Below, in pieces: positions 1 to 64,000 of a stretch of DNA of 64,000 nt. The notes beneath the pieces were generated by a model. It did no database searches. It had not been told where the DNA came from and was given only the letters and a program-made list of their open reading frames with translations. Origin of the DNA: Nocardia bhagyanarayanae (GTDB lineage Bacteria > Actinomycetota > Actinomycetes > Mycobacteriales > Mycobacteriaceae); the NCBI RefSeq assembly GCF_006716565.1, contig NZ_VFPG01000001.1, positions 620,001 to 684,000 of the forward strand, written 5' to 3'. Numbering within the stretch: the stretch's first letter is position 1; each line of letters starts with the position of its first letter. A program made the position numbers and the translations under genes.

Positions 1-2
1 AG

Positions 3-1178
3 GCCGCGATGATGGCCGTGGCGGGCGGCCAGGGCGGCGGTCTGCTGGTGGCCCGCGACAGTCACAAGTCCATCGTCGCCGGCCTGATCTTCGCGGGCGT
101 GCGGCCGCACTGGATCACCCCGCGCTGGGACGCCGAGCGGCACTTCTCGCATCCGCCCTCGCCCCAGCAGGTGCGCGAGGCATGGGAGCGCAATCCCGAC
201 GCGGCCGGCGCGCTGATCGTCAGCCCGAGCCCGTACGGCACCTGCGCCGATATCGCGGGCATCGCCGCGGTCTGCCACGAGCGCGGCAAGCCGCTGATCG
301 TCGACGAGGCGTGGGGCGCCCACCTGCCGTTCCATCCCGAGCTGCCCACCTGGGCGATGGATGTCGGCGCGGATCTGTGCGTGGTGAGCGTGCACAAGAT
401 GGGCGCCGGCTTCGAGCAGGGCTCGGTGTTCCACCTGCAAGGCGACCTGGTCGACTCGGCGCGGCTCAGTGCCTGCGCCGACCTGCTGATGACCACCAGC
501 CCTAGCGTGCTCGTCTACACCGCGCTGGACGGCTGGCGCAGGCAGATGATGCAGCACGGGCGCGAATTGCTCGACGCCGCGTTGTGCGTCGCCGACCAGG
601 CCCGCAGCGAGCTCGACCGGATACCGGGCATCGAGGTGATGGACGACGAACTGCTCGGCGTGGAGGCCTCGCACGATCTGGATCGGCTCCAGGTGCTGAT
701 GGACGTATCCGCCACGGGCGCAATGGGTTACGACGCCGCCGACTGGCTGCGCGAACACCGCAACATCGATATGGGGCTGGCCGATCACCGCCGGGTCCTC
801 GCGACGCTGTCGATGGCCGACGACAAGGACACCATCACCGCGCTGGTCGAGGGCATGACCGCGTGGCGCGATCAGTTGGAAGACCCGCGGCCGCCGCACA
901 TCCGGCTGCCCTCGCCCGAAGAGTTGCAGCTCGAAACCGTCGAACTGCCGCGCGACGCGTTCTTCGGCGAGGTCGAGGTCGTCCCGATCGAGAAGGCGCC
1001 GGGGCGGATCGCGGCCGAGCAGCTCACGCCGTATCCGCCGGGTATTCCGGCGGTGGTGCCCGGCGAGCGGATCAACGAGGCGGTCGTGGACTATCTGAAG
1101 TCCGGTCACGAAGCGGGCATGAACGTGCCGGACGCGGCCGATTCCAACCTCGACACGGTGCGCGTCGTTCGCGAGTGA
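3..1178 (+). CDS. Orn/Lys/Arg-type PLP-dependent decarboxylase, 5' truncated by window edge
   Basis: Fold type I PLP enzyme of the Orn/Lys/Arg decarboxylase class, which removes CO2 from a basic amino acid. The reading frame is open from base 3, so the N-terminus lies outside the window; family members are usually much longer than the 391 codons seen. Visible features, counted from the first Met at base 9, are the PLP-pyridine-binding Asp99 in IVDEAWGAH and the Schiff-base Lys130 in SVHKMG. A C-terminal domain follows and ends with a hydrophilic tail. The substrate cannot be told from what is visible. It resembles the mycobacterial Rv2531c type (from memory). The next gene is the adenylate cyclase, 144 bp downstream on the same strand. 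Confidence 0.8.
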   Translation, partial: AAMMAVAGGQGGGLLVARDSHKSIVAGLIFAGVRPHWITPRWDAERHFSHPPSPQQVREAWERNPDAAGALIVSPSPYGTCADIAGIAAVCHERGKPLIVDEAWGAHLPFHPELPTWAMDVGADLCVVSVHKMGAGFEQGSVFHLQGDLVDSARLSACADLLMTTSPSVLVYTALDGWRRQMMQHGRELLDAALCVADQARSELDRIPGIEVMDDELLGVEASHDLDRLQVLMDVSATGAMGYDAADWLREHRNIDMGLADHRRVLATLSMADDKDTITALVEGMTAWRDQLEDPRPPHIRLPSPEELQLETVELPRDAFFGEVEVVPIEKAPGRIAAEQLTPYPPGIPAVVPGERINEAVVDYLKSGHEAGMNVPDAADSNLDTVRVVRE

Positions 1179-1322
1179 GGCGCCGCGGCTCCGCCGGGCG
1201 AACCGCCGAATCGGCATGGTGACGCAGGGCCGGCACGACGCCGCCCGCGTGCTCCTGTGACGTCCCCCAATGCTCCGACTACGGACTCCACCCGCGCGCG
1301 GCGTGGCCGTAAGGTGGCGATC

Positions 1323-2321
1323 ATGTCGACGACCGAGATTTCCGAGCTCGTCCAGTCCGTCGTGGAGGCGTACCTGCTCGACGGCGAGCGCAGGTACAAC
1401 CGCGCCGAGGTGGCCGAGCGGTCCGGGGTGTCGCCGTCGATCTCCAAGCGGTTGTGGACGGCGCTCGGCTTTCCCGAAAACCCGGACGACGCCGTCGATT
1501 ACACCGACGCCGACGTCGACGCGGTGCGGCACTTCCGTGGGCTGAAGGTGGTCGCCGCCTCCGATGTGCGCCAGCAGGCCGCGGCGGCGCGCACCCTCGG
1601 CCAGTCCATGGCCCGGCTCGCGGAATGGCAGGCCGATCTGGTGCTGGCCGAGATCGCGGCCAAGGTCGCCGACGCCTCCCGCGACGGCGCGACCGACCCG
1701 GCCGAGATCGCCAGGATCGCCACCGAGGAGACGGTCTCGGTGCTCGAGGAGTTGCAGACCTACGCCTGGCGCAGGCACCTGGTCGCCGCGCTGGCCCGTT
1801 CCTTCGACAACGAGAGCCCCGCGGAAGATTCCACGCGGGAGCTGGCGGTCGGCTTCGCCGACATGGTCGGCTACACCAGGCTGACCAGGCACCTGCATCC
1901 CGACGAGCTGTCCACGCTGCTGGAGGCGTTCGAGTCGACGACGACCGAGGCAATCAGCGAGAACGGCGGCTGGGTGATCAAGCACGTCGGCGACGAAGTG
2001 ATGTTCGCGGCGGAGACGGCGCAGGCGGGCGCGCGCATCGCGCTGGCCATCCAGGAGTCGACCATGATGGTCGGCGGCACCCCGGACCTGCGGGTCGCGC
2101 TGGCCTACGGCCCGGTGCTGCAACGATTCGGCGACCTGTACGGCTCGGTGGTGAACATCGCGTCGCGCCTCACCGGCGTCGCCCGTCCCGGCACCGTCCT
2201 CATCGACGACGGGGCCGCGGCGCAACTGGCCGACGACCCGGAGTTCACCGTGCGCCACCTGCGCAGCGTCCGAGTCCGCGGCTTCAACCGACTCCGCCCA
2301 CACGCACTACGCCGCCCCTGA
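1323..2321 (+). CDS. Class III adenylate cyclase with N-terminal regulatory domain
   Basis: Predicted cytoplasmic adenylyl cyclase making cAMP from ATP, 332 aa. Residues 1-165 form a helical regulatory region (YLLDGERRYNRAEVAERSGV early on) like that of the pH-sensing mycobacterial Rv1264 family. The cyclase homology domain runs from about 173 to 315. All catalytic positions are present: metal-binding Asp180 (FADMVG) and Asp224 (KHVGDE), adenine-selecting Lys220 and Asp271, and transition-state Asn278 and Arg282 (VNIASR). It should therefore be active as a homodimer. The ATG at 1323 was chosen over an in-frame GTG at 1257 because AAGGTGG lies just upstream and the family starts close to the YLLDGE segment. 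Its stop codon abuts the long repeat that follows. Confidence 0.88.
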   Translation: MSTTEISELVQSVVEAYLLDGERRYNRAEVAERSGVSPSISKRLWTALGFPENPDDAVDYTDADVDAVRHFRGLKVVAASDVRQQAAAARTLGQSMARLAEWQADLVLAEIAAKVADASRDGATDPAEIARIATEETVSVLEELQTYAWRRHLVAALARSFDNESPAEDSTRELAVGFADMVGYTRLTRHLHPDELSTLLEAFESTTTEAISENGGWVIKHVGDEVMFAAETAQAGARIALAIQESTMMVGGTPDLRVALAYGPVLQRFGDLYGSVVNIASRLTGVARPGTVLIDDGAAAQLADDPEFTVRHLRSVRVRGFNRLRPHALRRP

Positions 2322-2960
2322 GCCGCACCCGGCCCAGAACCGCACCACGGGCCCAGCCCAGCGCCGCCCCTGAGCACTGCCCTCGCCGCCGAACACCGCG
2401 CCACGGCCAGCATCGAGCCACGGCTCAGCGCCGCCCTGAGCATTACTCCGCTGCCGAATACCGCGCCCACGCCCCAGCACCGCGTCGCTGTTCAGCACTG
2501 CGCCGACGCCAAGCACTACGCGGCTCCCTGGCATTTCCCCACCGCCGCGCACGGCGGCGCGTGAGCATTGCCGCAGCCGAACACCGCGCCACACTTCGAC
2601 GCCGCGCCACGCCGACGCTCGCCACCGCACCGCCGCTGAGCGCCGCACCGACGCTGAGCACCGCGCCGCAACCGGGCGCTGCCTCGCCGCCGAGCACCGC
2701 ATCGCGGCCCAGCGCCGCGCTCAGCATCACGCCCCGGCACAGCACCGCGTCGCCGCCGAGCACTACGCCACGGCAGAGCACCGCGATGGCCTGAGCACAA
2801 CGCCGGCGCTCAGCACTACGCCCGGGAACTCCGAGCACCGCATCGCAGCCCAGCACGCAACACGGTTGAGCACTCCCCCGGACCCAGGACTGGGCCACGG
2901 GTGAATACCGCACTGCGGTCGAGCACTCAGCTGTGCCGTAGCGCCGTCGCGGCTCGGTTC
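2322..2960. repeat. GC-rich degenerate repeat array, no gene
   Basis: This roughly 640-bp stretch begins at the cyclase stop codon and contains dozens of irregularly spaced variants of a short word, best written AGCACCGCGCC, with AGCACTACG, AGCGCCGC and AACACCGCG as common variants. Spacing varies from about 12 to 30 bp, so it is not a clean tandem array. Long frames cross it on both strands only because it is stop-poor; their translations are Ser/Thr/Pro/Ala or Arg-rich runs with no domain. No convincing promoter or terminator was found in it. Confidence 0.75.
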
Positions 2961-3047
2961 GCCGTATGTTCCGTACGCGGTTCCCAGGCCCTCGGTGCGG
3001 CGTATGCCCGAAAGGTGGGAGGGGCGCGGCGACGTAAGGTCGTGCGG

Positions 3048-3815
3048 GTGGAGACCGAATGGTTGCGGCTGCGGGAGCGCTGCGTGATCGCCGAGGACGA
3101 GGCGATCCTCGCGCTGAACAAGCCCGCGGGGATCTCGGTCACCGGGGAGCGGCACGACACCGACATCGTGGAGCTGGCCGCGGCGGCGGGCGAGACGCTG
3201 TACCCGGTGCACCGGATCGACAAGGTGACCTCCGGGTTGGTGCTGCTGGCCAAGGATTTGGGCGCGCACGGCCAGCTGACCAGGCAGTTCAACAAGCAGA
3301 CGGCGGAGAAGGCGTACCTGGCTGTCGTCGATTCGACCGGGCTGCCGGAGCACGGTGTCATCGAGCTGCCGTTGAGCGTCGGCCGGAAGAACCGCGTGCG
3401 GATCGCCGCGCCCCGCGAAAGCATCAAGACCGAGGACGACCGCTGGTTCGTCGACGACGCCGATCTGCTCGCCACCAAGAACTATCCGTCGCTGACCCGC
3501 TTCGCGACCGTGCTGCGCACCGAGCGGCGCACCGTGCTCGCGTTGCGCCCGGTGACCGGCCGCCGCCATCAGATCCGCGTGCACCTGGCCTGGATCGGCC
3601 ACCCGATCCTCGGTGATCCGCTCTTCGACAAGTCCGGCGCCTATCCGCGCGCCCACCTGCATTCGTGGAGACTCGGCCTGGCCGCTTCCTGGCGCACCCC
3701 GCCCGAGTTGCATTTGGACGCTTCCCCCGGCGAGGACTTCTGGGCTCCGGTATCCCCGGCCGACCCCGGCGAACTCCTCGACCGCGCAACGGAACTGCTC
3801 CGCGTGAATTCCTGA
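3048..3815 (+). CDS. RluA-family RNA pseudouridine synthase
   Basis: 255-aa enzyme predicted to isomerise uridine to pseudouridine in rRNA or tRNA. The catalytic motif is HRIDKVTSG with nucleophile Asp58, preceded by the NKPAG motif at about 24-28. RPVTGRRHQIRVHLAWIGHP is the usual late RluA motif. There is no S4 domain. The target site cannot be assigned. A GTG at 3048 is taken as the start, just before the conserved region; the in-frame GTG at 3042 (preceded by TAAGGT) is equally possible. A longer frame extends upstream to 2901 but its translation is low-complexity repeat. It converges with the next gene, 11 bp away. Confidence 0.85.
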   Translation: METEWLRLRERCVIAEDEAILALNKPAGISVTGERHDTDIVELAAAAGETLYPVHRIDKVTSGLVLLAKDLGAHGQLTRQFNKQTAEKAYLAVVDSTGLPEHGVIELPLSVGRKNRVRIAAPRESIKTEDDRWFVDDADLLATKNYPSLTRFATVLRTERRTVLALRPVTGRRHQIRVHLAWIGHPILGDPLFDKSGAYPRAHLHSWRLGLAASWRTPPELHLDASPGEDFWAPVSPADPGELLDRATELLRVNS

Positions 3816-3826
3816 CCACAACGGAT

Positions 3827-4471
3827 TCACGCGCGCGATGCGGTCGGCTCCCACTCGGGCGAGCGGCCGAGCTGCCGCAACACCCGATCCATGATCGAAC
3901 CCGAATCGCCCCCGGCGACCACCGGCGCGAACGCCGCGCCCGGCTGCGATCGGAAGGGCCCGTCGGGAACCGCCTCCGCGATCTCGAGCGCGATCAGCGC
4001 CAACTCCTGGCCCGGGTCGATCTTCTCGCCGATCGAGCGCGCCACGTCCCACGCGTGCACGACGCTGTCGACCAGGTGGAACCGGATGGCGGTCGCGGCG
4101 GGAAACCGATGCTCGCTGGACAGTTCCGGCAGCAACACGCTGCGCTCGAAGACGTCGGGCTCGGCGAAGGCGGCGGCGACCTCGGCCGCGGCGGCCAGGT
4201 AGTCGGCGACCGGATCCGCCGCGATTCGCACCTCCCACGCGCCGGGATCCTCGGCACCCCGCGCCGCTCCCGCGAAGCCGCGGTCCTGGGTGGCCATATG
4301 CGCCAGCAGAGCGCGCAAATCCCATCCCGCGCAAGGCGTTTCGGACCCCAGCTGGTCGGCGTCCACGCGCGAGACAACTTCCGCGCACAGCCGGACGGCC
4401 TCGGCGTGCAGCCGGCGGAGCCGCTCGTTCGATTCGGTCGTGCCGGCATTTCCTTCGAATGTCGTACTCAT
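3827..4471 (-). CDS. TIGR03086-type DinB/maleylpyruvate-isomerase-like metal protein
   Basis: 214-aa protein of the mycothiol-dependent maleylpyruvate isomerase N-terminal / TIGR03086 family: a four-helix bundle that binds a divalent metal and is thought to use or modify mycothiol. Family landmarks are SETPCAGWDLRALLAHM with metal-ligand His58, and FHLVDSVVHAWDVARSIG with His139. The substrate is unknown. It is divergent from the MarR gene at 4524, sharing a 52-bp intergenic region that carries an inverted repeat, so MarR control is likely (inference). Confidence 0.82.
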   Translation of the reverse strand: MSTTFEGNAGTTESNERLRRLHAEAVRLCAEVVSRVDADQLGSETPCAGWDLRALLAHMATQDRGFAGAARGAEDPGAWEVRIAADPVADYLAAAAEVAAAFAEPDVFERSVLLPELSSEHRFPAATAIRFHLVDSVVHAWDVARSIGEKIDPGQELALIALEIAEAVPDGPFRSQPGAAFAPVVAGGDSGSIMDRVLRQLGRSPEWEPTASRA

Positions 4472-4484
4472 GCGCTTATAGTAA

Positions 4485-4503
4485 GCAGACGCATATCATC
4501 TGC
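4485..4503. promoter_or_regulatory. Candidate MarR operator in divergent promoter region
   Basis: Imperfect inverted repeat GCAGAnG-N5-CnTCTGC in the 52-bp gap between the TIGR03086 gene and the MarR gene. A TATAGT box at 4477-4482 sits beside it. Size and position fit a MarR dimer site able to repress both genes. It is a prediction from symmetry only. Confidence 0.5.
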
Positions 4504-4523
4504 CAAGCAGTATTTTTCTAGGC

Positions 4524-4964
4524 ATGCCAGACCCCGACCGACCGGATCTCGCGGCGATGGTCGTGCCGCTCGGCCGCGCCCTCGTCGCCGCGGAACTGCC
4601 CGTCCTGGAACGCAACGGCCTCACCATGTGGGCCTACGGAGTGCTGCTCGGCCTGGAACGGGAGCCGGTGTACACCCAGGCCGCGCTGGCCAAGGCCATC
4701 GGCGCGGACAAGACCCGGATCATCGGCGTCCTCGACGACCTGCAACGCCGCGGCCTCATCGAACGCGCCCCCGACCCCGCCGACCGGCGCGTCAACCTCG
4801 TCTCGCTCACCGGGGAAGGCGAGGCGGTCCGCGCCCGCGCCCAGCGCGAGATCCGCGAACAAGAGGACGAACTGCTGGCGGCACTCCCCCAGGCGGATCG
4901 CAAAGCGTTTCTCCGTGCGCTGCACACCCTGTGGTCGAACGCCACCGCCGCGCGGGACTCGTAG
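4524..4964 (+). CDS. MarR-family transcriptional regulator
   Basis: 146-aa winged-helix regulator. The central region (YTQAALAKAIGADKTRIIGVLDDLQRRGLIERAPDPADRRV) is the classic MarR recognition helix plus wing, with the DPADRR wing motif at about 84-90. Flanking helices form the dimer interface. The ATG at 4524 has no good ribosome-binding site; the upstream AT-rich stretch suggests a short-leader or leaderless transcript. It lies divergent to the TIGR03086 gene, which is its most likely target besides itself. The ligand is unknown. Confidence 0.88.
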   Translation: MPDPDRPDLAAMVVPLGRALVAAELPVLERNGLTMWAYGVLLGLEREPVYTQAALAKAIGADKTRIIGVLDDLQRRGLIERAPDPADRRVNLVSLTGEGEAVRARAQREIREQEDELLAALPQADRKAFLRALHTLWSNATAARDS

Positions 4965-5157
4965 ACCGCCGGGGACGCGCACGGCACAAGAGCGCCGACT
5001 GTGACCGCCACCACTACCGAACGGGGTCCTGCGGCGCGGTGGCGAGCCTCATGAAGACGGACAATGCGCAGGTCATCTAGCCTGGGACAGTGCCGAGCAC
5101 ACAATATGGGCACCCCTCTGACGCAACGGAGCGATCCCTCAGAGAAAGCGAACGCCG

Positions 5158-5937
5158 ATGATCCTGGTGGCTCAGGTCAGCGATACACACTTCGATCTCG
5201 GCGCCCGCAACGCCGAACGCGTCGAGCGGGTCATGGCCTTCCTGGCCGACCTACGCCGCAAACCCGACGCCATCCTGGTGACCGGCGACATCACCGACTC
5301 CGGCAAGGCCGAGCAGTACGCCGAGGCGCGCGTCGCGCTGGCCGCCGACATCCCCGTCTATCCGATGCCGGGCAACCACGACGACCGCGCCAACTTCCGC
5401 ACCGCGCTGCTCGGTGAACCGGCCGCGACCACCCCGATCAACAACGCCCACCGGATCGGTGAATTGACTGTCGCCCTGCTGGATTCGAGCGTGCCCGGCG
5501 AGGCGGGCGGCGCGCTGAGCGAGGAGACCTACGACTGGCTGGGCGGCGTGCTCGCCGACGCGCCCGCCGACGGACCGATCCTGCTCGCCATGCACCATCC
5601 GCCGGTGCACCTGCACAGCCCGATCATCGACGGCATCACCCTCGCCGACCCCGAGCGCCTCGCCGCGCTGGTGGCCGGGGACGAGCGCATCCTCGGCGTG
5701 CTCACCGGGCACGCCCACTCCGCGGCGACGACGACGTTCGGCGGCCGCCCGCTGCTGGTCGCGCCGAGCACGGCCTCGGTGCTCGGCGGCGAATGGGAGC
5801 TCGAATTGCCGCACCACGTCATGGATTACGCGCCGGACCCGGCGGTCGCGCTGCACGTCATCGACGAGAACCACAATCTGACTACGCATTTCCGGCCGGT
5901 CCCGATGGGCGGCTATCTCGGCGTTCAGCCGGACTGA
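5158..5937 (+). CDS. Calcineurin-like metallophosphodiesterase (CpdA / Rv0805 type)
   Basis: 259-aa binuclear metallophosphoesterase. All motifs are present in order: Asp9-x-His11 (SDTHF), Asp44 (GDITD), Asn73-His74 (GNHD), His146 (MHHPP) and Gly-His185-Ala-His187 (GHAH). The pattern and length match class III cyclic-nucleotide phosphodiesterases such as CpdA and Rv0805, which hydrolyse 3',5'-cAMP among other phosphodiesters. An adenylate cyclase lies 3 kb upstream, so a role in cAMP turnover is plausible but not shown. AGAGAAAG lies upstream of the ATG. It converges with the AraC gene. Confidence 0.85.
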   Translation: MILVAQVSDTHFDLGARNAERVERVMAFLADLRRKPDAILVTGDITDSGKAEQYAEARVALAADIPVYPMPGNHDDRANFRTALLGEPAATTPINNAHRIGELTVALLDSSVPGEAGGALSEETYDWLGGVLADAPADGPILLAMHHPPVHLHSPIIDGITLADPERLAALVAGDERILGVLTGHAHSAATTTFGGRPLLVAPSTASVLGGEWELELPHHVMDYAPDPAVALHVIDENHNLTTHFRPVPMGGYLGVQPD

Positions 5938-5957
5938 CTCGGCGTCGGCCGGATCGC

Positions 5958-7022
5958 TCAGCGCAGCGAAATCCGCTCGCGCCGGTACGCGGCGGGCGTC
6001 ACGCCGGTCCAGCGCTTGAAGGCGTAGATGAAGGTCGAGGACTCGGCATAGCCGAGCCGGATCGCCACATCGCTCACCGAAAGCGGTGTGGCGGTGAGCA
6101 TTTCCTCCGCGAGCGCGCGGCGCACCTCGTCCAGCAGGGCGCGGTAGCTGGTGCCGACGGCGTCGAGGTGCCTGCGCAGAGTCCTGGTGCTCATGTTCAA
6201 TTCGCGCGCCACCAGATCGATGCCGGGTGGGGCGGCGAAACCGTCGGCGCCGCCGGGCACCAGCAGTTCGCGCACCTCCGCCGCGATGCCGGTGCGGGCC
6301 CGGCGGCGGTCGACCAGCTGACGGCACTGCGCGAGACACATGGCCCAGGTGTGCTCGTTGGCCTGCGGCAGCGGCTGTTCCAGCATCTCCGGGTCGATGG
6401 TGAACACATTGTGCGGGCGGCCGAAGCCGGGGCGGACGCCGAGCACCTCGGTCATCCGGTCGGCGTATTCGGGTTCGGCGAAACGGAATTCGGCCCGCAG
6501 CAGCGGCACCGGACGTCCGAGCAGATCGCTCATCACCTGGTACATGGCCGTGACATCGCGCTCGACGAGGAACTGGCGCACGTCGGCGGGCACCGACTCG
6601 TCGTGCACCCGCGCGACGAACTCCCCGGCCTCCCAGTGCGCGACCGGCAGGCAGAAGGTGAAGCTCAGATCGAGGAAGCGCAGCGCGAAGGAGATCGCCT
6701 CGCCGAGGGTCGGGCTGCTCACGCAGGCGAAGCCGAAGATGCCGAAGGTGGTGATCCGGTACCGCCTGCCCAGCTCGACGCCCAGCGCGGGCGCGTCGGC
6801 CTCGCGGACCAGATTGCGAATCACCGCGAGCTCGGTGTGCGCGTCGATCTGAGCGTCGGGATCGCGTAGCAGGGGCTCGGTCAGTCCGGTACCGGCCAGC
6901 ATCCGTGCCGCGGGCACACCGTGCTCGCCCGCGTACCCCACCATCAGGGCCACGCTGGCGATGCCGCGCGGGAAGTTCCAGTCGCGGATTCCGGTAGCCA
7001 GCACCCGCTCCACAGCCCACAT
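5958..7022 (-). CDS. AraC-family regulator with arabinose-binding-like N-domain
   Basis: 354-aa regulator. The N-terminal about 200 residues match the AraC-type arabinose-binding-like domain found in OruR/ArgR-type activators. The C-terminus (about 255-350) is an AraC DNA-binding domain: LVARELNMSTRTLRRHL is the first helix-turn-helix and SDVAIRLGYAESSTFIYAFKRWTGVTPAAYR the second. It is divergent from the Baeyer-Villiger-type monooxygenase, 76 bp from its start, so it probably controls that gene (inference). Confidence 0.87.
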   Translation of the reverse strand: MWAVERVLATGIRDWNFPRGIASVALMVGYAGEHGVPAARMLAGTGLTEPLLRDPDAQIDAHTELAVIRNLVREADAPALGVELGRRYRITTFGIFGFACVSSPTLGEAISFALRFLDLSFTFCLPVAHWEAGEFVARVHDESVPADVRQFLVERDVTAMYQVMSDLLGRPVPLLRAEFRFAEPEYADRMTEVLGVRPGFGRPHNVFTIDPEMLEQPLPQANEHTWAMCLAQCRQLVDRRRARTGIAAEVRELLVPGGADGFAAPPGIDLVARELNMSTRTLRRHLDAVGTSYRALLDEVRRALAEEMLTATPLSVSDVAIRLGYAESSTFIYAFKRWTGVTPAAYRRERISLR

Positions 7023-7098
7023 TATGGCCGAAAGTCTCGATGCACCCCGCGGCGCCGGTTCTAGAGTGGAGTCAGTCGGATGCTGTGAGGAGGGTCAC

Positions 7099-8565
7099 AT
7101 GACAACTGGTGACCGGCCATCGGTTCTCATCATCGGCGCGGGTTTCGGCGGCATCGGCATGGCGATCGAGCTGCGGCGCAACGGAATCCGCGACATCACG
7201 ATCCTGGAGCGGGCCGCCGATCTCGGCGGGGTGTGGCGAGAGAACACCTACCCCGGCGCCGCCTGCGACGTGCCCTCGCCGCTCTACTCCTTCTCCTTCG
7301 AACCGAAGCCGGACTGGCCGCAGCGCTACTCCGGCCGCGACGCCATCCACGACTATTTGCGCGGCGTCGCGCGCAGGCACGACCTGCTCGACGACATCGT
7401 CTTCGGCGCCGAGGTGACCGACGCCGAATTCGACGAGCGAACCGGCCGGTGGACGGTCCGCACCGCCGACGGCACCGCGCGAACCGCCGACGTGCTGATC
7501 TCCGCGGTCGGCCAGCTCTCCCGGCCCGCGCTGCCGGACATTCCCGGCATCGACACCTTCGCGGGCGCCTCCTTCCACTCCGCCGAGTGGGACCACGACG
7601 TGGAACTGGAAGGCAAGCGGGTCCTCTGCGTCGGCACCGGCGCGAGCGCCATCCAGTACATCCCCGAGATCCAGCCGAAGGTCGAGCACCTGACGCTGTT
7701 CCAGCGCACCGCGGCCTGGGTCATCCCCAAGTTCGACACCGACTACAGCCCGCTCCAGCACAAGCTGTTCGCCAAGCTGCCCGGCGCGCTGCTGGTGGAG
7801 CGGTTCGGGTGGTGGTCGACCGGGGAATTCGTATCGCTCGGGCTGGTCGAGTTCCCCGCGATCGCGCGCGGCGTCGCCAAGATCGCCGAAAAACACCTGC
7901 GCAAGCAGGTCCCCGATCCGGAGCTACGGGCCAAACTGACCCCCGACTACCCCATCGGCTGCAAGCGCGGGCTGTTCTCCAACGACTACTACCCCGCGCT
8001 CACCCAGCCCAATGTCACGGTCGAGACCACCGCGATCAGCGAGATCGTGCCCGAGGGCGTGCGCACCGCCGACGGACGACTGCACGAGACCGACGTGATC
8101 ATCTACGGCACCGGCTTCAAGGGCACCGAATTCCTCTGGCCGATGCAGATCTACGGCCGCGGCGGTCGCAAACTCGCCGACGCGTGGGCCGACGGCGCGC
8201 ACGCCTACCTCGGCATCGCCGTGCCCGATTTCCCGAACCTCTTCCTGGTCTACGGTCCGAACACCAACCTCGCCGCCGGCTCGATCATCTACATGATCGA
8301 ATCCCAGGCCCGCTACATCCGCCAGGCCGTGCGGCTGCTCGCCGACAATCCCGGCCACTGCCTCGAGGTGCGCGGCGAGCTGGAGCGCGAATTCAACGAC
8401 GCGCTCCAGCGACGGCTGGCCCGCACGCCGTGGAACTTCTGCACCAGTTGGTACCGCACCGCCTCGGGACGCATCACCAACAACTGGCCGGGAACGGTGT
8501 CCAGTTACCGCCGCCGCACCCGCAGACTGAACCGCGACGACTACACCCTCACCAGGGCCGCCTGA
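7099..8565 (+). CDS. Flavin-containing / Baeyer-Villiger-type monooxygenase
   Basis: 488-aa FAD- and NADPH-dependent monooxygenase. The FAD Rossmann motif GAGFGG lies at 13-18. The Baeyer-Villiger fingerprint FAGASFHSAEWD lies at 154-165 and the NADP motif GTGASA at 179-184. Such enzymes insert oxygen next to a ketone or oxidise a heteroatom; the substrate is unknown. The ATG at 7099 is preceded by a strong GAGGAGGG ribosome-binding site, so the in-frame codons upstream (back to 6961) are rejected. The divergent AraC gene is the likely regulator. Confidence 0.87.
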   Translation: MTTGDRPSVLIIGAGFGGIGMAIELRRNGIRDITILERAADLGGVWRENTYPGAACDVPSPLYSFSFEPKPDWPQRYSGRDAIHDYLRGVARRHDLLDDIVFGAEVTDAEFDERTGRWTVRTADGTARTADVLISAVGQLSRPALPDIPGIDTFAGASFHSAEWDHDVELEGKRVLCVGTGASAIQYIPEIQPKVEHLTLFQRTAAWVIPKFDTDYSPLQHKLFAKLPGALLVERFGWWSTGEFVSLGLVEFPAIARGVAKIAEKHLRKQVPDPELRAKLTPDYPIGCKRGLFSNDYYPALTQPNVTVETTAISEIVPEGVRTADGRLHETDVIIYGTGFKGTEFLWPMQIYGRGGRKLADAWADGAHAYLGIAVPDFPNLFLVYGPNTNLAAGSIIYMIESQARYIRQAVRLLADNPGHCLEVRGELEREFNDALQRRLARTPWNFCTSWYRTASGRITNNWPGTVSSYRRRTRRLNRDDYTLTRAA

Positions 8566-8610
8566 TCCGGCGAACCCGCCCTCCGCCGCCGCCCCTGGCA
8601 GACTTGTCAC

Positions 8611-10749
8611 GTGAGTGATCTGCCCACGGCCGACGGCCGGACCGGTGTCGAGGAGCGCGGGCCGCTGCGCCCGATCGAACTGGCCACCGGCGCGGTACTG
8701 GGCGGGGTGACGGTCGGGCTGGTCACGGTCGGGTCCGTGGTTCCGCTGGCAGCCGCGCTGCAAATCGTCGCGGCCGTGCCGATGGGCATGCTCGCGCACC
8801 GCTACCGGCCACGCGCGTTGGTCACGGCGACCGCCTCGGCCACCCTGGTCACCTTCGTCGCGGCGGGCATCATGCCCGCGCTCGGCGTGGTCGGGTCGGC
8901 CACGATCGGCGGCATCATCGGCGGGGTCAAGCGCCGCGGCGGCGGGCTGATCTCCGTCTTCGTGCTCGCGGTGCTGGCCGGCGCGCTGTGGGGCGCGTTC
9001 TCCATCGGGTCGCTGCTGGTGGCCGGACAGACCCGCGAGCTGCTGTTCGACACCATCCGCAACACCGCGAACGGCGTGCAACGGATCGCCGCGCGACAGC
9101 CCGCGCTGGAGCCGCTCGGGCGGGCCGCGGCGGAAGTCACCGACGCCGTGCTCGCCTGGTGGTGGGTCTATGTCGGCGGCGGCGTCCTGCTCGGCGTGGT
9201 GGTGAGCGCGCTGTTCTCCTGGTTCGTGCTGGGCTCGGTGCTGGACCGGCTGGCCTGGCTGCCCACTCGGGACCGTCTCGACGCGCCGGTGGACGATCGA
9301 CCGATCGCGCCGCTTCCGGTGACGCTGCGCGCGGCGGGCTTCCGCTATCCGGGCTCGCGCACCGACGCGCTGCGCGACATCGACCTGAGCGTGCGGGTCG
9401 GCGAGTTCGTCGCGATCGTCGGCCACAACGGCTCCGGCAAGTCCACCCTCACCCGGCTGCTCGCCGGTCTGCCGCCCACCTCGGGCACGGTGCACCGTCC
9501 CGGCTCCGCGGGCCTCGGCCACCTGGGCGGGACGGCCCTCGTGCTGCAACGACCCGAGAGCCAGACCCTCGGCGTCCTGGTCGCCGACGACGTGGTCTGG
9601 GGACTTCCCCCGGATCTGGCCGCCGAAGTCGACACCGAGGCGCTGCTCGGCGAGGTCGGCCTTGCGGGCATGGGCGATCGCGAGACCGCCACCCTCTCCG
9701 GCGGGCAACAGCAGCGCCTCGCCGTGGCGGCGGCGCTGGCCCGCCGTCCCGCGCTGCTCATCGCCGACGAGGCCACCTCGATGATCGATCCCGAGGGCCG
9801 CCGCGAACTCGTCGCGCTGCTCGGCGAACTGCCGCGCCGCCATCCGATGGCGGTGGTGCTGGTGACTCACCACGAGGCCGATGCCGCGGCCGCGGACCGC
9901 GTGGTGCACCTGGCGGGCGGGCGCACCGTCGAGCACTTGCCCTTCTGGCCGCAGCCGGTGCGCGACACCCGCCGCAGGCCCGTCGGGGAGACGATCCTCG
10001 AACTGCGCGACATCCGGCACACCTACAACCGGGGCACGCCGTGGGAGGCGCCCGCCCTGCACGGCGTCGACCTGGTGGTGCGCCGCGGCGAGGCGCTGCT
10101 CGTCGTCGGCGGCAACGGGTCCGGCAAATCGACGCTCGCCTGGATCATCGCCGGCCTGATCCAACCGACCTCGGGCCGCTGCGATCTCGGCGGCCGTCCG
10201 GTGACGCGCCAGATCGGCCGGGTGGAGCTGGCCTTCCAGCACTCCAGGCTGCAATTGCAGAAGCAGACGGTCGGCGCGGAGATCTCCGACTGGGGTGGGC
10301 GGGCCACCGGGTCGGGCGCGGTCGGCCGAGCTCTGGACGCGGTCGGCCTGGACCGCGCGCTGGCCGCCCGCTCCATCGAGGAACTCAGCGGCGGGCAGGC
10401 CAAGCGCGTCGTGCTCGCCGCCATCGTGGCGAGCCACCCGCAGGTCGTCGTGCTCGACGAACCGCTGGCCGGACTGGATCCGGAGGGCCGCGCCGACATC
10501 GTGGAACTGCTCGCCCGGTTGCGCGACTCCGGGCTGACACTGATCGTCATCTCGCACGACGTGGCGGACATGGCCGCCGTGTGCGATCGCACGGTGCACT
10601 TGAGTTCGGGTCGCATCCTGGAGACGCAGCCGGTCACGGACGCCGCGCCCGCGGCGCATCGCATCGATCCGCACCGCGACCCGCGTTCGGCCGCACCGCC
10701 GCGGCCGGGTGACACGGCGTGGCGCTTCGGACACGGGGGTGTCGAATGA
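8611..10749 (+). CDS. ECF transporter: DUF2232-like membrane domain fused to two ATPase domains
   Basis: 712-aa fusion like mycobacterial Rv2326c. Residues 1-225 form a multi-helix membrane region resembling the DUF2232/S-component fold, here the probable substrate-binding subunit. Two ECF-type ABC ATPases follow. The first has Walker A GHNGSGKS at about 271, signature LSGGQQQR at about 362 and Walker B LLIADEAT. The second has GGNGSGKS at about 500 and LSGGQAKR at about 592, with VVLDEPLAGLD. Both look competent. The start is GTG. The stop overlaps the EcfT start by 4 bp (ATGA), so the two are co-translated. The transported nutrient is unknown; ECF systems usually import vitamins or metals. 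Confidence 0.88.
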   Translation: MSDLPTADGRTGVEERGPLRPIELATGAVLGGVTVGLVTVGSVVPLAAALQIVAAVPMGMLAHRYRPRALVTATASATLVTFVAAGIMPALGVVGSATIGGIIGGVKRRGGGLISVFVLAVLAGALWGAFSIGSLLVAGQTRELLFDTIRNTANGVQRIAARQPALEPLGRAAAEVTDAVLAWWWVYVGGGVLLGVVVSALFSWFVLGSVLDRLAWLPTRDRLDAPVDDRPIAPLPVTLRAAGFRYPGSRTDALRDIDLSVRVGEFVAIVGHNGSGKSTLTRLLAGLPPTSGTVHRPGSAGLGHLGGTALVLQRPESQTLGVLVADDVVWGLPPDLAAEVDTEALLGEVGLAGMGDRETATLSGGQQQRLAVAAALARRPALLIADEATSMIDPEGRRELVALLGELPRRHPMAVVLVTHHEADAAAADRVVHLAGGRTVEHLPFWPQPVRDTRRRPVGETILELRDIRHTYNRGTPWEAPALHGVDLVVRRGEALLVVGGNGSGKSTLAWIIAGLIQPTSGRCDLGGRPVTRQIGRVELAFQHSRLQLQKQTVGAEISDWGGRATGSGAVGRALDAVGLDRALAARSIEELSGGQAKRVVLAAIVASHPQVVVLDEPLAGLDPEGRADIVELLARLRDSGLTLIVISHDVADMAAVCDRTVHLSSGRILETQPVTDAAPAAHRIDPHRDPRSAAPPRPGDTAWRFGHGGVE

Positions 10750-11483
10750 GCACTGTCCTGCTTCGCCAAGTGCCGGTGTCCAGCCCCGTGCACAACCTCT
10801 GGGCGGGCACCAAGATGATCGCCGCGTTCCTGATCAGCCTGCTGCTGATGTTCTGGCCGACCTGGCCAGTGCTCGGCGCGATGGTCGTCTTCCTGCTCGC
10901 GATCGGTCTGCTCGCCCGGCTGCCGCTCGGCACGCTGCCCAGGCTGCCGTGGTGGTTCTGGGCGCTGCTCGGCGCGGGTGCGCTGATCAACCTTCCGGTG
11001 GGCGGCGCCGCGGTCCTGCGCTACACCCAGGTGATGGTCTTCGGCCTGATCCTGGTGGCCGCCTCGTTCTTGATCGCGTGGACGACGCCCATGGGCGAGA
11101 TCGCCCCCGCGCTGGCCAAATTGGGCGCGCCGCTGCGCAAACTCAAAGTCCCGGTGGACGAGTGGGCCGTCGTGGTGGCACTGACGCTGCGCGGGCTGCC
11201 GCTGCTGCTCGAGGAGATCCGGGTGCTGCGCGCGGCCCGCAAGCTGCGGCCCAAGGACCGGCTGCTGGACCGCGCGTCCGACAGCCCGATCATCGACATC
11301 CTCACCGCGGCCATGGCCGTCGCCACCCGCCGCGCCACCGAGCTCGGCGAGGCCATCACCGCCCGCGGCGGCACCGGACAGCTCACCGCGCGGCCGAGCG
11401 CGCCGGGTCGCCGCGACGCGGTCGCGCTCAGCCTCGTCGTGCTCGTGTGCGCGGGCTCGGTGTTGCTCGACGTGCTCATCTGA
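10746..11483 (+). CDS. ecfT: ECF transporter T component (EcfT)
   Basis: 245-aa transmembrane coupling protein of an energy-coupling-factor importer, matching Rv2325c in arrangement. Several hydrophobic helices cover about 25-115, with one at the C-terminus. The cytoplasmic coupling helices carry Ala-Arg motifs (ARKLRP at about 160 and ITARGG at about 205) that engage the two ATPases. Its ATG overlaps the ATPase stop codon in ATGA. Together with the upstream fusion protein it makes a complete transporter from two polypeptides. Confidence 0.87.
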   Translation: MSTVLLRQVPVSSPVHNLWAGTKMIAAFLISLLLMFWPTWPVLGAMVVFLLAIGLLARLPLGTLPRLPWWFWALLGAGALINLPVGGAAVLRYTQVMVFGLILVAASFLIAWTTPMGEIAPALAKLGAPLRKLKVPVDEWAVVVALTLRGLPLLLEEIRVLRAARKLRPKDRLLDRASDSPIIDILTAAMAVATRRATELGEAITARGGTGQLTARPSAPGRRDAVALSLVVLVCAGSVLLDVLI

Positions 11484-11540
11484 GCGGTCTCGACGGCTGG
11501 GACGACAGCGCGAACCGCGACACGGCAGACTGAGGACCAG

Positions 11541-11675
11541 ATGAATTCGCTGTTCCCCGAACCGGCCTCGGTCGAGGCGCTGAGCGGCGGCGTCGACGCG
11601 ATCGCGTCGGCCTTCCAGCAGGAGGACGAGCTCAACGCCAAGGCGATCGAGAAGCTCGAGAGTTCCGTCGAATAG
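11541..11675 (+). CDS. Small acidic 44-aa protein after ecfT
   Basis: A short frame of 44 codons plus stop encodes a protein beginning MNSLFPEPASVEALSGG and ending KLESSVE. It is acidic and probably mostly helical. TGAGGACC lies 4-6 nt before the ATG as a ribosome-binding site, and the codons have the G/C third positions of neighbouring genes. It starts 57 bp after ecfT on the same strand, so it may belong to that operon. No domain is recognised. It could be an EcfT-associated peptide or chance; the ribosome-binding site and codon use favour a real gene. Confidence 0.55.
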   Translation: MNSLFPEPASVEALSGGVDAIASAFQQEDELNAKAIEKLESSVE

Positions 11676-12052
11676 GGGTAAGCCCCTTCGCCGAGTCACG
11701 TATCGCATGTTGTAGCAAACCTTCAGTACGACATGCCTTCGCGCCACTCCGCGCGTGCGCGTCTTCTACGGACTTCGCCTTTTCCGGCCGCTGCGCCGTG
11801 GACGACGCTTTGACGTGCCCGTATAACCAAGTGGCATAGCGCCTTCGGCAATGGCATGGCAACCGATAAGGACAAGAATCAGGAATACCCACCGATTTCG
11901 GGGTCTAAACAAGCAATAGCCCAGTAGTGTGGCAGACGGCGCAGCTGTTCTCTAGATCACATCCAGGCTCCGCACGTGTTGAGGGGGAAGGTTTTTCGGC
12001 GTGCGGGTTGTTCGTAGGGCATGAAAACCTGATGCAGATTGGAACTTCGGAA
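11676..12052. other. 377-bp intergenic region, AT-richer than surroundings
   Basis: No supported gene. Base composition is less GC-rich than the neighbours (for example the stretch around 11860-11930), as expected for a promoter region. The downstream secreted-protein gene presumably has its promoter here; TAGATC near 11954 is a weak -10 candidate. An 86-codon frame on the reverse strand has no ribosome-binding site or domain. Confidence 0.5.
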
Positions 12053-12688
12053 ATGATTCTCCGCAAGATCACCGCGGCCGTCGTACCGCTCGTCGCCGCC
12101 GTCGCCGTCGGCGCGGGCACTGTGCACGCACAACCGGCCGCCGCCTCCGTCCCGAACATCGGGTACGAGGCGAAGCTGGTCGGCGACAAGATCATCACCA
12201 CACTCACGGACGGCTCCTTCGAGCTGACCGGCAACTCGGTGGACATCAACGACTCCGCCGGAAACGCGGTCCTCACCCTGCCGCTCTCGGTTCGGCAGGA
12301 CGGACTGGAATTCCCGCTGCCGCACGAGATCCGCGACGGCGGCCGGGTGCTGGAGCTGACGGCGGTCAAGAACGTCGCGCAGGCGCGTCCGGCGCAGGCG
12401 ATCCCCGTCGCCTCCCCGGTGGAGGACCAGCGGGCGATGGACGCGTTCATCTCCCAGTTCGGAATCGCCACCGCCGTCGGCGGTTTCATCGGCACCGCGC
12501 TCGGCGCTCTCATCGGCCTCACCGGCATCGTCGCCGGTCCCGGCGTGATCGCCAGCGTGATCGCGGGTGCCGCGGTCGGCGGCATCATCGGCACCATCGT
12601 GGTGGGCGGTCCGACACTGCTGGTCGCCGGTATCGACCTGATCAGCACCTTGGCCGCCCAGCCGGGCACCACCAAGTGGGCGGAGTAG
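12053..12688 (+). CDS. Secreted protein with C-terminal glycine-zipper membrane segment
   Basis: 211-aa exported protein of unknown function. A Sec signal peptide covers about 1-26 with cleavage after VHA. The middle is a beta-rich region. The C-terminal third (about 140-195) is a long Gly/Ala/Ile stretch with repeated GxxxG-type spacing (VGGFIGTALGALIG and AAVGGIIGTIVVGG), suggesting membrane insertion or oligomer packing. Proteins of this plan are common in Nocardia (from memory). The ATG at 12053 gives a normal signal peptide; the ATG at 12032 adds seven residues and cannot be excluded. A strong terminator follows. Confidence 0.75.
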   Translation: MILRKITAAVVPLVAAVAVGAGTVHAQPAAASVPNIGYEAKLVGDKIITTLTDGSFELTGNSVDINDSAGNAVLTLPLSVRQDGLEFPLPHEIRDGGRVLELTAVKNVAQARPAQAIPVASPVEDQRAMDAFISQFGIATAVGGFIGTALGALIGLTGIVAGPGVIASVIAGAAVGGIIGTIVVGGPTLLVAGIDLISTLAAQPGTTKWAE

Positions 12689-12721
12689 GCCGGACGCCCG
12701 GCTGAGCCACCCTTTCCGGAC

Positions 12722-12761
12722 GCGGCGCGCACCGACGACCCCTCGAGTCGGTGCGCGCCGC
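12722..12761. terminator. 15-bp-stem terminator hairpin
   Basis: Perfect inverted repeat with 15-bp arms (left GCGGCGCGCACCGAC, 12722-12736; right 12747-12761) and a 10-nt loop, followed by TCTTCGTTC. It lies 34 bp after the secreted-protein gene and between convergent genes, so it probably serves both strands. Confidence 0.75.
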
Positions 12762-12866
12762 TCTTCGTTCAGCCGCGACTTTCGCAGAGGCTGCATCGAC
12801 GCGCTCGTCGAGGCCGGACGATCTCCGCCCAGCCGCCGCCGCTTTCGTCGCCGGGCGATACGCGGC

Positions 12867-14111
12867 TCAACGAGCGTGGCACCCCGCGGCCACCGGCACA
12901 CCCGCGAACCGGTCGGTGAGATAGTCCATCGCCCCGAACGCCTCGACCACCGCTGTCGGATTGTGGCCGGGCAGCATCGAATGCCTGAAGGTGATGTCCG
13001 CGCCGAGCGCGCAGTAGCGGTCGAGCAGCGCGGTGAAGCCCGCGACGGGAATCACGTCGTCGGTGGTGCTGTGGTAGAGGTAGGCCGGTACCCGCGGCGC
13101 GCTCGCGCCCAGCTCCTGCGCGTCCGTCGCCGCGCGGAACGCCGGGTGCGCCAGGAGGTCCGGCTCGATCGCGAAGTCGTCGACGCGCGTGCCGCTGTAC
13201 TTCAGCACCAGGTCCGACCCGCAGGCCGATCCGTCCTCGGCCAGCATCGCGTGCCCGCGTTCGTTGAGCAGCTCCGCGACGCCGAACTCCGGGTGGTCGC
13301 GGGCGATCGCGAGCACGATCAGCAACGCCAGCCCGGCCTGCACACCGCCGTCCACGCCGCGGGCGATGGCGGGCCAGTCGGCGGGAACGCCGCCGGAGGT
13401 GATGCCGGCGAACCGGACGTCCGGTGCGTAGTCCGGTTGCAGCTGCGCGGCCCACAGCGTGGCGAAGGCGCCACCCGAGTACCCGTACGCGCCGATCGGA
13501 CTCGCGGGTCCGACGCCGCCGGCGCCGAACGCCCTTGCCGCCCGGATACCGTCGAGCACACCGCGCCCGGAATTCACGCCGTCCAGGAAGCGCGACCCCG
13601 GTCCCTCGTAGTCACTGACCACAACCGCCCAGCCGCGGCGCAGCGCGTCCGCGATGAAAGGCGTGTCGATATAGGTGGTCACGCCGCTCAGTTCCCATCC
13701 GCCGCGCAACGCGTAGGAGGGCGCGCAGTGGCTGCCGAGACTGTCCTCGGGCACCTGATAGGACAGCAGCGGCCGCTCGCCCTGGCCCCACCACGGCAGG
13801 ATCGGCGCCAGCACCGTGGCCATACCGGGGATGGGCCCGCCGCCCGCGTCGTTCGTCCGGTACTGCACCTGCCAGGCCGAAATCGGCAGCGGCAGACCGA
13901 GCGGCGCGATCGGCCGGGAGCGGGTGACGGCGCCCGCGGGGTACTCGGCGAGATCGGCGGGCGCGGCATAGAACGGATCGGCGTCGGGCCGCGGTATCGC
14001 CGCGCTCGGAGCGGCATGCGCGAGCAGACTGAGCGACACCATCGCGGCGACCGCGAACCCCCTCAGAAGCGCACCGAAAGCCAGAACCGACAGGCCGTTC
14101 TTCGTCCTCAT
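12867..14111 (-). CDS. Secretory lipase (LIP family)
   Basis: 414-aa secreted alpha/beta hydrolase of the secretory lipase family, expected to hydrolyse acylglycerols outside the cell. A signal peptide covers about 1-38 (hydrophobic stretch at 20-35, cleavage near SAA). The nucleophile is Ser212 in GYSGG, the acid is Asp351 or Asp352 (STTDDVIP) and the base is His383 (PGHNP). Cysteines at about 129 and 297 could form a disulfide. A second lipase of the same family lies at 44263-45711. It is divergent from the isochorismatase-like gene. Confidence 0.87.
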   Translation of the reverse strand: MRTKNGLSVLAFGALLRGFAVAAMVSLSLLAHAAPSAAIPRPDADPFYAAPADLAEYPAGAVTRSRPIAPLGLPLPISAWQVQYRTNDAGGGPIPGMATVLAPILPWWGQGERPLLSYQVPEDSLGSHCAPSYALRGGWELSGVTTYIDTPFIADALRRGWAVVVSDYEGPGSRFLDGVNSGRGVLDGIRAARAFGAGGVGPASPIGAYGYSGGAFATLWAAQLQPDYAPDVRFAGITSGGVPADWPAIARGVDGGVQAGLALLIVLAIARDHPEFGVAELLNERGHAMLAEDGSACGSDLVLKYSGTRVDDFAIEPDLLAHPAFRAATDAQELGASAPRVPAYLYHSTTDDVIPVAGFTALLDRYCALGADITFRHSMLPGHNPTAVVEAFGAMDYLTDRFAGVPVAAGCHAR

Positions 14112-14297
14112 CTCGAGCTCCAGAGTTCACCGAGGCGCACTCGACCTCGCCTCGAGTCACTCGACGGTACTGCCGTAGCGGCCGCCCGGCAACCTCCGCG
14201 GCACGCCTGGTTACAGTGGTGCGAAAGTGCTTTCGGCGCAACCGAATCGCCACCCCACGAGGCCCGGCGACGCGGTCATCGAGAAGGAGAGCTGACC

Positions 14298-14945
14298 ATG
14301 CGGTACGGCAACGGACTGGACATTCCCGAGGGGCTCGCCGACGTGTGCGGTCCGGACCGGATGGCGGTGATCGTCTACGACATGCAGGTGGGCGTGCTGT
14401 CACAGCTGCCGGACGGCCCGGAAATCATCCAGCGGGTGGTGCCCGTGGTGGAAGCGGCGCGGCGTGGCGGTTACCCGGTGATCTTCTTGCGGCACTTCTT
14501 CCTCCCGCACCGGCTCAGCGGCAAGTTCGCGCTGCGAATGGCGATGAGCTGGCAGGGGGTCGACTCGGTCGACGAGCTGAAATCCATTCTCCAGCGCGAC
14601 ACCCCGCCCTTCGAGCTGGTGCCGGAGCTGCGGCCGCGGCCCGACGAGGTCGTCTTCGACAAGACCTCGATGTCGGCCTTCGAGGGCACACCGCTGGCGA
14701 GCACGCTGCGGGACCTCGGCATCGGGGCGTACGCCATCATGGGCGTCGCGATGGAGATAGGCATCGCGCCGACCGTCACCCACTCCACCGATCTCGGCTT
14801 CGTCCCGGTGGTGATCAGCGACGCGTGCGGCGGCCGCGATCAGGACGCGATCGCGCGCGCCTACGCGGATTTCGAGTTCCAGGGGCACGCGATCGTGACG
14901 GATTCCGCGACCATCATGCCGCTGCTCGCGGGCGAGAAGGACTGA
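14298..14945 (+). CDS. Isochorismatase-fold protein lacking the catalytic cysteine
   Basis: 215-aa protein with the cysteine-hydrolase (isochorismatase/nicotinamidase) fold. Asp28 (VIVYDMQ) and Lys122 (FDKTSMSAF) of the usual Asp-Lys-Cys triad are present. The segment that normally ends in the nucleophile reads IMGVAMEIGIAPTV, putting Gly155 where Cys is expected. The later Cys177 in DACGG is at a different position. True isochorismatases also lack this Cys but keep an acidic residue there, so activity is doubtful. ATG at 14298 with GAAGGAGAG upstream. Confidence 0.8.
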   Translation: MRYGNGLDIPEGLADVCGPDRMAVIVYDMQVGVLSQLPDGPEIIQRVVPVVEAARRGGYPVIFLRHFFLPHRLSGKFALRMAMSWQGVDSVDELKSILQRDTPPFELVPELRPRPDEVVFDKTSMSAFEGTPLASTLRDLGIGAYAIMGVAMEIGIAPTVTHSTDLGFVPVVISDACGGRDQDAIARAYADFEFQGHAIVTDSATIMPLLAGEKD

Positions 14946-14950
14946 ACCCG

Positions 14951-14984
14951 CCCCGTCGTCCCGGCGCGCGCCGGGACGACGGGG
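14951..14984. terminator. Perfect bidirectional terminator
   Basis: Perfect hairpin with 14-bp arms CCCCGTCGTCCCGG (14951-14964) and its complement (14971-14984) around CGCGCG. It fills the gap between two convergent genes ending at 14945 and 14990 and should stop transcription from both sides. Confidence 0.85.
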
Positions 14985-14989
14985 ATCGG

Positions 14990-15169
14990 TCAGCCTTCCT
15001 TTCGGATGGCCTTTTTCGCGGCGTCCTGGGCCGTGTCGACGTGGCCCGCGAACTTGCCCCCGGTCTTCTCGTCGACGAGGTCGCCCGCCTTGTCGATCAC
15101 CGTGTCGACCTTGTCCGCGTTCTGCTCGGCCAGGTCCATCGCCTTGGCGGCGAGGTTCTTGAAGTCCAC
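14990..15169 (-). CDS. MT0933/Rv0909-like antitoxin-family small protein
   Basis: 59-aa basic, helical protein beginning VDFKNLAAKAMDLAEQNADKV and ending with a Lys/Arg-rich AAKKAIRKEG. It matches the family annotated as MT0933-like antitoxin (Rv0909 type). The GTG start at 15169 has GGGGAG nine bases upstream; a longer frame to 15247 is rejected because its extra 26 residues are not family-like. No toxin gene is adjacent, so an antitoxin role is unproven. A paralogue lies at 17726-17971 on the other side of ligD. Confidence 0.72.
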   Translation of the reverse strand: MDFKNLAAKAMDLAEQNADKVDTVIDKAGDLVDEKTGGKFAGHVDTAQDAAKKAIRKEG

Positions 15170-15274
15170 TGTGCACTCCCCGTTCTCGAGTCGAAACAAC
15201 CGCGGACTCACGATACCCAGCCCTCGCCCAACCGGCCTGGCAAACATCTAGCGATCGCTGTCACAGCGCGGGCG

Positions 15275-17671
15275 TCAGCCGGATTCGCCGACCCAGCCCG
15301 GATGCCAGAGCCGTCCCGTCTCCGTCCAATTCATGAAGCGCACGGTGCCCGCGATCTTCGGCGAGACCCACACCGCTTCCTTGCGCTCTTCGGCGGTCAG
15401 TGGATTGTCGAACGGACTGGTCTTGCGTTCCAGTTTGCGCAGCCGCTCTGCCATGTCCCGCATGCCGGCGTCGTCGAAACCGGTACCGACCCGGCCCACA
15501 TAGATCAGCCGGTCCTGGTACGGAATGCCGACGAGCAGCGACTTGAACTCGCGCGCCTCGCTGCGCCGCCAGCCGCCGACCACCACCCGCTGGGTGCGCC
15601 AGTTGCGCTGCTTGACCCACGAATGTCCGCGCTTGCCAGGCAGATATACCGAATCCTTGCGCTTGGCGACGACGCCTTCCATCCCCTGCTCCTGGCTGTA
15701 GCGCAGGGCGGTGGCCCCGGGTCCGTCCAGCCGGGGCGGCACGCGCATCGACGGCGCGTTCGCGGCCAACGCCTCGAGCACCCGCCGACGGTCCGAATAG
15801 CGTTTGCGGATCAGCGAGGTGCCGTCCAGATACAGCACATCGAACGCGACGAAGACGGCGCGAGCCGCATCCGCTTGCAGCAGGCCCAGGTTCGCGACGC
15901 CGTGATCGTCGAAGACCACGGCCTCGCCGTCCAGCACGACCCGGTGTCCGTCCAGCTCCTTGGCCAGCACGCCGATGCCCGGGTATCGGGAGGTCACCAC
16001 ATTTCCCGCGCGGCTGCGCAAAGTCACCGCGCCGGAATCGATCTCGGCGATGAGCCGGAAGCCGTCCCATTTCGTCTCGAAGCACCATTCGACGTCGTCC
16101 AACTCGGCGACGTCGCCGGAGATCGCGAGCATCGGCGCGAGACCACACGGAAAGGGCGCGGAACGGCTTGCCGGTGCTGATTTCTCGTCCGGTGCGGCCT
16201 CGACGTGCGGCGCGACCTCTTCGACCGGCTCAGCCGCGGCTTCCGGCTCGCCGTCGGATCCGTTGGACGCCGCTCGCCCGCGAACCGAATCCCGGTGCTC
16301 CTCATCGCCCTCCGCGCTCTGCTGCTGATCGCGCATGAGATGCATCAGCCACTGATTGCCGTTGGTCTGGATGAGCGCGTAGCGGCCGGTCAGCCGCTCA
16401 CCGTGGAAGCGGACGATCACCTCGTCGTCGCGCCACTTCTCGGTCTCGTAGGTGCCGGTATCCCAGATGGTCATCTCCCCCGCGCCGTACTCCCCCTTCG
16501 GGATCTCGCCGTGGAAGTGCAAGTACTCCAGCGGATGATCCTCGGTGTGCACCGCAAGGCGGTTCTGCCGCGACGACGTCGGTGGACCCTTCGGCACCGC
16601 CCAGGACACCAGCACGCCGTCGCGTTCGAGCCGGACGTCCCAGTGCAATCTGCGCGCGTGGTGCTCCTGCACCACGAACCGGTCACCGGTGCCAGGGGCG
16701 GGCGGCGCGGACGGCACCGGCTCCGGTGTGCGCGCCGGATCGCGCATCGAGCGGTACTTGCTCAGCGCATCGGCGCCGCCTTGGGAATCCGGCGGGTCCA
16801 GCTCGGCGAGCAGATCGCCGTCGTCTCGCCAGCGGGCGAGCACCTCCTCGAAACGCAAGTGCCGCAGCTTCTTCCGATTCTCGATCTCGGCCCAGGTGCG
16901 CGGCGCCGCGGCATTGGGCTCGGTGCGGCCGCGCATCGAATAGGGGGCGATGGTGGTCTTGGCCGGGTTGTTCTGGCTCCAGTCCAGGAAAACCTTGCCG
17001 CGCCGAACGGATTTGGCCATCGTCGCCGTGACCAGTTCCGGGTGCAGCTTCTCCAGATTGGTGGCCACCTGTTTGGCCACCGTCGACGCGCCGCCGGGGC
17101 TCAGCACCCGGTCCAGCGGGACGTACAGGTGAATACCCTTGCTGCCGCTGGTGACCGGGAACGCGTGCAGACCGATCCCCTCGACCATCTCCCGTACGGC
17201 GAGCGCGACCGTCGCGCATTCCGGCAGACCGACGCCAGGTCCCGGATCGAGATCGAAGACGATACGGGTGGCCGGGCCCATCTCGTCGCCGTCGAAACGC
17301 CATTGCGGCACATGGACTTCCAGCGAAGCCTGCTGCCCGATCCAGGCCAGGCCCGCCTCGGAGTCGATCAACGGATAGGCGACCCGCCGATCGGAGTGCG
17401 CGAGCGTGCGGCGCTCGATCCATGACGGCGCGTGTTCGGCCAGGTTCTTCTCGAAGAAGGAGGGTTCGTCGACCCCGTTGGGCCAGCGCTTCCTGGTCAC
17501 CGGGCGCCCGGCGATATGCGGCAGCATCGCCGGGGCGATGGCCGCGTAGTAGGCGATCACCTCGCCTTTGGTGGTCCCGGTCGCCGGATACAGCACCTTG
17601 TCGAGGTTGCTGAGTTCGACCTCGATACTCGGTCGGCCAGGACCACCACCGAATGCACGGCGGCGCACCAT
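15275..17671 (-). CDS. ligD: ATP-dependent DNA ligase LigD (polymerase, phosphoesterase, ligase)
   Basis: 798-aa multifunctional non-homologous end-joining ligase with the mycobacterial domain order. The primase-polymerase domain (about 15-300) has metal ligands Asp140 and Asp142 in FDLDPG. The 3'-phosphoesterase domain (about 334-445) contains EHHARRLHWDVRLE and HTEDHPLEY. The ATP-dependent ligase domain (about 500-798) has adenylated Lys534 in ETKWDGFR, and VLDGEAV, KRKDSVYLPG and SWVKQR as later motifs. A charged linker at about 450-495 joins the last two. Ku is not in this window. A TACTAT -10 box 6 nt before the ATG suggests leaderless transcription, and a hairpin sits immediately upstream. 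Confidence 0.93.
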   Translation of the reverse strand: MVRRRAFGGGPGRPSIEVELSNLDKVLYPATGTTKGEVIAYYAAIAPAMLPHIAGRPVTRKRWPNGVDEPSFFEKNLAEHAPSWIERRTLAHSDRRVAYPLIDSEAGLAWIGQQASLEVHVPQWRFDGDEMGPATRIVFDLDPGPGVGLPECATVALAVREMVEGIGLHAFPVTSGSKGIHLYVPLDRVLSPGGASTVAKQVATNLEKLHPELVTATMAKSVRRGKVFLDWSQNNPAKTTIAPYSMRGRTEPNAAAPRTWAEIENRKKLRHLRFEEVLARWRDDGDLLAELDPPDSQGGADALSKYRSMRDPARTPEPVPSAPPAPGTGDRFVVQEHHARRLHWDVRLERDGVLVSWAVPKGPPTSSRQNRLAVHTEDHPLEYLHFHGEIPKGEYGAGEMTIWDTGTYETEKWRDDEVIVRFHGERLTGRYALIQTNGNQWLMHLMRDQQQSAEGDEEHRDSVRGRAASNGSDGEPEAAAEPVEEVAPHVEAAPDEKSAPASRSAPFPCGLAPMLAISGDVAELDDVEWCFETKWDGFRLIAEIDSGAVTLRSRAGNVVTSRYPGIGVLAKELDGHRVVLDGEAVVFDDHGVANLGLLQADAARAVFVAFDVLYLDGTSLIRKRYSDRRRVLEALAANAPSMRVPPRLDGPGATALRYSQEQGMEGVVAKRKDSVYLPGKRGHSWVKQRNWRTQRVVVGGWRRSEAREFKSLLVGIPYQDRLIYVGRVGTGFDDAGMRDMAERLRKLERKTSPFDNPLTAEERKEAVWVSPKIAGTVRFMNWTETGRLWHPGWVGESG

Positions 17672-17677
17672 GACTCG

Positions 17678-17683
17678 ATAGTA
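17678..17683 (-). promoter_or_regulatory. Putative -10 box of ligD (leaderless)
   Basis: TACTAT on the reverse strand, 6 nt before the ligD ATG, with no ribosome-binding site in between. Spacing is typical of leaderless actinobacterial transcripts. The -35 would fall in the hairpin at 17684-17718. Confidence 0.45.
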
Positions 17684-17718
17684 CGGCCGGGGACCGACAG
17701 GTGGGCGGTCCCCGGCCG
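17684..17718. terminator. 12-bp-stem hairpin between antitoxin-like gene and ligD
   Basis: Inverted repeat with 12-bp arms (left CGGCCGGGGACC, 17684-17695; right 17707-17718) and an 11-nt loop. It starts 8 nt after the antitoxin-like gene and ends 12 bp before the ligD start codon, so it probably terminates the upstream transcript. Confidence 0.7.
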
Positions 17719-17725
17719 CGCGTCC

Positions 17726-17971
17726 TCAGGGCTTGGGCGTCGGACCCGGACCCGGCTGGCCGGGCTGCCCTGGCTGGCCGGGGTGTTCGGGCGGAACCAC
17801 CTTCTTGGCGGCCTCCTTGCCCTTCTCGATCTTGTCCGTGTACTTCCCGTGCGTCTTCTGGTCGATGAAGTCACCGGCCTTGTCGACCGCCTGGTTGATC
17901 TTGTCGGCGTTCTTGGCCGCCGCGTCCTTTCCCTTACCGACCAGGCCTTTCAAAGTGTCCGCCAGACTCAT
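17726..17971 (-). CDS. MT0933-like antitoxin-family protein with Pro/Gly tail
   Basis: 81-aa protein. Residues 1-58 (MSLADTLKGLVGKGKDAAAK onward) are a Lys-rich amphipathic helix region like the family annotated as MT0933 antitoxin. Residues 60-81 are a repeated PGQPGQPGQPG tail. The ATG at 17971 is preceded by GGAAAGGAACG. No toxin partner is adjacent. It is the second such gene within 3 kb, and ligD lies between them. Confidence 0.72.
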   Translation of the reverse strand: MSLADTLKGLVGKGKDAAAKNADKINQAVDKAGDFIDQKTHGKYTDKIEKGKEAAKKVVPPEHPGQPGQPGQPGPGPTPKP

Positions 17972-18022
17972 CGCCGTCGTTCCTTTCCTGTCGCCAATCG
18001 GGATGTCGGAGGTACCGACAGG

Positions 18023-19168
18023 TCAACCTACATTTTCCCACCACGAATCGCGGGGAGGGAGCGCATGCGGCAACACGCGCTGTCCCGGCATCGGCACCGC
18101 GACCGCGGTGCCCGCCTGCTGCGCCGCGTCGACCATCCGGTGCACCGGTTCCGACCATCCGTGGAAGGCCAGATTGAACGTCGCCCAGTGGATCGGCACG
18201 AGCAGGCCGTGGCCCGGATCGCCGACGCACAGGTCGGCGTGCGCGCGCACCGCCTCTTCGGGGTTCATGTGCACGTCGGTCCAGCGCTCGTCGTACGCGC
18301 CGATGGGGAGCAGCGTCAGATCGAAGGGCCCGAGCGCCGCGCCCGCCTCGGCGAACGCCTTGGTGTAGCCGGTGTCGCCGCCGAAGTAGACCCGCCGGGT
18401 CGGGCCGACGATGGACCAGGACGCCCACAGCGTGGTGTTCCTGACCAGTCCGCGGCCGGAGAAATGCCTGGCCTCGGTGCAGGTGAGCACCAGGTCGGTG
18501 CCGTCCCGTTCGCGGCCGAGGGCGGCGAGGGAAACCGAACCGCCCCAATCCAATTCGACGATGCGGTGCTCGGGAACGCCCCAGTGCCGCAGGTGCGCGC
18601 CGATGCCCATCGGCACCAGGAACGGCGTGGACTGACCGACCACCAGCGCCCGGATGGTCTCCTTGTCGAGGTGGTCGTAGTGATCGTGGGAGATGATCAC
18701 CGCGTCCACCTGCGGCAGTTCCTCGAGCGGCACCGGAACCGGATGCAGCCGCGCGGGCCCGATCAGCGGGGAAGGCGAAACCCGTTCGCTCCATACGGGA
18801 TCGGTGAGAATCCGGTACCCGTCCACCTCGATCAGCGCCGACGCGTGGCCGTACCAGGTCACCGCCAGATCGGCGGCCTCGGCGGGCGATTGCGGCTTCT
18901 GCAGCGGAACCACCCCGCGCGGGCGGCCGATATTGCGCTTGGTGAACGCCGAATACAGCAGGGAGGGAACCGAACCCGCGACGATCTGGGTGCTCGGCTC
19001 GGTGTTGTGGAATTGGCGACCACGGTAGCTCACCGACCCGGCCGCGTACGGCTGGATGGCCGACATCGAGGCGCCGATCGACGACGGTATGTCCCACGCG
19101 GCCCGCACCACCCAGGTGAGCCCGACCGCGCCCGCCGCGTAACCGAGCAGTCGTTTGATCCGCATCAT
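18023..19168 (-). CDS. MBL-fold metallo-hydrolase (NAPE-PLD / Rv0906 type)
   Basis: 381-aa metallo-beta-lactamase-fold hydrolase. An N-terminal hydrophobic segment (about 5-22) may anchor it in the membrane. The metal motif is SHDHYDHLD in the middle, followed by FGGDTG and a late PIHWATF His. The pattern resembles N-acyl-phosphatidylethanolamine phospholipase D-like enzymes and mycobacterial Rv0906, which also sits next to echA6. Its ATG overlaps the echA6 stop (ATGATG containing TGA), so the two genes are translationally coupled. A cell-envelope lipid substrate is plausible but unproven. Confidence 0.83.
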   Translation of the reverse strand: MMRIKRLLGYAAGAVGLTWVVRAAWDIPSSIGASMSAIQPYAAGSVSYRGRQFHNTEPSTQIVAGSVPSLLYSAFTKRNIGRPRGVVPLQKPQSPAEAADLAVTWYGHASALIEVDGYRILTDPVWSERVSPSPLIGPARLHPVPVPLEELPQVDAVIISHDHYDHLDKETIRALVVGQSTPFLVPMGIGAHLRHWGVPEHRIVELDWGGSVSLAALGRERDGTDLVLTCTEARHFSGRGLVRNTTLWASWSIVGPTRRVYFGGDTGYTKAFAEAGAALGPFDLTLLPIGAYDERWTDVHMNPEEAVRAHADLCVGDPGHGLLVPIHWATFNLAFHGWSEPVHRMVDAAQQAGTAVAVPMPGQRVLPHALPPRDSWWENVG

Positions 19169-19893
19169 CGCCCCACGAACTTCGCCGGGCGCTTCTCTTG
19201 CCGTGCCATACGCCCCTCCTGAGCATCCGCGCTGGTCCAAGCGGCCTCCAGGGCGGCGCGCTGTTGCGCGGACTCCGGATCGCGGGTGCCGTCGTCGTTG
19301 AACACCAATTTCAGGTGCCGCAGCGAAAGCGGCGCCAGATCCGCGATCGATTTGGCCCACGCCTGCGCGTCGGCCAGGGTGCCGATCTTGTTGGCGAAAC
19401 CGAACGAGTAGCAGTCTTCGGCCTGAATCGGTTCGGCGCCAAAGAGAATCGTGCGCGCCGGGCCGCCGCCGATCAGCGAGACCAGCCGTCGCACGGTCCA
19501 GCGGTCGACGGTGATGCCGAGCTTGGCGGCCGGGATGGCGATGTAGGCCTCCGGCGAGATGACCCGCAGGTCCGAGGCGAGCGCGAGTTGCACGCCCGCA
19601 CCGAGCGCGCCGCCGTTGATGGCGGAGATGATCGGCACCGGCGCCGACTCGATGGTGTGCAGCATGTCGAGCAGGCCGGAGAGGAAATCGTCGGAGTAGA
19701 CGCCGGACAGATCGGCGCCCGCGCTGAAGATCGGGCCGCGCCCGGTCAGCACGATCACCCGTGCCCCATCGGCGACGGCGGCTAGGACGGCCTCGCGTAG
19801 CCGGGTCACGAGTTCGCTGTTGAGCGCGTTGCGTCGCTCCTCGCGTTGTAATTCGATGGTGACGACATCACCATCTCGGCTAACACCGAGCAT
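19165..19893 (-). CDS. echA6: EchA6-like crotonase-fold protein, predicted non-hydratase
   Basis: 242-aa crotonase-fold protein, the length of mycobacterial EchA6. The acyl-CoA oxyanion-hole segments are kept (SAGADL at 58-62 and GGALGAG at 94-100), but the two catalytic glutamates of enoyl-CoA hydratase are replaced by Gln102 (GAGVQLALASD) and Ala122 (IAIPAAKLG). EchA6 in M. tuberculosis shows the same loss and is reported as a non-catalytic acyl-CoA carrier feeding mycolic-acid synthesis. Context agrees: the Rv0906-type MBL gene follows directly and an AccD3-like gene lies nearby. Confidence 0.82.
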   Translation of the reverse strand: MLGVSRDGDVVTIELQREERRNALNSELVTRLREAVLAAVADGARVIVLTGRGPIFSAGADLSGVYSDDFLSGLLDMLHTIESAPVPIISAINGGALGAGVQLALASDLRVISPEAYIAIPAAKLGITVDRWTVRRLVSLIGGGPARTILFGAEPIQAEDCYSFGFANKIGTLADAQAWAKSIADLAPLSLRHLKLVFNDDGTRDPESAQQRAALEAAWTSADAQEGRMARQEKRPAKFVGR

Positions 19894-19983
19894 GCATCCT
19901 CCCCAACTGAACGTGTCGTTTGGTTACTCTCACTCTGCCACAGGCGACGGCGGGAGACCCCGAAGGCGATACGATCGGCGGCT

Positions 19984-21099
19984 GTGCCGACCGACTTCGA
20001 CATCCTGGTGATCGGCGCTGGTCAAGCGGGGCTGTCGGCCGGCTACCACCTGCGCCGCCTCGGGTTGCGCCCCGAACGTGACTTTCTCATCGTCGACCAC
20101 GCGCCGGGGCCCGGCGGCGCCTGGCAGTTCCGCTGGCCCTCGCTGACATTGACCACCGTCAACCGGGTACACGACCTGCCCGGCATGTCGTTCGCCGAGA
20201 CCTTGCCGCCCGGCTCGGAGAGCGCGCCCGCCGCCACCGCCGTCCCGCACTATTACGAGCTGTACGAGAAGCGCTTCGATCTTCGGGTGCGCAGGCAGGT
20301 GTCGGTCGAGGTGGTCTGCGACCGCACCGAGGACGGGCAGCGCTGCGACGGGCGCGGCACCGTGCTCAACGCGGAGACCGACAGCGCGGGCACGCTCCGG
20401 GTGCGCGGGCTGATCAACGGCACCGGAACCTGGGAGCGGCCGTTCATCCCGCGCTACCGCGGTCAGGAGAGCTTCGCGGGACGCCAGCTGCACACCCGCG
20501 ACTATCGGACCGCCGAGGAGTTCGCCGGGAAGCACGTCGTGATCGTCGGCGGCGGCATCTCCGCGGTGCAGTTGCTCGACGAGATCTCGAAGGTCACCGC
20601 GACCACCTGGGTCACGCGGACCGAACCGGTGTTCCGCGACGCGGAGTTCACCGACGAGGCGGGCCGGGCCGCGGTGGCGATGGTGGAGGACCGTGTGCGC
20701 AACGGTCTTCCGCCCGGCTCGGTGGTCTCGGTGACCGGACTGCGCTGGGACGATCGCCTGCGCGCCGCCGACGCGCGCGGCGTGCTGCGCAGGCGGCCGA
20801 TGTTCGACCACATCGAACCCGACGGCGTGCGCTGGGCGGACGGCACTTTCCAGCGGGCCGATGTCATCCTGTGGGCCACCGGTTTTCGCAGCGCGCTGGA
20901 CCATCTCGCCCCGCTGCGGCTGCGCGGGCCCGGCGGCGGGATCACCATGGCCGGGCGGCTCGCGACGCAGGTCGCCGTCGATCCACGCATCCACCTGATC
21001 GGCTACGGCCCGTCGGCGAGCACCATCGGCGCGAACCGCGCGGGCCGCGCCGCCGCCGTCGAGCTGACGGAGTACCTGAACATCGGCGATCGCCGCTGA
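19984..21099 (+). CDS. FAD/NAD(P)-binding oxidoreductase, flavin monooxygenase-like
   Basis: 371-aa two-dinucleotide-fold flavoprotein. GAGQAGLSAG at about 11-20 binds FAD and VIVGGGISAVQ at about 186-196 binds NAD(P)H; ATGFRS near 300 is the C-terminal flavin-monooxygenase motif. No clear Baeyer-Villiger fingerprint is seen. The substrate is unknown. GTG start; the gap to the divergent echA6 is 90 bp. It converges with the aldo/keto reductase. Confidence 0.8.
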   Translation: MPTDFDILVIGAGQAGLSAGYHLRRLGLRPERDFLIVDHAPGPGGAWQFRWPSLTLTTVNRVHDLPGMSFAETLPPGSESAPAATAVPHYYELYEKRFDLRVRRQVSVEVVCDRTEDGQRCDGRGTVLNAETDSAGTLRVRGLINGTGTWERPFIPRYRGQESFAGRQLHTRDYRTAEEFAGKHVVIVGGGISAVQLLDEISKVTATTWVTRTEPVFRDAEFTDEAGRAAVAMVEDRVRNGLPPGSVVSVTGLRWDDRLRAADARGVLRRRPMFDHIEPDGVRWADGTFQRADVILWATGFRSALDHLAPLRLRGPGGGITMAGRLATQVAVDPRIHLIGYGPSASTIGANRAGRAAAVELTEYLNIGDRR

Positions 21100-21217
21100 G
21101 CCGCGATTCGGCCACCGGCGCTGACCCGACCAGGAACCGGCTTCAGCGTTCCGCGCCGAGCCCCGGCTCGAAGACCGGGACCGCGCCCCGACCCGGCGAC
21201 CGGCAGCGCCCGCGAGT

Positions 21218-22069
21218 TCAGAGACCGGCCGTGAACGTGTCCGGGTTCGGACCGATACGACCGCCGCGGTCGAGGGCGTTGATCGCGTCCATCTGCTCGG
21301 GTGTGAGCTCGAAGCCGAACACATCGAAATTGGCGGCGATCCGGGACGGCGTGACCGACTTCGGGATGACGATATTGCCGAGCTGCAGGTGCCACCGGAT
21401 GATCACCTGGGCGGGCATCCGGTCGAGTTCCTCGGCGATCGCGGTGATGGTCCGGTCCTCGAGCATGGTGCCCTGGCCGAGCGGGCTCCACGCCTCCGTG
21501 GCGATCGCGTTCGCGGCGTGGAATTCGCGCAGCTCGCGCTGGGCGAGGCCGGGGTGCAGCTCGATCTGGTTGACGGCCGGGATCTCGCCGGTCTCCTCGA
21601 TCACCCGGCGGAGGTTCGCCACGGTGAAATTGGACACGCCGATCGACCGGACCCGGCCCTGTCGCTTGAGCTCCTGGAAGGCGCGGAAGGTGTCGACGAA
21701 CTTGTCGGCGATGGCCACCGGCCAGTGGATCAGGTACAGATCCAGGTAGTCGAGGCCGAGCTTGTCCATGCTCACGTCGAAGGCGCGCAGCGTGGCGTCG
21801 TAGCCCTGGTCGGAGTTCCACAGCTTGGTGGTGACGTAGACCTCGTCGCGCGGCAGCCCGAACGCGCGGATGGCCTGCCCAAGGCCCTCCTCGTTGCCGT
21901 AGATCGCGGCGGTATCGATGCTGCGGTAGCCCGCCTCGAGCGCGGCGGTGACGACGTCGAACACATCCTCGGGCGGCACTTGGAACACGCCGAATCCGAG
22001 TTGCGGGATGACGTTGCCGTCGTTCAGCACGATCGACGGCACGGCGGAGGTCTCGCTTCGGAAGCTCAC
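21218..22069 (-). CDS. Aldo/keto reductase
   Basis: 283-aa NADPH-dependent aldehyde/ketone reductase with a TIM barrel. The catalytic tetrad is complete: Asp52 and Tyr57 (SIDTAAIYGNE), Lys82 (VTTKLW) and His115 (LYLIHWP). IPKSVTPSRIAANF is the NADPH-binding motif. It is closest in plan to mycobacterial Rv2971. The GTG at 22069 gives the usual length; a TTG at 22105 would add twelve unconserved residues. The physiological substrate is unknown. Confidence 0.86.
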   Translation of the reverse strand: MSFRSETSAVPSIVLNDGNVIPQLGFGVFQVPPEDVFDVVTAALEAGYRSIDTAAIYGNEEGLGQAIRAFGLPRDEVYVTTKLWNSDQGYDATLRAFDVSMDKLGLDYLDLYLIHWPVAIADKFVDTFRAFQELKRQGRVRSIGVSNFTVANLRRVIEETGEIPAVNQIELHPGLAQRELREFHAANAIATEAWSPLGQGTMLEDRTITAIAEELDRMPAQVIIRWHLQLGNIVIPKSVTPSRIAANFDVFGFELTPEQMDAINALDRGGRIGPNPDTFTAGL

Positions 22070-22207
22070 CCGATCGACCGTAGAAGTGCGCGGGCGAACC
22101 GTCAACGACGCTTACGCGCGTGTTGGCACCCGCCAAAACGCGCGAACCAGCCATTTCGCTCGACGACGCGTCCCCGCGCTCGGTCTTGCGCGGTCCGGAA
22201 GGACGGT

Positions 22208-23806
22208 TCAGTGGCCCGCCGGAAGGCCGAGCCTGCGGTAGCGCTGGTGCCGTGCGCGTTCGAGATCGTGCAGGGGCAGGTCACGCAGGCGGCTCAGTTC
22301 TTCGCCGATGGCGGCGACCATGCGGCGGGCGAAGTCGACGGGTTCGTCGGCGGCGTCGGGGCGTTCCGGAACGATGCGGTCGACAATGCCGTCGGCGAGC
22401 AACGCGGGGGCGCTGATGCGTTGGGCGGCGGCGAGTTCCGGCGCGTGTTCGGTGTCGCGGAAGACGATCGCGCTGGCGCCTTCCGGGGGCAGCGGGGCCA
22501 GCCAGCCGTGCGTGGCGGCCAGGACGCGGTCGGCGGGCAGCAGCGCGAGCGCGCCGCCGCCGGTGCCCTGGCCGAGCAGCACCGAGACGGTCGGGGTGTC
22601 CAAGGTCACCAAATCGGAGATGCAGCGGGCGATCTCCGGGGCGAGACCGCGCTCCTCGGCCTCCTTGGACAGCGCCGCGCCGACGGTGTCGATCACCAGC
22701 ACCAGCGGCAACCGCAACTCCTCGGCCAACGCCATGCTGCGCCGCGCCTCGCGCAACGCGGCCGGTCCCATCGTCTCGCCGAGGCGTCCGGCGCGATCGT
22801 GCCCGAAGACCACGCACGGCTGTCCGCGGAACCTGGCCAGCGCGTGCACCACGCTGCGATCGGTCTCGCCCTGACCGGTGCCGCTGAGCGGAACCCGTTG
22901 CGTGACATGGCGCAGCAGATCGCGGAGGCCGGGCCGGTCGGGGCGGCGCGAGGCGAGCACCGATCGCCAGGCGGCGTCCGGATCGGCGCCGGTGGCGACC
23001 GATTCGGTTCGGCCGCTCGAACTCTCGCGGGAGACGACGCCGGGTTCGGAGGCGGGCAGCACTGTGCCGGGCCGCTCGATCGTCGATTTCGGTCCCGCCT
23101 GCCGAGGACCGGTCCCGATCGCGTCGTCCGCCCGTACTTCTCCGCTGAGCACGCTCAGTGCGCGATGGGCGATCCTGCGGAAGACGTGCACCGGCACCAC
23201 GCCGTCGATGACACCCCGGTGGTACAGGTTCTCCGCGACCTGCACGCCCTCCGGAAAATCCTTGTCGTACAACGCCTTGTAGACGCGCGGACCGAGGAAT
23301 CCGATCAGCGCGCCAGGCTGGGCGAAGGTCATGTGGCCGAGCGAACCCCACGACGCGAACACACCACCCATGGTGGGGTCGCGCAGGTACACGAGGTAGG
23401 GGTGTCCGACGGCTTTGTGCACGGCGATCGCGCCGGCGATCTTCACCATCTGCACGAAGGCGACGGTGCCCTCCTGCATGCGGGTGCCGCCGGAGGTCGG
23501 GGACGCGACGAGGGGAAGCCCGAGCTCGGTCGCGCGCTCGACGGCGGCGACGATGCGTTCGGCCGCCGCGACGCCGATCGAGCCCGCGAGAAACCCGAAC
23601 TCGCAAGCGACAACGGCCACCCGGCGACCGCGCAACAGTCCTTCACCGGTGAGCACCGACTCGTCGGTGCCCGCCGCGACCGTCGCCTTGCGCAGATCCT
23701 CGCGATAACGCGGAGAAGCGGCCACCTCGAGCGGTGGCCGGTCCCAGCTGACGAAGGACTCCGCGTCGAGCAATTGCCCGAGCCACTCACGCGCCGAAAT
23801 CCGCAT
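22208..23806 (-). CDS. accD3: Acetyl/propionyl-CoA carboxylase carboxyltransferase (AccD3-like)
   Basis: 532-aa protein combining an N-terminal beta-type and a C-terminal alpha-type carboxyltransferase half, about the size of mycobacterial AccD3. N-half landmarks are SPTSGGTRMQEG and DPTMGGVFASWGSLG; C-half landmarks are LVLVIDTVGA, GQGTGGGALALLPADRVLA and PPEGASAI. A variable Pro/Ser linker lies at about 235-270. It would transfer CO2 from biotin to an acyl-CoA for fatty or mycolic acid precursor supply. The ATG at 23806 is chosen because upstream residues are low-complexity. In M. tuberculosis accD3 lies next to echA6 and prrA; here the region is expanded. Confidence 0.78.
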   Translation of the reverse strand: MRISAREWLGQLLDAESFVSWDRPPLEVAASPRYREDLRKATVAAGTDESVLTGEGLLRGRRVAVVACEFGFLAGSIGVAAAERIVAAVERATELGLPLVASPTSGGTRMQEGTVAFVQMVKIAGAIAVHKAVGHPYLVYLRDPTMGGVFASWGSLGHMTFAQPGALIGFLGPRVYKALYDKDFPEGVQVAENLYHRGVIDGVVPVHVFRRIAHRALSVLSGEVRADDAIGTGPRQAGPKSTIERPGTVLPASEPGVVSRESSSGRTESVATGADPDAAWRSVLASRRPDRPGLRDLLRHVTQRVPLSGTGQGETDRSVVHALARFRGQPCVVFGHDRAGRLGETMGPAALREARRSMALAEELRLPLVLVIDTVGAALSKEAEERGLAPEIARCISDLVTLDTPTVSVLLGQGTGGGALALLPADRVLAATHGWLAPLPPEGASAIVFRDTEHAPELAAAQRISAPALLADGIVDRIVPERPDAADEPVDFARRMVAAIGEELSRLRDLPLHDLERARHQRYRRLGLPAGH

Positions 23807-23901
23807 CGCGCGAGCATATCGGCACGATCGGACGGCACAGCCGCCCGCTGCGGAACGGTCGGTGACGAGACAGCCGCGGCGAACCGCGGCCGCCCCCGTG
23901 A

Positions 23902-24504
23902 TCAGTACCCCTGCATGACCTTGCGCAAGGCGTATTCGGTGAGCGAGACCAGCGCCTGCTTGGCGGGCTCGCGCCGACGCGCGTCGATGGACAGGATCGG
24001 CACATCCGCGGGCACCGCCAGTGCCTGACGGATGTCCTCGATCGGGTAACGCGGTGCGTCGTCGAATTCGTTGAGCGCCACCAGGAACGGCAGGTTGCGC
24101 GCCTCGAAGTAGTCGACGGCCGCGAAGCTGTCCTCCAGCCTGCGGGTGTCGACGAGAACCACGGCGCCGATGGCGCCGCGGATCAGGTCGTCCCACATGA
24201 ACCAGAACCGGTACTGGCCCGGCGTACCGAACAGATACAGCACCAGATCGTCCGCGAGGCTGATCCGGCCGAAGTCCATGGCCACCGTGGTGGTGGACTT
24301 CATCGGAATGCCGGTCAGATTATCGATTCCGGTACTGGCATTGGTCACCAATGCCTCGGTACGCAGCGGAACGATCTCCGAGACAGCACCGACCAACGTG
24401 GTCTTGCCGACACCGAAGCCGCCAGCGACCACGATCTTCGCCGACGTGGGCTTGCTGGTGCGGGTATCGACCTGCGCCGTCGAATCAAATACGCCGGAGT
24501 CCAC
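23902..24504 (-). CDS. Conservon small GTPase (CvnD / Rv3362c type)
   Basis: 200-aa Ras-like ATP/GTP-binding protein. The P-loop GGFGVGKTT is at 29-37, the switch II segment is LFGTPGQYRFWFMW and NEFD is the base-specificity motif. It is the last gene of a four-gene conservon on the reverse strand and overlaps the DUF742 gene by 20 bp. In Streptomyces such GTPases act with the upstream kinase, roadblock and DUF742 proteins at the membrane in signalling that affects development or metabolism. Confidence 0.88.
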   Translation of the reverse strand: MDSGVFDSTAQVDTRTSKPTSAKIVVAGGFGVGKTTLVGAVSEIVPLRTEALVTNASTGIDNLTGIPMKSTTTVAMDFGRISLADDLVLYLFGTPGQYRFWFMWDDLIRGAIGAVVLVDTRRLEDSFAAVDYFEARNLPFLVALNEFDDAPRYPIEDIRQALAVPADVPILSIDARRREPAKQALVSLTEYALRKVMQGY

Positions 24505-24859
24505 TGAGAACCCTTTCGATCAGCTCGCGACGTTCATCGTCGCTGGAATCGTCTTTCAAAGTCGCGGAAACGCGCACATGACCGGCCTCGATCAGGTCGG
24601 CAACGAGTACCCGTGCCACACCTATCGGAATTCCCAGTCGAGCCGCTACTTCGGCAACGGACGGCGATTCTCTGCACAACTCCACGATTGACGTTTCGAT
24701 GTTGGTCAGTTCGAACTGCCGCTCCAGGGCGACCGGATGCGATGCGACGAGCGCCTCCAACGCCAACTCGACCGTGGGCCTGGTACGGCCCGCGGTCAAC
24801 GAGTATGGGCGAACGAGGCTCGGCTCGGCGCTCCCCACGCGGTGATCTTCTATGTCCAT
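24485..24859 (-). CDS. DUF742 conservon protein (CvnC / Rv3363c type)
   Basis: 124-aa protein of the DUF742 family. VRPYSLTAGRTRP near residue 16 is the family signature and the C-terminal half has a winged-helix character (SVAEVAARLGIPIGVARVLV). It is the third conservon gene, 7 bp after the roadblock gene and overlapping the GTPase by 20 bp. The ATG at 24859 is preferred because it begins just before the signature and after the roadblock stop. Confidence 0.86.
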   Translation of the reverse strand: MDIEDHRVGSAEPSLVRPYSLTAGRTRPTVELALEALVASHPVALERQFELTNIETSIVELCRESPSVAEVAARLGIPIGVARVLVADLIEAGHVRVSATLKDDSSDDERRELIERVLSGLRRI

Positions 24860-24866
24860 CCCACCA

Positions 24867-25280
24867 TCAGGAACCCATCGTGACGCGTGGCGTGGCCTGC
24901 ACAGTCTGGCCAACACGCTCGACCAACAGAGCCATCTCGTATCCGACCTGTCCGATGTCGCAGGACGTGTTGGTCAGTACCGCGAGATAGGAGCCGTCGC
25001 CCACCGCCATCAGCAGTAGGTATCCGTGCTCCATCTCGACGACCGACTGCAGCACCGTACCGCCCTCGAACAGGTTCGAGACGCCGACGGAGAGGCTGGC
25101 AAGGCCGGCGGTGACCGCCGAGAGCTGTTCAGCGCGGTCGACGGGCAGCTGGGCACTCGCGGCCATGAGTAGGCCGTCAGCCGAGACCAGGACGGCATGA
25201 GCTACGCCAGGAACCTCGTTGGCGAAGTTCGAAACCAGCCAATCCAGCTGACGGTTCGTACCACCTAGATCGGGGTTCAT
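24867..25280 (-). CDS. Roadblock/LC7 domain protein (CvnB / Rv3364c type)
   Basis: 137-aa roadblock/LC7 protein spanning almost its whole length ([20 protein letters not shown] to the C-terminus). These proteins act as GTPase-activating or scaffolding subunits for MglA-like GTPases. Its ATG overlaps the kinase stop by 4 bp (ATGA), indicating coupled translation. It is the second gene of the conservon. AAAGGAGACC precedes the ATG. Confidence 0.88.
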
Positions 25281-28200
25281 CGGTCTCCTTTGTCTCCGGT
25301 TAGGTTCATTTCTCTCATCGCACGGCCATCCCGGACGCCCTGCTGGTGACGGCTCAAGCTGGACCTGATCGATTCCGGATCTCGGCGCGGCGCCCGATCC
25401 GCGGAGCCGCTGACGGCGCCGGGGACCAGCCTCCCGCCCGGATTGCGTTGAGGCAAGCCCGCGGCGGTTTTTGTTTCGGCTTGCGCCTCGCTGGCCCGGC
25501 GTGCGGCCTGCCAACCCTCGTCGCCCGGCGACTCGAAGGAGGCCGCGACCTGGGACCGATCCGGGTTCGGATCGGCCAGCCATGCCGACATCATCTCGGC
25601 GAAGATCGGGCTGTCCATCGGCGACCCGGACTCGACCGCGGGCTGCAGGCGGGTCTGGAAGAACGAGGCCGTCTTCGACGGGTTGGATTTGTAGCTGTGC
25701 TTGCCGGGGTCGCGGCCGCCCGTAGGCGTGCTCGACTCGGCTTCCTTCTTGTCCGAGCCGGTCGCGGCTGGCTGCACGGTCCGTTCCCGTTGCGGCAGGC
25801 CGACTCCCGGCGGTACCTCGCGCTGCGGCATCACCGTCGCGCCGGGATCGCGCTGCGGCAGACCGCCGGGCGACGGCGCGGCCGACGGACGCTGCGGCAG
25901 ACCGCTCGGCGCCTCGCGCTGCGGCAGGCCGGTCGACGCGGCAGGCCGCTGCGGCAGGCCACCGGGCGCCTGCTCCCGGCGCGGAGCGCCGCTGGCGCCC
26001 GGTTCGCGCAAGGGCAGTCCGTTGCCGGTCTGCGGACGCTGGGATAGGCGATTCGCGGCGGGATCGCGCTGCGGCAGACCACCGGAGGCGAAATCGCGCT
26101 GCGGCAGACCACCGGACTCACGCTGCGGCAAACCACCCGACGCGGACTCACGCTGCGGCAGACCACCGGCAGCCGAATCACGCTGCGGCAAACCACCCGA
26201 CGCGGACTCACGCTGCGGCAGACCACCGGCAGCCGAATCACGCTGCGGCAAACCACCCGACGCGGACTCACGCTGCGATAGACCGGCGAACGGATCGCGC
26301 TGCGGCCGACCAGTGGCCGAATCGCGTGCGGGCGCACCGTTCGCACCGGGCTCCCGCTGCGGCAGGCCGCTCGGCGCCGCGTCGCGCTGCGACAGACCGT
26401 TCGCGGCGCCCTCGCGCTGCGGCAGGCCCGAAGACTGACGCGGCGGCATCCCGTTGGCGCCGGGCTGGCGCTGCGGCAGACCGCCCGCGGCCTGATCGCG
26501 CTGCGGCAGACCACCCGATGCCGACTCACGCTGCGGCAGACCACCGGAAGCGGCATCCCGCCCCGGCGGCTTGAGGGCAGCGGAATCACGCGGCGCCAGG
26601 CTCGAAGCGGCATCCCGTGCGGGCGCGCCGTTCGTGCCGGGCTGGCGCTGCGGCAGACCCGTCGCGCTCGGCTTCGGCACACCGTTGGTGCCCGGCTGAC
26701 GCTGCGGGAGATCGCCCGAGTTCGACGGCTCACGCTGCGGCAGCGACCCGCTGCCGGTGTTCGCACCGGTGCCGGTCGGCGGGGTGGGCGGCCGCTGCGG
26801 GCCGCCCGGGCCTAGGTTGCGCTTGGGCAGGCTCGCCGCGGCTAGCTTGCCGCGCTGCGGACCGCTCGGCGGCGTCTGGCCGGGCTGCGGGCGCAGGGTC
26901 GGACTCGACTGGGCCGAGTCCTGGCGCAATCCGGTCGCCATCGAGTTGCCCGGCTGCCGCTGCGGAAGTCCGCCTTGGGCGTCGCCGTTCGGCTCGGCGG
27001 ACTTGGCGACCGGGATCGGGCCGCTCACGCCGGGATCGACGGTGACCATCATGTTGCCGCCGGGCGTGCGGGTGATCGAACGCATCTGCATCGACTGCGA
27101 CGACTGGCGCTGCGGCGCGGCGGGCGACGGGGTGGGCGTCACGGGCTGCGCGTCCGAGATCGGTCCACCGGCGACGATCAGACCCACCGGCACGTGCACG
27201 GTCACGGTCACGCCGGGATCGCGTGCGGTGTCGAAGGTCGGGCGCAGTCGCACGGTCAGGCCGTGGCGCTCGGCCAGGCGGCCGACCACGAACAGACCCA
27301 TGTGGCGCGCGGTATCGGGGCCCGGCTCGGCGGTCTGCTCGAGCTTCCTGTTGATCTCGGCCATCTCCGAGGGCGGCATACCGATGCCGCGGTCGGCGAC
27401 CTCGATGAGCATGCCCTGGTCGTGCGCCTGCGCGAAGGTGAACTTCACGTCCGTCTCGGGCGGCGAGGCGCGCAGCGCGTTGTCCAAGAGCTCGGCGAAC
27501 AGGTGCGCGAGGTCGGAGGCGGCCGGTTCCTTCAGCGAGCCGCGCGGCGTGGCGCCGAGCTTGACTCGCTCGTAGTCCTCGACCTCGGAGATCGCGGCAC
27601 GCAGCACGTCGGCGATCTCGACGGGCGCGGACTTGGCGCGGCGCTGTTTGGTGCCGGCCAGAATCAGCAGGTTGTCGCCGTTACGGCGCATACGAGCGGC
27701 GAGATGGTCCAGCCGGAAGAGGTTCTCCAACAGGCGGGGGTCCTTCTCGTCGTACTCCATCGCCTCGATGAGGCTGAGCTGATGGTCGACCAGCGACTTG
27801 GAGCGCCTGGCCAGGGTCTCGAACATATCGTTCACCTGGCGACGCATCTGCGCCTGGTCGCTCGCGAGGCGCAGCGCCTGGCCGTGGATGTCGTCGACGG
27901 CGCGCGCCAGCTGGCCGATTTCCTCGGTGCTTCGCACCGGCATCGGCTCCAGCGGCACGTCTTCCGGCTTGGCGCCGTTACGCAGCTGGGCGACCTCGTG
28001 CGGCAGGTCGCTCTCGGCGACGCGCAGCGCGGCGAGGCGAAGGCGGTGCAGCGGCACGATCATCGAGCGCGCGACGAACACCGCGAGCAGCAGCGCCGCG
28101 AGGATGGTCGCGATGACGATCGCGGTGTAACTCCACGCGTCCCGGTTGGCCGTGGCGGCCAGCGAGTCCATCGCGCTGTCGATGTCCTTGGTCGCCTTGG

Positions 28201-29071
28201 CGACGACGAGCTCGTAGACGTCGACGCTGCCGGTCAGCGAGTTCTTCAGCTCACCGATCGGGATCTTGCCCGCCTGCGCCTCGGGGCTGTTCAGCAGCGA
28301 GACGCGGTTGTCGATGCCCGCGCGCAGATCCGCGATCGAGGCGTCGCCGTCGGGGAACCGGTGCGCGAGCACGTTGAGCAGCTGCCGCTCGGAGTTCGCC
28401 GCGATCAGGAAGGACTGGATGCCCGACTCGGTGCTGTGCAGCACGTCGTTGAACGCGGCCAGCTCGCTGACCAGGGTGGCTCGGGTGTTGAGCGAGTCGA
28501 CCAGGCGCAGCTTCGCGGCGTCCAGCGCCGGGTCGGACACCTGCGAGACCGTGCTCTCCACGATGCTCACGCTGTCGTTGCGGATCCGGTCGATCCCGCC
28601 GAGCGCCTCCGCCGGGTCGGCGGCGGCCTTGCCCCTGGACAGGATCGCCTTGGCCTCGGTGATCATGTTCTGCAGCGCGGACTCGGCCTTCGGCTGACCG
28701 GACAGGTTGCTCACCGCGCTCTGCGCGGCGGCGATCGCCTTGTCGAGGTCGCTGAGGTTCTGGTCGGTCACCACGCTCTGGCCTGGCAACAGCGAGACCA
28801 TCTGCGAACCCGCGACCGTGGCCGCGTTCGCACTCAAGCCGGTGACGGCCGGGATCGCCTCGATGTTCTCGGCGACCCCTTCCAAGCGGTTCGCCTCGGT
28901 GAACTCCGAGGTAATCCTCGACACGCCGAGCCCCACCGCGACCGCCAGCGGCACGGCCAGAACCGCCGTAACCTTCCAGCGCAGGTCCCAATTGCCGAGC
29001 GCCCAGCGCTTCTTGCCGGACCTAGCGGCGTCACGCATCTCCCACTCACTTTCCAAACTGGCCCCATCCAC
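25277..29071 (-). CDS. Conservon nitrate/nitrite-sensor-type histidine kinase with GLPQR-repeat tail
   Basis: 1264-aa membrane kinase heading the conservon (CvnA / Rv3365c type). Order: N-terminal membrane helix (about 30-50), extracytoplasmic nitrate/nitrite-sensing-like domain (about 65-310), second helix (about 315-335), HAMP, coiled-coil dimerisation region, then a GHKL ATPase domain (about 520-640) with [12 protein letters not shown] and VADRGIGM. The last about 600 residues are disordered Pro/Gly/Arg/Gln sequence holding about 20 copies of GLPQR. A conserved end follows, with [13 protein letters not shown] and [17 protein letters not shown]. The tail is much longer than in most homologues. 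The ATG at 29071 is used; an internal Met at residue 12 is possible. Confidence 0.88.
26119..26277. repeat. Perfect 60-bp tandem repeat inside the conservon kinase gene
   Basis: Two full 60-bp units (26161-26220 and 26221-26277) are identical until the last few bases, and the 40 bp upstream matches the second part of the unit. Each unit encodes the 20-residue block [20 protein letters not shown]. The absence of silent differences implies recent slippage or unequal recombination, so copy number probably varies between strains. Confidence 0.9.
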
Positions 29072-29355
29072 GCGCCATCAGCGAACCTCCACAATCGCAT
29101 GCTGGCTCGACGGGTGGAGCTGGCCGAGAACTGCGGCTGGCCGAGAAATTGCGTCTACGACGGCCCAAATAAGTGACATCAGATTCTAACGGATCAATAA
29201 CAGCTTGGGTGACATCGAGTATAGCTACGGGCCTTGACCTGCCCGTTCCAGGCAAAACCAGAGGTCGCGGCACCCACCCGGGCGTCGCGTGAAGTCTGCC
29301 ACAATCATGCAGATCTATCGAGGCGGGCATCGAGGCAAGCTAGGGAGTCACGGGT
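29072..29355. promoter_or_regulatory. 284-bp divergent intergenic region between conservon and prpE
   Basis: AT-richer stretch around 29170-29230 (TAACGG, TAATAA and TATAGC words) between two divergent operons, so promoters for both are expected here. No clear operator symmetry was found. AGGGAG at 29342-29347 is the probable prpE ribosome-binding site. Confidence 0.4.
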
Positions 29356-31442
<2,087 letters not shown>

Positions 31443-31458
<16 letters not shown>

Positions 31459-31559
31459 CGCACCGCGTCGTGGCGTCCTGACGCACCGCGTCGCGCCGTC
31501 CTGACGCACCGCGTCGTGACGTGATGGCGGGCGCATCGCGTCGTGCCGTCCCGGCGCAA
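31443..31559. repeat. 23-bp tandem array spanning the prpE stop codon
   Basis: Five units: 31443-31463 (21 bp), 31464-31486, 31487-31509 (23 bp each), 31510-31536 (27 bp, diverged) and 31537-31559 (23 bp). Units 1-3 share GTCCTGACGCAC and differ mainly at CGTCGYGSC. The first unit contains the last codons and TGA stop of prpE. Confidence 0.88.
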
Positions 31560-31664
31560 CACCCCTCAGAGCTTTCTCAGGGATCGTTCACACGCGTGCC
31601 AGCGCTTCGCAATAGCGTCGGATGCGCTTTCGCTCTATCCCTCGAAGAACTGGAGGCATTCCCG

Positions 31665-32051
31665 ATGAACTCTTTCCGTCGCCGCACCGGTCTCGCCGCA
31701 CTGGCCGCGGGCGGCATGGCCACGGTGGCCGTGCTCCTCTCTCCGGCCGTCGCGTCCGCAGACCCGACGGAACTCGTCGGTCCGCTGCTGAACTCGGACT
31801 GCACCTTCGCACAGGTCGACGCCGCCCTGCACGACCAGTCGCCGCAGCTGGCCGCGATGCTCGACGCGAACCCGGCCCAGAAGGCGGAATTGCAGCGCCG
31901 TTTCGACCAGCCGGTCGAGCAGCGCCGCGCCGAGTTCCAGCGCCTGCTCGCCGAGAACCCGGAGGCCGCGCGCGAGGCGGAGAACGATCCGCGCGCCGCC
32001 GGACTGCGCCAGACGATCGCGGCCGTCGCGGCGACCTGCCACAACTACTGA
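31665..32051 (+). CDS. Haemophore-related secreted haem-binding-like protein
   Basis: 128-aa exported protein. A signal peptide covers about 1-32 with cleavage after ASA. The mature part begins near LLNSDCTFAQVDAAL and ends AATCHNY, with one Cys near each end that could form a disulfide and a Gln/Glu/Arg-rich helical middle. This matches the mycobacterial haemophore (MHB, Rv0203-like) family, thought to capture haem in the envelope. No haem-transport gene is adjacent. TGGAGG precedes the ATG; the longer frame upstream is repeat sequence. Confidence 0.8.
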   Translation: MNSFRRRTGLAALAAGGMATVAVLLSPAVASADPTELVGPLLNSDCTFAQVDAALHDQSPQLAAMLDANPAQKAELQRRFDQPVEQRRAEFQRLLAENPEAAREAENDPRAAGLRQTIAAVAATCHNY

Positions 32052-32089
32052 TCGACTCCTGACCGACGACCGCACCCGCGACCGGCAGA

Positions 32090-32800
32090 ATGAACGACGT
32101 GACCCCCTCGACGCCGACCGTCCTCGTTGTCGACGACGACGAGGACGTGCTCGCCTCTGTCGAACGCGGGCTGCGGCTGTCCGGTTTCCGGGTGCTGGTC
32201 GCCCGGGACGGCGCCGCGGCGCTGCGCAGCGTCGGCGAGCACGCTCCCGACGCCATCGTGCTGGACATGAACATGCCGGTGCTGGACGGCGCCGGCGTGG
32301 TGACCGCGCTGCGCGCCATGGGCAACGAAGTGCCGATCTGTGTGCTCAGCGCCCGCGCCTCGGTGGACGACCGGATCTCCGGCCTGGAATCCGGCGCCGA
32401 CGACTACCTGGTGAAACCGTTCGTGCTCGCCGAGCTGGTCGCGCGCATTCGCGCGCTGCTGCGCCGTCGCACCGACACGCCCGCCCCTGCCACACCCGGC
32501 GCGATCACCGTCGGACCGCTCGAGGTCGACGTCGCCGGTTATCGCGCGCTGCTGCACGGCACCGAGATCGAGCTGACCAAGCGAGAATTCGAGCTGCTTT
32601 CCACGCTGGCGCGCAACGCGGGCGTGGTGCTTAGCCGGGAACGTCTGCTGGAACTGGTGTGGGGCTACGACTTCGCCGCCGACACCAACGTGGTCGACGT
32701 CTTCGTCGGCTACCTGCGCCGCAAGCTGGAGATCGGCGACACCCCGCGCCTGCTGCACACCATCCGCGGCGTCGGCTTCGTGCTGCGAGCGCCGAAATGA
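32090..32800 (+). CDS. prrA: PrrA-type OmpR-family response regulator
   Basis: 236-aa response regulator very close in sequence to M. tuberculosis PrrA. The receiver domain (about 10-125) has phospho-acceptor Asp59 ([12 protein letters not shown]), acidic pocket VVDDDED and signalling Lys (YLVKPF). The winged-helix DNA-binding domain (about 140-235) contains LTKREFELL and [20 protein letters not shown]. It forms a two-component pair with the kinase starting 13 bp downstream. PrrA is essential in mycobacteria and linked to early adaptation and central metabolism. Confidence 0.92.
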
Positions 32801-32813
32801 ATCCGAACGTACC

Positions 32814-34199
32814 GTGAAAACGCGTGGGCGCAGGACCTTCTCGCTTCGCACCCGGGTGGCGGGTGCGGCGGCGGCCGGCGCCGTCATCATCGTGACCGTG
32901 CTCAGCGCGATCACCGTGCAGGCGATCGAGCGCAACAATCTGCAGCAGAGCGATCAGCAACTCGCGGTCGCGTCTCGCCTCGTCCTGCTCGACCCGGTGA
33001 TCGCGGTGGGCGTGCTCGGCTTGACCGGACTCAACGACGACATGGCGATCACGGTGCGCGACAGCGGGTCCGTGGTGGCGAGCAGCCCGGTCCAGCTGCC
33101 GAACCTGGCCACCGGATCGCGCACCGTGACCGTGGGCGGCGTCCCGTACCGCGTGCTCACCACGACGGAGAATCAGCCGCCGGATCGCACTGTCTCCCTT
33201 GGCATTCCGGCCGACGAAGCGGCCCGTGCCACCGCCGAGCAGCAGCGCTGGGTGATGGGCGGCGCACTGCTCGCGGTGGCCGCGGCGGGCGCGCTCGGCT
33301 GGTTGCTCGCGGGCCGCGCGGTGCGCCCGATCGTCGACCTCACCCATCAGGTCGGCACGCGCAGCGCCTTCCCCGACCCCGACAATCCGCATCCCCCGGT
33401 CGACGGGAAGGGCATGCGCGAGGCCGAGAAACTCGCCGACGCGGTGAACCGCATGCTGCAACGGGTCGACCAGGCGCAGGAGGAGACCGCGGCCGCGCTG
33501 GAGACCGCGCGCGATTTCGCCGCCGTCTCCGCCCACGAACTACGCACCCCGCTCACCGCAATGCGCACCGACCTGGAGGTGTTGCGCACCCTCGACCTCG
33601 ACGAGGCGCAGCGCGCGGAGATCCTCGCCGACCTGCAACGCAGCCAGGGCCGGGTGGAGACCACCCTCGCCGCGCTGGAACGGCTCGCCACCGGCGATCT
33701 CACCAATCAACGCGACCACGTGGACACCGACGTCGGCGACCTCTGCGACCAGGCCGCGCACGACGCCATGCGCCACTTCCCCGGCCTGACCGTGCGCATC
33801 GAGACCGACGCGGAACTGGTGACCCGCGGCCTGCCCGCGGGTCTGCGCCTCGCGGTGGACAACGCGTTGGCCAACTCGGTGAAGCACGGCAGGGCCACCG
33901 AGGCGCTGGTCTCGGCGCACCGGACGCCGCACGGGCACATCGTGATCGCCGTCGACGACAATGGCCGCGGTATCCCGGTCGAGGAGCGCGCCGCGGTCTT
34001 CGAGCGGTTCTACCGGGGTAGTCAAGCGAGCAAAGGCGGCTCCGGACTCGGCCTAGCGCTGGTCGCCCAGCAGGCCCAATTGCACGGCGGGCGGGCGTAT
34101 TTCGAGGAAAGTCCGCTGGGCGGCGCCCGGTTGGTCCTCGAACTGCCGGAGCGGCATCGCACCGATCAGCCCGCGTCGAACGGGTCCCGCGTCCGCTGA
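32814..34199 (+). CDS. prrB: PrrB-type sensor histidine kinase
   Basis: 461-aa membrane kinase. Transmembrane helices lie at about 17-38 and 145-165 around a short extracytoplasmic domain, followed by HAMP. The H-box holds phospho-acceptor His241 (SAHELRTPLTAMRTD). The ATPase domain has DNALANSVKHG (N box), VDDNGRGIP (G1) and GGSGLGLALV (G2). GTG start 13 bp after prrA. It should phosphorylate PrrA. The signal it senses is unknown. Confidence 0.92.
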   Translation: MKTRGRRTFSLRTRVAGAAAAGAVIIVTVLSAITVQAIERNNLQQSDQQLAVASRLVLLDPVIAVGVLGLTGLNDDMAITVRDSGSVVASSPVQLPNLATGSRTVTVGGVPYRVLTTTENQPPDRTVSLGIPADEAARATAEQQRWVMGGALLAVAAAGALGWLLAGRAVRPIVDLTHQVGTRSAFPDPDNPHPPVDGKGMREAEKLADAVNRMLQRVDQAQEETAAALETARDFAAVSAHELRTPLTAMRTDLEVLRTLDLDEAQRAEILADLQRSQGRVETTLAALERLATGDLTNQRDHVDTDVGDLCDQAAHDAMRHFPGLTVRIETDAELVTRGLPAGLRLAVDNALANSVKHGRATEALVSAHRTPHGHIVIAVDDNGRGIPVEERAAVFERFYRGSQASKGGSGLGLALVAQQAQLHGGRAYFEESPLGGARLVLELPERHRTDQPASNGSRVR

Positions 34200-34266
34200 A
34201 TCCCTTGCCCTTACCGAACTCTCAGAGAAACGCCAAGGGGGCCGTTAGCAGCGGTCCTTATGGTCG

Positions 34267-35445
34267 GTGATCGTGATCGGACATCGCGCCCGCTGGGCCC
34301 TGCTCGCCGTTGGGATCGTCACCGCAGGAGCGATCGGGGGTGGAGTCACCGCCTGTGCGAGCTCGGGTTCCGCGCCGTCGGGGATCGCCTTGGTCAACGC
34401 CGACAGCGGACCGACCGGCGCGCGCATCGTGCAGGCGCTCGAGCAGGACGGCGCGGGCTACGAGTGGACGATGGCGAAACCGGGCGAGGCGAACACCGAC
34501 GACTACGCGGCCGTCATCACGCTGCCCGCCGACCTCACCGAGTCCATGGGCACGCTGGCCGGTCCGGTGCCGCAGCGCGCCATCGTCACCGTCGCCGCCA
34601 ACGACGACGCCGACGGCGACCTGGTTAACGGGGCGATCCAGGCGGTGACGCACCGCATCGGCGCGACCGGGGTGGACGCGGCGCTCGCCGCCGTCGCCCA
34701 GGCCCGCAGCCAGCTCACCGGGGTGCAGTTCACCGCCCAGCTGCTCGGCGCGGGCGTGAACGCCGCGGCCGCGGGCGCGGACCAGTTCAGCGCGGGCGCC
34801 GACCAGCTGCTCGGCTTCCTGGATTTCGCGAAAGCGGGCTCCGCCCAGCTGACTTCGGCCATCGCCATGCTCAACGACACCGTCGACGGCGCGGTCGTGC
34901 AGGCGAATCAGCTCGCCGAGGCGCTGGATTCGACCGGCATCACGATCGCGCAGGTACAGCAGACCGCGGGCACCGTCAGCTCCGGACTGGACCAGATCCT
35001 GCCGCTGCTGCGCGCGCTGCCCTTCGCCAACGATCCGGCGCTGGCCGACATCATCGGCAAACTCGAAGCGCTGCGCGCCGTCTCGGGCCAGGCGGGCTCC
35101 CAGCTGGACGGCCTCGACCTGCTGGTCGGCGGCGCCGTCGACCCGAACACCGATCTCGGCGCCCTGCTGCGCACCGTCGTCGGCCGCCTGCAATCCGCGA
35201 GCGCCCAGCTGAACGAAGGCGCCGAGCTCGCAGAAGGACTCCCCCGGCTCGCCGAACAGGGCGGCGCGCAACTGGTCGACGCGATCGGCCAGCTCACCGG
35301 CGGCGTCACCCAGCTCCAGCAGATCGTGACCAACCTCAACACCCAGACCGGCAAGGCCATGGACGCCCTACCCGTCCGCAGCACCACCCAGCAGTCCGCG
35401 ATCGCCCTCGCCCTCACCGACCCGGTGGAAATCGTCCGCGAATGA
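34267..35445 (+). CDS. YhgE/Pip-like ectodomain protein, probable lipoprotein, lacking the membrane part
   Basis: 392-aa protein. The N-terminus has a hydrophobic segment ending VTAC, a possible lipobox with Cys30. Next comes IALVNADSGPTGARI, the opening of YhgE/Pip proteins. A long helical region of Leu/Gln/Ala heptads without Pro follows (about 120-370). It ends with VRSTTQQSAIALALTDPVEI, the segment that in YhgE/Pip precedes the multi-helix membrane domain; here the gene stops there. Function is unknown; surface or coiled-coil scaffolding is a guess. Several GTG codons are possible starts (34267, 34273). It follows prrAB by 67 bp. Confidence 0.72.
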   Translation: MIVIGHRARWALLAVGIVTAGAIGGGVTACASSGSAPSGIALVNADSGPTGARIVQALEQDGAGYEWTMAKPGEANTDDYAAVITLPADLTESMGTLAGPVPQRAIVTVAANDDADGDLVNGAIQAVTHRIGATGVDAALAAVAQARSQLTGVQFTAQLLGAGVNAAAAGADQFSAGADQLLGFLDFAKAGSAQLTSAIAMLNDTVDGAVVQANQLAEALDSTGITIAQVQQTAGTVSSGLDQILPLLRALPFANDPALADIIGKLEALRAVSGQAGSQLDGLDLLVGGAVDPNTDLGALLRTVVGRLQSASAQLNEGAELAEGLPRLAEQGGAQLVDAIGQLTGGVTQLQQIVTNLNTQTGKAMDALPVRSTTQQSAIALALTDPVEIVRE

Positions 35446-35454
35446 GCTCGCGCG

Positions 35455-36255
35455 TCACGCCGACCAGCCGTGCCGACGTGGTGCGCCCAGTTGCTCGTCC
35501 TCGGTGTCCCGCAGCCGCCGCGCGGCGCGGTCGAGCCAGGACGCGAATGTGGTCGCGAGGTCGCCGGGCGTGGTCGGTCGCACGCTGACGTGCTGAGCGC
35601 GGATCTCCGTGTAGCGGCCGTCCTCGGCGATGTCGTACCACTGCAATGTGTCCTCCGCTTCCGGGCGGGTGTGCAGTGGGCCGACGCGCAGCCCGGCCGA
35701 GCCGCCGCCGTCGGCGGGCCGTCCCAGCAGCCGCTGATACCGCTCGCGCGGAGTGTTGCGAGCGTTGTCCCGCAGGTAGGTGCCGCGGTTCGGGCGCAGG
35801 TCGTCGGGATGGAAGGTGGCGGGCGGTCGCTTGCCCGGCGGGCAGGGCGGAAGTGCTTTCACGATCTGGACGGCCAGCGATTCCGGACCGCAGGTCCGTA
35901 GCCGGATCGGCCCGTTCTCCTCAGCGAGGACGGTCTGGAACGCGACCACCGCGTGCGAGCTGTTGCGGGCGCCGACGATTCGGTACTGCTTGACATCACC
36001 CGTGCTGTTCTTGTGCTTGCGCGAGCCACCCAGGATCTCGATGCGCATGTCCGAAGTGGACAGTGTGTGCATGGCGAATTCGATCTCCTCCAGCTCGTCG
36101 CCGGTGTAGCTCGCCCGCACCCGGAGGCGGTGCTGGTCGAAATCGTTCTGGACGGCGAAACGGCTGAGGTACTTGAGCGGGCGCGGGAACCGGTCGTTGG
36201 CGTCGCTGTACCAGAGCGCCGCGAAATCCTCGGGGTCCCAGTTCCATTCGGGCAT
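35455..36255 (-). CDS. ESX secretion-associated protein EspG family
   Basis: 266-aa protein with the EspG-type opening MPEWNWDPEDFAALWYSD and the phrase RFPRPLKYLSRF. EspG proteins are cytosolic chaperones that bind PE/PPE-type substrates of type VII (ESX) secretion near the tip of the PPE partner. It is the last of four reverse-strand genes also encoding a WXG-containing protein, a partner-like small protein and a DUF3558 lipoprotein. No ESX core gene (EccB-E, MycP) is in the window, so it probably serves a system elsewhere. Confidence 0.8.
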   Translation of the reverse strand: MPEWNWDPEDFAALWYSDANDRFPRPLKYLSRFAVQNDFDQHRLRVRASYTGDELEEIEFAMHTLSTSDMRIEILGGSRKHKNSTGDVKQYRIVGARNSSHAVVAFQTVLAEENGPIRLRTCGPESLAVQIVKALPPCPPGKRPPATFHPDDLRPNRGTYLRDNARNTPRERYQRLLGRPADGGGSAGLRVGPLHTRPEAEDTLQWYDIAEDGRYTEIRAQHVSVRPTTPGDLATTFASWLDRAARRLRDTEDEQLGAPRRHGWSA

Positions 36256-36394
36256 GTCGGGTCCGTTCGGTGGTGCGAGTGATCGGGAGACGGGTCGGCC
36301 GCGCCAAGGTCTGGGGCGTGCCGTGCCGGTCAGGCGGAGGATTGGTGGCGCGGCCGCGCGCCGGGTCGTGCGCGTGCGGGTCGGCCGCGCGCCG

Positions 36395-37543
36395 CTACTC
36401 GGGCGGATGTTCCCCGATCACGCCGCCCGGCGCTGTTTTCGGCAGCTCGCCGAGCAGTTCCTCGGTGTTCTCCATGGTGATCAAGTACTCCGGGATCTTG
36501 TGGTCGGCGTCGTCCTCGGACTTGCCGCCGGGGCGGGCGCCGAGTCCGCCCATGCCGGGCATACCCGCCATGCCGCGGGCCGGGGTCGCGGCTGCCGCGG
36601 CAGCTCCGGCCGGACTCGCTCCCGGCGCACCCGGGGTGCCCGGGATACCGCGCCCCGGCGACGGCGTCCCGGTGCCGGGTCCGGGGATGCCAGGACCCGG
36701 ACCGCCCGGCGTTCCAGCAGGATTGGTGCCCGTGGGCACGGTCGGCTGGTTGGCGCCGGGCTTGGTGGGATCGGTACCGGCCGGGGTTGTCGAACTCGGC
36801 GTGGTGTCCGTGGAAGTCGGGTCGGTCGAGGTGTCCTCGGTCGTCGGCTCGTCGGTCGGGTCGTCTTCGGTGCCCGGCTCCCCCGTGGTGGGGTCCTCGG
36901 TACCCTCCGGATCGTCCCCGTTGTTCACACCCGTGTTCGTCGGGCCTCCGTTTCCATTCCCATCGTCGTCGCCCGTGTCTTTGGTGGGCGCCGAGATGTC
37001 GAGCGGATTGGTCGGATCGATCGGCTTCGGCAATACCGGGATCTGCCCGTCGAGGTCGACGAAAGGCGTGACGTAGTAGTCCTTCATCACCGCCTGGGCT
37101 TCCTCCTGGCGGTCTTCGATCACACCGTCGCGGTTGGTGCCGACCCACGGCCAGGAGTCCTTGTGCCACCAAGGTTTTTCCTCGACGGGCTCGGGGAGGC
37201 GGCTGTTGGTGTCGACGATGGCTTGGGCGGCGGCCCAGACCCGGGTGCTGAGATTGCTCAGCGGGGTGGTCAAGTCGTGTGCCGACTTCGTGTACCGCTG
37301 AATGGCATCGCGAGCGTTGTTCGCGGCGTTGCCTTCCCAAGCGCCCGCGATCGACTTCTGAATACTCGCGTTGAACACCTCGACGCCTGCCTCCCACTGC
37401 GCGGACAGGTCGCTGTATCGGCCCGCGATGCTGTACGCGTTGGCCGGCTGGAGCGGATTGAAGGCGCCGCTGATCTCGAAATGCTTGTATTTGTTCGGAC
37501 GTTCGCCGCCATCGGTGATGCGGGCCGGTTCGTTCTCGTTCAC
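36395..37543 (-). CDS. Probable type VII secretion substrate, WXG-containing with long disordered tail
   Basis: 382-aa protein. Residues 25-120 form a helical WXG/PPE-like domain with turn motif Trp69-Glu-Gly71 (IAGAWEGNAANN). The middle and end (about 175-345) are disordered: Asp/Thr/Glu/Pro-rich, then Gly/Pro-rich and Ala/Met/Gly-rich. A conserved-looking end follows (IPEYLITMENTEELLGELP). It starts 2 bp after the upstream partner-like gene, so the two are probably co-translated and may pair as PE/PPE proteins do. EspG, encoded downstream, is the predicted chaperone. Confidence 0.75.
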   Translation of the reverse strand: MNENEPARITDGGERPNKYKHFEISGAFNPLQPANAYSIAGRYSDLSAQWEAGVEVFNASIQKSIAGAWEGNAANNARDAIQRYTKSAHDLTTPLSNLSTRVWAAAQAIVDTNSRLPEPVEEKPWWHKDSWPWVGTNRDGVIEDRQEEAQAVMKDYYVTPFVDLDGQIPVLPKPIDPTNPLDISAPTKDTGDDDGNGNGGPTNTGVNNGDDPEGTEDPTTGEPGTEDDPTDEPTTEDTSTDPTSTDTTPSSTTPAGTDPTKPGANQPTVPTGTNPAGTPGGPGPGIPGPGTGTPSPGRGIPGTPGAPGASPAGAAAAAATPARGMAGMPGMGGLGARPGGKSEDDADHKIPEYLITMENTEELLGELPKTAPGGVIGEHPPE

Positions 37544-37545
37544 GG

Positions 37546-38034
37546 CTACGGTCCTTCCGGCGCGAGGACCTCGGGCTGACCGACACCGGGCTTGCTTTGA
37601 GCGGGGTCGATGGGGGTCAGCTGTTCAGGAAGACGGGCCAAGATCTTGTTCACACGCGCCGCGAAGTCGGCATCGGCGTCCACGTAGCGCTGGCGGATCT
37701 CGCGGTGGAGCGTTTGGATGTCCTCGACGATTCTGAAGTGATCTTCAAGTATCGCGTGGATACTGTTGTCGGAGCCTTTGCCTTTGGTGCGAAACCGGTC
37801 GACCAGGGTTTGCGCTGAGGTGAGAATCGCGTTGTCGGCGCCGATCCCCCACTGTGCCTTGTCGATTTCCGAAATCGCTTGCGCCTCGTGCTGCATCGCG
37901 CGAATCGCCAGTTTGAATCGCTCACAGTCGCGGTCTATGTAGACGAAGTCTTCCGGTTCCATCCGCAATCCGAGGCGGCCTTCTCTGGCATCCGTGATCA
38001 AGTTGGCGATTGGCCGCGTCTCGTTCTCGCTCAT
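37546..38034 (-). CDS. Small helical ESX-partner-like protein with YxxxD motif
   Basis: 162-aa, mostly helical protein of no named family recognised. It contains Trp62-Gly in KAQWGIGAD, a WXG-like helical turn. A later helix carries Tyr117-x-x-x-Asp121 (RYVDADADF), the form of the general type VII export signal YxxxD/E. The C-terminus is a Pro-rich tail. Immediately followed by the WXG-containing gene. The simplest reading is a partner of that protein in a secreted heterodimer (inference). Confidence 0.6.
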   Translation of the reverse strand: MSENETRPIANLITDAREGRLGLRMEPEDFVYIDRDCERFKLAIRAMQHEAQAISEIDKAQWGIGADNAILTSAQTLVDRFRTKGKGSDNSIHAILEDHFRIVEDIQTLHREIRQRYVDADADFAARVNKILARLPEQLTPIDPAQSKPGVGQPEVLAPEGP

Positions 38035-38074
38035 TGGTTTTCCCTCCCACAGAACACGGGCTGCCGCCGTTTGC

Positions 38075-38668
38075 TCAGGCGCCCGCCGGTAGCGTGGGCA
38101 CGACCTTCTCCGCCAAGGTCATGCCCAGCTGACACGTATCGATATGTCCGGTGTCTCGATTCGAGGCCGGGTTGTCGAGGTGGAACTCGAGCGTGCCGCC
38201 TTTGATCTCCACGTTGATACTGCATACCTCCGCGGCCCGGGTATCGCTTCGTCGAGCCGAGATCGCCGGACGACCGGCGATCGTGACTTCCCGGACGTCG
38301 TTGAAGTAGTGCTCGCGAACGTACGGAATGGTGAGATTCGATGACTGGATCGCGACGGAGTAGCCGCTGCCACCGGCGACCCAACGGCAGCCTCGCCACT
38401 TGGTGCCGTCCGGGCCATCCGCGTTCGCCTTGTTGTCCGCGAAGGCTTTCACCAACCGCTCCGACTTCAAAACGCTCTCCGGCACATCCGTACACGGGTT
38501 GTAACTCTTCGGCACATCCACCGCCAACCCCGACGCCGTCGTCGCGCTGGTAGCCGCGGAACTCGGCCGCGCCTCCCCCTCGGTAGACCCCCCGCACCCC
38601 GCCAGTCCAACCCCCGCGGCGAGCACCCCCACCATCAGCACGGCCTTGTCCATCGCCCGCATGCTCAC
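38075..38668 (-). CDS. DUF3558 lipoprotein
   Basis: 197-aa lipoprotein. A lipobox VGLAGC sets lipidated Cys25. The mature protein begins with a Ser/Thr/Ala linker, then YNPCTDVPESVL and WRGCRW, which with two later Cys are the DUF3558 pattern. GTG at 38668 has GGAGGGG at good spacing; ATG at 38662 and 38653 are alternatives. DUF3558 proteins are common in Nocardia near EspG-type genes (from memory). It heads the four-gene ESX-associated cluster, 40 bp before the next gene, and may act on the outer face of the membrane. Confidence 0.8.
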   Translation of the reverse strand: MSMRAMDKAVLMVGVLAAGVGLAGCGGSTEGEARPSSAATSATTASGLAVDVPKSYNPCTDVPESVLKSERLVKAFADNKANADGPDGTKWRGCRWVAGGSGYSVAIQSSNLTIPYVREHYFNDVREVTIAGRPAISARRSDTRAAEVCSINVEIKGGTLEFHLDNPASNRDTGHIDTCQLGMTLAEKVVPTLPAGA

Positions 38669-38863
38669 CCTGCTTCCCCTCCGCGCGTAGGTCTTCCGGC
38701 GACTATAACCAACGCCCACACCGCGAGTCGGTCCGACGACAGCGGCTCGAAGCGCAGGCGACGGCCACCCACGTCGGAGAAGCGACGGCGCCGAACAATG
38801 CCCACACTCTCTTCGACGCACCGAAACGCGTTCCGGTTCCACCGAATCGCGCCGGATACGACT

Positions 38864-38893
38864 GTGGCCCGCACTCCGGGGAGTACGGGCCAC
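38864..38893 (-). terminator. Terminator hairpin after the FKBP gene
   Basis: Inverted repeat GTGGCCCG (38864-38871) / CGGGCCAC (38886-38893) continuing inward with ACTCC/GGAGT after one mismatch. It lies 11 bp beyond the FKBP stop codon. No U-tract follows, as is usual for high-GC hosts. Confidence 0.65.
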
Positions 38894-38904
38894 GATCTCG
38901 TCGC

Positions 38905-39267
38905 TTACGACAAGACGTCGATCAGGTCGATCACGAAGACCAGGGCCTTGCCGGAAAGGTGGTGACCCGCACCGGCCGGGCCGTAGGCGAGCTCCGGCGG
39001 GATGGTGAGCTGGCGGCGGCCGCCGACCTTCATGCCGGGGATGCCGTCCTGCCAGCCCTGGATCAGGCCGCGCAGCGGGAAGACGATGGTCTCCCCGCGC
39101 TTCCACGACGAGTCGAACTCCTCGCCGCTGTCGAATTCGACTCCGACGTAGTGCACCTCGACGGTGCCGCCGGGCACGGCTTCCTTGCCCTCGCCGACGG
39201 TGATGTCCTTGATCACGAGCTCGGTGGGCGCGGGGCCCGCTTGGAATTCGACAACCGGCTTGGTCAT
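38905..39267 (-). CDS. FKBP-type peptidyl-prolyl cis-trans isomerase
   Basis: 120-aa single-domain FKBP, expected to speed proline isomerisation during folding. VEVHYVGVEFDSGEEFDSSW and VFPLRGLIQGWQDGIPGMKVGG are the conserved active-site segments, and LTIPPELAYG closes the pocket. No signal peptide, so probably cytoplasmic. It follows gltA by 33 bp on the same strand and is probably co-transcribed with it. Confidence 0.92.
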   Translation of the reverse strand: MTKPVVEFQAGPAPTELVIKDITVGEGKEAVPGGTVEVHYVGVEFDSGEEFDSSWKRGETIVFPLRGLIQGWQDGIPGMKVGGRRQLTIPPELAYGPAGAGHHLSGKALVFVIDLIDVLS

Positions 39268-39300
39268 TCGGCTATCCCCTTCGATAGGTGGGTTGGATTG

Positions 39301-40602
39301 TCAGCGGTTGGTGATCTCGCGGTAGTCGCGCGCGCCGTATCCGGTGTAGATCTGGCGCGGACGACCGATTTTCAGCGGCTCGCTGTGCATTTCGCGCCAG
39401 TGCGCGATCCATCCGGGCAGCCGGCCCATCGCGAACAGCACGGTGAACATGCGGGTCGGGAAGCCCATGGCCTTGTAGATGACGCCGGTGTAGAAGTCGA
39501 CGTTCGGGTACAGCTGACGCGAGATGAAGTAGTCGTCGGTGAGCGCGGCCTCTTCGAGCGCCTGGGCGATGTCGAAGAGCTCGTCGTCGCCGCCGAGCTT
39601 GCGCAGGATCGCGTCGGCGTGCTTCTTGGCGATGGAGGCGCGCGGGTCGTAGTTGCGGTAGACGCGGTGCCCGAAGCCCATGAGCTTCACGCCGTCTTCC
39701 TTGGCCTTGACCTTGCGGATGAACTCCTTGACATCGCCGCCCTGGGCCTTGATGTCGTCGAGCATCTCCAGCACGGCCTGGTTGGCGCCGCCGTGCAGCG
39801 GGCCCCACAGCGCGTTGATGCCGCCGGACACCGAGGTGAACAGGTTGGCGTCCGAGGAACCGACCAGGCGCACCGTGGAGGTGGAACAGTTCTGCTCGTG
39901 GTCGGCGTGCAGGATCAGCAGCATGTCCAGCGCGGCGGCCACTTCGGGGTCGACCTCGTAGGGCTCGGCCGGGAAGCCGAAGGTCATCCGCAGGAAGTTC
40001 TCCACCAGGCTCAGCGAGTTGTCCGGGTAGAGGAACGGCTGGCCGACGGACTTCTTGTACGAGTAGGCCGCGATGGTCGGCAGCTTGGCGAGCAGGCGGA
40101 TGGTGGACAGCTCGACCTGCTCGGGGTCGCGCGGGTCCAGCGAGTCCTGGTAGTAGGCCGACAGCGCGTTCACCGCGGAGGAGAGCACCGGCATCGGGTG
40201 CGCGTTGCGCGGGAAGCCGTCGAAGAACCGCTTCAGATCCTCGTGCAGCAGCGTGTGGCGGCGGATCCGGTCGGTGAACTCGTCGAGCTGGGCCTGGGTC
40301 GGCAGCTCGCCGTAGATGAGCAGGTAGCTGACCTCGATGAAGGTCGAGGACGCGGCCAGCTGGTCGATCGGGTAGCCGCGGTAGCGCAGGATGCCCGCTT
40401 CGCCATCGATGTAGGTGATCGCCGACTTGGTCGGGGCGGTGTTCATGAAACCGGGGTCGTATGTGACGTACCCGGTGCTGGCCAGCATTTTGCCGAGGTC
40501 GACACCGTCGTTGCCTTCGGAGGCTTCGGTGATCGTCATGGCGTATTCGCCACCCGGGTAGCTCAGCACCGGTTTGGCGTCGTTGATGTCGTTCTCGGGC
40601 AC
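39301..40602 (-). CDS. gltA: Citrate synthase (GltA)
   Basis: 433-aa hexameric-type citrate synthase condensing acetyl-CoA with oxaloacetate. The N-terminal beta domain begins LSYPGGEYAMTI. Catalytic residues are His in GPLHGGANQAV, His in MGFGHRVYRNYDPRA and Asp in NVDFYTG. A second citrate synthase gene (citA) lies 2.4 kb away with a changed acidic residue. The FKBP gene follows downstream. Confidence 0.93.
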   Translation of the reverse strand: MPENDINDAKPVLSYPGGEYAMTITEASEGNDGVDLGKMLASTGYVTYDPGFMNTAPTKSAITYIDGEAGILRYRGYPIDQLAASSTFIEVSYLLIYGELPTQAQLDEFTDRIRRHTLLHEDLKRFFDGFPRNAHPMPVLSSAVNALSAYYQDSLDPRDPEQVELSTIRLLAKLPTIAAYSYKKSVGQPFLYPDNSLSLVENFLRMTFGFPAEPYEVDPEVAAALDMLLILHADHEQNCSTSTVRLVGSSDANLFTSVSGGINALWGPLHGGANQAVLEMLDDIKAQGGDVKEFIRKVKAKEDGVKLMGFGHRVYRNYDPRASIAKKHADAILRKLGGDDELFDIAQALEEAALTDDYFISRQLYPNVDFYTGVIYKAMGFPTRMFTVLFAMGRLPGWIAHWREMHSEPLKIGRPRQIYTGYGARDYREITNR

Positions 40603-40759
40603 GGAAGGATCCCTCTCAGGCTAGGACCGTCGGCATCGAAGTGCGGTCGGCACGGCGGTGCGATTACCTAGACGCTAGTCGCTGTCCACGCGGCCCGGCC
40701 ACGAGGGTGCCCACCGGACGACCTCACAAACGCCGTGTCGTCACGTGAGGTTTCGGCGG

Positions 40760-42043
40760 TCAGGCGGGCAGCGATTCGGTGTGCGCGCGAGCGACCCGGT
40801 AGCGAACGAAAGCCGGGAAGGCCAAGGCGGCCAGCACGACCCCGATCACCACGAGCACTCCGCCGCCCGCCGCGGCGACAGCGGTACCCAGGCTCGCCGC
40901 GGCAAAACCGTGGGCAACATCACCGATCCGCGGGCCGCCCGCGACCACCACGATGAACACGCCTTGCAGCCTGCCGCGCATCTCGTCGGTGGCGACCGTC
41001 AGCAACATCGTGGTGCGCAGCGCGGCGGAGACCATGTCGACCGCGCCGCCGAAGGCCAGGAACGCCACCGCGATCCACAGCCAGACCCCGAGCCCGAACA
41101 GGTGACCGGCCAAGCCGACCGCGAGTCCGAAGCCGACCATCGCGACGCCCCACAGCGCGATGCAGACGACGACGGCCAGCCCTTGGCGGCGGATGCGCGG
41201 AATCCAGCCGGAGAACACGCCGCCGAGCACGGCGCCCGCCGACATGGCCGCGAACAGCAGGCCGAGCGCCACGCCGCCGCTGGCCGGGTCGGCGAAGGTC
41301 TCGTGCGCGATCTGCGGGAACAGCGCGCGCGGCATGCCGAACACCATGGCGATGACGTCGACGAGGAACGACGCGAGCAGGATGCGCTGGGTGGCCAGGT
41401 AGGTGAAACCGTCCAGGACCGTGCGGAATCCGGCCCGGCGCGCGTCGCCGGTCGGCGGGAACGCGGGCAGCCGCCAGACCGCCCACAGCGTGACGAGCAG
41501 TGCGATGGCGTCGACGAGATACAGCGTGGACAGCCCGATCAGCGGGATGAGCGCGCCGGCGAGCACCGGTCCCGCGATGGCGCCGACCTGCTGCACGGTC
41601 ATGCTCAGCGAACTGGCGGCGGCGAGTTGTTCGGGCGGCAGGATGCGGGAGATGGCCGCGCTGCGGGTCGGCTGGTTCACCGCGAAGAACGCCTGCTGCA
41701 ACGCGAACAGGATCAGCACCACCCAGACGTTGTCCAGCCCGGCCGCGGCCTGCGCCCAGAACAACACGGCGGTGACGCCGGTGCCCGCGGTGGTGATCAC
41801 CATGAGCTTGCGCCGGTCCATGACGTCGGCGAGCGCGCCGCCCCACAGCCCGAACACGATCAGCGGTATCAGGCCGAAAAGCCCGGCGAGGCCCACGTAT
41901 CCGGAACTGCCGGTGATCTGGAAGATCTGCTGCGGCACCGCGACCACCGAGAGCTGGGCCCCGACGACGGTGACGATGTTGGTCGTCCACAACCTGCGGT
42001 AGTCGGGGTTGCGCAGCGGGGTGGTATCGGCGAGCAGCTTCAC
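40760..42043 (-). CDS. MFS exporter (EntS-like)
   Basis: 427-aa major facilitator with about 12 hydrophobic helices. GGALADVMDRRKLM is the loop 2-3 MFS motif. The N-terminal LLADTTPLRNPDYRRLW and AVNQPTRSAAISRILP are typical of EntS-like exporters of siderophores and small molecules. The substrate is unknown. It lies 67 bp downstream of pdxH on the same strand. Confidence 0.83.
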   Translation of the reverse strand: MKLLADTTPLRNPDYRRLWTTNIVTVVGAQLSVVAVPQQIFQITGSSGYVGLAGLFGLIPLIVFGLWGGALADVMDRRKLMVITTAGTGVTAVLFWAQAAAGLDNVWVVLILFALQQAFFAVNQPTRSAAISRILPPEQLAAASSLSMTVQQVGAIAGPVLAGALIPLIGLSTLYLVDAIALLVTLWAVWRLPAFPPTGDARRAGFRTVLDGFTYLATQRILLASFLVDVIAMVFGMPRALFPQIAHETFADPASGGVALGLLFAAMSAGAVLGGVFSGWIPRIRRQGLAVVVCIALWGVAMVGFGLAVGLAGHLFGLGVWLWIAVAFLAFGGAVDMVSAALRTTMLLTVATDEMRGRLQGVFIVVVAGGPRIGDVAHGFAAASLGTAVAAAGGGVLVVIGVVLAALAFPAFVRYRVARAHTESLPA

Positions 42044-42110
42044 CGGCCGGAGATTAGCGAGTTCCCGGTCCGCGAGACGACGCGAGATTCATCACATGAT
42101 TTATCCGTTG

Positions 42111-42866
42111 TCAGGGTTGCAGCCGGTCGACGCGCATGCGTCCCTCGGCGACCCGCACCCGGATCCGGTTGTGCAGCCGACCCCTTCGGCCCTGCCAGAA
42201 CTCCACCTCGTCGGGACGCAACAGATAGCCGCCCCAGTGCGGCGGCACCGGGATCTCGTCCACGTCGGCGAAGCGCGCGGTGGTCTCGGCCAGCGCGCGA
42301 TCCAGCTCGGCGCGCGAACCGATCGGGCGGGACTGCTGCGAGGCCCAAGCGCCGAGCTGGGAGTCGCGCGGACGCGAGCGCCAGTACACCTCGGTCTGCT
42401 CGATGGAGGACTTCTCGACCGGCCCGCGCACGTGCACCTGCCTGCCGAGCGCGGGCCACAGGAACGTCGCCGCGGCGAACGGGACCGCGGCCAGTTGCGC
42501 GCCCTTGGCGGAGTCGTAATTCGTGTAAAACGTCACACCCTCGGGTGAGAGTCCTTTACACAGCACCGTTCTGGCGACCGGCCGCGGCGTGCCGTCGACC
42601 AGCGACACCGTGGCGAGGACCATCGCGTTGGGTTCGGCGATGCCGACCGCGGTGGCCTGCTCGATCCAGTGCCGGAGCAGCGGCTCCCAGCCCCCGGCCA
42701 GCCACGTTTCGTCCAGGTCGATGTCCTCGCCGGAGCCGAACGGCGCGCCGCCGTACTCCACCCGCATCGCGGACAGATCGGTGTTCGCCGGGAGCTCGAT
42801 CGCGTCCCCGCTCGCGTGCGGCGGGAACAGGGCGGGATCCGACGCTGAATTGTCCAGGTCACGCAT
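42111..42866 (-). CDS. pdxH: Pyridoxamine 5'-phosphate oxidase (PdxH)
   Basis: 251-aa FMN enzyme oxidising pyridoxamine- or pyridoxine-phosphate to [27 protein letters not shown] and [13 protein letters not shown] are FMN/substrate segments, [19 protein letters not shown] the central signature, [19 protein letters not shown] the C-terminal one. The N-terminal 25 residues are less conserved. A TAACGT box 7 nt before the ATG suggests a leaderless transcript. PLP supplied here would serve SerC and the decarboxylase in this window (general link only). Confidence 0.92.
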
Positions 42867-42944
42867 GGGCCAGACGTTACTCCGCGGTAGCAGGGAGCTA
42901 AGGTTTTGGTGATCGGCATGTGCTCGGCGGAGCTATACCCCTCA

Positions 42945-42978
42945 GCAGGTTGTTTCGAGCGACCTGCGAGCAGTCGCT
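42945..42978 (+). promoter_or_regulatory. Two mutually exclusive hairpins in the citA leader
   Basis: GCAGGT (42945-42950) can pair with ACCTGC (42962-42967), or AGCGAC (42958-42963) with GTCGCT (42973-42978); the two stems share bases 42962-42963 so cannot both form fully. They lie 46 bp before the citA ATG. Stems are only 6 bp, so regulation by this switch is a weak guess. Confidence 0.3.
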
Positions 42979-43023
42979 GGCGACGAGAACTCATGCGACC
43001 CGAAGTGCAAGGAGAGTCACAAC

Positions 43024-44172
43024 ATGACTACCAGCCCCGCTGTTCCCGGTGGCCAGGCCACCGTACCGAGCGATTTCGTCAGCGGCCTCGAGGGCGTGGT
43101 GGCCTTCACCACCGATATCGCCGAACCGGACAAGGACGGCGGCGCGCTGCGCTACCGCGGCGTCGACATCGAGGACCTGGTCGCGGGCCGGGTGACCTTC
43201 GGTGACGTGTGGGCGCTGCTGGTCGACGGTGAGTTCGGCCGCGGTCTGCCGCCCGCCGAGCCGTTCCCGCTGCCGGTGCACACCGGCGACGTGCGCGTCG
43301 ACGTGCAGGCCGGTCTCGCCATGCTCGCGCCGATCTGGGGCTACCAGCCGCTGCTCGACATCGACGACCAGGAAGCCCGCGAGAACCTGGCCCGCGCCTC
43401 GGTGATGGCGCTGTCCTACGTCGCGCAGTCGGCTCGCGGCATCTACCAGCCCGCGGTGCCGCAGAAGAAGATCGACGAGTGCACCACGGTCACCGAGCGC
43501 TTCATGACCCGCTGGAAGGGCGACCCGGACCCGCGGCACACCGAGGCCATCGACGCCTACTGGGTCTCCGCCGCCGAGCACGGCATGAACGCCTCCACCT
43601 TCACCGCGCGCGTCATCGCGTCCACCGGCGCGGACGTGGCGGCCTCGCTCTCCGGCGCGATCGGCGCGATGTCCGGGCCGCTGCACGGCGGCGCACCGGC
43701 CCGCGTGCTGCCGATGATCGAAGAGGTCGAGAAGACGGGCGACGCCCGCGCGCTGGTCAAGGGCATCCTGGACCGCAAGGAGAAGCTGATGGGCTTCGGC
43801 CACCGGGTGTACCGGGCCGAGGACCCGCGCGCCCGCGTGCTGCGCGCCACCGCCAAGCGCCTGGACGCGCCGCGTTACGAGGTGGCGGCCGCGCTGGAGC
43901 AGGCCGCGCTCGCCGAGCTGCGTGAGCGTCGTCCCGACCGCGCCATCGAGACCAACGTGGAGTTCTGGGCCGCGGTGATCCTCGACTTCGCCGAGGTCCC
44001 CGCGCACATGATGCCCGCCATGTTCACCTGCGGCCGGACCGCGGGCTGGTGCGCGCACATCCTGGAGCAGAAGCAGCTCGGCAAGCTGGTGCGCCCGGCC
44101 GCGATCTACACCGGCCCCGCCGCGCGCAAGCCGGAAGAGGTCGCGGGCTGGTCCGCCATCGCCCACCTCTGA
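43024..44172 (+). CDS. citA: Citrate synthase 2 (CitA-type)
   Basis: 382-aa short citrate synthase like mycobacterial CitA. His of GPLHGGAPARV and His of MGFGHRVYRAEDPRA are present. The third catalytic residue, Asp in GltA (NVDFYTG), is Glu here (TNVEFWAAVILDF), as recalled for mycobacterial CitA. It may make citrate or methylcitrate with altered kinetics. AAGGAGAG lies at good distance before the ATG. Confidence 0.88.
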   Translation: MTTSPAVPGGQATVPSDFVSGLEGVVAFTTDIAEPDKDGGALRYRGVDIEDLVAGRVTFGDVWALLVDGEFGRGLPPAEPFPLPVHTGDVRVDVQAGLAMLAPIWGYQPLLDIDDQEARENLARASVMALSYVAQSARGIYQPAVPQKKIDECTTVTERFMTRWKGDPDPRHTEAIDAYWVSAAEHGMNASTFTARVIASTGADVAASLSGAIGAMSGPLHGGAPARVLPMIEEVEKTGDARALVKGILDRKEKLMGFGHRVYRAEDPRARVLRATAKRLDAPRYEVAAALEQAALAELRERRPDRAIETNVEFWAAVILDFAEVPAHMMPAMFTCGRTAGWCAHILEQKQLGKLVRPAAIYTGPAARKPEEVAGWSAIAHL

Positions 44173-44262
44173 GCACCGAACACGTTCGCGAGCCGGACGC
44201 CACGGCGGGTTTCCTTGCCCGCCAAGGCTTCCGGCTCGCGCCGTATCCGGCAACGCTGGGGT

Positions 44263-45711
44263 CTAACGGGCGCCGATCGGCTTGCCGAAGAACGACGCCA
44301 CGGTCTCACCGAAGACCGAGGCCAGGAAGGGCAGCTCCCCCGGCGTGGCGAGCATGGTCGGCATGTCGGTGGTGGCGCAGCCGGACGGCGCGGGCACGCC
44401 GTTCAGCCGATCACGCAGCCACAGCAGCGCCGCCGGTCCGCCGGTGACTTCGGCGATGACGTGTTCGCTTGCGTGGTCGCGGGTGTACTGCACCCGCGCA
44501 TCCGGGTCCTGGCAGTAGGTGTTCACCAGCTGGTCGGTGGAGCCGAGCGGCAGGATCTCGTCCCACGCCGAATGCCAGATGAACATCGGCATGTCCGGGA
44601 CGGTCTTGCCGAGCCTGGTGTCCTCGAGCATCGCCTGGACCACGGGATCGTGCAACGGATCTCCCTGCGTCCGCAGCAGGCCCTTCATGTTCAGGAACGG
44701 GAACAGCGCCGACTGGTACTGCACGCACAGCGGGGCCTTCAGGGTCATCAGCGCGCGACCGAGCGGGTCGATGGTGCGATCGAGGAACGCCGCGAAGTCG
44801 GGGTACTCCCGCGCGAGGCCCATCACCGCCGCGAAGACCAGTCCGGAGGTCGCCTGGTTGTTCGCCATGTTCAGCGTCGCCCCGAGATCGGCGCCGACGC
44901 CGCCCTGCGCCGACGCGACGATGTTCAGTTCGGGCGCGTAGGTCTTGTGCAACTCGGCGGCGTGGCCGGTCGGCATCGACCCGCCGGAGTAGCCGTACAT
45001 CCCCACCGGGGCGTCCGGTCCGACGCCGAGCGGCTCGAAGGCCGTCGCGGCTCGAATGCCGTCCAGGGTGATCCGGCCACCGAGCGGTCCCGCGGCATAC
45101 GCCGAGTTCGGTCCCTGGTGGTCGGGAATCACGACAGCCCAGCCCTGCTGCAACGCGGCCTGCGCGAAGATGAACTCGCCCGGCGCGACGATCTGGCCGA
45201 CGAGCGGCGCGACCGAAAGGTGCTGCAAGGCGTACGACGGGGTGCAATAGCCCGCCGTCGAGTCCTCGGCGATCTGCACCGAAAGCAGCTTGCGCGGCTC
45301 CGGCGCGACGCCGCGCGGCTTGATCAGGGTGGCGACCGCCGAAATCGGCTGGTCGCGACTGTCGTTGGAGCGGTAGGACACCTGCCAGGCGTCGACGTTC
45401 AGCGGGATCAGACCGAAATTGGCGACGTTGACCTGGCGTGCCGCGATCACCTCGCCCGGCGCGGTGGCGGCGAGCACCTCCGGTGGTCGGTTATAGAACC
45501 CGGGATCCAATTCGGGCGGCAGCGGCAGCGCCCGCGCGGCCTCGATCGGCGGAGCCGCCGGCGCGCCGGGCTCGGCTCCCGCCTGCGCGCCGACCCCGGT
45601 GACCACCGCGGCGATCGTCAACACCGCTCCGGTGCGCATCGACACCGCCCCGGCGTTCCTCAACACAGTGCGGAACCGGCGCGTCCAGCGCGGTCCGGTA
45701 ATGGTCCTCAT
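44263..45711 (-). CDS. Secretory lipase (LIP family), TetR-linked
   Basis: 482-aa secreted lipase. The hydrophobic signal segment lies at about 28-46 after an Arg-rich N-region, with cleavage near AGA. Nucleophile Ser is in GMYGYSGGSMP; the acid is in SAWDEILPLG and a His in HASEHVIAE. CTPSY and the late Cys match the disulfide pattern of the family. It is a paralogue of the 12867-14111 lipase. ATG at 45711 is used; Met codons 24 nt upstream and 23 codons downstream are alternatives. A perfect palindrome lies 26 bp upstream and a TetR gene precedes it, so repression by TetR is likely. Confidence 0.84.
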   Translation of the reverse strand: MRTITGPRWTRRFRTVLRNAGAVSMRTGAVLTIAAVVTGVGAQAGAEPGAPAAPPIEAARALPLPPELDPGFYNRPPEVLAATAPGEVIAARQVNVANFGLIPLNVDAWQVSYRSNDSRDQPISAVATLIKPRGVAPEPRKLLSVQIAEDSTAGYCTPSYALQHLSVAPLVGQIVAPGEFIFAQAALQQGWAVVIPDHQGPNSAYAAGPLGGRITLDGIRAATAFEPLGVGPDAPVGMYGYSGGSMPTGHAAELHKTYAPELNIVASAQGGVGADLGATLNMANNQATSGLVFAAVMGLAREYPDFAAFLDRTIDPLGRALMTLKAPLCVQYQSALFPFLNMKGLLRTQGDPLHDPVVQAMLEDTRLGKTVPDMPMFIWHSAWDEILPLGSTDQLVNTYCQDPDARVQYTRDHASEHVIAEVTGGPAALLWLRDRLNGVPAPSGCATTDMPTMLATPGELPFLASVFGETVASFFGKPIGAR

Positions 45712-45736
45712 CGACCCACATCCTTCGACATCCACG

Positions 45737-45758
45737 ATTGAGACTCCCGCGTCTCAAT
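45737..45758. promoter_or_regulatory. Perfect palindrome, candidate TetR operator for the lipase gene
   Basis: ATTGAGAC-N6-GTCTCAAT, 8-bp arms without mismatch. It lies between a predicted promoter (-10 CATAGT at 45768-45773, -35 TTGCGA at 45792-45797, 18-bp spacer, reverse strand) and the lipase start, the place where a bound repressor would block transcription. A terminator role is less likely because the stem is AT-containing and sits in a leader. Confidence 0.62.
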
Positions 45759-45767
45759 GTGGGCCAC

Positions 45768-45797
45768 ACTATGGCACGGATGTGGTGTCGGTCGCAA
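45768..45797 (-). promoter_or_regulatory. Predicted promoter of the TetR-linked lipase
   Basis: Reverse strand -35 TTGCGA (45797-45792) and -10 CATAGT (45773-45768) with an 18-bp spacer, beginning just after the TetR stop codon. Transcription would start close to the palindrome at 45737-45758. Confidence 0.45.
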
Positions 45798-46439
45798 TCA
45801 GTTCGCCGGATCGCCCGGCAGAGCGAGTGCCACGAGAAGAGTGGTGAGCACCTCGACCAGGACGTCCACCGGCGGACGCGGATCATCCAGGCTCCACTGG
45901 TGCACAAGGCCGTTGACCGCGCCGATGAAGGCCGCCATCGCGACCCGCCAACCCCCCGGCGGCGTCCGCACCCCCGGCAGCGCCGAGGCAGCCGTCTCCA
46001 CGACGGCGCCCCACCGATCCCTGACCTCGAGGCGGTGCCGCTCCACCGCCTCGCTGACACCGACGATTTCCACGAAGGCGACCTTCGCCTTGCGGATGTC
46101 GCCCACGATGGCCTCGGTGTACGCGCGGATCGCGACGTCCATCAGACCGCGCGCCTCGACCGCGCCTGCCGCGGTGAGCGCCTGCGCGACGGCGTCACGC
46201 GCCTGCTCCTGGATCCGGTCGTATACCTCGACCAGCAGCTCTTCCCGGCCGGAGTACTGCTCGTAGAACTGCCGCCGCGACAGGCCCGCCGCGGCGCAGA
46301 TGTCGGTGATCGAGCTGTGCGCGTACGTCTTCTCCGCGAAGACGGTGAGCGCCGCCTCGAAGAACAACGCCCTGCGCTCGACCTGCCGCTCCGCGACCGA
46401 CTGCCCGGAGTAACTGTGTCTGGACCGCGCCGCACTCAC
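45798..46439 (-). CDS. TetR-family regulator
   Basis: 213-aa regulator. The N-terminal DNA-binding domain has ALTVFAEKTYAHSSITDICAAAGLSRRQFYEQYSGREEL. The C-terminal ligand domain (about 70-213) ends in hydrophobic helices for dimerisation (AFIGAVNGLVHQWSLDD). GTG at 46439 begins just before the DNA-binding domain; a longer frame starts at 46472. The lipase gene lies 86 bp downstream on the same strand with a palindromic site between them, so this gene probably represses it in response to a lipid-like ligand (inference). Confidence 0.85.
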   Translation of the reverse strand: MSAARSRHSYSGQSVAERQVERRALFFEAALTVFAEKTYAHSSITDICAAAGLSRRQFYEQYSGREELLVEVYDRIQEQARDAVAQALTAAGAVEARGLMDVAIRAYTEAIVGDIRKAKVAFVEIVGVSEAVERHRLEVRDRWGAVVETAASALPGVRTPPGGWRVAMAAFIGAVNGLVHQWSLDDPRPPVDVLVEVLTTLLVALALPGDPAN

Positions 46440-46519
46440 ACCGGCGACCCTAGTGCGGGCCGCGCGGCGCACAGCGTCTCAGCCAGCCGTTTCGTGGCAC
46501 GCCGGTGCGCTCGACCGCA

Positions 46520-47248
46520 CTACTCCTCGCCGAGCGAGGCCGCCCAGTCCACCGCCACCGACTCGCCGTGATCGACGGTGAAGAACGCCACCTCGAGATG
46601 CTGACCGAGGTCGACGAGGCCGATCGCGGCCAGCGGCACCGGCTGGATCAGCCGGACCCGCCACGGCCGCGGTTCGTCCCAGGCCCGCAGCTCGAGATCG
46701 AGGCGAAGCACCGGATCGTCGTGGCCCGCGTAATCGGCCGCCACCGGAGCGGCGGCGAGCACGGTGGCGTCGGCCCTACGGCCGTCGGCGAGGATCTTGG
46801 CGATGCTCACCCTGGTCGCCTCGTCCGCGTCGGGGATATAGAGCACCAGCCGGTCCCGGTCGCCCGGATCGACGCGGCAGGCGACGACGTCGCCGGGTTG
46901 CATCCACTCCAGGTCTTCCTCGCGCGTCCGCTGCCGGACCCGTGTCTCGTACGGGAGCGCACCGTCGATCTGCACCCGGACCCAGAAGACGTGGCCCGGC
47001 TCGCCCCGTCGCGGCTGCGGTCCGGGGCCGCCGAACGGCCTGCCGAACGACGGCGACGAGATCTTGCGCCCGAGGATGGTCGCCGATCCCGCGGTGCCGT
47101 GGATCAGTAATTCGCGCCGCGCCGCGCCCGACAGCGCGCCGGCCCGCAGCGCGAAATTCCGTGATCGCCGTGCCCGTAACCGCCACCCCGAGTTCGCCGA
47201 CGCCATGCCCATGGCCGGAAAGGGTAGCCGCACTGTGTCGTACGCCAC
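46520..47248 (-). CDS. Hypothetical protein, beta-rich, no domain recognised
   Basis: Up to 242 aa. An Arg-rich N-terminal part (about 15-50) is followed by a beta-strand-rich remainder (HVFWVRVQIDGALPYETRVRQR, GDVVACRVDPGDRDRLVLYI) that could be two OB- or barrel-like units. No signal peptide or membrane helix. Function unknown. GTG at 47248 has AGGCGG upstream; internal ATG codons at 47212 and 47206 are possible starts. It converges with no operon partner and is divergent from serC. Confidence 0.6.
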   Translation of the reverse strand: MAYDTVRLPFPAMGMASANSGWRLRARRSRNFALRAGALSGAARRELLIHGTAGSATILGRKISSPSFGRPFGGPGPQPRRGEPGHVFWVRVQIDGALPYETRVRQRTREEDLEWMQPGDVVACRVDPGDRDRLVLYIPDADEATRVSIAKILADGRRADATVLAAAPVAADYAGHDDPVLRLDLELRAWDEPRPWRVRLIQPVPLAAIGLVDLGQHLEVAFFTVDHGESVAVDWAASLGEE

Positions 47249-47277
47249 AGCGATACGCCGCCTCTATGAGTTATTGA

Positions 47278-48492
<1,215 letters not shown>

Positions 48493-48502
48493 GCGAATTC
48501 CC

Positions 48503-48537
48503 CGGTGCCCGTGGTCTATACAAGGCCACGGGCACCG
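48503..48537 (+). terminator. Terminator hairpin after serC
   Basis: Perfect 12-bp arms CGGTGCCCGTGG (48503-48514) and complement (48526-48537) with an 11-nt loop, 10 bp after the serC stop. Confidence 0.75.
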
Positions 48538-48636
48538 TGCTCGAATTACCGCCGCGAGCACTCAAGCGGTAAAGCCCTCTGAACAACCGAAGAACCACGC
48601 TCTACCAGCCCCATCGGGGGCGAGTCTTACGAGCCC

Positions 48637-48729
48637 GTTCGCGGCCGTCTGGCTTCCGAGCGGTCGAAGCGCATGCGACGCAGTCGCTAGTCCGGACCGC
48701 TCGGAAGCGAGACATAACAGGCCGCGAAC
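48637..48729. repeat. Large nested inverted repeat ahead of sepH
   Basis: Left arm GTTCGCGGCC (48637-48646), GTCT (48647-48650) and GCTTCCGAGCGGTC (48652-48665) pair with GACCGCTCGGAAGC (48695-48708), AGAC (48710-48713) and GGCCGCGAAC (48720-48729). The loop contains its own GCGAC/GTCGC hairpin (48675-48687). A further GCGCGC hairpin lies at 48732-48747. Arms total 28 paired bases with a single bulge. Whether it acts as RNA or DNA is unknown. The rest of 48538-48883 holds no supported gene. Confidence 0.7.
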
Positions 48730-48883
48730 ACGCGCGCGCCAGCGCGCAAAGAACACAGATTAGCCTTTTCTGCGTAGGGGCGGCAGATTTTGGTGCCGCG
48801 TGTCTTGCCTCGAGATCATCGAATGTGCACTACTGTTTCGGAAAGTGGGCGGTGTCGCGAGCCGACGCGATAAGGAGGTAACG

Positions 48884-49999
48884 GTGCGTGAACTTCGAGT
48901 GATCGGGGTGACGCCCGACTCCACGCACATCGTGTGCATCGACACCGAGTCCGGCCAGAAGTTCCGGCTGCCCGCAGACGACAAGCTACGAGCCGCCGCG
49001 CGCGGAGACCTCGCCCGATTCGGCCAGATCGAGATCGAAATGGAAGCGTCTATGCGTCCTCGCGATATCCAGGCCCGTATCCGTGCCGGAGCCTCCGTGG
49101 AACAGGTCACCGAAGAATCCGGCATGCCCGCCAGCCGCGTCGAGCGTTTCGCCTATCCCGTGCTGCTGGAGCGCGCCCGCGCCGCCGAACTCGCCCAGAA
49201 GGCGCACCCGGTTCGCCCCGACGGCCCCGCCGTGGAAACCCTGATCGATATCGTCACCGCCGCGTTCACCGAGCGCGGGCACACGCTCGAGAACGCCGAG
49301 TGGGACGCGTGGAAGGACGAGAAGGGCTTCTGGGTCGCCCAGTTGCAGTGGCAGAACGGACGTTCCGAGATCGCCGCGCACTGGCGTTACCAGCCCGACG
49401 CGCACGGCGGCTCGGTCTCACCGCTCGACGATCCCGCCGCGGATCTGATCGATCCCGATTTCGGCCGCGCGCTGCGCGGCCTGGCGACCGTCCTGCCCCC
49501 GCAGGACGAGTTGGAGGCGCCGGCGCCCGCCGAGCCTGTCGCCGAGCCGCGCAAGGAAACTCCGGCCGCTCCCACCGCGCGCCCCGCGACGGCCCGGCAG
49601 CCGCAGCCGACCCTGGACGAGTACTTCGAGCAGCGGGCCGTGGCCGCGGGCGGTAGCGCGGCGGCGATCCCGGCCGCGAGCACTGGCACCGCGACACCGG
49701 CGGCGAACACCAACACCGCCCCCGCGGCCAGCGCCAAGACCGCCCCGGCGGCCAGCGCCAAGACCGCGCCCGCGGCGAGCACGAACGCCACCCCGGCGGC
49801 GAGCGCTCCCACCACCAGCGCACCGGCCGCCGCCGCGAACACCTCGGCTCCGGCCGCGAACACCGCGCCCACCGAGGAGAACACCAAGGCGGGCAACGGC
49901 AAGTCCGCGCCCGCCAAGCCGAACCGCACCAAGCGCGGTAAGGCGCCGATGCCGTCCTGGGAGGACGTGTTGCTCGGCGTGCGCAGCTCGGGTCACTGA
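48884..49999 (+). CDS. sepH: Cell division protein SepH (DUF3071)
   Basis: 371-aa protein matching SepH, an actinobacterial factor that stimulates FtsZ assembly. Residues 1-200 are the DUF3071 region with a helix-turn-helix-like part (RIRAGASVEQVTEESGMPASRVERFAYP). Residues about 205-340 are a disordered Ala/Thr/Pro linker with repeated PAASAKTA. The end, PSWEDVLLGVRSSG, is the conserved C-terminal motif of the family. GTG at 48884 is preceded by an almost perfect AAGGAGGT ribosome-binding site. In M. tuberculosis the homologue also neighbours serC. Confidence 0.87.
   Translation: MRELRVIGVTPDSTHIVCIDTESGQKFRLPADDKLRAAARGDLARFGQIEIEMEASMRPRDIQARIRAGASVEQVTEESGMPASRVERFAYPVLLERARAAELAQKAHPVRPDGPAVETLIDIVTAAFTERGHTLENAEWDAWKDEKGFWVAQLQWQNGRSEIAAHWRYQPDAHGGSVSPLDDPAADLIDPDFGRALRGLATVLPPQDELEAPAPAEPVAEPRKETPAAPTARPATARQPQPTLDEYFEQRAVAAGGSAAAIPAASTGTATPAANTNTAPAASAKTAPAASAKTAPAASTNATPAASAPTTSAPAAAANTSAPAANTAPTEENTKAGNGKSAPAKPNRTKRGKAPMPSWEDVLLGVRSSGH
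49690..49830. repeat. 24-bp-period coding repeat in the sepH linker
   Basis: Tandem in-frame copies of a unit encoding TAPAASAK with minor variants (TNATPAAS). The two clearest copies are nearly identical at the DNA level. Length variation of the linker between strains is likely. Confidence 0.7.
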
Positions 50000-50264
50000 C
50001 CGAACGCGCCGCGGTTTTCGGCGCACCCGGAAGTTTGCTGGATTACCAGTCCAGGTTGCTGGCTCGTAGTTTCACCCGGAAATCTCGACCGCGCCCCCGA
50101 AATTCTCTTCGCGCTGGCGTGTTCCGTTGCCGAAGGTGCGTCGCGGGTCGTCCGAGGCGAGTAGATTTTCCGATGTGTCGAAGACGACGTGCGCCGTTGT
50201 CCGACACGGGCGGTAGCTGGAAGTTCGCGGAGTAGTTTCGTGCGACCATCGGGAGGTGCCGGAA

Positions 50265-51008
50265 ATGCTGTCCAAAGCCTCGTCTCTCTGGTATGTCGAC
50301 GCCCCCGACCCGTTGGCGGTTCTGCGCGCCGACCACGACCCGGAGCCCGAGGCCGCGCTGGCGCTCGCCAAACAGCTCTACGGCGACCACGATGTGGTGC
50401 CGAAAATGGTCGGCACGCTCGGCGGCTGCGCGGGCCCGGACGCCGACGAGGTGTATATCGGCTGCTATCCCGGTGTCACAGTGCTGTGTTCGGCGCAGGT
50501 CGCGCTGCCGAGGCCGACGCGTTTGCCGGAATTGCTCGTGCGCCCACTCGCCTCCGACCACACGTATCTGATCTCGTTCGACACCGTCATCGGCTGGGGC
50601 GCGTTCGCCCATTGGGAGCGCGGGGAATTCCGCCGCTCGTTCAGTTCGACCAGGGTGAACATCCTGGAGGACGAGGGACTTCCGCTGGTATGGGAGCGGC
50701 CGTACTGGGCGGGCGAGCATCCCGTTCGGTGGCATGCCGGAGAATTGCCGGACCCGCAGACGCTGCCCTTCGACCCGCCCGATTTCGCCGACGCCGCCAA
50801 CAACGAATGGCTCGGCTTCCACTACCGCGCTCCCTCGCCGCAGGGCGCGCTGATGCCCGGCGACATCGCGGTGTGCGGATTCACGCTGTACCCGAAAGGC
50901 GAGGCGCCGGATCACACGACGTTGATCGGCCCGGAAGTGATCGAGCCCGCGATCAAACCGAGGCGTGGTCTGTTCGGTTGGCTGCGCGGCGGAGATCGCG
51001 TCGGCTGA
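50265..51008 (+). CDS. Conserved hypothetical protein, DUF6928-like
   Basis: 247-aa cytoplasmic protein. Segments WYVDAPDPLAVLRADHDPEP, YIGCYPGVTVLC and FAHWERGEFRRSFSS are strongly patterned, as in a conserved actinobacterial family I recall as DUF6928; function unknown. No membrane helix. ATG at 50265 has GGAGGT six bases upstream, better than the GTG at 50256. The 265-bp gap before it holds no supported gene. Confidence 0.7.
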   Translation: MLSKASSLWYVDAPDPLAVLRADHDPEPEAALALAKQLYGDHDVVPKMVGTLGGCAGPDADEVYIGCYPGVTVLCSAQVALPRPTRLPELLVRPLASDHTYLISFDTVIGWGAFAHWERGEFRRSFSSTRVNILEDEGLPLVWERPYWAGEHPVRWHAGELPDPQTLPFDPPDFADAANNEWLGFHYRAPSPQGALMPGDIAVCGFTLYPKGEAPDHTTLIGPEVIEPAIKPRRGLFGWLRGGDRVG

Positions 51009-51043
51009 GGGTCACCGTCTCGGCCGCCGAATGTCCTGGCGCC

Positions 51044-51169
51044 GGATCGCCCGGTGCGGATCGCCCGGTGCGGATCGCCCGGTGCGGGATCGCCCGTGCC
51101 GGATCACTCAGTACCGGAGTCACAGCGCCGGAGCGTCCAGCGCCGCGTCATCACAGCGCCGCGTCATCA
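51044..51169. repeat. 14-bp and 16-bp tandem repeats at the DUF2537 3' end
   Basis: Three perfect copies of the 14-bp word GGATCGCCCGGTGC (51044-51085) followed by degenerate copies, then two perfect copies of CAGCGCCGCGTCATCA (51138-51169). The stop codon of the DUF2537 gene is inside the second 16-bp copy. Confidence 0.85.
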
Positions 51170-51499
51170 CAGCGCCGACAAGCCCTCGACGATCAGCGCC
51201 ACCCACCCGAGCACCACACCGACACCGCAGCCGAGCAGCACCCACCTGGTCACCGGCGTGAACCGCGAGCGCCACGCGGTCGGCGCCGCGCCGCCGGCGG
51301 CGACCAGGTTCACCGCGACGGCCAGCAGCGGATGCACCTCGGCGAGCGCGATCCCGAACGCGTAGACGGCCACCGCCGCGAGCAGCGCCACCATCACCAC
51401 CACGGTGATGCCCGCCGCCCATGGCGTCGGGTCCTGCGCGGGCGGATAGCCGCGGTACGCGCCGTTCGTCGGGTGATCCACCATGTCCTCGTCCCTCAC
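51167..51499 (-). CDS. DUF2537 membrane protein (Rv0879c type)
   Basis: 110-aa protein with four hydrophobic helices (about 27-47, 50-72 and two in 82-110) after a short polar N-terminus; matches DUF2537. Its GTG overlaps the SpoU stop by 4 bp (GTGA), so the two are co-translated. Function unknown. The stop falls in a tandem repeat. Confidence 0.75.
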   Translation of the reverse strand: MRDEDMVDHPTNGAYRGYPPAQDPTPWAAGITVVVMVALLAAVAVYAFGIALAEVHPLLAVAVNLVAAGGAAPTAWRSRFTPVTRWVLLGCGVGVVLGWVALIVEGLSAL

Positions 51500-52305
51500 G
51501 ACGTTCTCACTCGTTCATAGAACGCCATGGCCGCGGCCGTGGCCACATTCAGCGAATCGGTGCCCGGCGACATCGGAATGCGCGCGCGGACGTCGGTCGC
51601 CCGCATCGCCTCCTCGGTGAGGCCGGGCCCCTCCGCGCCGAGCAGCAGCGCGACCCGCTCGCCCGTCATCGCGGCGGCCAGATTCGGCGCCGCGGGATTC
51701 GGGGTGAGCGCGATGATCTGAAAGCCTTTGCGGCGCAGCAGTTCCAGGCCGTCCGGCCAGTCCGGGACCGTCGCGAACGGCACCCGAAGGACATGCCCCA
51801 TCGACACCCGGACCGCGCGCCGGTACAGCGGATCGGCGCACCGGTCCCCGAACAGGATCGCCTCGGCGCCCAACCCCGCCGCATTGCGGAACATCGACCC
51901 CAGGTTCTCGTGGTCGTTGACGCCCTCCAGCACGGCGACGGTCCGCGCGCCCTCGGTCACCTCGTCCAGCGTCAGCTCGGCGGGCCGCCGCGCCACCGCG
52001 AGCACCCCGCGATTGAGATGGAACCCAACGACCTCCGCCATCACCTCGGCCGTGGCACGGTAGAACGGCACATCGACCTCGGCCAGGTCCTCGGCCAACT
52101 GCTCGTATCGCCGCGCGACACCCATCAGCGCGCTGGGCCGGAAACGCGAATCCAGCATCCGTTGCGCGACCACCACACCCTCGGCGATCACCAACCCCTT
52201 GCGTCCAGGCAGGTCGGGCCGACGATCCGCCGACGCCAGGTCGCGAAAATCATCGACCCGGGAATCGCTGGGATCATCGATATCGATCACTTCGGCCACC
52301 GCCAT
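51496..52305 (-). CDS. SpoU/TrmH-family RNA 2'-O-methyltransferase (Rv0881 type)
   Basis: 269-aa SPOUT methyltransferase. An N-terminal substrate-binding part (about 1-110, RKGLVIAEGVVVAQRML) precedes the knotted domain: LEGVNDHENLGSMFRNAAGLGA (motif 1), LLLGAEGPGL (motif 2) and IPMSPGTDSLNVATAAAMAFYE (motif 3). It should methylate a ribose in rRNA or tRNA. ATG at 52305; a longer frame upstream is not family-like. Coupled to DUF2537. Confidence 0.86.
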   Translation of the reverse strand: MAVAEVIDIDDPSDSRVDDFRDLASADRRPDLPGRKGLVIAEGVVVAQRMLDSRFRPSALMGVARRYEQLAEDLAEVDVPFYRATAEVMAEVVGFHLNRGVLAVARRPAELTLDEVTEGARTVAVLEGVNDHENLGSMFRNAAGLGAEAILFGDRCADPLYRRAVRVSMGHVLRVPFATVPDWPDGLELLRRKGFQIIALTPNPAAPNLAAAMTGERVALLLGAEGPGLTEEAMRATDVRARIPMSPGTDSLNVATAAAMAFYERVRTS

Positions 52306-52441
52306 ATCCTGCCCGTCCCCGCACCCCCGCCAGAAACCGCCACCCGCGAATCGTTCGTTCCGCGTTCCGCGTTCCCCGACCGGCTCAGTGGCGCAGGAAA
52401 TTCCGGTGCGCGGCGGTGTGCATTCATGGGACGATCTGCCC

Positions 52442-53647
52442 ATGACGCTCGTACCAGGCATCACCGTTCGATCGGCGACCGAGGCGGATGCCGCGGGGAT
52501 TCGGTTGCTCGTCGAGACCTCGTTCGGAACCCGGTCGGACGAGGCGTGGCTGGAGCGGGCGGCGCAATTGTTCGCGCCGCTGGACTCGATCGTGGCGGTG
52601 GACGGTGATCGCGTCGTCGGGCATGTGCGGTCGCGGGAGATGATCCTGACCGTGCCGGGCGAGCGGACGGTGTCGGCACGCGGCATCGCCGGGGTCGGTG
52701 TGGCGCCGACGCACCGCAGGCGCGGCATCCTGCGGGCGATGTACATCGAACAGCATCGCCGCACCGAGGCGCAGGGCCTGCCGCTGACCATCTTCACGGC
52801 CAGCGAGGGCGGCATCTACGGTCGGTTCGGCTACGGTCCCGCGGTGCGCCAGAACGCGGTCACCATCGACCGTCGGTTCGCCGAATTCCTGCCGACCACA
52901 CCGAATCCGGGCGGCGTCGAGCTCGTCGCGCTGGCGGACGTCACCGAGCGGGTCCGCGAGATCTACGACCGCTGGCGCAGGCTGACGCCGGGCGCGCAGG
53001 TACGGCCGGACGCGTCCTGGGGCAACCTGTTCGCCGATCCGGAGCGGTTCCGCGGCGGCGGGTCCGATCTGTTCACACTGCTGCACCCGGACGGCTACGC
53101 GCTGTACCGCTACCACCACGAAGCCAGGGAGATGACCGTCGAGGTCGCCGAGATGCGTTCGGTCACCGCCGACGCGCACGCCGCGCTCTGGCGGGCGCTG
53201 TTCGGCCTGGACCTCGTCACCCGGATCACGGCGGAGCTCAGCGACAACGATCCGCTCCCCTACCTGCTGACGAACCCGCGGCTGGTCCGCACCACCGCCC
53301 GCTACGACGGCCTCTGGCTGCGTCTCATGGACGTCCCCGCGGCCCTCACGGCCCGCGACTACCGGACCGATCTGGACGTCGTCCTCTCCGTCACCGATCC
53401 GTTCCGCGAGGCGGGCGGCGTCTTCGCGCTCACCGTGCGCGACGGACGCGCCGAGTGCGCGCCCACCGACCGGGCCGCCGACATCGAACTGGGCATCGAC
53501 GTGCTCGGCAGCATGTACCTCGGCGCGTACCCGGCGCGCGTATTCGCGGCGGCTAATCGGTTGCAGGCCAAGGATTCCGGCAAGCTGCGCGCGCTGGAGG
53601 AGGCGTTCGGCGCCGATCGGGACGCGGTGCTGGGTTGGTTCTTCTGA
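52442..53647 (+). CDS. Eis-family GNAT N-acetyltransferase
   Basis: 401-aa protein of the Eis family: N-terminal GNAT domain with acetyl-CoA loop VGVAPTHRRRGILRAM, a second GNAT-like domain and a sterol-carrier-like C-terminal domain. TASEGGIYGRFGYG holds the catalytic Tyr. The chain ends GWFF, matching the family's use of a C-terminal Phe carboxylate in catalysis. Eis acetylates aminoglycosides and host or bacterial amines; the natural substrate here is unknown. ATG at 52442, divergent from the SpoU gene. Confidence 0.85.
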   Translation: MTLVPGITVRSATEADAAGIRLLVETSFGTRSDEAWLERAAQLFAPLDSIVAVDGDRVVGHVRSREMILTVPGERTVSARGIAGVGVAPTHRRRGILRAMYIEQHRRTEAQGLPLTIFTASEGGIYGRFGYGPAVRQNAVTIDRRFAEFLPTTPNPGGVELVALADVTERVREIYDRWRRLTPGAQVRPDASWGNLFADPERFRGGGSDLFTLLHPDGYALYRYHHEAREMTVEVAEMRSVTADAHAALWRALFGLDLVTRITAELSDNDPLPYLLTNPRLVRTTARYDGLWLRLMDVPAALTARDYRTDLDVVLSVTDPFREAGGVFALTVRDGRAECAPTDRAADIELGIDVLGSMYLGAYPARVFAAANRLQAKDSGKLRALEEAFGADRDAVLGWFF

Positions 53648-53747
53648 CGCCGGGCCGATTCTTCCGACGAAGGGGGCCTGTCCCGCAGGCCGACGCGCCC
53701 GGCCGTGAACTTCCCCGCGGCCGGGCGGGGGCTGGCATTCTGGAGAT

Positions 53748-54149
53748 ATGAAGCCGCTTCAGCTGATCCTCAACATTCTCTGGCTCATCTTCGCCGGATT
53801 CTGGATGGCGCTCGGCTACATCCTGGCCGGGATCATCTGCTGCATCCTGATCATCACGATCCCGTTCGGCATCGCCTCGTTCCGCATCGCGGCCTACGTG
53901 CTGTGGCCGTTCGGCCGCACGACGGTGGAGAAGCCCGGCGCGGGCGCGGGCTCGCTGATCGGCAACATCATCTGGTTCATCGTCGCGGGCTGGTGGCTGG
54001 CCATCGGCCACCTGCTGACCAGCATCCCGCTGTTCCTGTCGATCATCGGCATCCCCTTCGGCTGGGCGAACCTGAAGTTCATCCCGCTCTCGTTGTTCCC
54101 CCTCGGGCGCGAGATCGTCGACAGCGACCAGCCGTTCGCCGCGAGGTAG
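53748..54149 (+). CDS. YccF-domain membrane protein
   Basis: 133-aa membrane protein with two YccF units: LNILWLIFAGFWMALGYILAG...IPFGIASFRIAAY and a repeat, GNIIWFIVAGWWLAIGHLLTS...IPFGWANLKF. About four helices with a basic inner loop. Function unknown. It lies 100 bp after the Eis gene. Confidence 0.85.
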   Translation: MKPLQLILNILWLIFAGFWMALGYILAGIICCILIITIPFGIASFRIAAYVLWPFGRTTVEKPGAGAGSLIGNIIWFIVAGWWLAIGHLLTSIPLFLSIIGIPFGWANLKFIPLSLFPLGREIVDSDQPFAAR

Positions 54150-54190
54150 GGACGCACCTCTCCCCAGCCGGGACGGCCGCGCGAAGCGCA

Positions 54191-54628
54191 CTACTCCGAT
54201 TCGGAGACGATCTGCTTCATGATGGCGACGGCTCGGGTGAGGATCTCGAGCTGGTCGTCGGTGAGGGTGGCGAGCTGTTCGGTCATCCAGGCTTCGCGGG
54301 CGCTGGCCTCGTCGGCGATGAGTGCCCGGCCGGATTCCGAGAGGGAGACGATGATTTGGCGGCCGTCGGTGGGGTGCGGCTTGCGCTCCACCAGCTTCAG
54401 GTCGGTCAGCGACGCGATGACCCTGGTCATCGACGGCGGCTGCACCCGCTCCTTGGCGGCGAGCGCGCCGGGCGTCATCGCGCCCTCGCGCGCCAAGGTG
54501 GCGAGTGCCGAGAGCTGGGTCAGCGAGATCTGTGAGTCCGCGCGCCGTCCCCGCAGATGTCGCGTCAGCCGAACCACCGCCAGCGAGAGTTCACCGGCGA
54601 GGGCTCGAACATCCGATGACGTTGTCAC
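54191..54628 (-). CDS. MarR-family regulator (Rv0880 type)
   Basis: 145-aa winged-helix regulator, close to Rv0880 in sequence. SLTQLSALATLAREGAMTPGALA and PPSMTRVIASLTDLKLVERKPHPTDGRQ cover the HTH and wing. GTG at 54628 matches the family N-terminus; a longer ATG start at 54664 would extend into the shared promoter. Divergent from the DUF2530 gene with a palindrome between them. Confidence 0.86.
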   Translation of the reverse strand: MTTSSDVRALAGELSLAVVRLTRHLRGRRADSQISLTQLSALATLAREGAMTPGALAAKERVQPPSMTRVIASLTDLKLVERKPHPTDGRQIIVSLSESGRALIADEASAREAWMTEQLATLTDDQLEILTRAVAIMKQIVSESE

Positions 54629-54642
54629 AGTGGCAAACGATA

Positions 54643-54675
54643 CGGGAACCGCTGGGTGCGGCATGCCGGTTCCCG
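54643..54675. promoter_or_regulatory. Candidate MarR operator between MarR and DUF2530 genes
   Basis: Perfect inverted repeat CGGGAACCG (54643-54651) and CGGTTCCCG (54667-54675), centre 15 bp, in the 63-bp divergent gap. Placement suits autorepression and control of the small membrane protein. Confidence 0.5.
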
Positions 54676-54691
54676 CCGCTACGCTGAGCCC

Positions 54692-54934
54692 GTGACCCAG
54701 AAAGTGCCGGAGATCCCGCCGCGGCTGACCGATCCGCGACCGGTGCTCGCCGTCGGCAGCGCGCTGTGGGTGGTCGCCACCCTCGTGGTGTTGGCCGGAC
54801 CCGAGAGCTGGGAGTCGGCGCTTCCGGTCTGTCTGATGGGTCTGGTGGTCGGCCTGATCGGCTCGACCATCTTCCTGATCCAGCGCCGCGGCGCCCGGCG
54901 CGGCGACAAAGGCGCGCAGACCGGTCTGCGCTGA
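54692..54934 (+). CDS. DUF2530 small membrane protein (Rv0882 type)
   Basis: 80-aa protein with two transmembrane helices (about 20-36 and 43-63) and an Arg-rich C-terminal tail, matching DUF2530 and the Rv0882 position next to a MarR gene. GTG at 54692 begins VTQKVPEIPPRLTDPRPVLAV. Function unknown. Confidence 0.75.
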   Translation: MTQKVPEIPPRLTDPRPVLAVGSALWVVATLVVLAGPESWESALPVCLMGLVVGLIGSTIFLIQRRGARRGDKGAQTGLR

Positions 54935-56977
54935 TCAGCTCACCTGGAATTCCGCGCTCACCCCGGTGAAGGGGCGCAGCACGCCGTCGGCGCCGAGGCT
55001 GTCGGCGAAGTGCACGAACCGGTACTGCCCTGGCTCCGCGTCGGCGGGAACGTCCCAGGTGAACCGGGCCACCGATTCGGCGGACCCGCGCTTGCTCCAG
55101 TGATACCGCACCGCCCACTCCCCCTCGTTGGCGGCGCGCACCCAGCCGGTTCCGGTGCTGCGCTGCACCTCGAGGAAGGTGCCGTTGCGTCGCGGGTTGT
55201 GCTTCGGATGCGCCGAAACGAATTCGGCGACAACGCGTTCGCCGCGCGCACAGGAGGCGGGCTGGGTCAGCACGTCGCCGAAGGCGCGGCCCGGCGGGGT
55301 GGCGTCCGGGCCAGGCGCGGGCACGAAGTTCGGTTGCAGGTTCGACACGTCGCGCGGCGCGGGGCCGCGCGCGACCGTCGTTCCTGCGGCCAAAGCTGTT
55401 GCCAGACGGTGGAATTCCTGCTGGTAGGCGGGCAACGTATAGCGGCCGTACAGCGTCGAGGCGCCCTCGTACTGCTGGGCGTCGTATTCCTCGGGCGTGG
55501 TGACGTATTCGTGATAGGAGTTGGCGTACCCCTGGAGCAGCACCTGTTCCAGGTCGACGCCGAGCGCCTCCGCCACGGCCCTCCGCACCCGCAGCCCGGA
55601 CACGATGGTGAACTCGCCGCCCGCGGCCGCCAGGTACAGCTCGCCGATCCGCATCAGCTGGATCGGCACCACGCTCGGCACCCACGGCACCGGCGGGAGC
55701 AGACCGAGCGGCACGGCGATCGCCTTGGGCGCCTGGGCATCCGCGAGCCAGGCCGGCGCCGGTTGGTTCGGATCGCCGAGCGCGCCGAGGAACGGGTTGC
55801 GCACGCCTTCCGGGATCGGGCCGCCAGGCAGGCCGGGACCGTCCTCGACGCTGCCCGCGATCAGCGAGACGCCCGCGGCGGCCGGAGCTGTGTGCCGCGG
55901 TTGGCCGTCGGGGGTGAATCGGCCGTCGACCGCGATGTTCGCCAGGTCGATGTAGCAGAGCAGGGAGTCGACGGGTCCACTCATCGCGCGCGCCGCGTTC
56001 AAGGCGTTCTTGGCGGCGCTGTATTGGCGTTCACCGATGATCCGGGTGTTCTCGAACTCGTCCTCGGTCGGCCCTGATCCGGGACGCAGATTCAGGTTCG
56101 GCGACATGTCGCCCGCGTTGGTCTGGGCGAAGGCGGACACGAAATCCGGTGCGCCGTCGAGGTATCGGACGCCGTGGTCGGTGTGCTCGTGGGCGAAGGA
56201 GGCGTAACCCTTGTTGTCGCCGCTGATCAACCGGTTGGCGTTGGTCATGGACGTGTTGTGGGTCGCGAACCAGGTGATCGCGCCGATCCGCTTGCCGCCC
56301 TTGGTGATCGAGAGCGCGGTCACCGCCGGGTCGATGGCGCCGGGGAAGTAGGCGCGATCGGCGGCGGGGTTGCGATCGAAGGCGACGCGCGAGCGGTTGA
56401 CGCTGGCGTCGTGCAGTTCCGCGCGGCCGAGCGCGAGGGAGGCGGGCCCGAGATCGGCGTGCGCGGCCGCGATGGCCTCCACGATCCCGTTCACCTCGGC
56501 GTCGTACACCTGCTGCTGGAAGCCGAGGATGGAGAGGTTGTAGGCGTAGTCGTGGCTGGAGCCACCGCAGGTCGCGTGCGAGTGGGTGGAGGTGAGCAGC
56601 ACGTTCTGCTCGGTGTAGAGATCGCCGAAGCGGCGGGCCAGTTCGAGCAGCACGCCGCGGTGCACCGACTGGAAGATCATGCCGTTCTCGGCGACGACGA
56701 AGACGACGCGCCGCCCACCCGCCGCGATCACGTACGCGCGCGCCCGCGGGCGCAGGTGGATGCCCGCGGTGGTCTGCTCCAGCTGGGAGTAGCCCATCAT
56801 CCCGCACTCGGCGGCCGGGCCGGTGATGTCGGAGATGCCGACGCCCACCTGATAGCCCGAGTCCGGCGCGGCGGCGGCGAGACCCGCGGTCGGTCCCGAT
56901 CCGATCGTCGTGGCAGCGGCGAGCGCGGCCGAACCCGCTGCGGTTCGGGCGAGCACCGTTCTGCGTGACACCGGCAT
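54935..56977 (-). CDS. Neutral ceramidase, Tat-exported
   Basis: 680-aa neutral/alkaline ceramidase hydrolysing ceramide to sphingosine and fatty acid. A twin-arginine signal (SRRTVLAR, then a hydrophobic Ala-rich stretch to about 36) indicates folded export. Zinc and catalytic segments are present: TSTHSHATCGG, WFATHNTSMTN and the nucleophile Ser in GDNKGYAS. GFQQQVYDAEV and GYANSYHEYVTTPEEYD are family motifs. The last about 150 residues are the Ig-like C-terminal domain. GGGAGG precedes the ATG. Divergent from a TetR gene with a palindrome in between. Confidence 0.9.
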   Translation of the reverse strand: MPVSRRTVLARTAAGSAALAAATTIGSGPTAGLAAAAPDSGYQVGVGISDITGPAAECGMMGYSQLEQTTAGIHLRPRARAYVIAAGGRRVVFVVAENGMIFQSVHRGVLLELARRFGDLYTEQNVLLTSTHSHATCGGSSHDYAYNLSILGFQQQVYDAEVNGIVEAIAAAHADLGPASLALGRAELHDASVNRSRVAFDRNPAADRAYFPGAIDPAVTALSITKGGKRIGAITWFATHNTSMTNANRLISGDNKGYASFAHEHTDHGVRYLDGAPDFVSAFAQTNAGDMSPNLNLRPGSGPTEDEFENTRIIGERQYSAAKNALNAARAMSGPVDSLLCYIDLANIAVDGRFTPDGQPRHTAPAAAGVSLIAGSVEDGPGLPGGPIPEGVRNPFLGALGDPNQPAPAWLADAQAPKAIAVPLGLLPPVPWVPSVVPIQLMRIGELYLAAAGGEFTIVSGLRVRRAVAEALGVDLEQVLLQGYANSYHEYVTTPEEYDAQQYEGASTLYGRYTLPAYQQEFHRLATALAAGTTVARGPAPRDVSNLQPNFVPAPGPDATPPGRAFGDVLTQPASCARGERVVAEFVSAHPKHNPRRNGTFLEVQRSTGTGWVRAANEGEWAVRYHWSKRGSAESVARFTWDVPADAEPGQYRFVHFADSLGADGVLRPFTGVSAEFQVS

Positions 56978-57015
56978 GCGAGCCTCCCTTCGTCCGTTTG
57001 GCAGCGAACCACACA

Positions 57016-57033
57016 ACTGGACGCACGTCCAGT
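57016..57033. promoter_or_regulatory. Perfect palindrome, candidate TetR operator
   Basis: ACTGGACG-CA-CGTCCAGT, 8-bp perfect arms, in the 114-bp gap between the ceramidase and the divergent TetR gene. An extra half-like GTCCAG follows directly. Typical size and position for a TetR dimer site controlling both genes. Confidence 0.68.
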
Positions 57034-57091
57034 CCAGATTTTTCGGCGGCGCGAATTGACTGCGCGCGCCGCGAGCGCTTAACTCGCTGAG

Positions 57092-57718
57092 GTGTCCTCC
57101 CGATTGAGCGTCGAAGAACGACGGGCCCACCTTATCGAGGCCGCGATCGGCCTTGCCGAAAAAAAGGGCGTGGCCGGTGTGACCACGCGTGATGTGGCTC
57201 AAGCAGCCGGTGTCTCGCTCGGTGTGGTGCATTACTGTTTCGAAAATAAGGACGCGCTGATGACCGAGCTGGTCAAGGCGTTGTCGATGGAATTACGCGA
57301 TTCCGTCGACGCCAATGAAACAGTTTGGCAAGACGTCGAAAGTGGAAAAGAAGCGCTTCAAAAATTGGTGCGCGCCGGACTCGAACTCATGTGGCTGAAC
57401 ATCGAAGCCACACCGGAACGACAACTGCTCACTTACGAAACAACCACTTATGCGTTGCGCGAAGGGGAACAGACCCCGAAGAAACTCGCGATCGCGAGGG
57501 AGCAGTACGCCTTCAACGACTCCACGGTCGCCGACATCCTCGATCACGCGCGCGACGCCACGGCCACCGCGTGGTCGGTGCCGGTGCAGACCTTGAGCCG
57601 GTTCACCCTCAACGTGATCGACGGCATCGTGCTGCGCTGGTTGGTCGACAACGACAGCGAAGCGGTGCGGGTGCAGCTCGATCTGCTGAGCGAGATGCTC
57701 GCGGGGTACGCGACCTAG
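57092..57718 (+). CDS. TetR-family regulator with AT-richer coding sequence
   Basis: 208-aa TetR regulator with BetI-type C-domain. The HTH is AIGLAEKKGVAGVTTRDVAQAAGVSLGVVHYCFENKDAL. The middle (57200-57480) uses AAA, GAA, CAA and TTG codons far more than any neighbouring gene, suggesting different origin. GTG start. It probably represses the divergent ceramidase gene through the palindrome at 57016-57033. The ligand may be a sphingolipid or fatty acid (guess). Confidence 0.86.
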   Translation: MSSRLSVEERRAHLIEAAIGLAEKKGVAGVTTRDVAQAAGVSLGVVHYCFENKDALMTELVKALSMELRDSVDANETVWQDVESGKEALQKLVRAGLELMWLNIEATPERQLLTYETTTYALREGEQTPKKLAIAREQYAFNDSTVADILDHARDATATAWSVPVQTLSRFTLNVIDGIVLRWLVDNDSEAVRVQLDLLSEMLAGYAT

Positions 57719-57842
57719 GCGTACCTCCGGGCTGCGGCCATGCGCGGCGGGCGGATCGCGTCCGGCTGGTGTCGACCAGGCGTACCTCCGCCTCCGCTGC
57801 GGCCATGCGCGAGCTTCGGGTGGACTGCGTCCGGCTGTGTCG
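57719..57842. repeat. Two-copy about 61-bp repeat between two convergent stops
   Basis: Two imperfect copies (57719-57776 and 57779-57842), both opening GCGTACCTCCG and sharing CTGCGGCCATGCGCG and GCGTCCGGCTG. They exactly fill the gap between the TetR stop and the stop of the convergent ATPase gene. Confidence 0.8.
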
Positions 57843-60698
57843 TTAGGCGATGACGCCCGGGACGCGGATGTGCGTCTCGGTCCCCACTCGCCACCAGGGC
57901 ACCGACACTGTTCCCGTCACCGCTCCCGAGAGCCGCACGCGCAGGTCCTCGTGCAACACCAGCTCACCCTCCTGCGGTGCGAGCGAGAACAGTTGGCGCA
58001 GTACCACTCCCAGCGGTTCGGCGGACCAGGACGTGCTGCGGCCGGTGCCGAGCACCTCGGCGGTCACCGACTCCGATACCAGGGGGAGGTCGAGCAAGGT
58101 CGCGAGGCTCGGGGCGGTCTCTTCATCGCCGAGCACCAACCGATCCGGCGGCAGCACGAGGCCGAACCACGGTAGATCGAGCACCATCGCGTCGGCGGCA
58201 GGCACGGCATCGCCGGACAGTGCGCGCACCCGTTCCGGCAGCACCAGCTCGGTGAGGTCCAGACGGGACGCCGCGGCGGCCAGGTGGCCGTGGGTGCGCG
58301 AAACGATCTGCGGCTCAGGGTTGTTCGCGGGGTCTGCCAGTGCGGCGAGCAGCGTCTCGGCGAGGTCCGGGGTGATTCGGTCCGGATCAGCGAGGACGGA
58401 GCGCAACACCTCCAGGTCGCCGTGGCTCAGGCCGGGCACCGCGAAATGCGGGAGGAGTCCGGCGAATTCGGCATCCCCCGGATGGAGATGGTGTCCGAGC
58501 GGGATGCCGTCGAGGCGGGCGTGCCTGCGCAGCCACCACGCGGTGTAGCCGTCCGGATCGGCGAGCAGACGCCTGGTCTTCGGTACGGCGAGCAGCTGGT
58601 GCAGCGCGTCCGGCCAGGCGATGTCGTCGATCAGGTCCAGGTCGCGGACGGCCGCGAACTCGGCAGGCTCCTCGGGCAGGCTCGCCCACCAGGCCTCTTC
58701 GTCGTCCAGATGGTGATCGGGCCCGGTCGGGTCGGACTCCGCGACGACGCCGAAATCCCAGCCGACGCCTACAGCCCGAAGCGCCTGCGCGCCGTACTCG
58801 TCCACGATCTCCTTGGCGACGGTGCCCAGCGGCGCGTCCTCGACGAGCAGCGCGTACAGCGGCGCCTCGGGCAGCAGCAGCTCGTCGGCGGGCAGCAGTT
58901 CGCCTGTGGTGTCCGGCAATTCGATCGAGCCGAGCCAGGGCGGAAGCGCGTCCGGATCGGCGTACGCGGCCAAACGGAGCACCGCGTCGACCAGGTCGGG
59001 GTCGTCGGGATGGTCTTCGAGGTCCGCGTGCAGCGCCGGGTCGGCGAGCAGGTCGGCAGCGGTGGCCGAGCGGGCGCCGAGCCTGGACAGCAGCGGGTGC
59101 GCGGCCTCCGGATGGACCAGGCGCGCCCAGTGCAGCGGGATGGCGACCTCGAGCATGTCGTCGAGGACGACCGTGCGCGGACCGGTCACCAGGCGGCCGT
59201 CGGCCAGCGGAACAGCCAGTGCGCCGAGCTCTTCGGCGGACAGCGGGTCGACGACGAACGGCTCCAGCGCCGCGTACCAATCCCGCCACCAGGCGGGCGG
59301 GCGCTCCACGCCGCCGGAGAGCTCGGCGAGCCGGGCGAGGCCGAGGCGGTGCACGTCGAGGACCGCGAGGGCCTCGGTGTGGGCGCGACCCGAGAGTTCG
59401 GGGATGAGCAAGGGGCCGGCGATGTCGTCGAGGAGGTCGGCCAATTCCGGTGTGAGGTCGGGGAAGACGCTCGCGCGGGCGGGTACCGCCGTCGGGATTT
59501 CGCTCGAGCCGACGGCAGGGGATGCGCCGGGGCCGGACTCCGGGGCTTCGGCGACGTGGCCCGGCTCGGCGGCGAGTTCGGAATCGGCGGCGAGGCTGGG
59601 GGTCGAGGGCTTGCCGACCACCGGAAGCCAAGAGTGGGTTTGCAGTTCGCTGATGAGGGCCTCGCGGAGCAGGCCGTCGACCTCGCTGCGGGCGAAGCCC
59701 GGTGTGGGGACCAGGACGAGACGGTCGGTCGGGGGCAAGGCCCGGGCGAACTCGGCGTAGCCGGAGGCCAGTTCGGCGACGCGGGCGCCGGGTAGCAGGC
59801 GGCGCCGGTCCGGTTGCATCGGAATGTCGGCGATCAGCAGGGCCGGGAGGGACAGTTCCTCGTCGGAACGCGTAGGTGCGCGCAGGACGTCGTGCGGTGC
59901 GGCGTGGGCTTTGCCGTCGCGCAGCGGCAGCAGCCATCGCGCGCGGGCGGTGCGGAACTGCCACCACGCTCGGCGGCGCCCATCCGGGCCCGTCACCTGT
60001 AGTTCCTGGAGGCCATCGCCGAGCTCGCGCGCCGCGGAGGTGAACTCGTCGTCGCCGATCCGAATGGATTGCAGGGCGGGCAGTTCCAGGAGCAGATCCG
60101 CGGCCTCTTCGCGCATGGCGGCGAGCAACGCGTCGGCGTCGATGTCGTCGTGCAGGCGCAATACGACTTCGGTGTCGAAGTTCGGCGTGGGAAGGGCCTC
60201 GAGCGGCCAGGTCAACCGGAGCGCCGGAGGTTGGAAGTCCGGCGTAGCTATCCCCTGCTGGCGCAGGGCCTCTCGCGTCCTGGCGCGGGAGAAGTGCAAC
60301 GAGCCCGTGGTGGAACGGAATTCGATGTCGTCGCTCACCGCGAGTACGGCGGTGAAGCCGACGCCGAACTTGCCGACGGAGGCCGGCTCCGCCTTGCCGG
60401 AAGCGCGCAGGGCGGTGAGCGCGTGGACGCCGGAAAGTTCCAAGGGCGCACCGGTGTTCGCAATGTACAGGGTGCGACCGTCCAGCCGGACGGAGACGCG
60501 CCCCGGGACACCCGCCTTGGCCGCGGCATCGGCGGCGTTCTGCGCCAGCTCGGTCAGCAGGCGATCGCGGTAACCGGCCCGGACCAGATCCGCCTCGGTG
60601 GCGGCATCCTCCCGCAGCCGGGTCGGCGAATCACGCCAGGAGGTGAGGACGGCGGCGCGCAGCCCCTCGGTGCCGAACAGGTCGGCCGAGCCCGTCAG
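57843..60698 (-). CDS. Large GHKL (HSP90/sacsin-like) ATPase protein, apparent CTG start
   Basis: About 951 aa if read from CTG at 60698. The N-terminal GHKL ATP-binding domain has Glu50, Asn54 and Asp57 in LLTELAQNAADAA, a G1-like ANTG at about 80-83 and GKFGVGF at 109-115, the pattern of sacsin/HSP90-like ATPases. The rest is long, Leu/Asp/Pro-rich and of unknown fold. No ATG, GTG or TTG exists in frame between the upstream stop (60756) and a TTG at 60443, which lies after the Asn box. The CTG overlaps the DUF3027 stop as CTGA, mirroring other overlaps here. An ATC at 60710 with GGAG upstream is an alternative. Function unknown; a chaperone-like role is possible. Confidence 0.7.
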   Translation of the reverse strand: MTGSADLFGTEGLRAAVLTSWRDSPTRLREDAATEADLVRAGYRDRLLTELAQNAADAAAKAGVPGRVSVRLDGRTLYIANTGAPLELSGVHALTALRASGKAEPASVGKFGVGFTAVLAVSDDIEFRSTTGSLHFSRARTREALRQQGIATPDFQPPALRLTWPLEALPTPNFDTEVVLRLHDDIDADALLAAMREEAADLLLELPALQSIRIGDDEFTSAARELGDGLQELQVTGPDGRRRAWWQFRTARARWLLPLRDGKAHAAPHDVLRAPTRSDEELSLPALLIADIPMQPDRRRLLPGARVAELASGYAEFARALPPTDRLVLVPTPGFARSEVDGLLREALISELQTHSWLPVVGKPSTPSLAADSELAAEPGHVAEAPESGPGASPAVGSSEIPTAVPARASVFPDLTPELADLLDDIAGPLLIPELSGRAHTEALAVLDVHRLGLARLAELSGGVERPPAWWRDWYAALEPFVVDPLSAEELGALAVPLADGRLVTGPRTVVLDDMLEVAIPLHWARLVHPEAAHPLLSRLGARSATAADLLADPALHADLEDHPDDPDLVDAVLRLAAYADPDALPPWLGSIELPDTTGELLPADELLLPEAPLYALLVEDAPLGTVAKEIVDEYGAQALRAVGVGWDFGVVAESDPTGPDHHLDDEEAWWASLPEEPAEFAAVRDLDLIDDIAWPDALHQLLAVPKTRRLLADPDGYTAWWLRRHARLDGIPLGHHLHPGDAEFAGLLPHFAVPGLSHGDLEVLRSVLADPDRITPDLAETLLAALADPANNPEPQIVSRTHGHLAAAASRLDLTELVLPERVRALSGDAVPAADAMVLDLPWFGLVLPPDRLVLGDEETAPSLATLLDLPLVSESVTAEVLGTGRSTSWSAEPLGVVLRQLFSLAPQEGELVLHEDLRVRLSGAVTGTVSVPWWRVGTETHIRVPGVIA

Positions 60699-62392
60699 TT
60701 CCGCGGCGATGACCCGGACTCCGGTCCCGCGTCGGTTTCGCTCTCCGCCGCGTCGTCAACTGCGGCGAGGTCACCCGATGCCAACGGCTGCCCCGTGTCG
60801 GTCTTCGAATCGAACCCGGCGGCAACATCGTTCGCAGCGCCTTCGGCCTCGCCCTCCGCCGCGGCAACATCCGCGGCGAGAAGGTCGCGCGTCGGCGACG
60901 ACTCCGCCGCCTCGGTCACCGACTCGGCGGCGCTCGGCTCCGAAGTCTCCGGTGCGTCGGACACGGGTGCGGGGGCGGCCTCAGCTACGGTCGAGCCCGC
61001 CGAAACACCGGCGTTGGCATCGGATTGCGCGACCGAGGAGTCTTCGAAGGACTCCGCGGCCATCCCGTCGCCGGCGTCCGAGCCGCCCGGCGCCACGCCC
61101 TTTTCGGCATCGACCGCATCTGCGACAACTGCCTCGGCCGCCGTCGCATCGGCAATCGCCTCCGGCTGCGCCTCGGCCGCGGCAGCTTCGGCGACCGCAT
61201 CCGACTCCGCCCGCTCCACGCCCACAGCACTCGTCGTGGCTTCGCCTTCGACAGCCGCTTGCCCGGCGTCCGCGACTCCCGGCTCGCCAGCGTCAAGCGA
61301 CGGGGCCTTCTCAGCCCTCACATCGCCAGCGGTCGCATCCGCGTCGGCGGCCGTCTCCGACACCAACGGGGCCACCTCGCCGCTCATCTCGGCAGCGTCC
61401 GCCTCGGCGGCGACAGTCTCCGTTTCCGATCGGACGATTTCGGCACTCACGTCGACAGCGCCGTTCTCCGGTGCGGCGGCAGTCTCCGGCAGCGACGGGG
61501 CCTTCTCAGCGCTCGCGTCCGCAGCGCCGTCCTCGATCGCGACACCGGTTTCCGGCACCGACTGGGCGACTTCGACAGCGGCCACCTCAGCGGAAGCACC
61601 TTCGTCCGCAACCTCTTCGGCAGCGGACCGCTCCCCCTTGCCCAATTCCTCCGGCGGAATCACGTCGAACGCCGCGTCGTCGTAGGCCTCGTACAGCGGC
61701 GAACCGTTACCCGTCGGCGCGACGACATCGGAGTGCGCGCCGCAGCCGTATTCGACGTGCACCACGTGTCCGTCCGCGCCCATCGCGTTGCCGCAGACGC
61801 CGAAAGCGGCGCGCAGGGCGCCCGCGAGCGGGAGGTAGAAGCCGCACTTGCCGCAGGTGGACGGCGCGGCCTTGGCCATCTCGGTGTCGGGGCCGTATTC
61901 GGAGTACCAGCGTTCGGCGGCCTCGATACGGCCTTCCTCGCTGAGCACCTTGGTGCGGCCGAGGCCGATCTCCAGCGCGACCTCGTCGACCTCCGGGTCG
62001 CCGCTGGTCACGTAGCCGGGCACCAGGCGGGGGTCGTCCTGCGGCGGGGCGAGCAGGTCGCCGGGCGCGAGATCGCCCGGGCGGATCCGCTGTTCCCACG
62101 GCACGAATTCGGGCGCGACCAAGGCGTCCGGGCCGGGCAGCAGCGCGGACTCGCTGACCGTCGCGTGGTCCGCGCCGGGCGGGGCCGCCACGACGACGGC
62201 CCACTGCCAGCCGCGGTAGCCGGGCAGGGTGGCCTCGAAACGGTGGGTCGCCGCGCTCTCGTCCTCGACGCTCACACCGAGGTGCGCGCCGACGGCGGAG
62301 GGCTCCAACTCCAGGAGCGCACGGCGGGCCAGGTCCGCGGCTTCGGCAAGGACCGGCCGGACGTCGGGCTCCGAAACAGATACTGCGCTCAC
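60695..62392 (-). CDS. DUF3027 protein with zinc-ribbon-like cysteines and acidic Ala-rich tail
   Basis: 565-aa protein. The first about 240 residues are the DUF3027 domain, with WQWAVVVAAPP and a Cys cluster STCGKCGFYLPL / GVCGNAM / GCGAHSD that could bind zinc. Residues about 245-565 are a repetitive Ala/Glu/Val/Ser acidic tail, probably disordered and longer than usual. GTG start, only 17 bp from the divergent glutaminyl cyclase. Its stop overlaps the ATPase start. Function unknown. Confidence 0.82.
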   Translation of the reverse strand: MSAVSVSEPDVRPVLAEAADLARRALLELEPSAVGAHLGVSVEDESAATHRFEATLPGYRGWQWAVVVAAPPGADHATVSESALLPGPDALVAPEFVPWEQRIRPGDLAPGDLLAPPQDDPRLVPGYVTSGDPEVDEVALEIGLGRTKVLSEEGRIEAAERWYSEYGPDTEMAKAAPSTCGKCGFYLPLAGALRAAFGVCGNAMGADGHVVHVEYGCGAHSDVVAPTGNGSPLYEAYDDAAFDVIPPEELGKGERSAAEEVADEGASAEVAAVEVAQSVPETGVAIEDGAADASAEKAPSLPETAAAPENGAVDVSAEIVRSETETVAAEADAAEMSGEVAPLVSETAADADATAGDVRAEKAPSLDAGEPGVADAGQAAVEGEATTSAVGVERAESDAVAEAAAAEAQPEAIADATAAEAVVADAVDAEKGVAPGGSDAGDGMAAESFEDSSVAQSDANAGVSAGSTVAEAAPAPVSDAPETSEPSAAESVTEAAESSPTRDLLAADVAAAEGEAEGAANDVAAGFDSKTDTGQPLASGDLAAVDDAAESETDAGPESGSSPRN

Positions 62393-62396
62393 GGCC

Positions 62397-62402
62397 TACA
62401 TT
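62397..62402 (+). promoter_or_regulatory. Putative -10 box of the glutaminyl cyclase gene (leaderless)
   Basis: TACATT 7 nt before the ATG at 62410. It lies in the 17-bp gap between two divergent starts, so any -35 would be inside the DUF3027 coding sequence. Confidence 0.45.
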
Positions 62403-62409
62403 TTGCCGT

Positions 62410-63183
62410 ATGGAGCGGAATCGGCGTGCGTTGGCCATCGGTGTGCTCGTCGGCCTGCTCGCGACGTGCGGTTGCGGCGCCGACGAGCCCGAGCCGCCGC
62501 GGCTGCGGATCGAGGTCGTCGGCACCCGGCCGCACGATACGGAAGCCTTCACCCAGGGCCTCGAGGTGCACGGCGACGTCCTCTACGAAGGCACCGGACT
62601 GCGCGGTCGCTCCACCGTCCGCGCGACGGATCTGCGGACCGGCACCGAACTGGCCCGCGCCGAACTCCCCGCCCGGTATTTCGGCGAGGGCATCGCCAAA
62701 GCGGGCGACACGCTGTGGCAGCTCACCTGGCAGGACGGCACCGCTTTCGCGCGCGACCCGGTCACCCTCGCGGCCCGGGCCGAGGCCGCCTACCAGGGCG
62801 AGGGCTGGGGACTGTGCGCGCGGAACGGCCGGTTGATCATGAGCGACGGCACGAACACACTGACCTTCCGCGACCCGGCCACCTTCGCCGCCACCGGTTC
62901 GGTGACCTTGAAGAACCGCAGGGGCGCGCGTCTGAACGAACTCGATTGCGCGGCGGACGGTTCCGTCTACGCCAACGACTACCCGACGAACCGGATCCTG
63001 CGCATCGACCCGGACACCGGCGAAGTGCTCGGCATCGCCGACGCCGCCGACCTGCTCACCCGCGAGCAGCGCGCCGAGGCAGACGTGCTCAACGGCATCG
63101 CCCAGCTCCCGGGCACCGACCGGTTCCTGATCACCGGGAAGTACTGGCCGACCGTTTTCGAGGTCCGTTTCGTGCCCGCCTGA
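62410..63183 (+). CDS. Glutaminyl-peptide cyclotransferase, lipoprotein
   Basis: 257-aa plant-type (beta-propeller) glutaminyl cyclase, which turns N-terminal Gln into pyroglutamate. A lipobox near ATCGCG gives lipidated Cys at about 20 or 22. Family motifs: EAFTQGLEVHGDVLYEGTG, YFGEGIA, GEGWGLC, LNELD and the ending KYWPTVFEV. It would act on exported proteins at the membrane surface. Divergent from DUF3027 with a 17-bp gap. Confidence 0.87.
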   Translation: MERNRRALAIGVLVGLLATCGCGADEPEPPRLRIEVVGTRPHDTEAFTQGLEVHGDVLYEGTGLRGRSTVRATDLRTGTELARAELPARYFGEGIAKAGDTLWQLTWQDGTAFARDPVTLAARAEAAYQGEGWGLCARNGRLIMSDGTNTLTFRDPATFAATGSVTLKNRRGARLNELDCAADGSVYANDYPTNRILRIDPDTGEVLGIADAADLLTREQRAEADVLNGIAQLPGTDRFLITGKYWPTVFEVRFVPA

Positions 63184-63272
63184 GTCGCGGACGGACGCGA
63201 GGAACGTCACTATCGCCCCCCAACGGGGAGCGCCGGTGCGTTCCCGTCGCCGTAGTACGACAGAATTGAGGA

Positions 63273-64000
63273 GTGACTACTCCGCGCGATCCCTTCGGTC
63301 CCGAGCGTGGTCCATGGGATGGCGAGGAGGCGCCGATCGAACGGCATCCCGGCTACGACCGGTATCCCCCGCCCAACGCGCCCGCCCGGCGCAGGCCGCT
63401 GCCGCCGCTCGATCCCAGCCGCAACGCGCCGCAGCGCGGCCCGCTCGGCCCGTTGCGCAAACCGCCGCCGGAACCCGACCCGCACGCACCAACCCGCAGG
63501 ATCGGCCGCCGCGGGCAGCCCGACGAGCCGACACGCAAGACCTCGCGCCGCGTCTTCCCGCAGCAGCCCGCCGACACCAAGCGCTTCGAGGCGCCGGACC
63601 TGCCGCCCGAACCGGCGCAGCCGGAACCAGCCGCACCGCAGAGCGAGCAGCGCACGCCGCGCAAACTGACCGTCACCAGGGTCGCCGCGCTGCGCGGCCG
63701 GGAGCTGACCGAGAAGGGCATCGCCACCTTCCAGCGCGCGGCCAAGGCCGACGGCGCGGACAAGTCCGGCCTCACCGCGCTGACCTACGCCACGATGGCG
63801 AACTTCGCGCTGGACGCCGCGATCGCGGTGTCGCTGGCCAACACGCTGTTCTTCGCGAGCGCCACCGCGGAGAGCAAGTCCAACGTCGCGCTGTACCTGT
63901 TGATCACCATCGCGCCGTTCGCGGTGATCGCGCCGCTGATCGGCCCGCTGCTCGACCGCTTGCAGCGCGGCCGCAGGCTCGCGCTCGCCACCTCGTTCGG
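63273..64000 (+). CDS. MFS transporter (Rv0876c type), 3' truncated by window edge
   Basis: 242 codons are visible and the frame is open at the window end. The first about 125 residues are a Pro/Arg-rich cytoplasmic extension. KLTVTRVAALRGRELTEKGI and LTALTYATMANFALDAAIAV lead into the first membrane helices, then LYLLITIAPFAVIAPLIGPLLDRLQRGRR, an MFS loop. It matches the long mycobacterial Rv0876c type. GTG start at 63273, with GAGGA directly in front, so possibly a very short leader. Substrate unknown. Confidence 0.8.
   Translation, partial: MTTPRDPFGPERGPWDGEEAPIERHPGYDRYPPPNAPARRRPLPPLDPSRNAPQRGPLGPLRKPPPEPDPHAPTRRIGRRGQPDEPTRKTSRRVFPQQPADTKRFEAPDLPPEPAQPEPAAPQSEQRTPRKLTVTRVAALRGRELTEKGIATFQRAAKADGADKSGLTALTYATMANFALDAAIAVSLANTLFFASATAESKSNVALYLLITIAPFAVIAPLIGPLLDRLQRGRRLALATSF

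Follow-up and report, generated by a model that had tools for sequence, protein, structure and literature searches.

A GHKL ATPase gene of Nocardia that probably starts at an AUC codon inside the end of the DUF3027 gene

Gene layout and protein family at the junction

The window analysed here is a stretch of 64,000 nucleotides from Nocardia bhagyanarayanae (contig NZ_VFPG01000001.1, positions 620,001 to 684,000), and all coordinates below are counted from its first letter. On the minus strand, the end of a gene for a DUF3027 protein overlaps the beginning of a gene for a GHKL ATPase. The features of this junction are as follows:

60695..62392, minus strand: DUF3027 gene with a GTG start, 565 aa (PF11228, E 1.4e-81)
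60719..60722, minus strand: GGAG, Shine-Dalgarno-like, 8 bases before the ATC and inside DUF3027 (sequence, energy peak)
60708..60710, minus strand: ATC, best-supported start codon of the GHKL gene (comparative evidence from Nocardia and the Rhodococcus genus)
60696..60698, minus strand: CTG overlapping the DUF3027 stop (CTGA); codon 5 (Leu) if the start is the ATC
60695..60697, minus strand: TGA stop of DUF3027, 13 bases after the A of the ATC
57843..60710, minus strand: GHKL (Hsp90/sacsin-type) ATPase gene, 955 codons plus TAA counted from the ATC
60528..60551, minus strand: N box ELAQNAAD, residues 54-61 from the ATC (sequence)
60441..60443, minus strand: TTG, first canonical start codon in the GHKL frame, past the N box; rejected as start

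The GHKL frame is open from the TGA at 60756-60758 through the TAA at 57843-57845 and contains no ATG, GTG or TTG before the N box, which confirms what a sequence-only reading of the window had noticed. That reading was also right that the CTG at 60698 overlaps the DUF3027 stop as CTGA, and that an ATC at 60710 is preceded by GGAG. It placed the CTG directly before the segment LFGTEGLR; the codon does lie upstream of this segment, but six codons before it. The ATC stands four codons upstream of the CTG, so that DUF3027 and the GHKL gene, counted from the ATC, overlap by 16 bases, and 15 further codons of open GHKL frame precede the ATC in the window. The C-terminal 342 residues of the DUF3027 product (60698-61723, minus strand) are of low complexity, with 27% Ala and 13% Glu, and are fast-evolving.

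GHKL ATPases are marked by an N box with Glu, Asn and Asp, a glycine-rich G2 box, and a G1 box of the form DxGxG, in which Asp is usual. In addition to the N box, the product of the GHKL gene has a glycine-rich G2 box, GKFGVGFTA, at residue 113, and the place of the G1 box (60441-60458, minus strand; residues 85-90) reads NTGAPL, with Asn where Asp is expected. The product is an Hsp90/sacsin-type GHKL ATPase of a family that is already named: the NCBIfam profile NF047352 (sacsin N-terminal ATP-binding-like) scores 77.9 bits against a curated cut-off of 50, and the Pfam profile SACS (PF25794) reaches 19.2 bits, under its gathering cut-off of 32.8. The earlier suggestion of an undescribed chaperone-like system was thus not borne out, since NCBIfam already names the ATPase family. 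The comparison with sacsin N-terminal ATP-binding-like proteins (NF047352), Hsp90, TRAP1 and HtpG barely tests the C-terminal 600 residues, and residues 26-360 alone are covered by at least a fifth of the fold matches. In the predicted structure, residues 1-7 are disordered and helices span residues 14-27, 29-45 and 48-66. All three helices would be removed by a start at the TTG at 60443, from which an open reading frame of 866 aa without the N box runs; the loss of the Glu, Asn and Asp of ELAQNAAD by such a start had been correctly pointed out before.

Distribution of the ATC and CTG codons

Of 150 Nocardia genomes, 148 contain the N-terminal segment of the GHKL protein, and the start regions of all 148 were compared. 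A genome was counted as lacking a canonical start when no ATG, GTG or TTG follows the upstream in-frame stop before the conserved PFG segment is reached. This holds for 59 of the 148 genomes, in each of which the frame closes inside the fetched stretch, and supports the earlier proposal of a natural non-canonical start. The nearest relative (L112) is 94% identical over the N-terminal segment and has the same codons, GTC ATC GCC GCG GAA CTG. A sequencing error near 60690-60720, for which a check had been suggested, is rejected as the cause of the missing start codon: relatives share the site, and a start region of this kind recurs in the genomes just counted. In the next-nearest relatives, L113 and L114, TTG replaces the CTG and the ATC is unchanged.

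Of the 59 Nocardia genomes that lack a canonical start, 55 have an ATC no more than six codons ahead of the CTGA overlap; a script identified 54 of them, and L201 was read by eye. The exceptions are L170, with ATA, L258, with GTC, and L181 and L195, which have only the CTG. When the strict layout is demanded, the ATC is present in 51 of the 59 genomes without a canonical start versus 17 of the 89 with one. Genome L170 deserves a separate remark: the change of ATC to ATA gives DUF3027 an earlier TAG stop, and the CTG is retained, i.e., the NTG is kept though the DUF3027 stop has moved.

For an estimate that does not depend on the motif, a set of 79 Nocardia genomes was taken in which the DUF3027 stop lies at the overlap, out of 111 in which DUF3027 was located, with no condition on the ATC. 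Within six codons, ATC occurs in 59 of these 79 genomes versus 39 of 553 control windows. At the overlap itself stand CTG (66 genomes), TTG (6), GTG (6) and ATA (1), accompanied by ATC in 49, 4, 6 and 0 cases, respectively; the two TTG genomes without ATC are L116 and L128. The A of the ATC is at the same time a wobble base of DUF3027, and A makes up 5.7% of the wobble bases in the DUF3027 tail. On the tree of the 79 genomes, the base at the ATC place has changed 11 times; the other wobble columns of DUF3027 show a median of 33 changes, and none of them fewer than 17. In sets selected for the motif, the A changed 0 times in 55 and once in 70 genomes, but these counts are partly circular because the sets were chosen by the motif, and the figure from the 79 genomes is the fairer one.

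A second genus, that of L087 (titled Rhodococcus), which includes Rhodococcoides kyotonense (L088), was represented by 37 genomes, all of which contain the GHKL gene. Here, the ATC stands three codons before the stop-overlapping codon in 30 of the 37 genomes; this codon is CTG in 21 of the 30 and TTG in 9, with ATC present in all nine TTG genomes. The remaining seven comprise three with a GTG overlap and no ATC, and four (L284, L288, L289, L322) with GTC at the ATC place. The NTG is lost in two of the 37, L289 (GTA) and L322 (CTA), both of which also lack the ATC. The DUF3027 codon that carries the A of the ATC varies in this genus (CAA 14, GCA 8, GTA 6, CGA 2), and the A itself changed 3 times among the 37 genomes, little below nearby columns (4-14). 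L289 fits none of the candidate starts, as the region 25 codons before its PFG segment offers no canonical codon, ATC or CTG.

Among 27 loci from other genera, a canonical codon lies within 25 codons in 22. The other five consist of three loci with a misplaced anchor (L337, L346, L347), one with CTGA (L343) and one with ATC (L349). GTGA is found at the site in 17 of the 27 loci by manual count, with the TGA assumed to be the DUF3027 stop, and its frequency in other genera suggests that the gene may originally have started at an NTG at the stop. L349, from another family of the order, has no canonical start nearby and shows an in-frame ATC TCG GCC ACA before the conserved segment. In the search of the order, no match to the GHKL gene was obtained among the 13 listed genomes of the same-family sister genus g18; beyond the listed genomes, 58 further ones were without a match.

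Ribosome-binding and coding signals before the CTG

Shine-Dalgarno strength was expressed as the energy of pairing with the tail of the 16S rRNA. In the 55 Nocardia genomes with ATC at -12, to which the window belongs, the pairing energy peaks 5-9 bases before the ATC with a mean of -6.0, and an exact GGAG at the distance seen in the window occurs in 38 of the 55. At the place where a Shine-Dalgarno sequence for the CTG should lie, the mean in the same set is about -0.3 to -0.6. The energy is better for the ATC than for the NTG in 58 of 68 Nocardia genomes, and it beats the control mean of the respective genome in 59 of 68 Nocardia and 25 of 30 Rhodococcus-genus genomes. In the latter genus, the peak again lies 5-9 bases before the ATC and is better than that of the NTG in 28 of 30. 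A group of 13 Nocardia genomes, in which the ATC stands one codon further upstream, has the better Shine-Dalgarno sequence before the CTG (-6.0 versus about -4.2 for the ATC).

The pattern of base changes between the two codons provides a second type of evidence. From the ATC to the CTG, changes at codon positions 1, 2 and 3 number 7, 16 and 26 versus 132, 91 and 121 upstream, where the control columns were aligned without gaps in an indel-bearing tail, which inflates their counts. When positions 1 and 3 are compared, Fisher's test gives p 0.0008, or 0.001-0.002 if the control is longer, and not one of 70 control windows reaches this skew. In the unselected 79 Nocardia genomes, the corresponding counts are 17, 31 and 43 versus 147, 111 and 157 (p 0.0045). 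This pattern suggests that the GHKL frame is already translated ahead of the CTG. Codons -21 and -18 likewise change less at position 1 than at position 3 (7 versus 21), which is perhaps caused by a Shine-Dalgarno base. For the Rhodococcus genus, where only two codons separate the ATC from the NTG, no coding skew was found between them (9, 10 and 8 changes). An upstream limit is set by L124, in which an in-frame TGA stands two codons before the ATC, so that translation must start at CTC, ATC, GCC, GCA, GAG, CTG or later; the near-cognate codons among these are ATC and CTG.

Candidate start codons and their precedents

pcnB of E. coli starts at AUU, a rare start outside infC that is thought to keep expression low. 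It resembles the GHKL gene in having a rare start without being infC, but it encodes another enzyme and uses another codon. To our knowledge, bacterial genes other than infC very seldom have conserved AUC or AUU starts, with infC itself and pcnB as the known cases. A precedent within the genome of the window is provided by infC, identified by TIGR00168, which reads GGAGG CCCC ATC AGC ACT GAG. Its apparent ATC start follows GGAGGCCCC (L259 around base 1500, G000:C2:985830 region). Across 29 readable loci of 30 fetched, infC begins with ATC in 28 and with ATT in 1, all 22 Nocardia loci having ATC. L295 and L308 have a stop four codons before the ATC, which leaves few other codons that could be the start. 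Hence, AUC very probably functions as a start codon in this genome. Both infC and the GHKL gene would thus have a non-canonical AUH start with a Shine-Dalgarno sequence that is conserved in a group; however, infC encodes a translation factor, whereas the GHKL gene does not, and the start of the latter lies inside the upstream gene. PMC9845219 cites the autocontrol of E. coli infC through AUU, as well as 20 annotated genes with a CUG start across 69 bacterial genomes, and PMC9094748 describes AUC, AUU and AUA starts as rare.

From these comparisons, we infer with a probability of about 0.67 that the GHKL gene, encoding an ATPase of 955 residues, starts at the AUC at 60710, which would be read by the initiator tRNA as Met. 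Ribosomes translating DUF3027 might unfold its 3' end and thereby expose the GGAG and the AUC; the GGAG inside the end of DUF3027 would then position a ribosome at the AUC, from which the UGA is 13 bases away. Some ribosomes could load at the AUC directly, or reload there after the UGA of DUF3027, making translational coupling probable. The CTG would be merely the fifth codon, for Leu, and it ends in TG because the overlapping TGA dictates it. A weak AUC would hold the ATPase below the level of DUF3027 and, by analogy with infC, might make its synthesis sensitive to initiation fidelity, i.e., to IF3. A more far-reaching version, in which selection against stronger starts keeps the AUC and the ATPase and infC form a two-gene group co-regulated by IF3 in Nocardia and the Rhodococcus genus, is doubtful. 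If true, the amount of a chaperone-like ATPase in these two genera would be governed by initiation fidelity.

The sequence-only reading had preferred the CTG at 60698, with the ATC and its GGAG as second choice; this order should probably be reversed. A CTG start would be a drifted ancestral GTG at the DUF3027 stop that is reached by reinitiation after termination, and it is no new proposal, given that the database protein for this gene (P0001, 951 aa) begins there. Of the 79 overlap-set genomes, 78 do have an NTG that overlaps the DUF3027 stop, GTGA is common in other genera, and L195, L204 and L205 have GGGGGA followed by CTG, without ATC. One Nocardia group has GGAGGAGAA before the CTGA, though with a GTG downstream as well, and the group of 13 genomes pairs better with the 16S tail before the CTG. 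However, no Shine-Dalgarno sequence precedes the CTG in the 55-genome set of the window, the coding signature in the GHKL frame begins upstream of it, and the ATC is found mainly where canonical starts are missing. The TG can be attributed to the overlapping TGA; at this place, L289 has GTA and L322 has CTA. Initiation at the CTG in the window is therefore possible but unlikely. That both codons initiate, the AUC via the internal Shine-Dalgarno sequence and the CTG via reinitiation, with dominance depending on the lineage, seems more improbable still. The resulting two proteins would differ by four residues within the stretch predicted to be disordered, ATC and CTG coexist in 54 of the 59 genomes without a canonical start (by script), and groups differ in which codon has the Shine-Dalgarno sequence, but a single start fits the set to which the window belongs. 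The 13-genome group, L195, L204 and L205, the other genera and L289 together suggest that the start may have moved between codons, and the CTG may serve in some lineages.

Two further explanations were rejected. A fusion of DUF3027 with the GHKL protein by ribosomal frameshifting before the stop would draw on the open GHKL frame upstream of the ATC in the window, but in-frame stops lie at most 30 bases from the overlap codon in 7 of 70 genomes (the nearest at 18), no slippery heptamer was seen by eye, and the Shine-Dalgarno sequence stands at initiation distance, all of which leaves frameshifting with very little probability. Starts at the TTG at 60443 or at another internal GTG or TTG are what many automatic annotations propose: when 120 listed homologues were read manually, the PFG segment was present in about 45, and the other records, about 75, had an internal codon as their start, located inside or after the first helix. 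Against this stand an N box that is intact in all 148 Nocardia genomes (ELAQNAAD in 147, ELAQNAGD in 1), the PFG segment that is widely kept upstream of it, and the first helices, which belong to the modelled fold; an internal start thus has next to no chance of being the true one. Initiation at the AUC would, in turn, explain the N-terminally short homologue records.

An AUC start is of a known kind, and no report of one in this GHKL gene or in Nocardia was found in the open literature of PubMed Central. Kept over dozens of species in two genera, such a start would offer a natural setting in which to study how protein levels are set by initiation fidelity, IF3 and the coupling of overlapping genes.

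A last point concerns similarity to TmtA of PADLOC, which we take to be the Tiamat defence protein. The TmtA profile matches the N-terminal ATPase part of the GHKL protein (residues 18-230, best E 3e-33), but this match covers just positions 17-243 of the 1538 profile positions, and the occurrence of the GHKL gene in nearly all of the Nocardia genomes (148 of 150) is unlike what is expected of a mobile defence gene. In some genomes there is a second, longer gene, with an open frame of about 1570-1650 aa, whose ATPase domain is similar and which is possibly TmtA-like; examples are the matches at G008:C13:184449-184910 and G123:C3:357067-357432.
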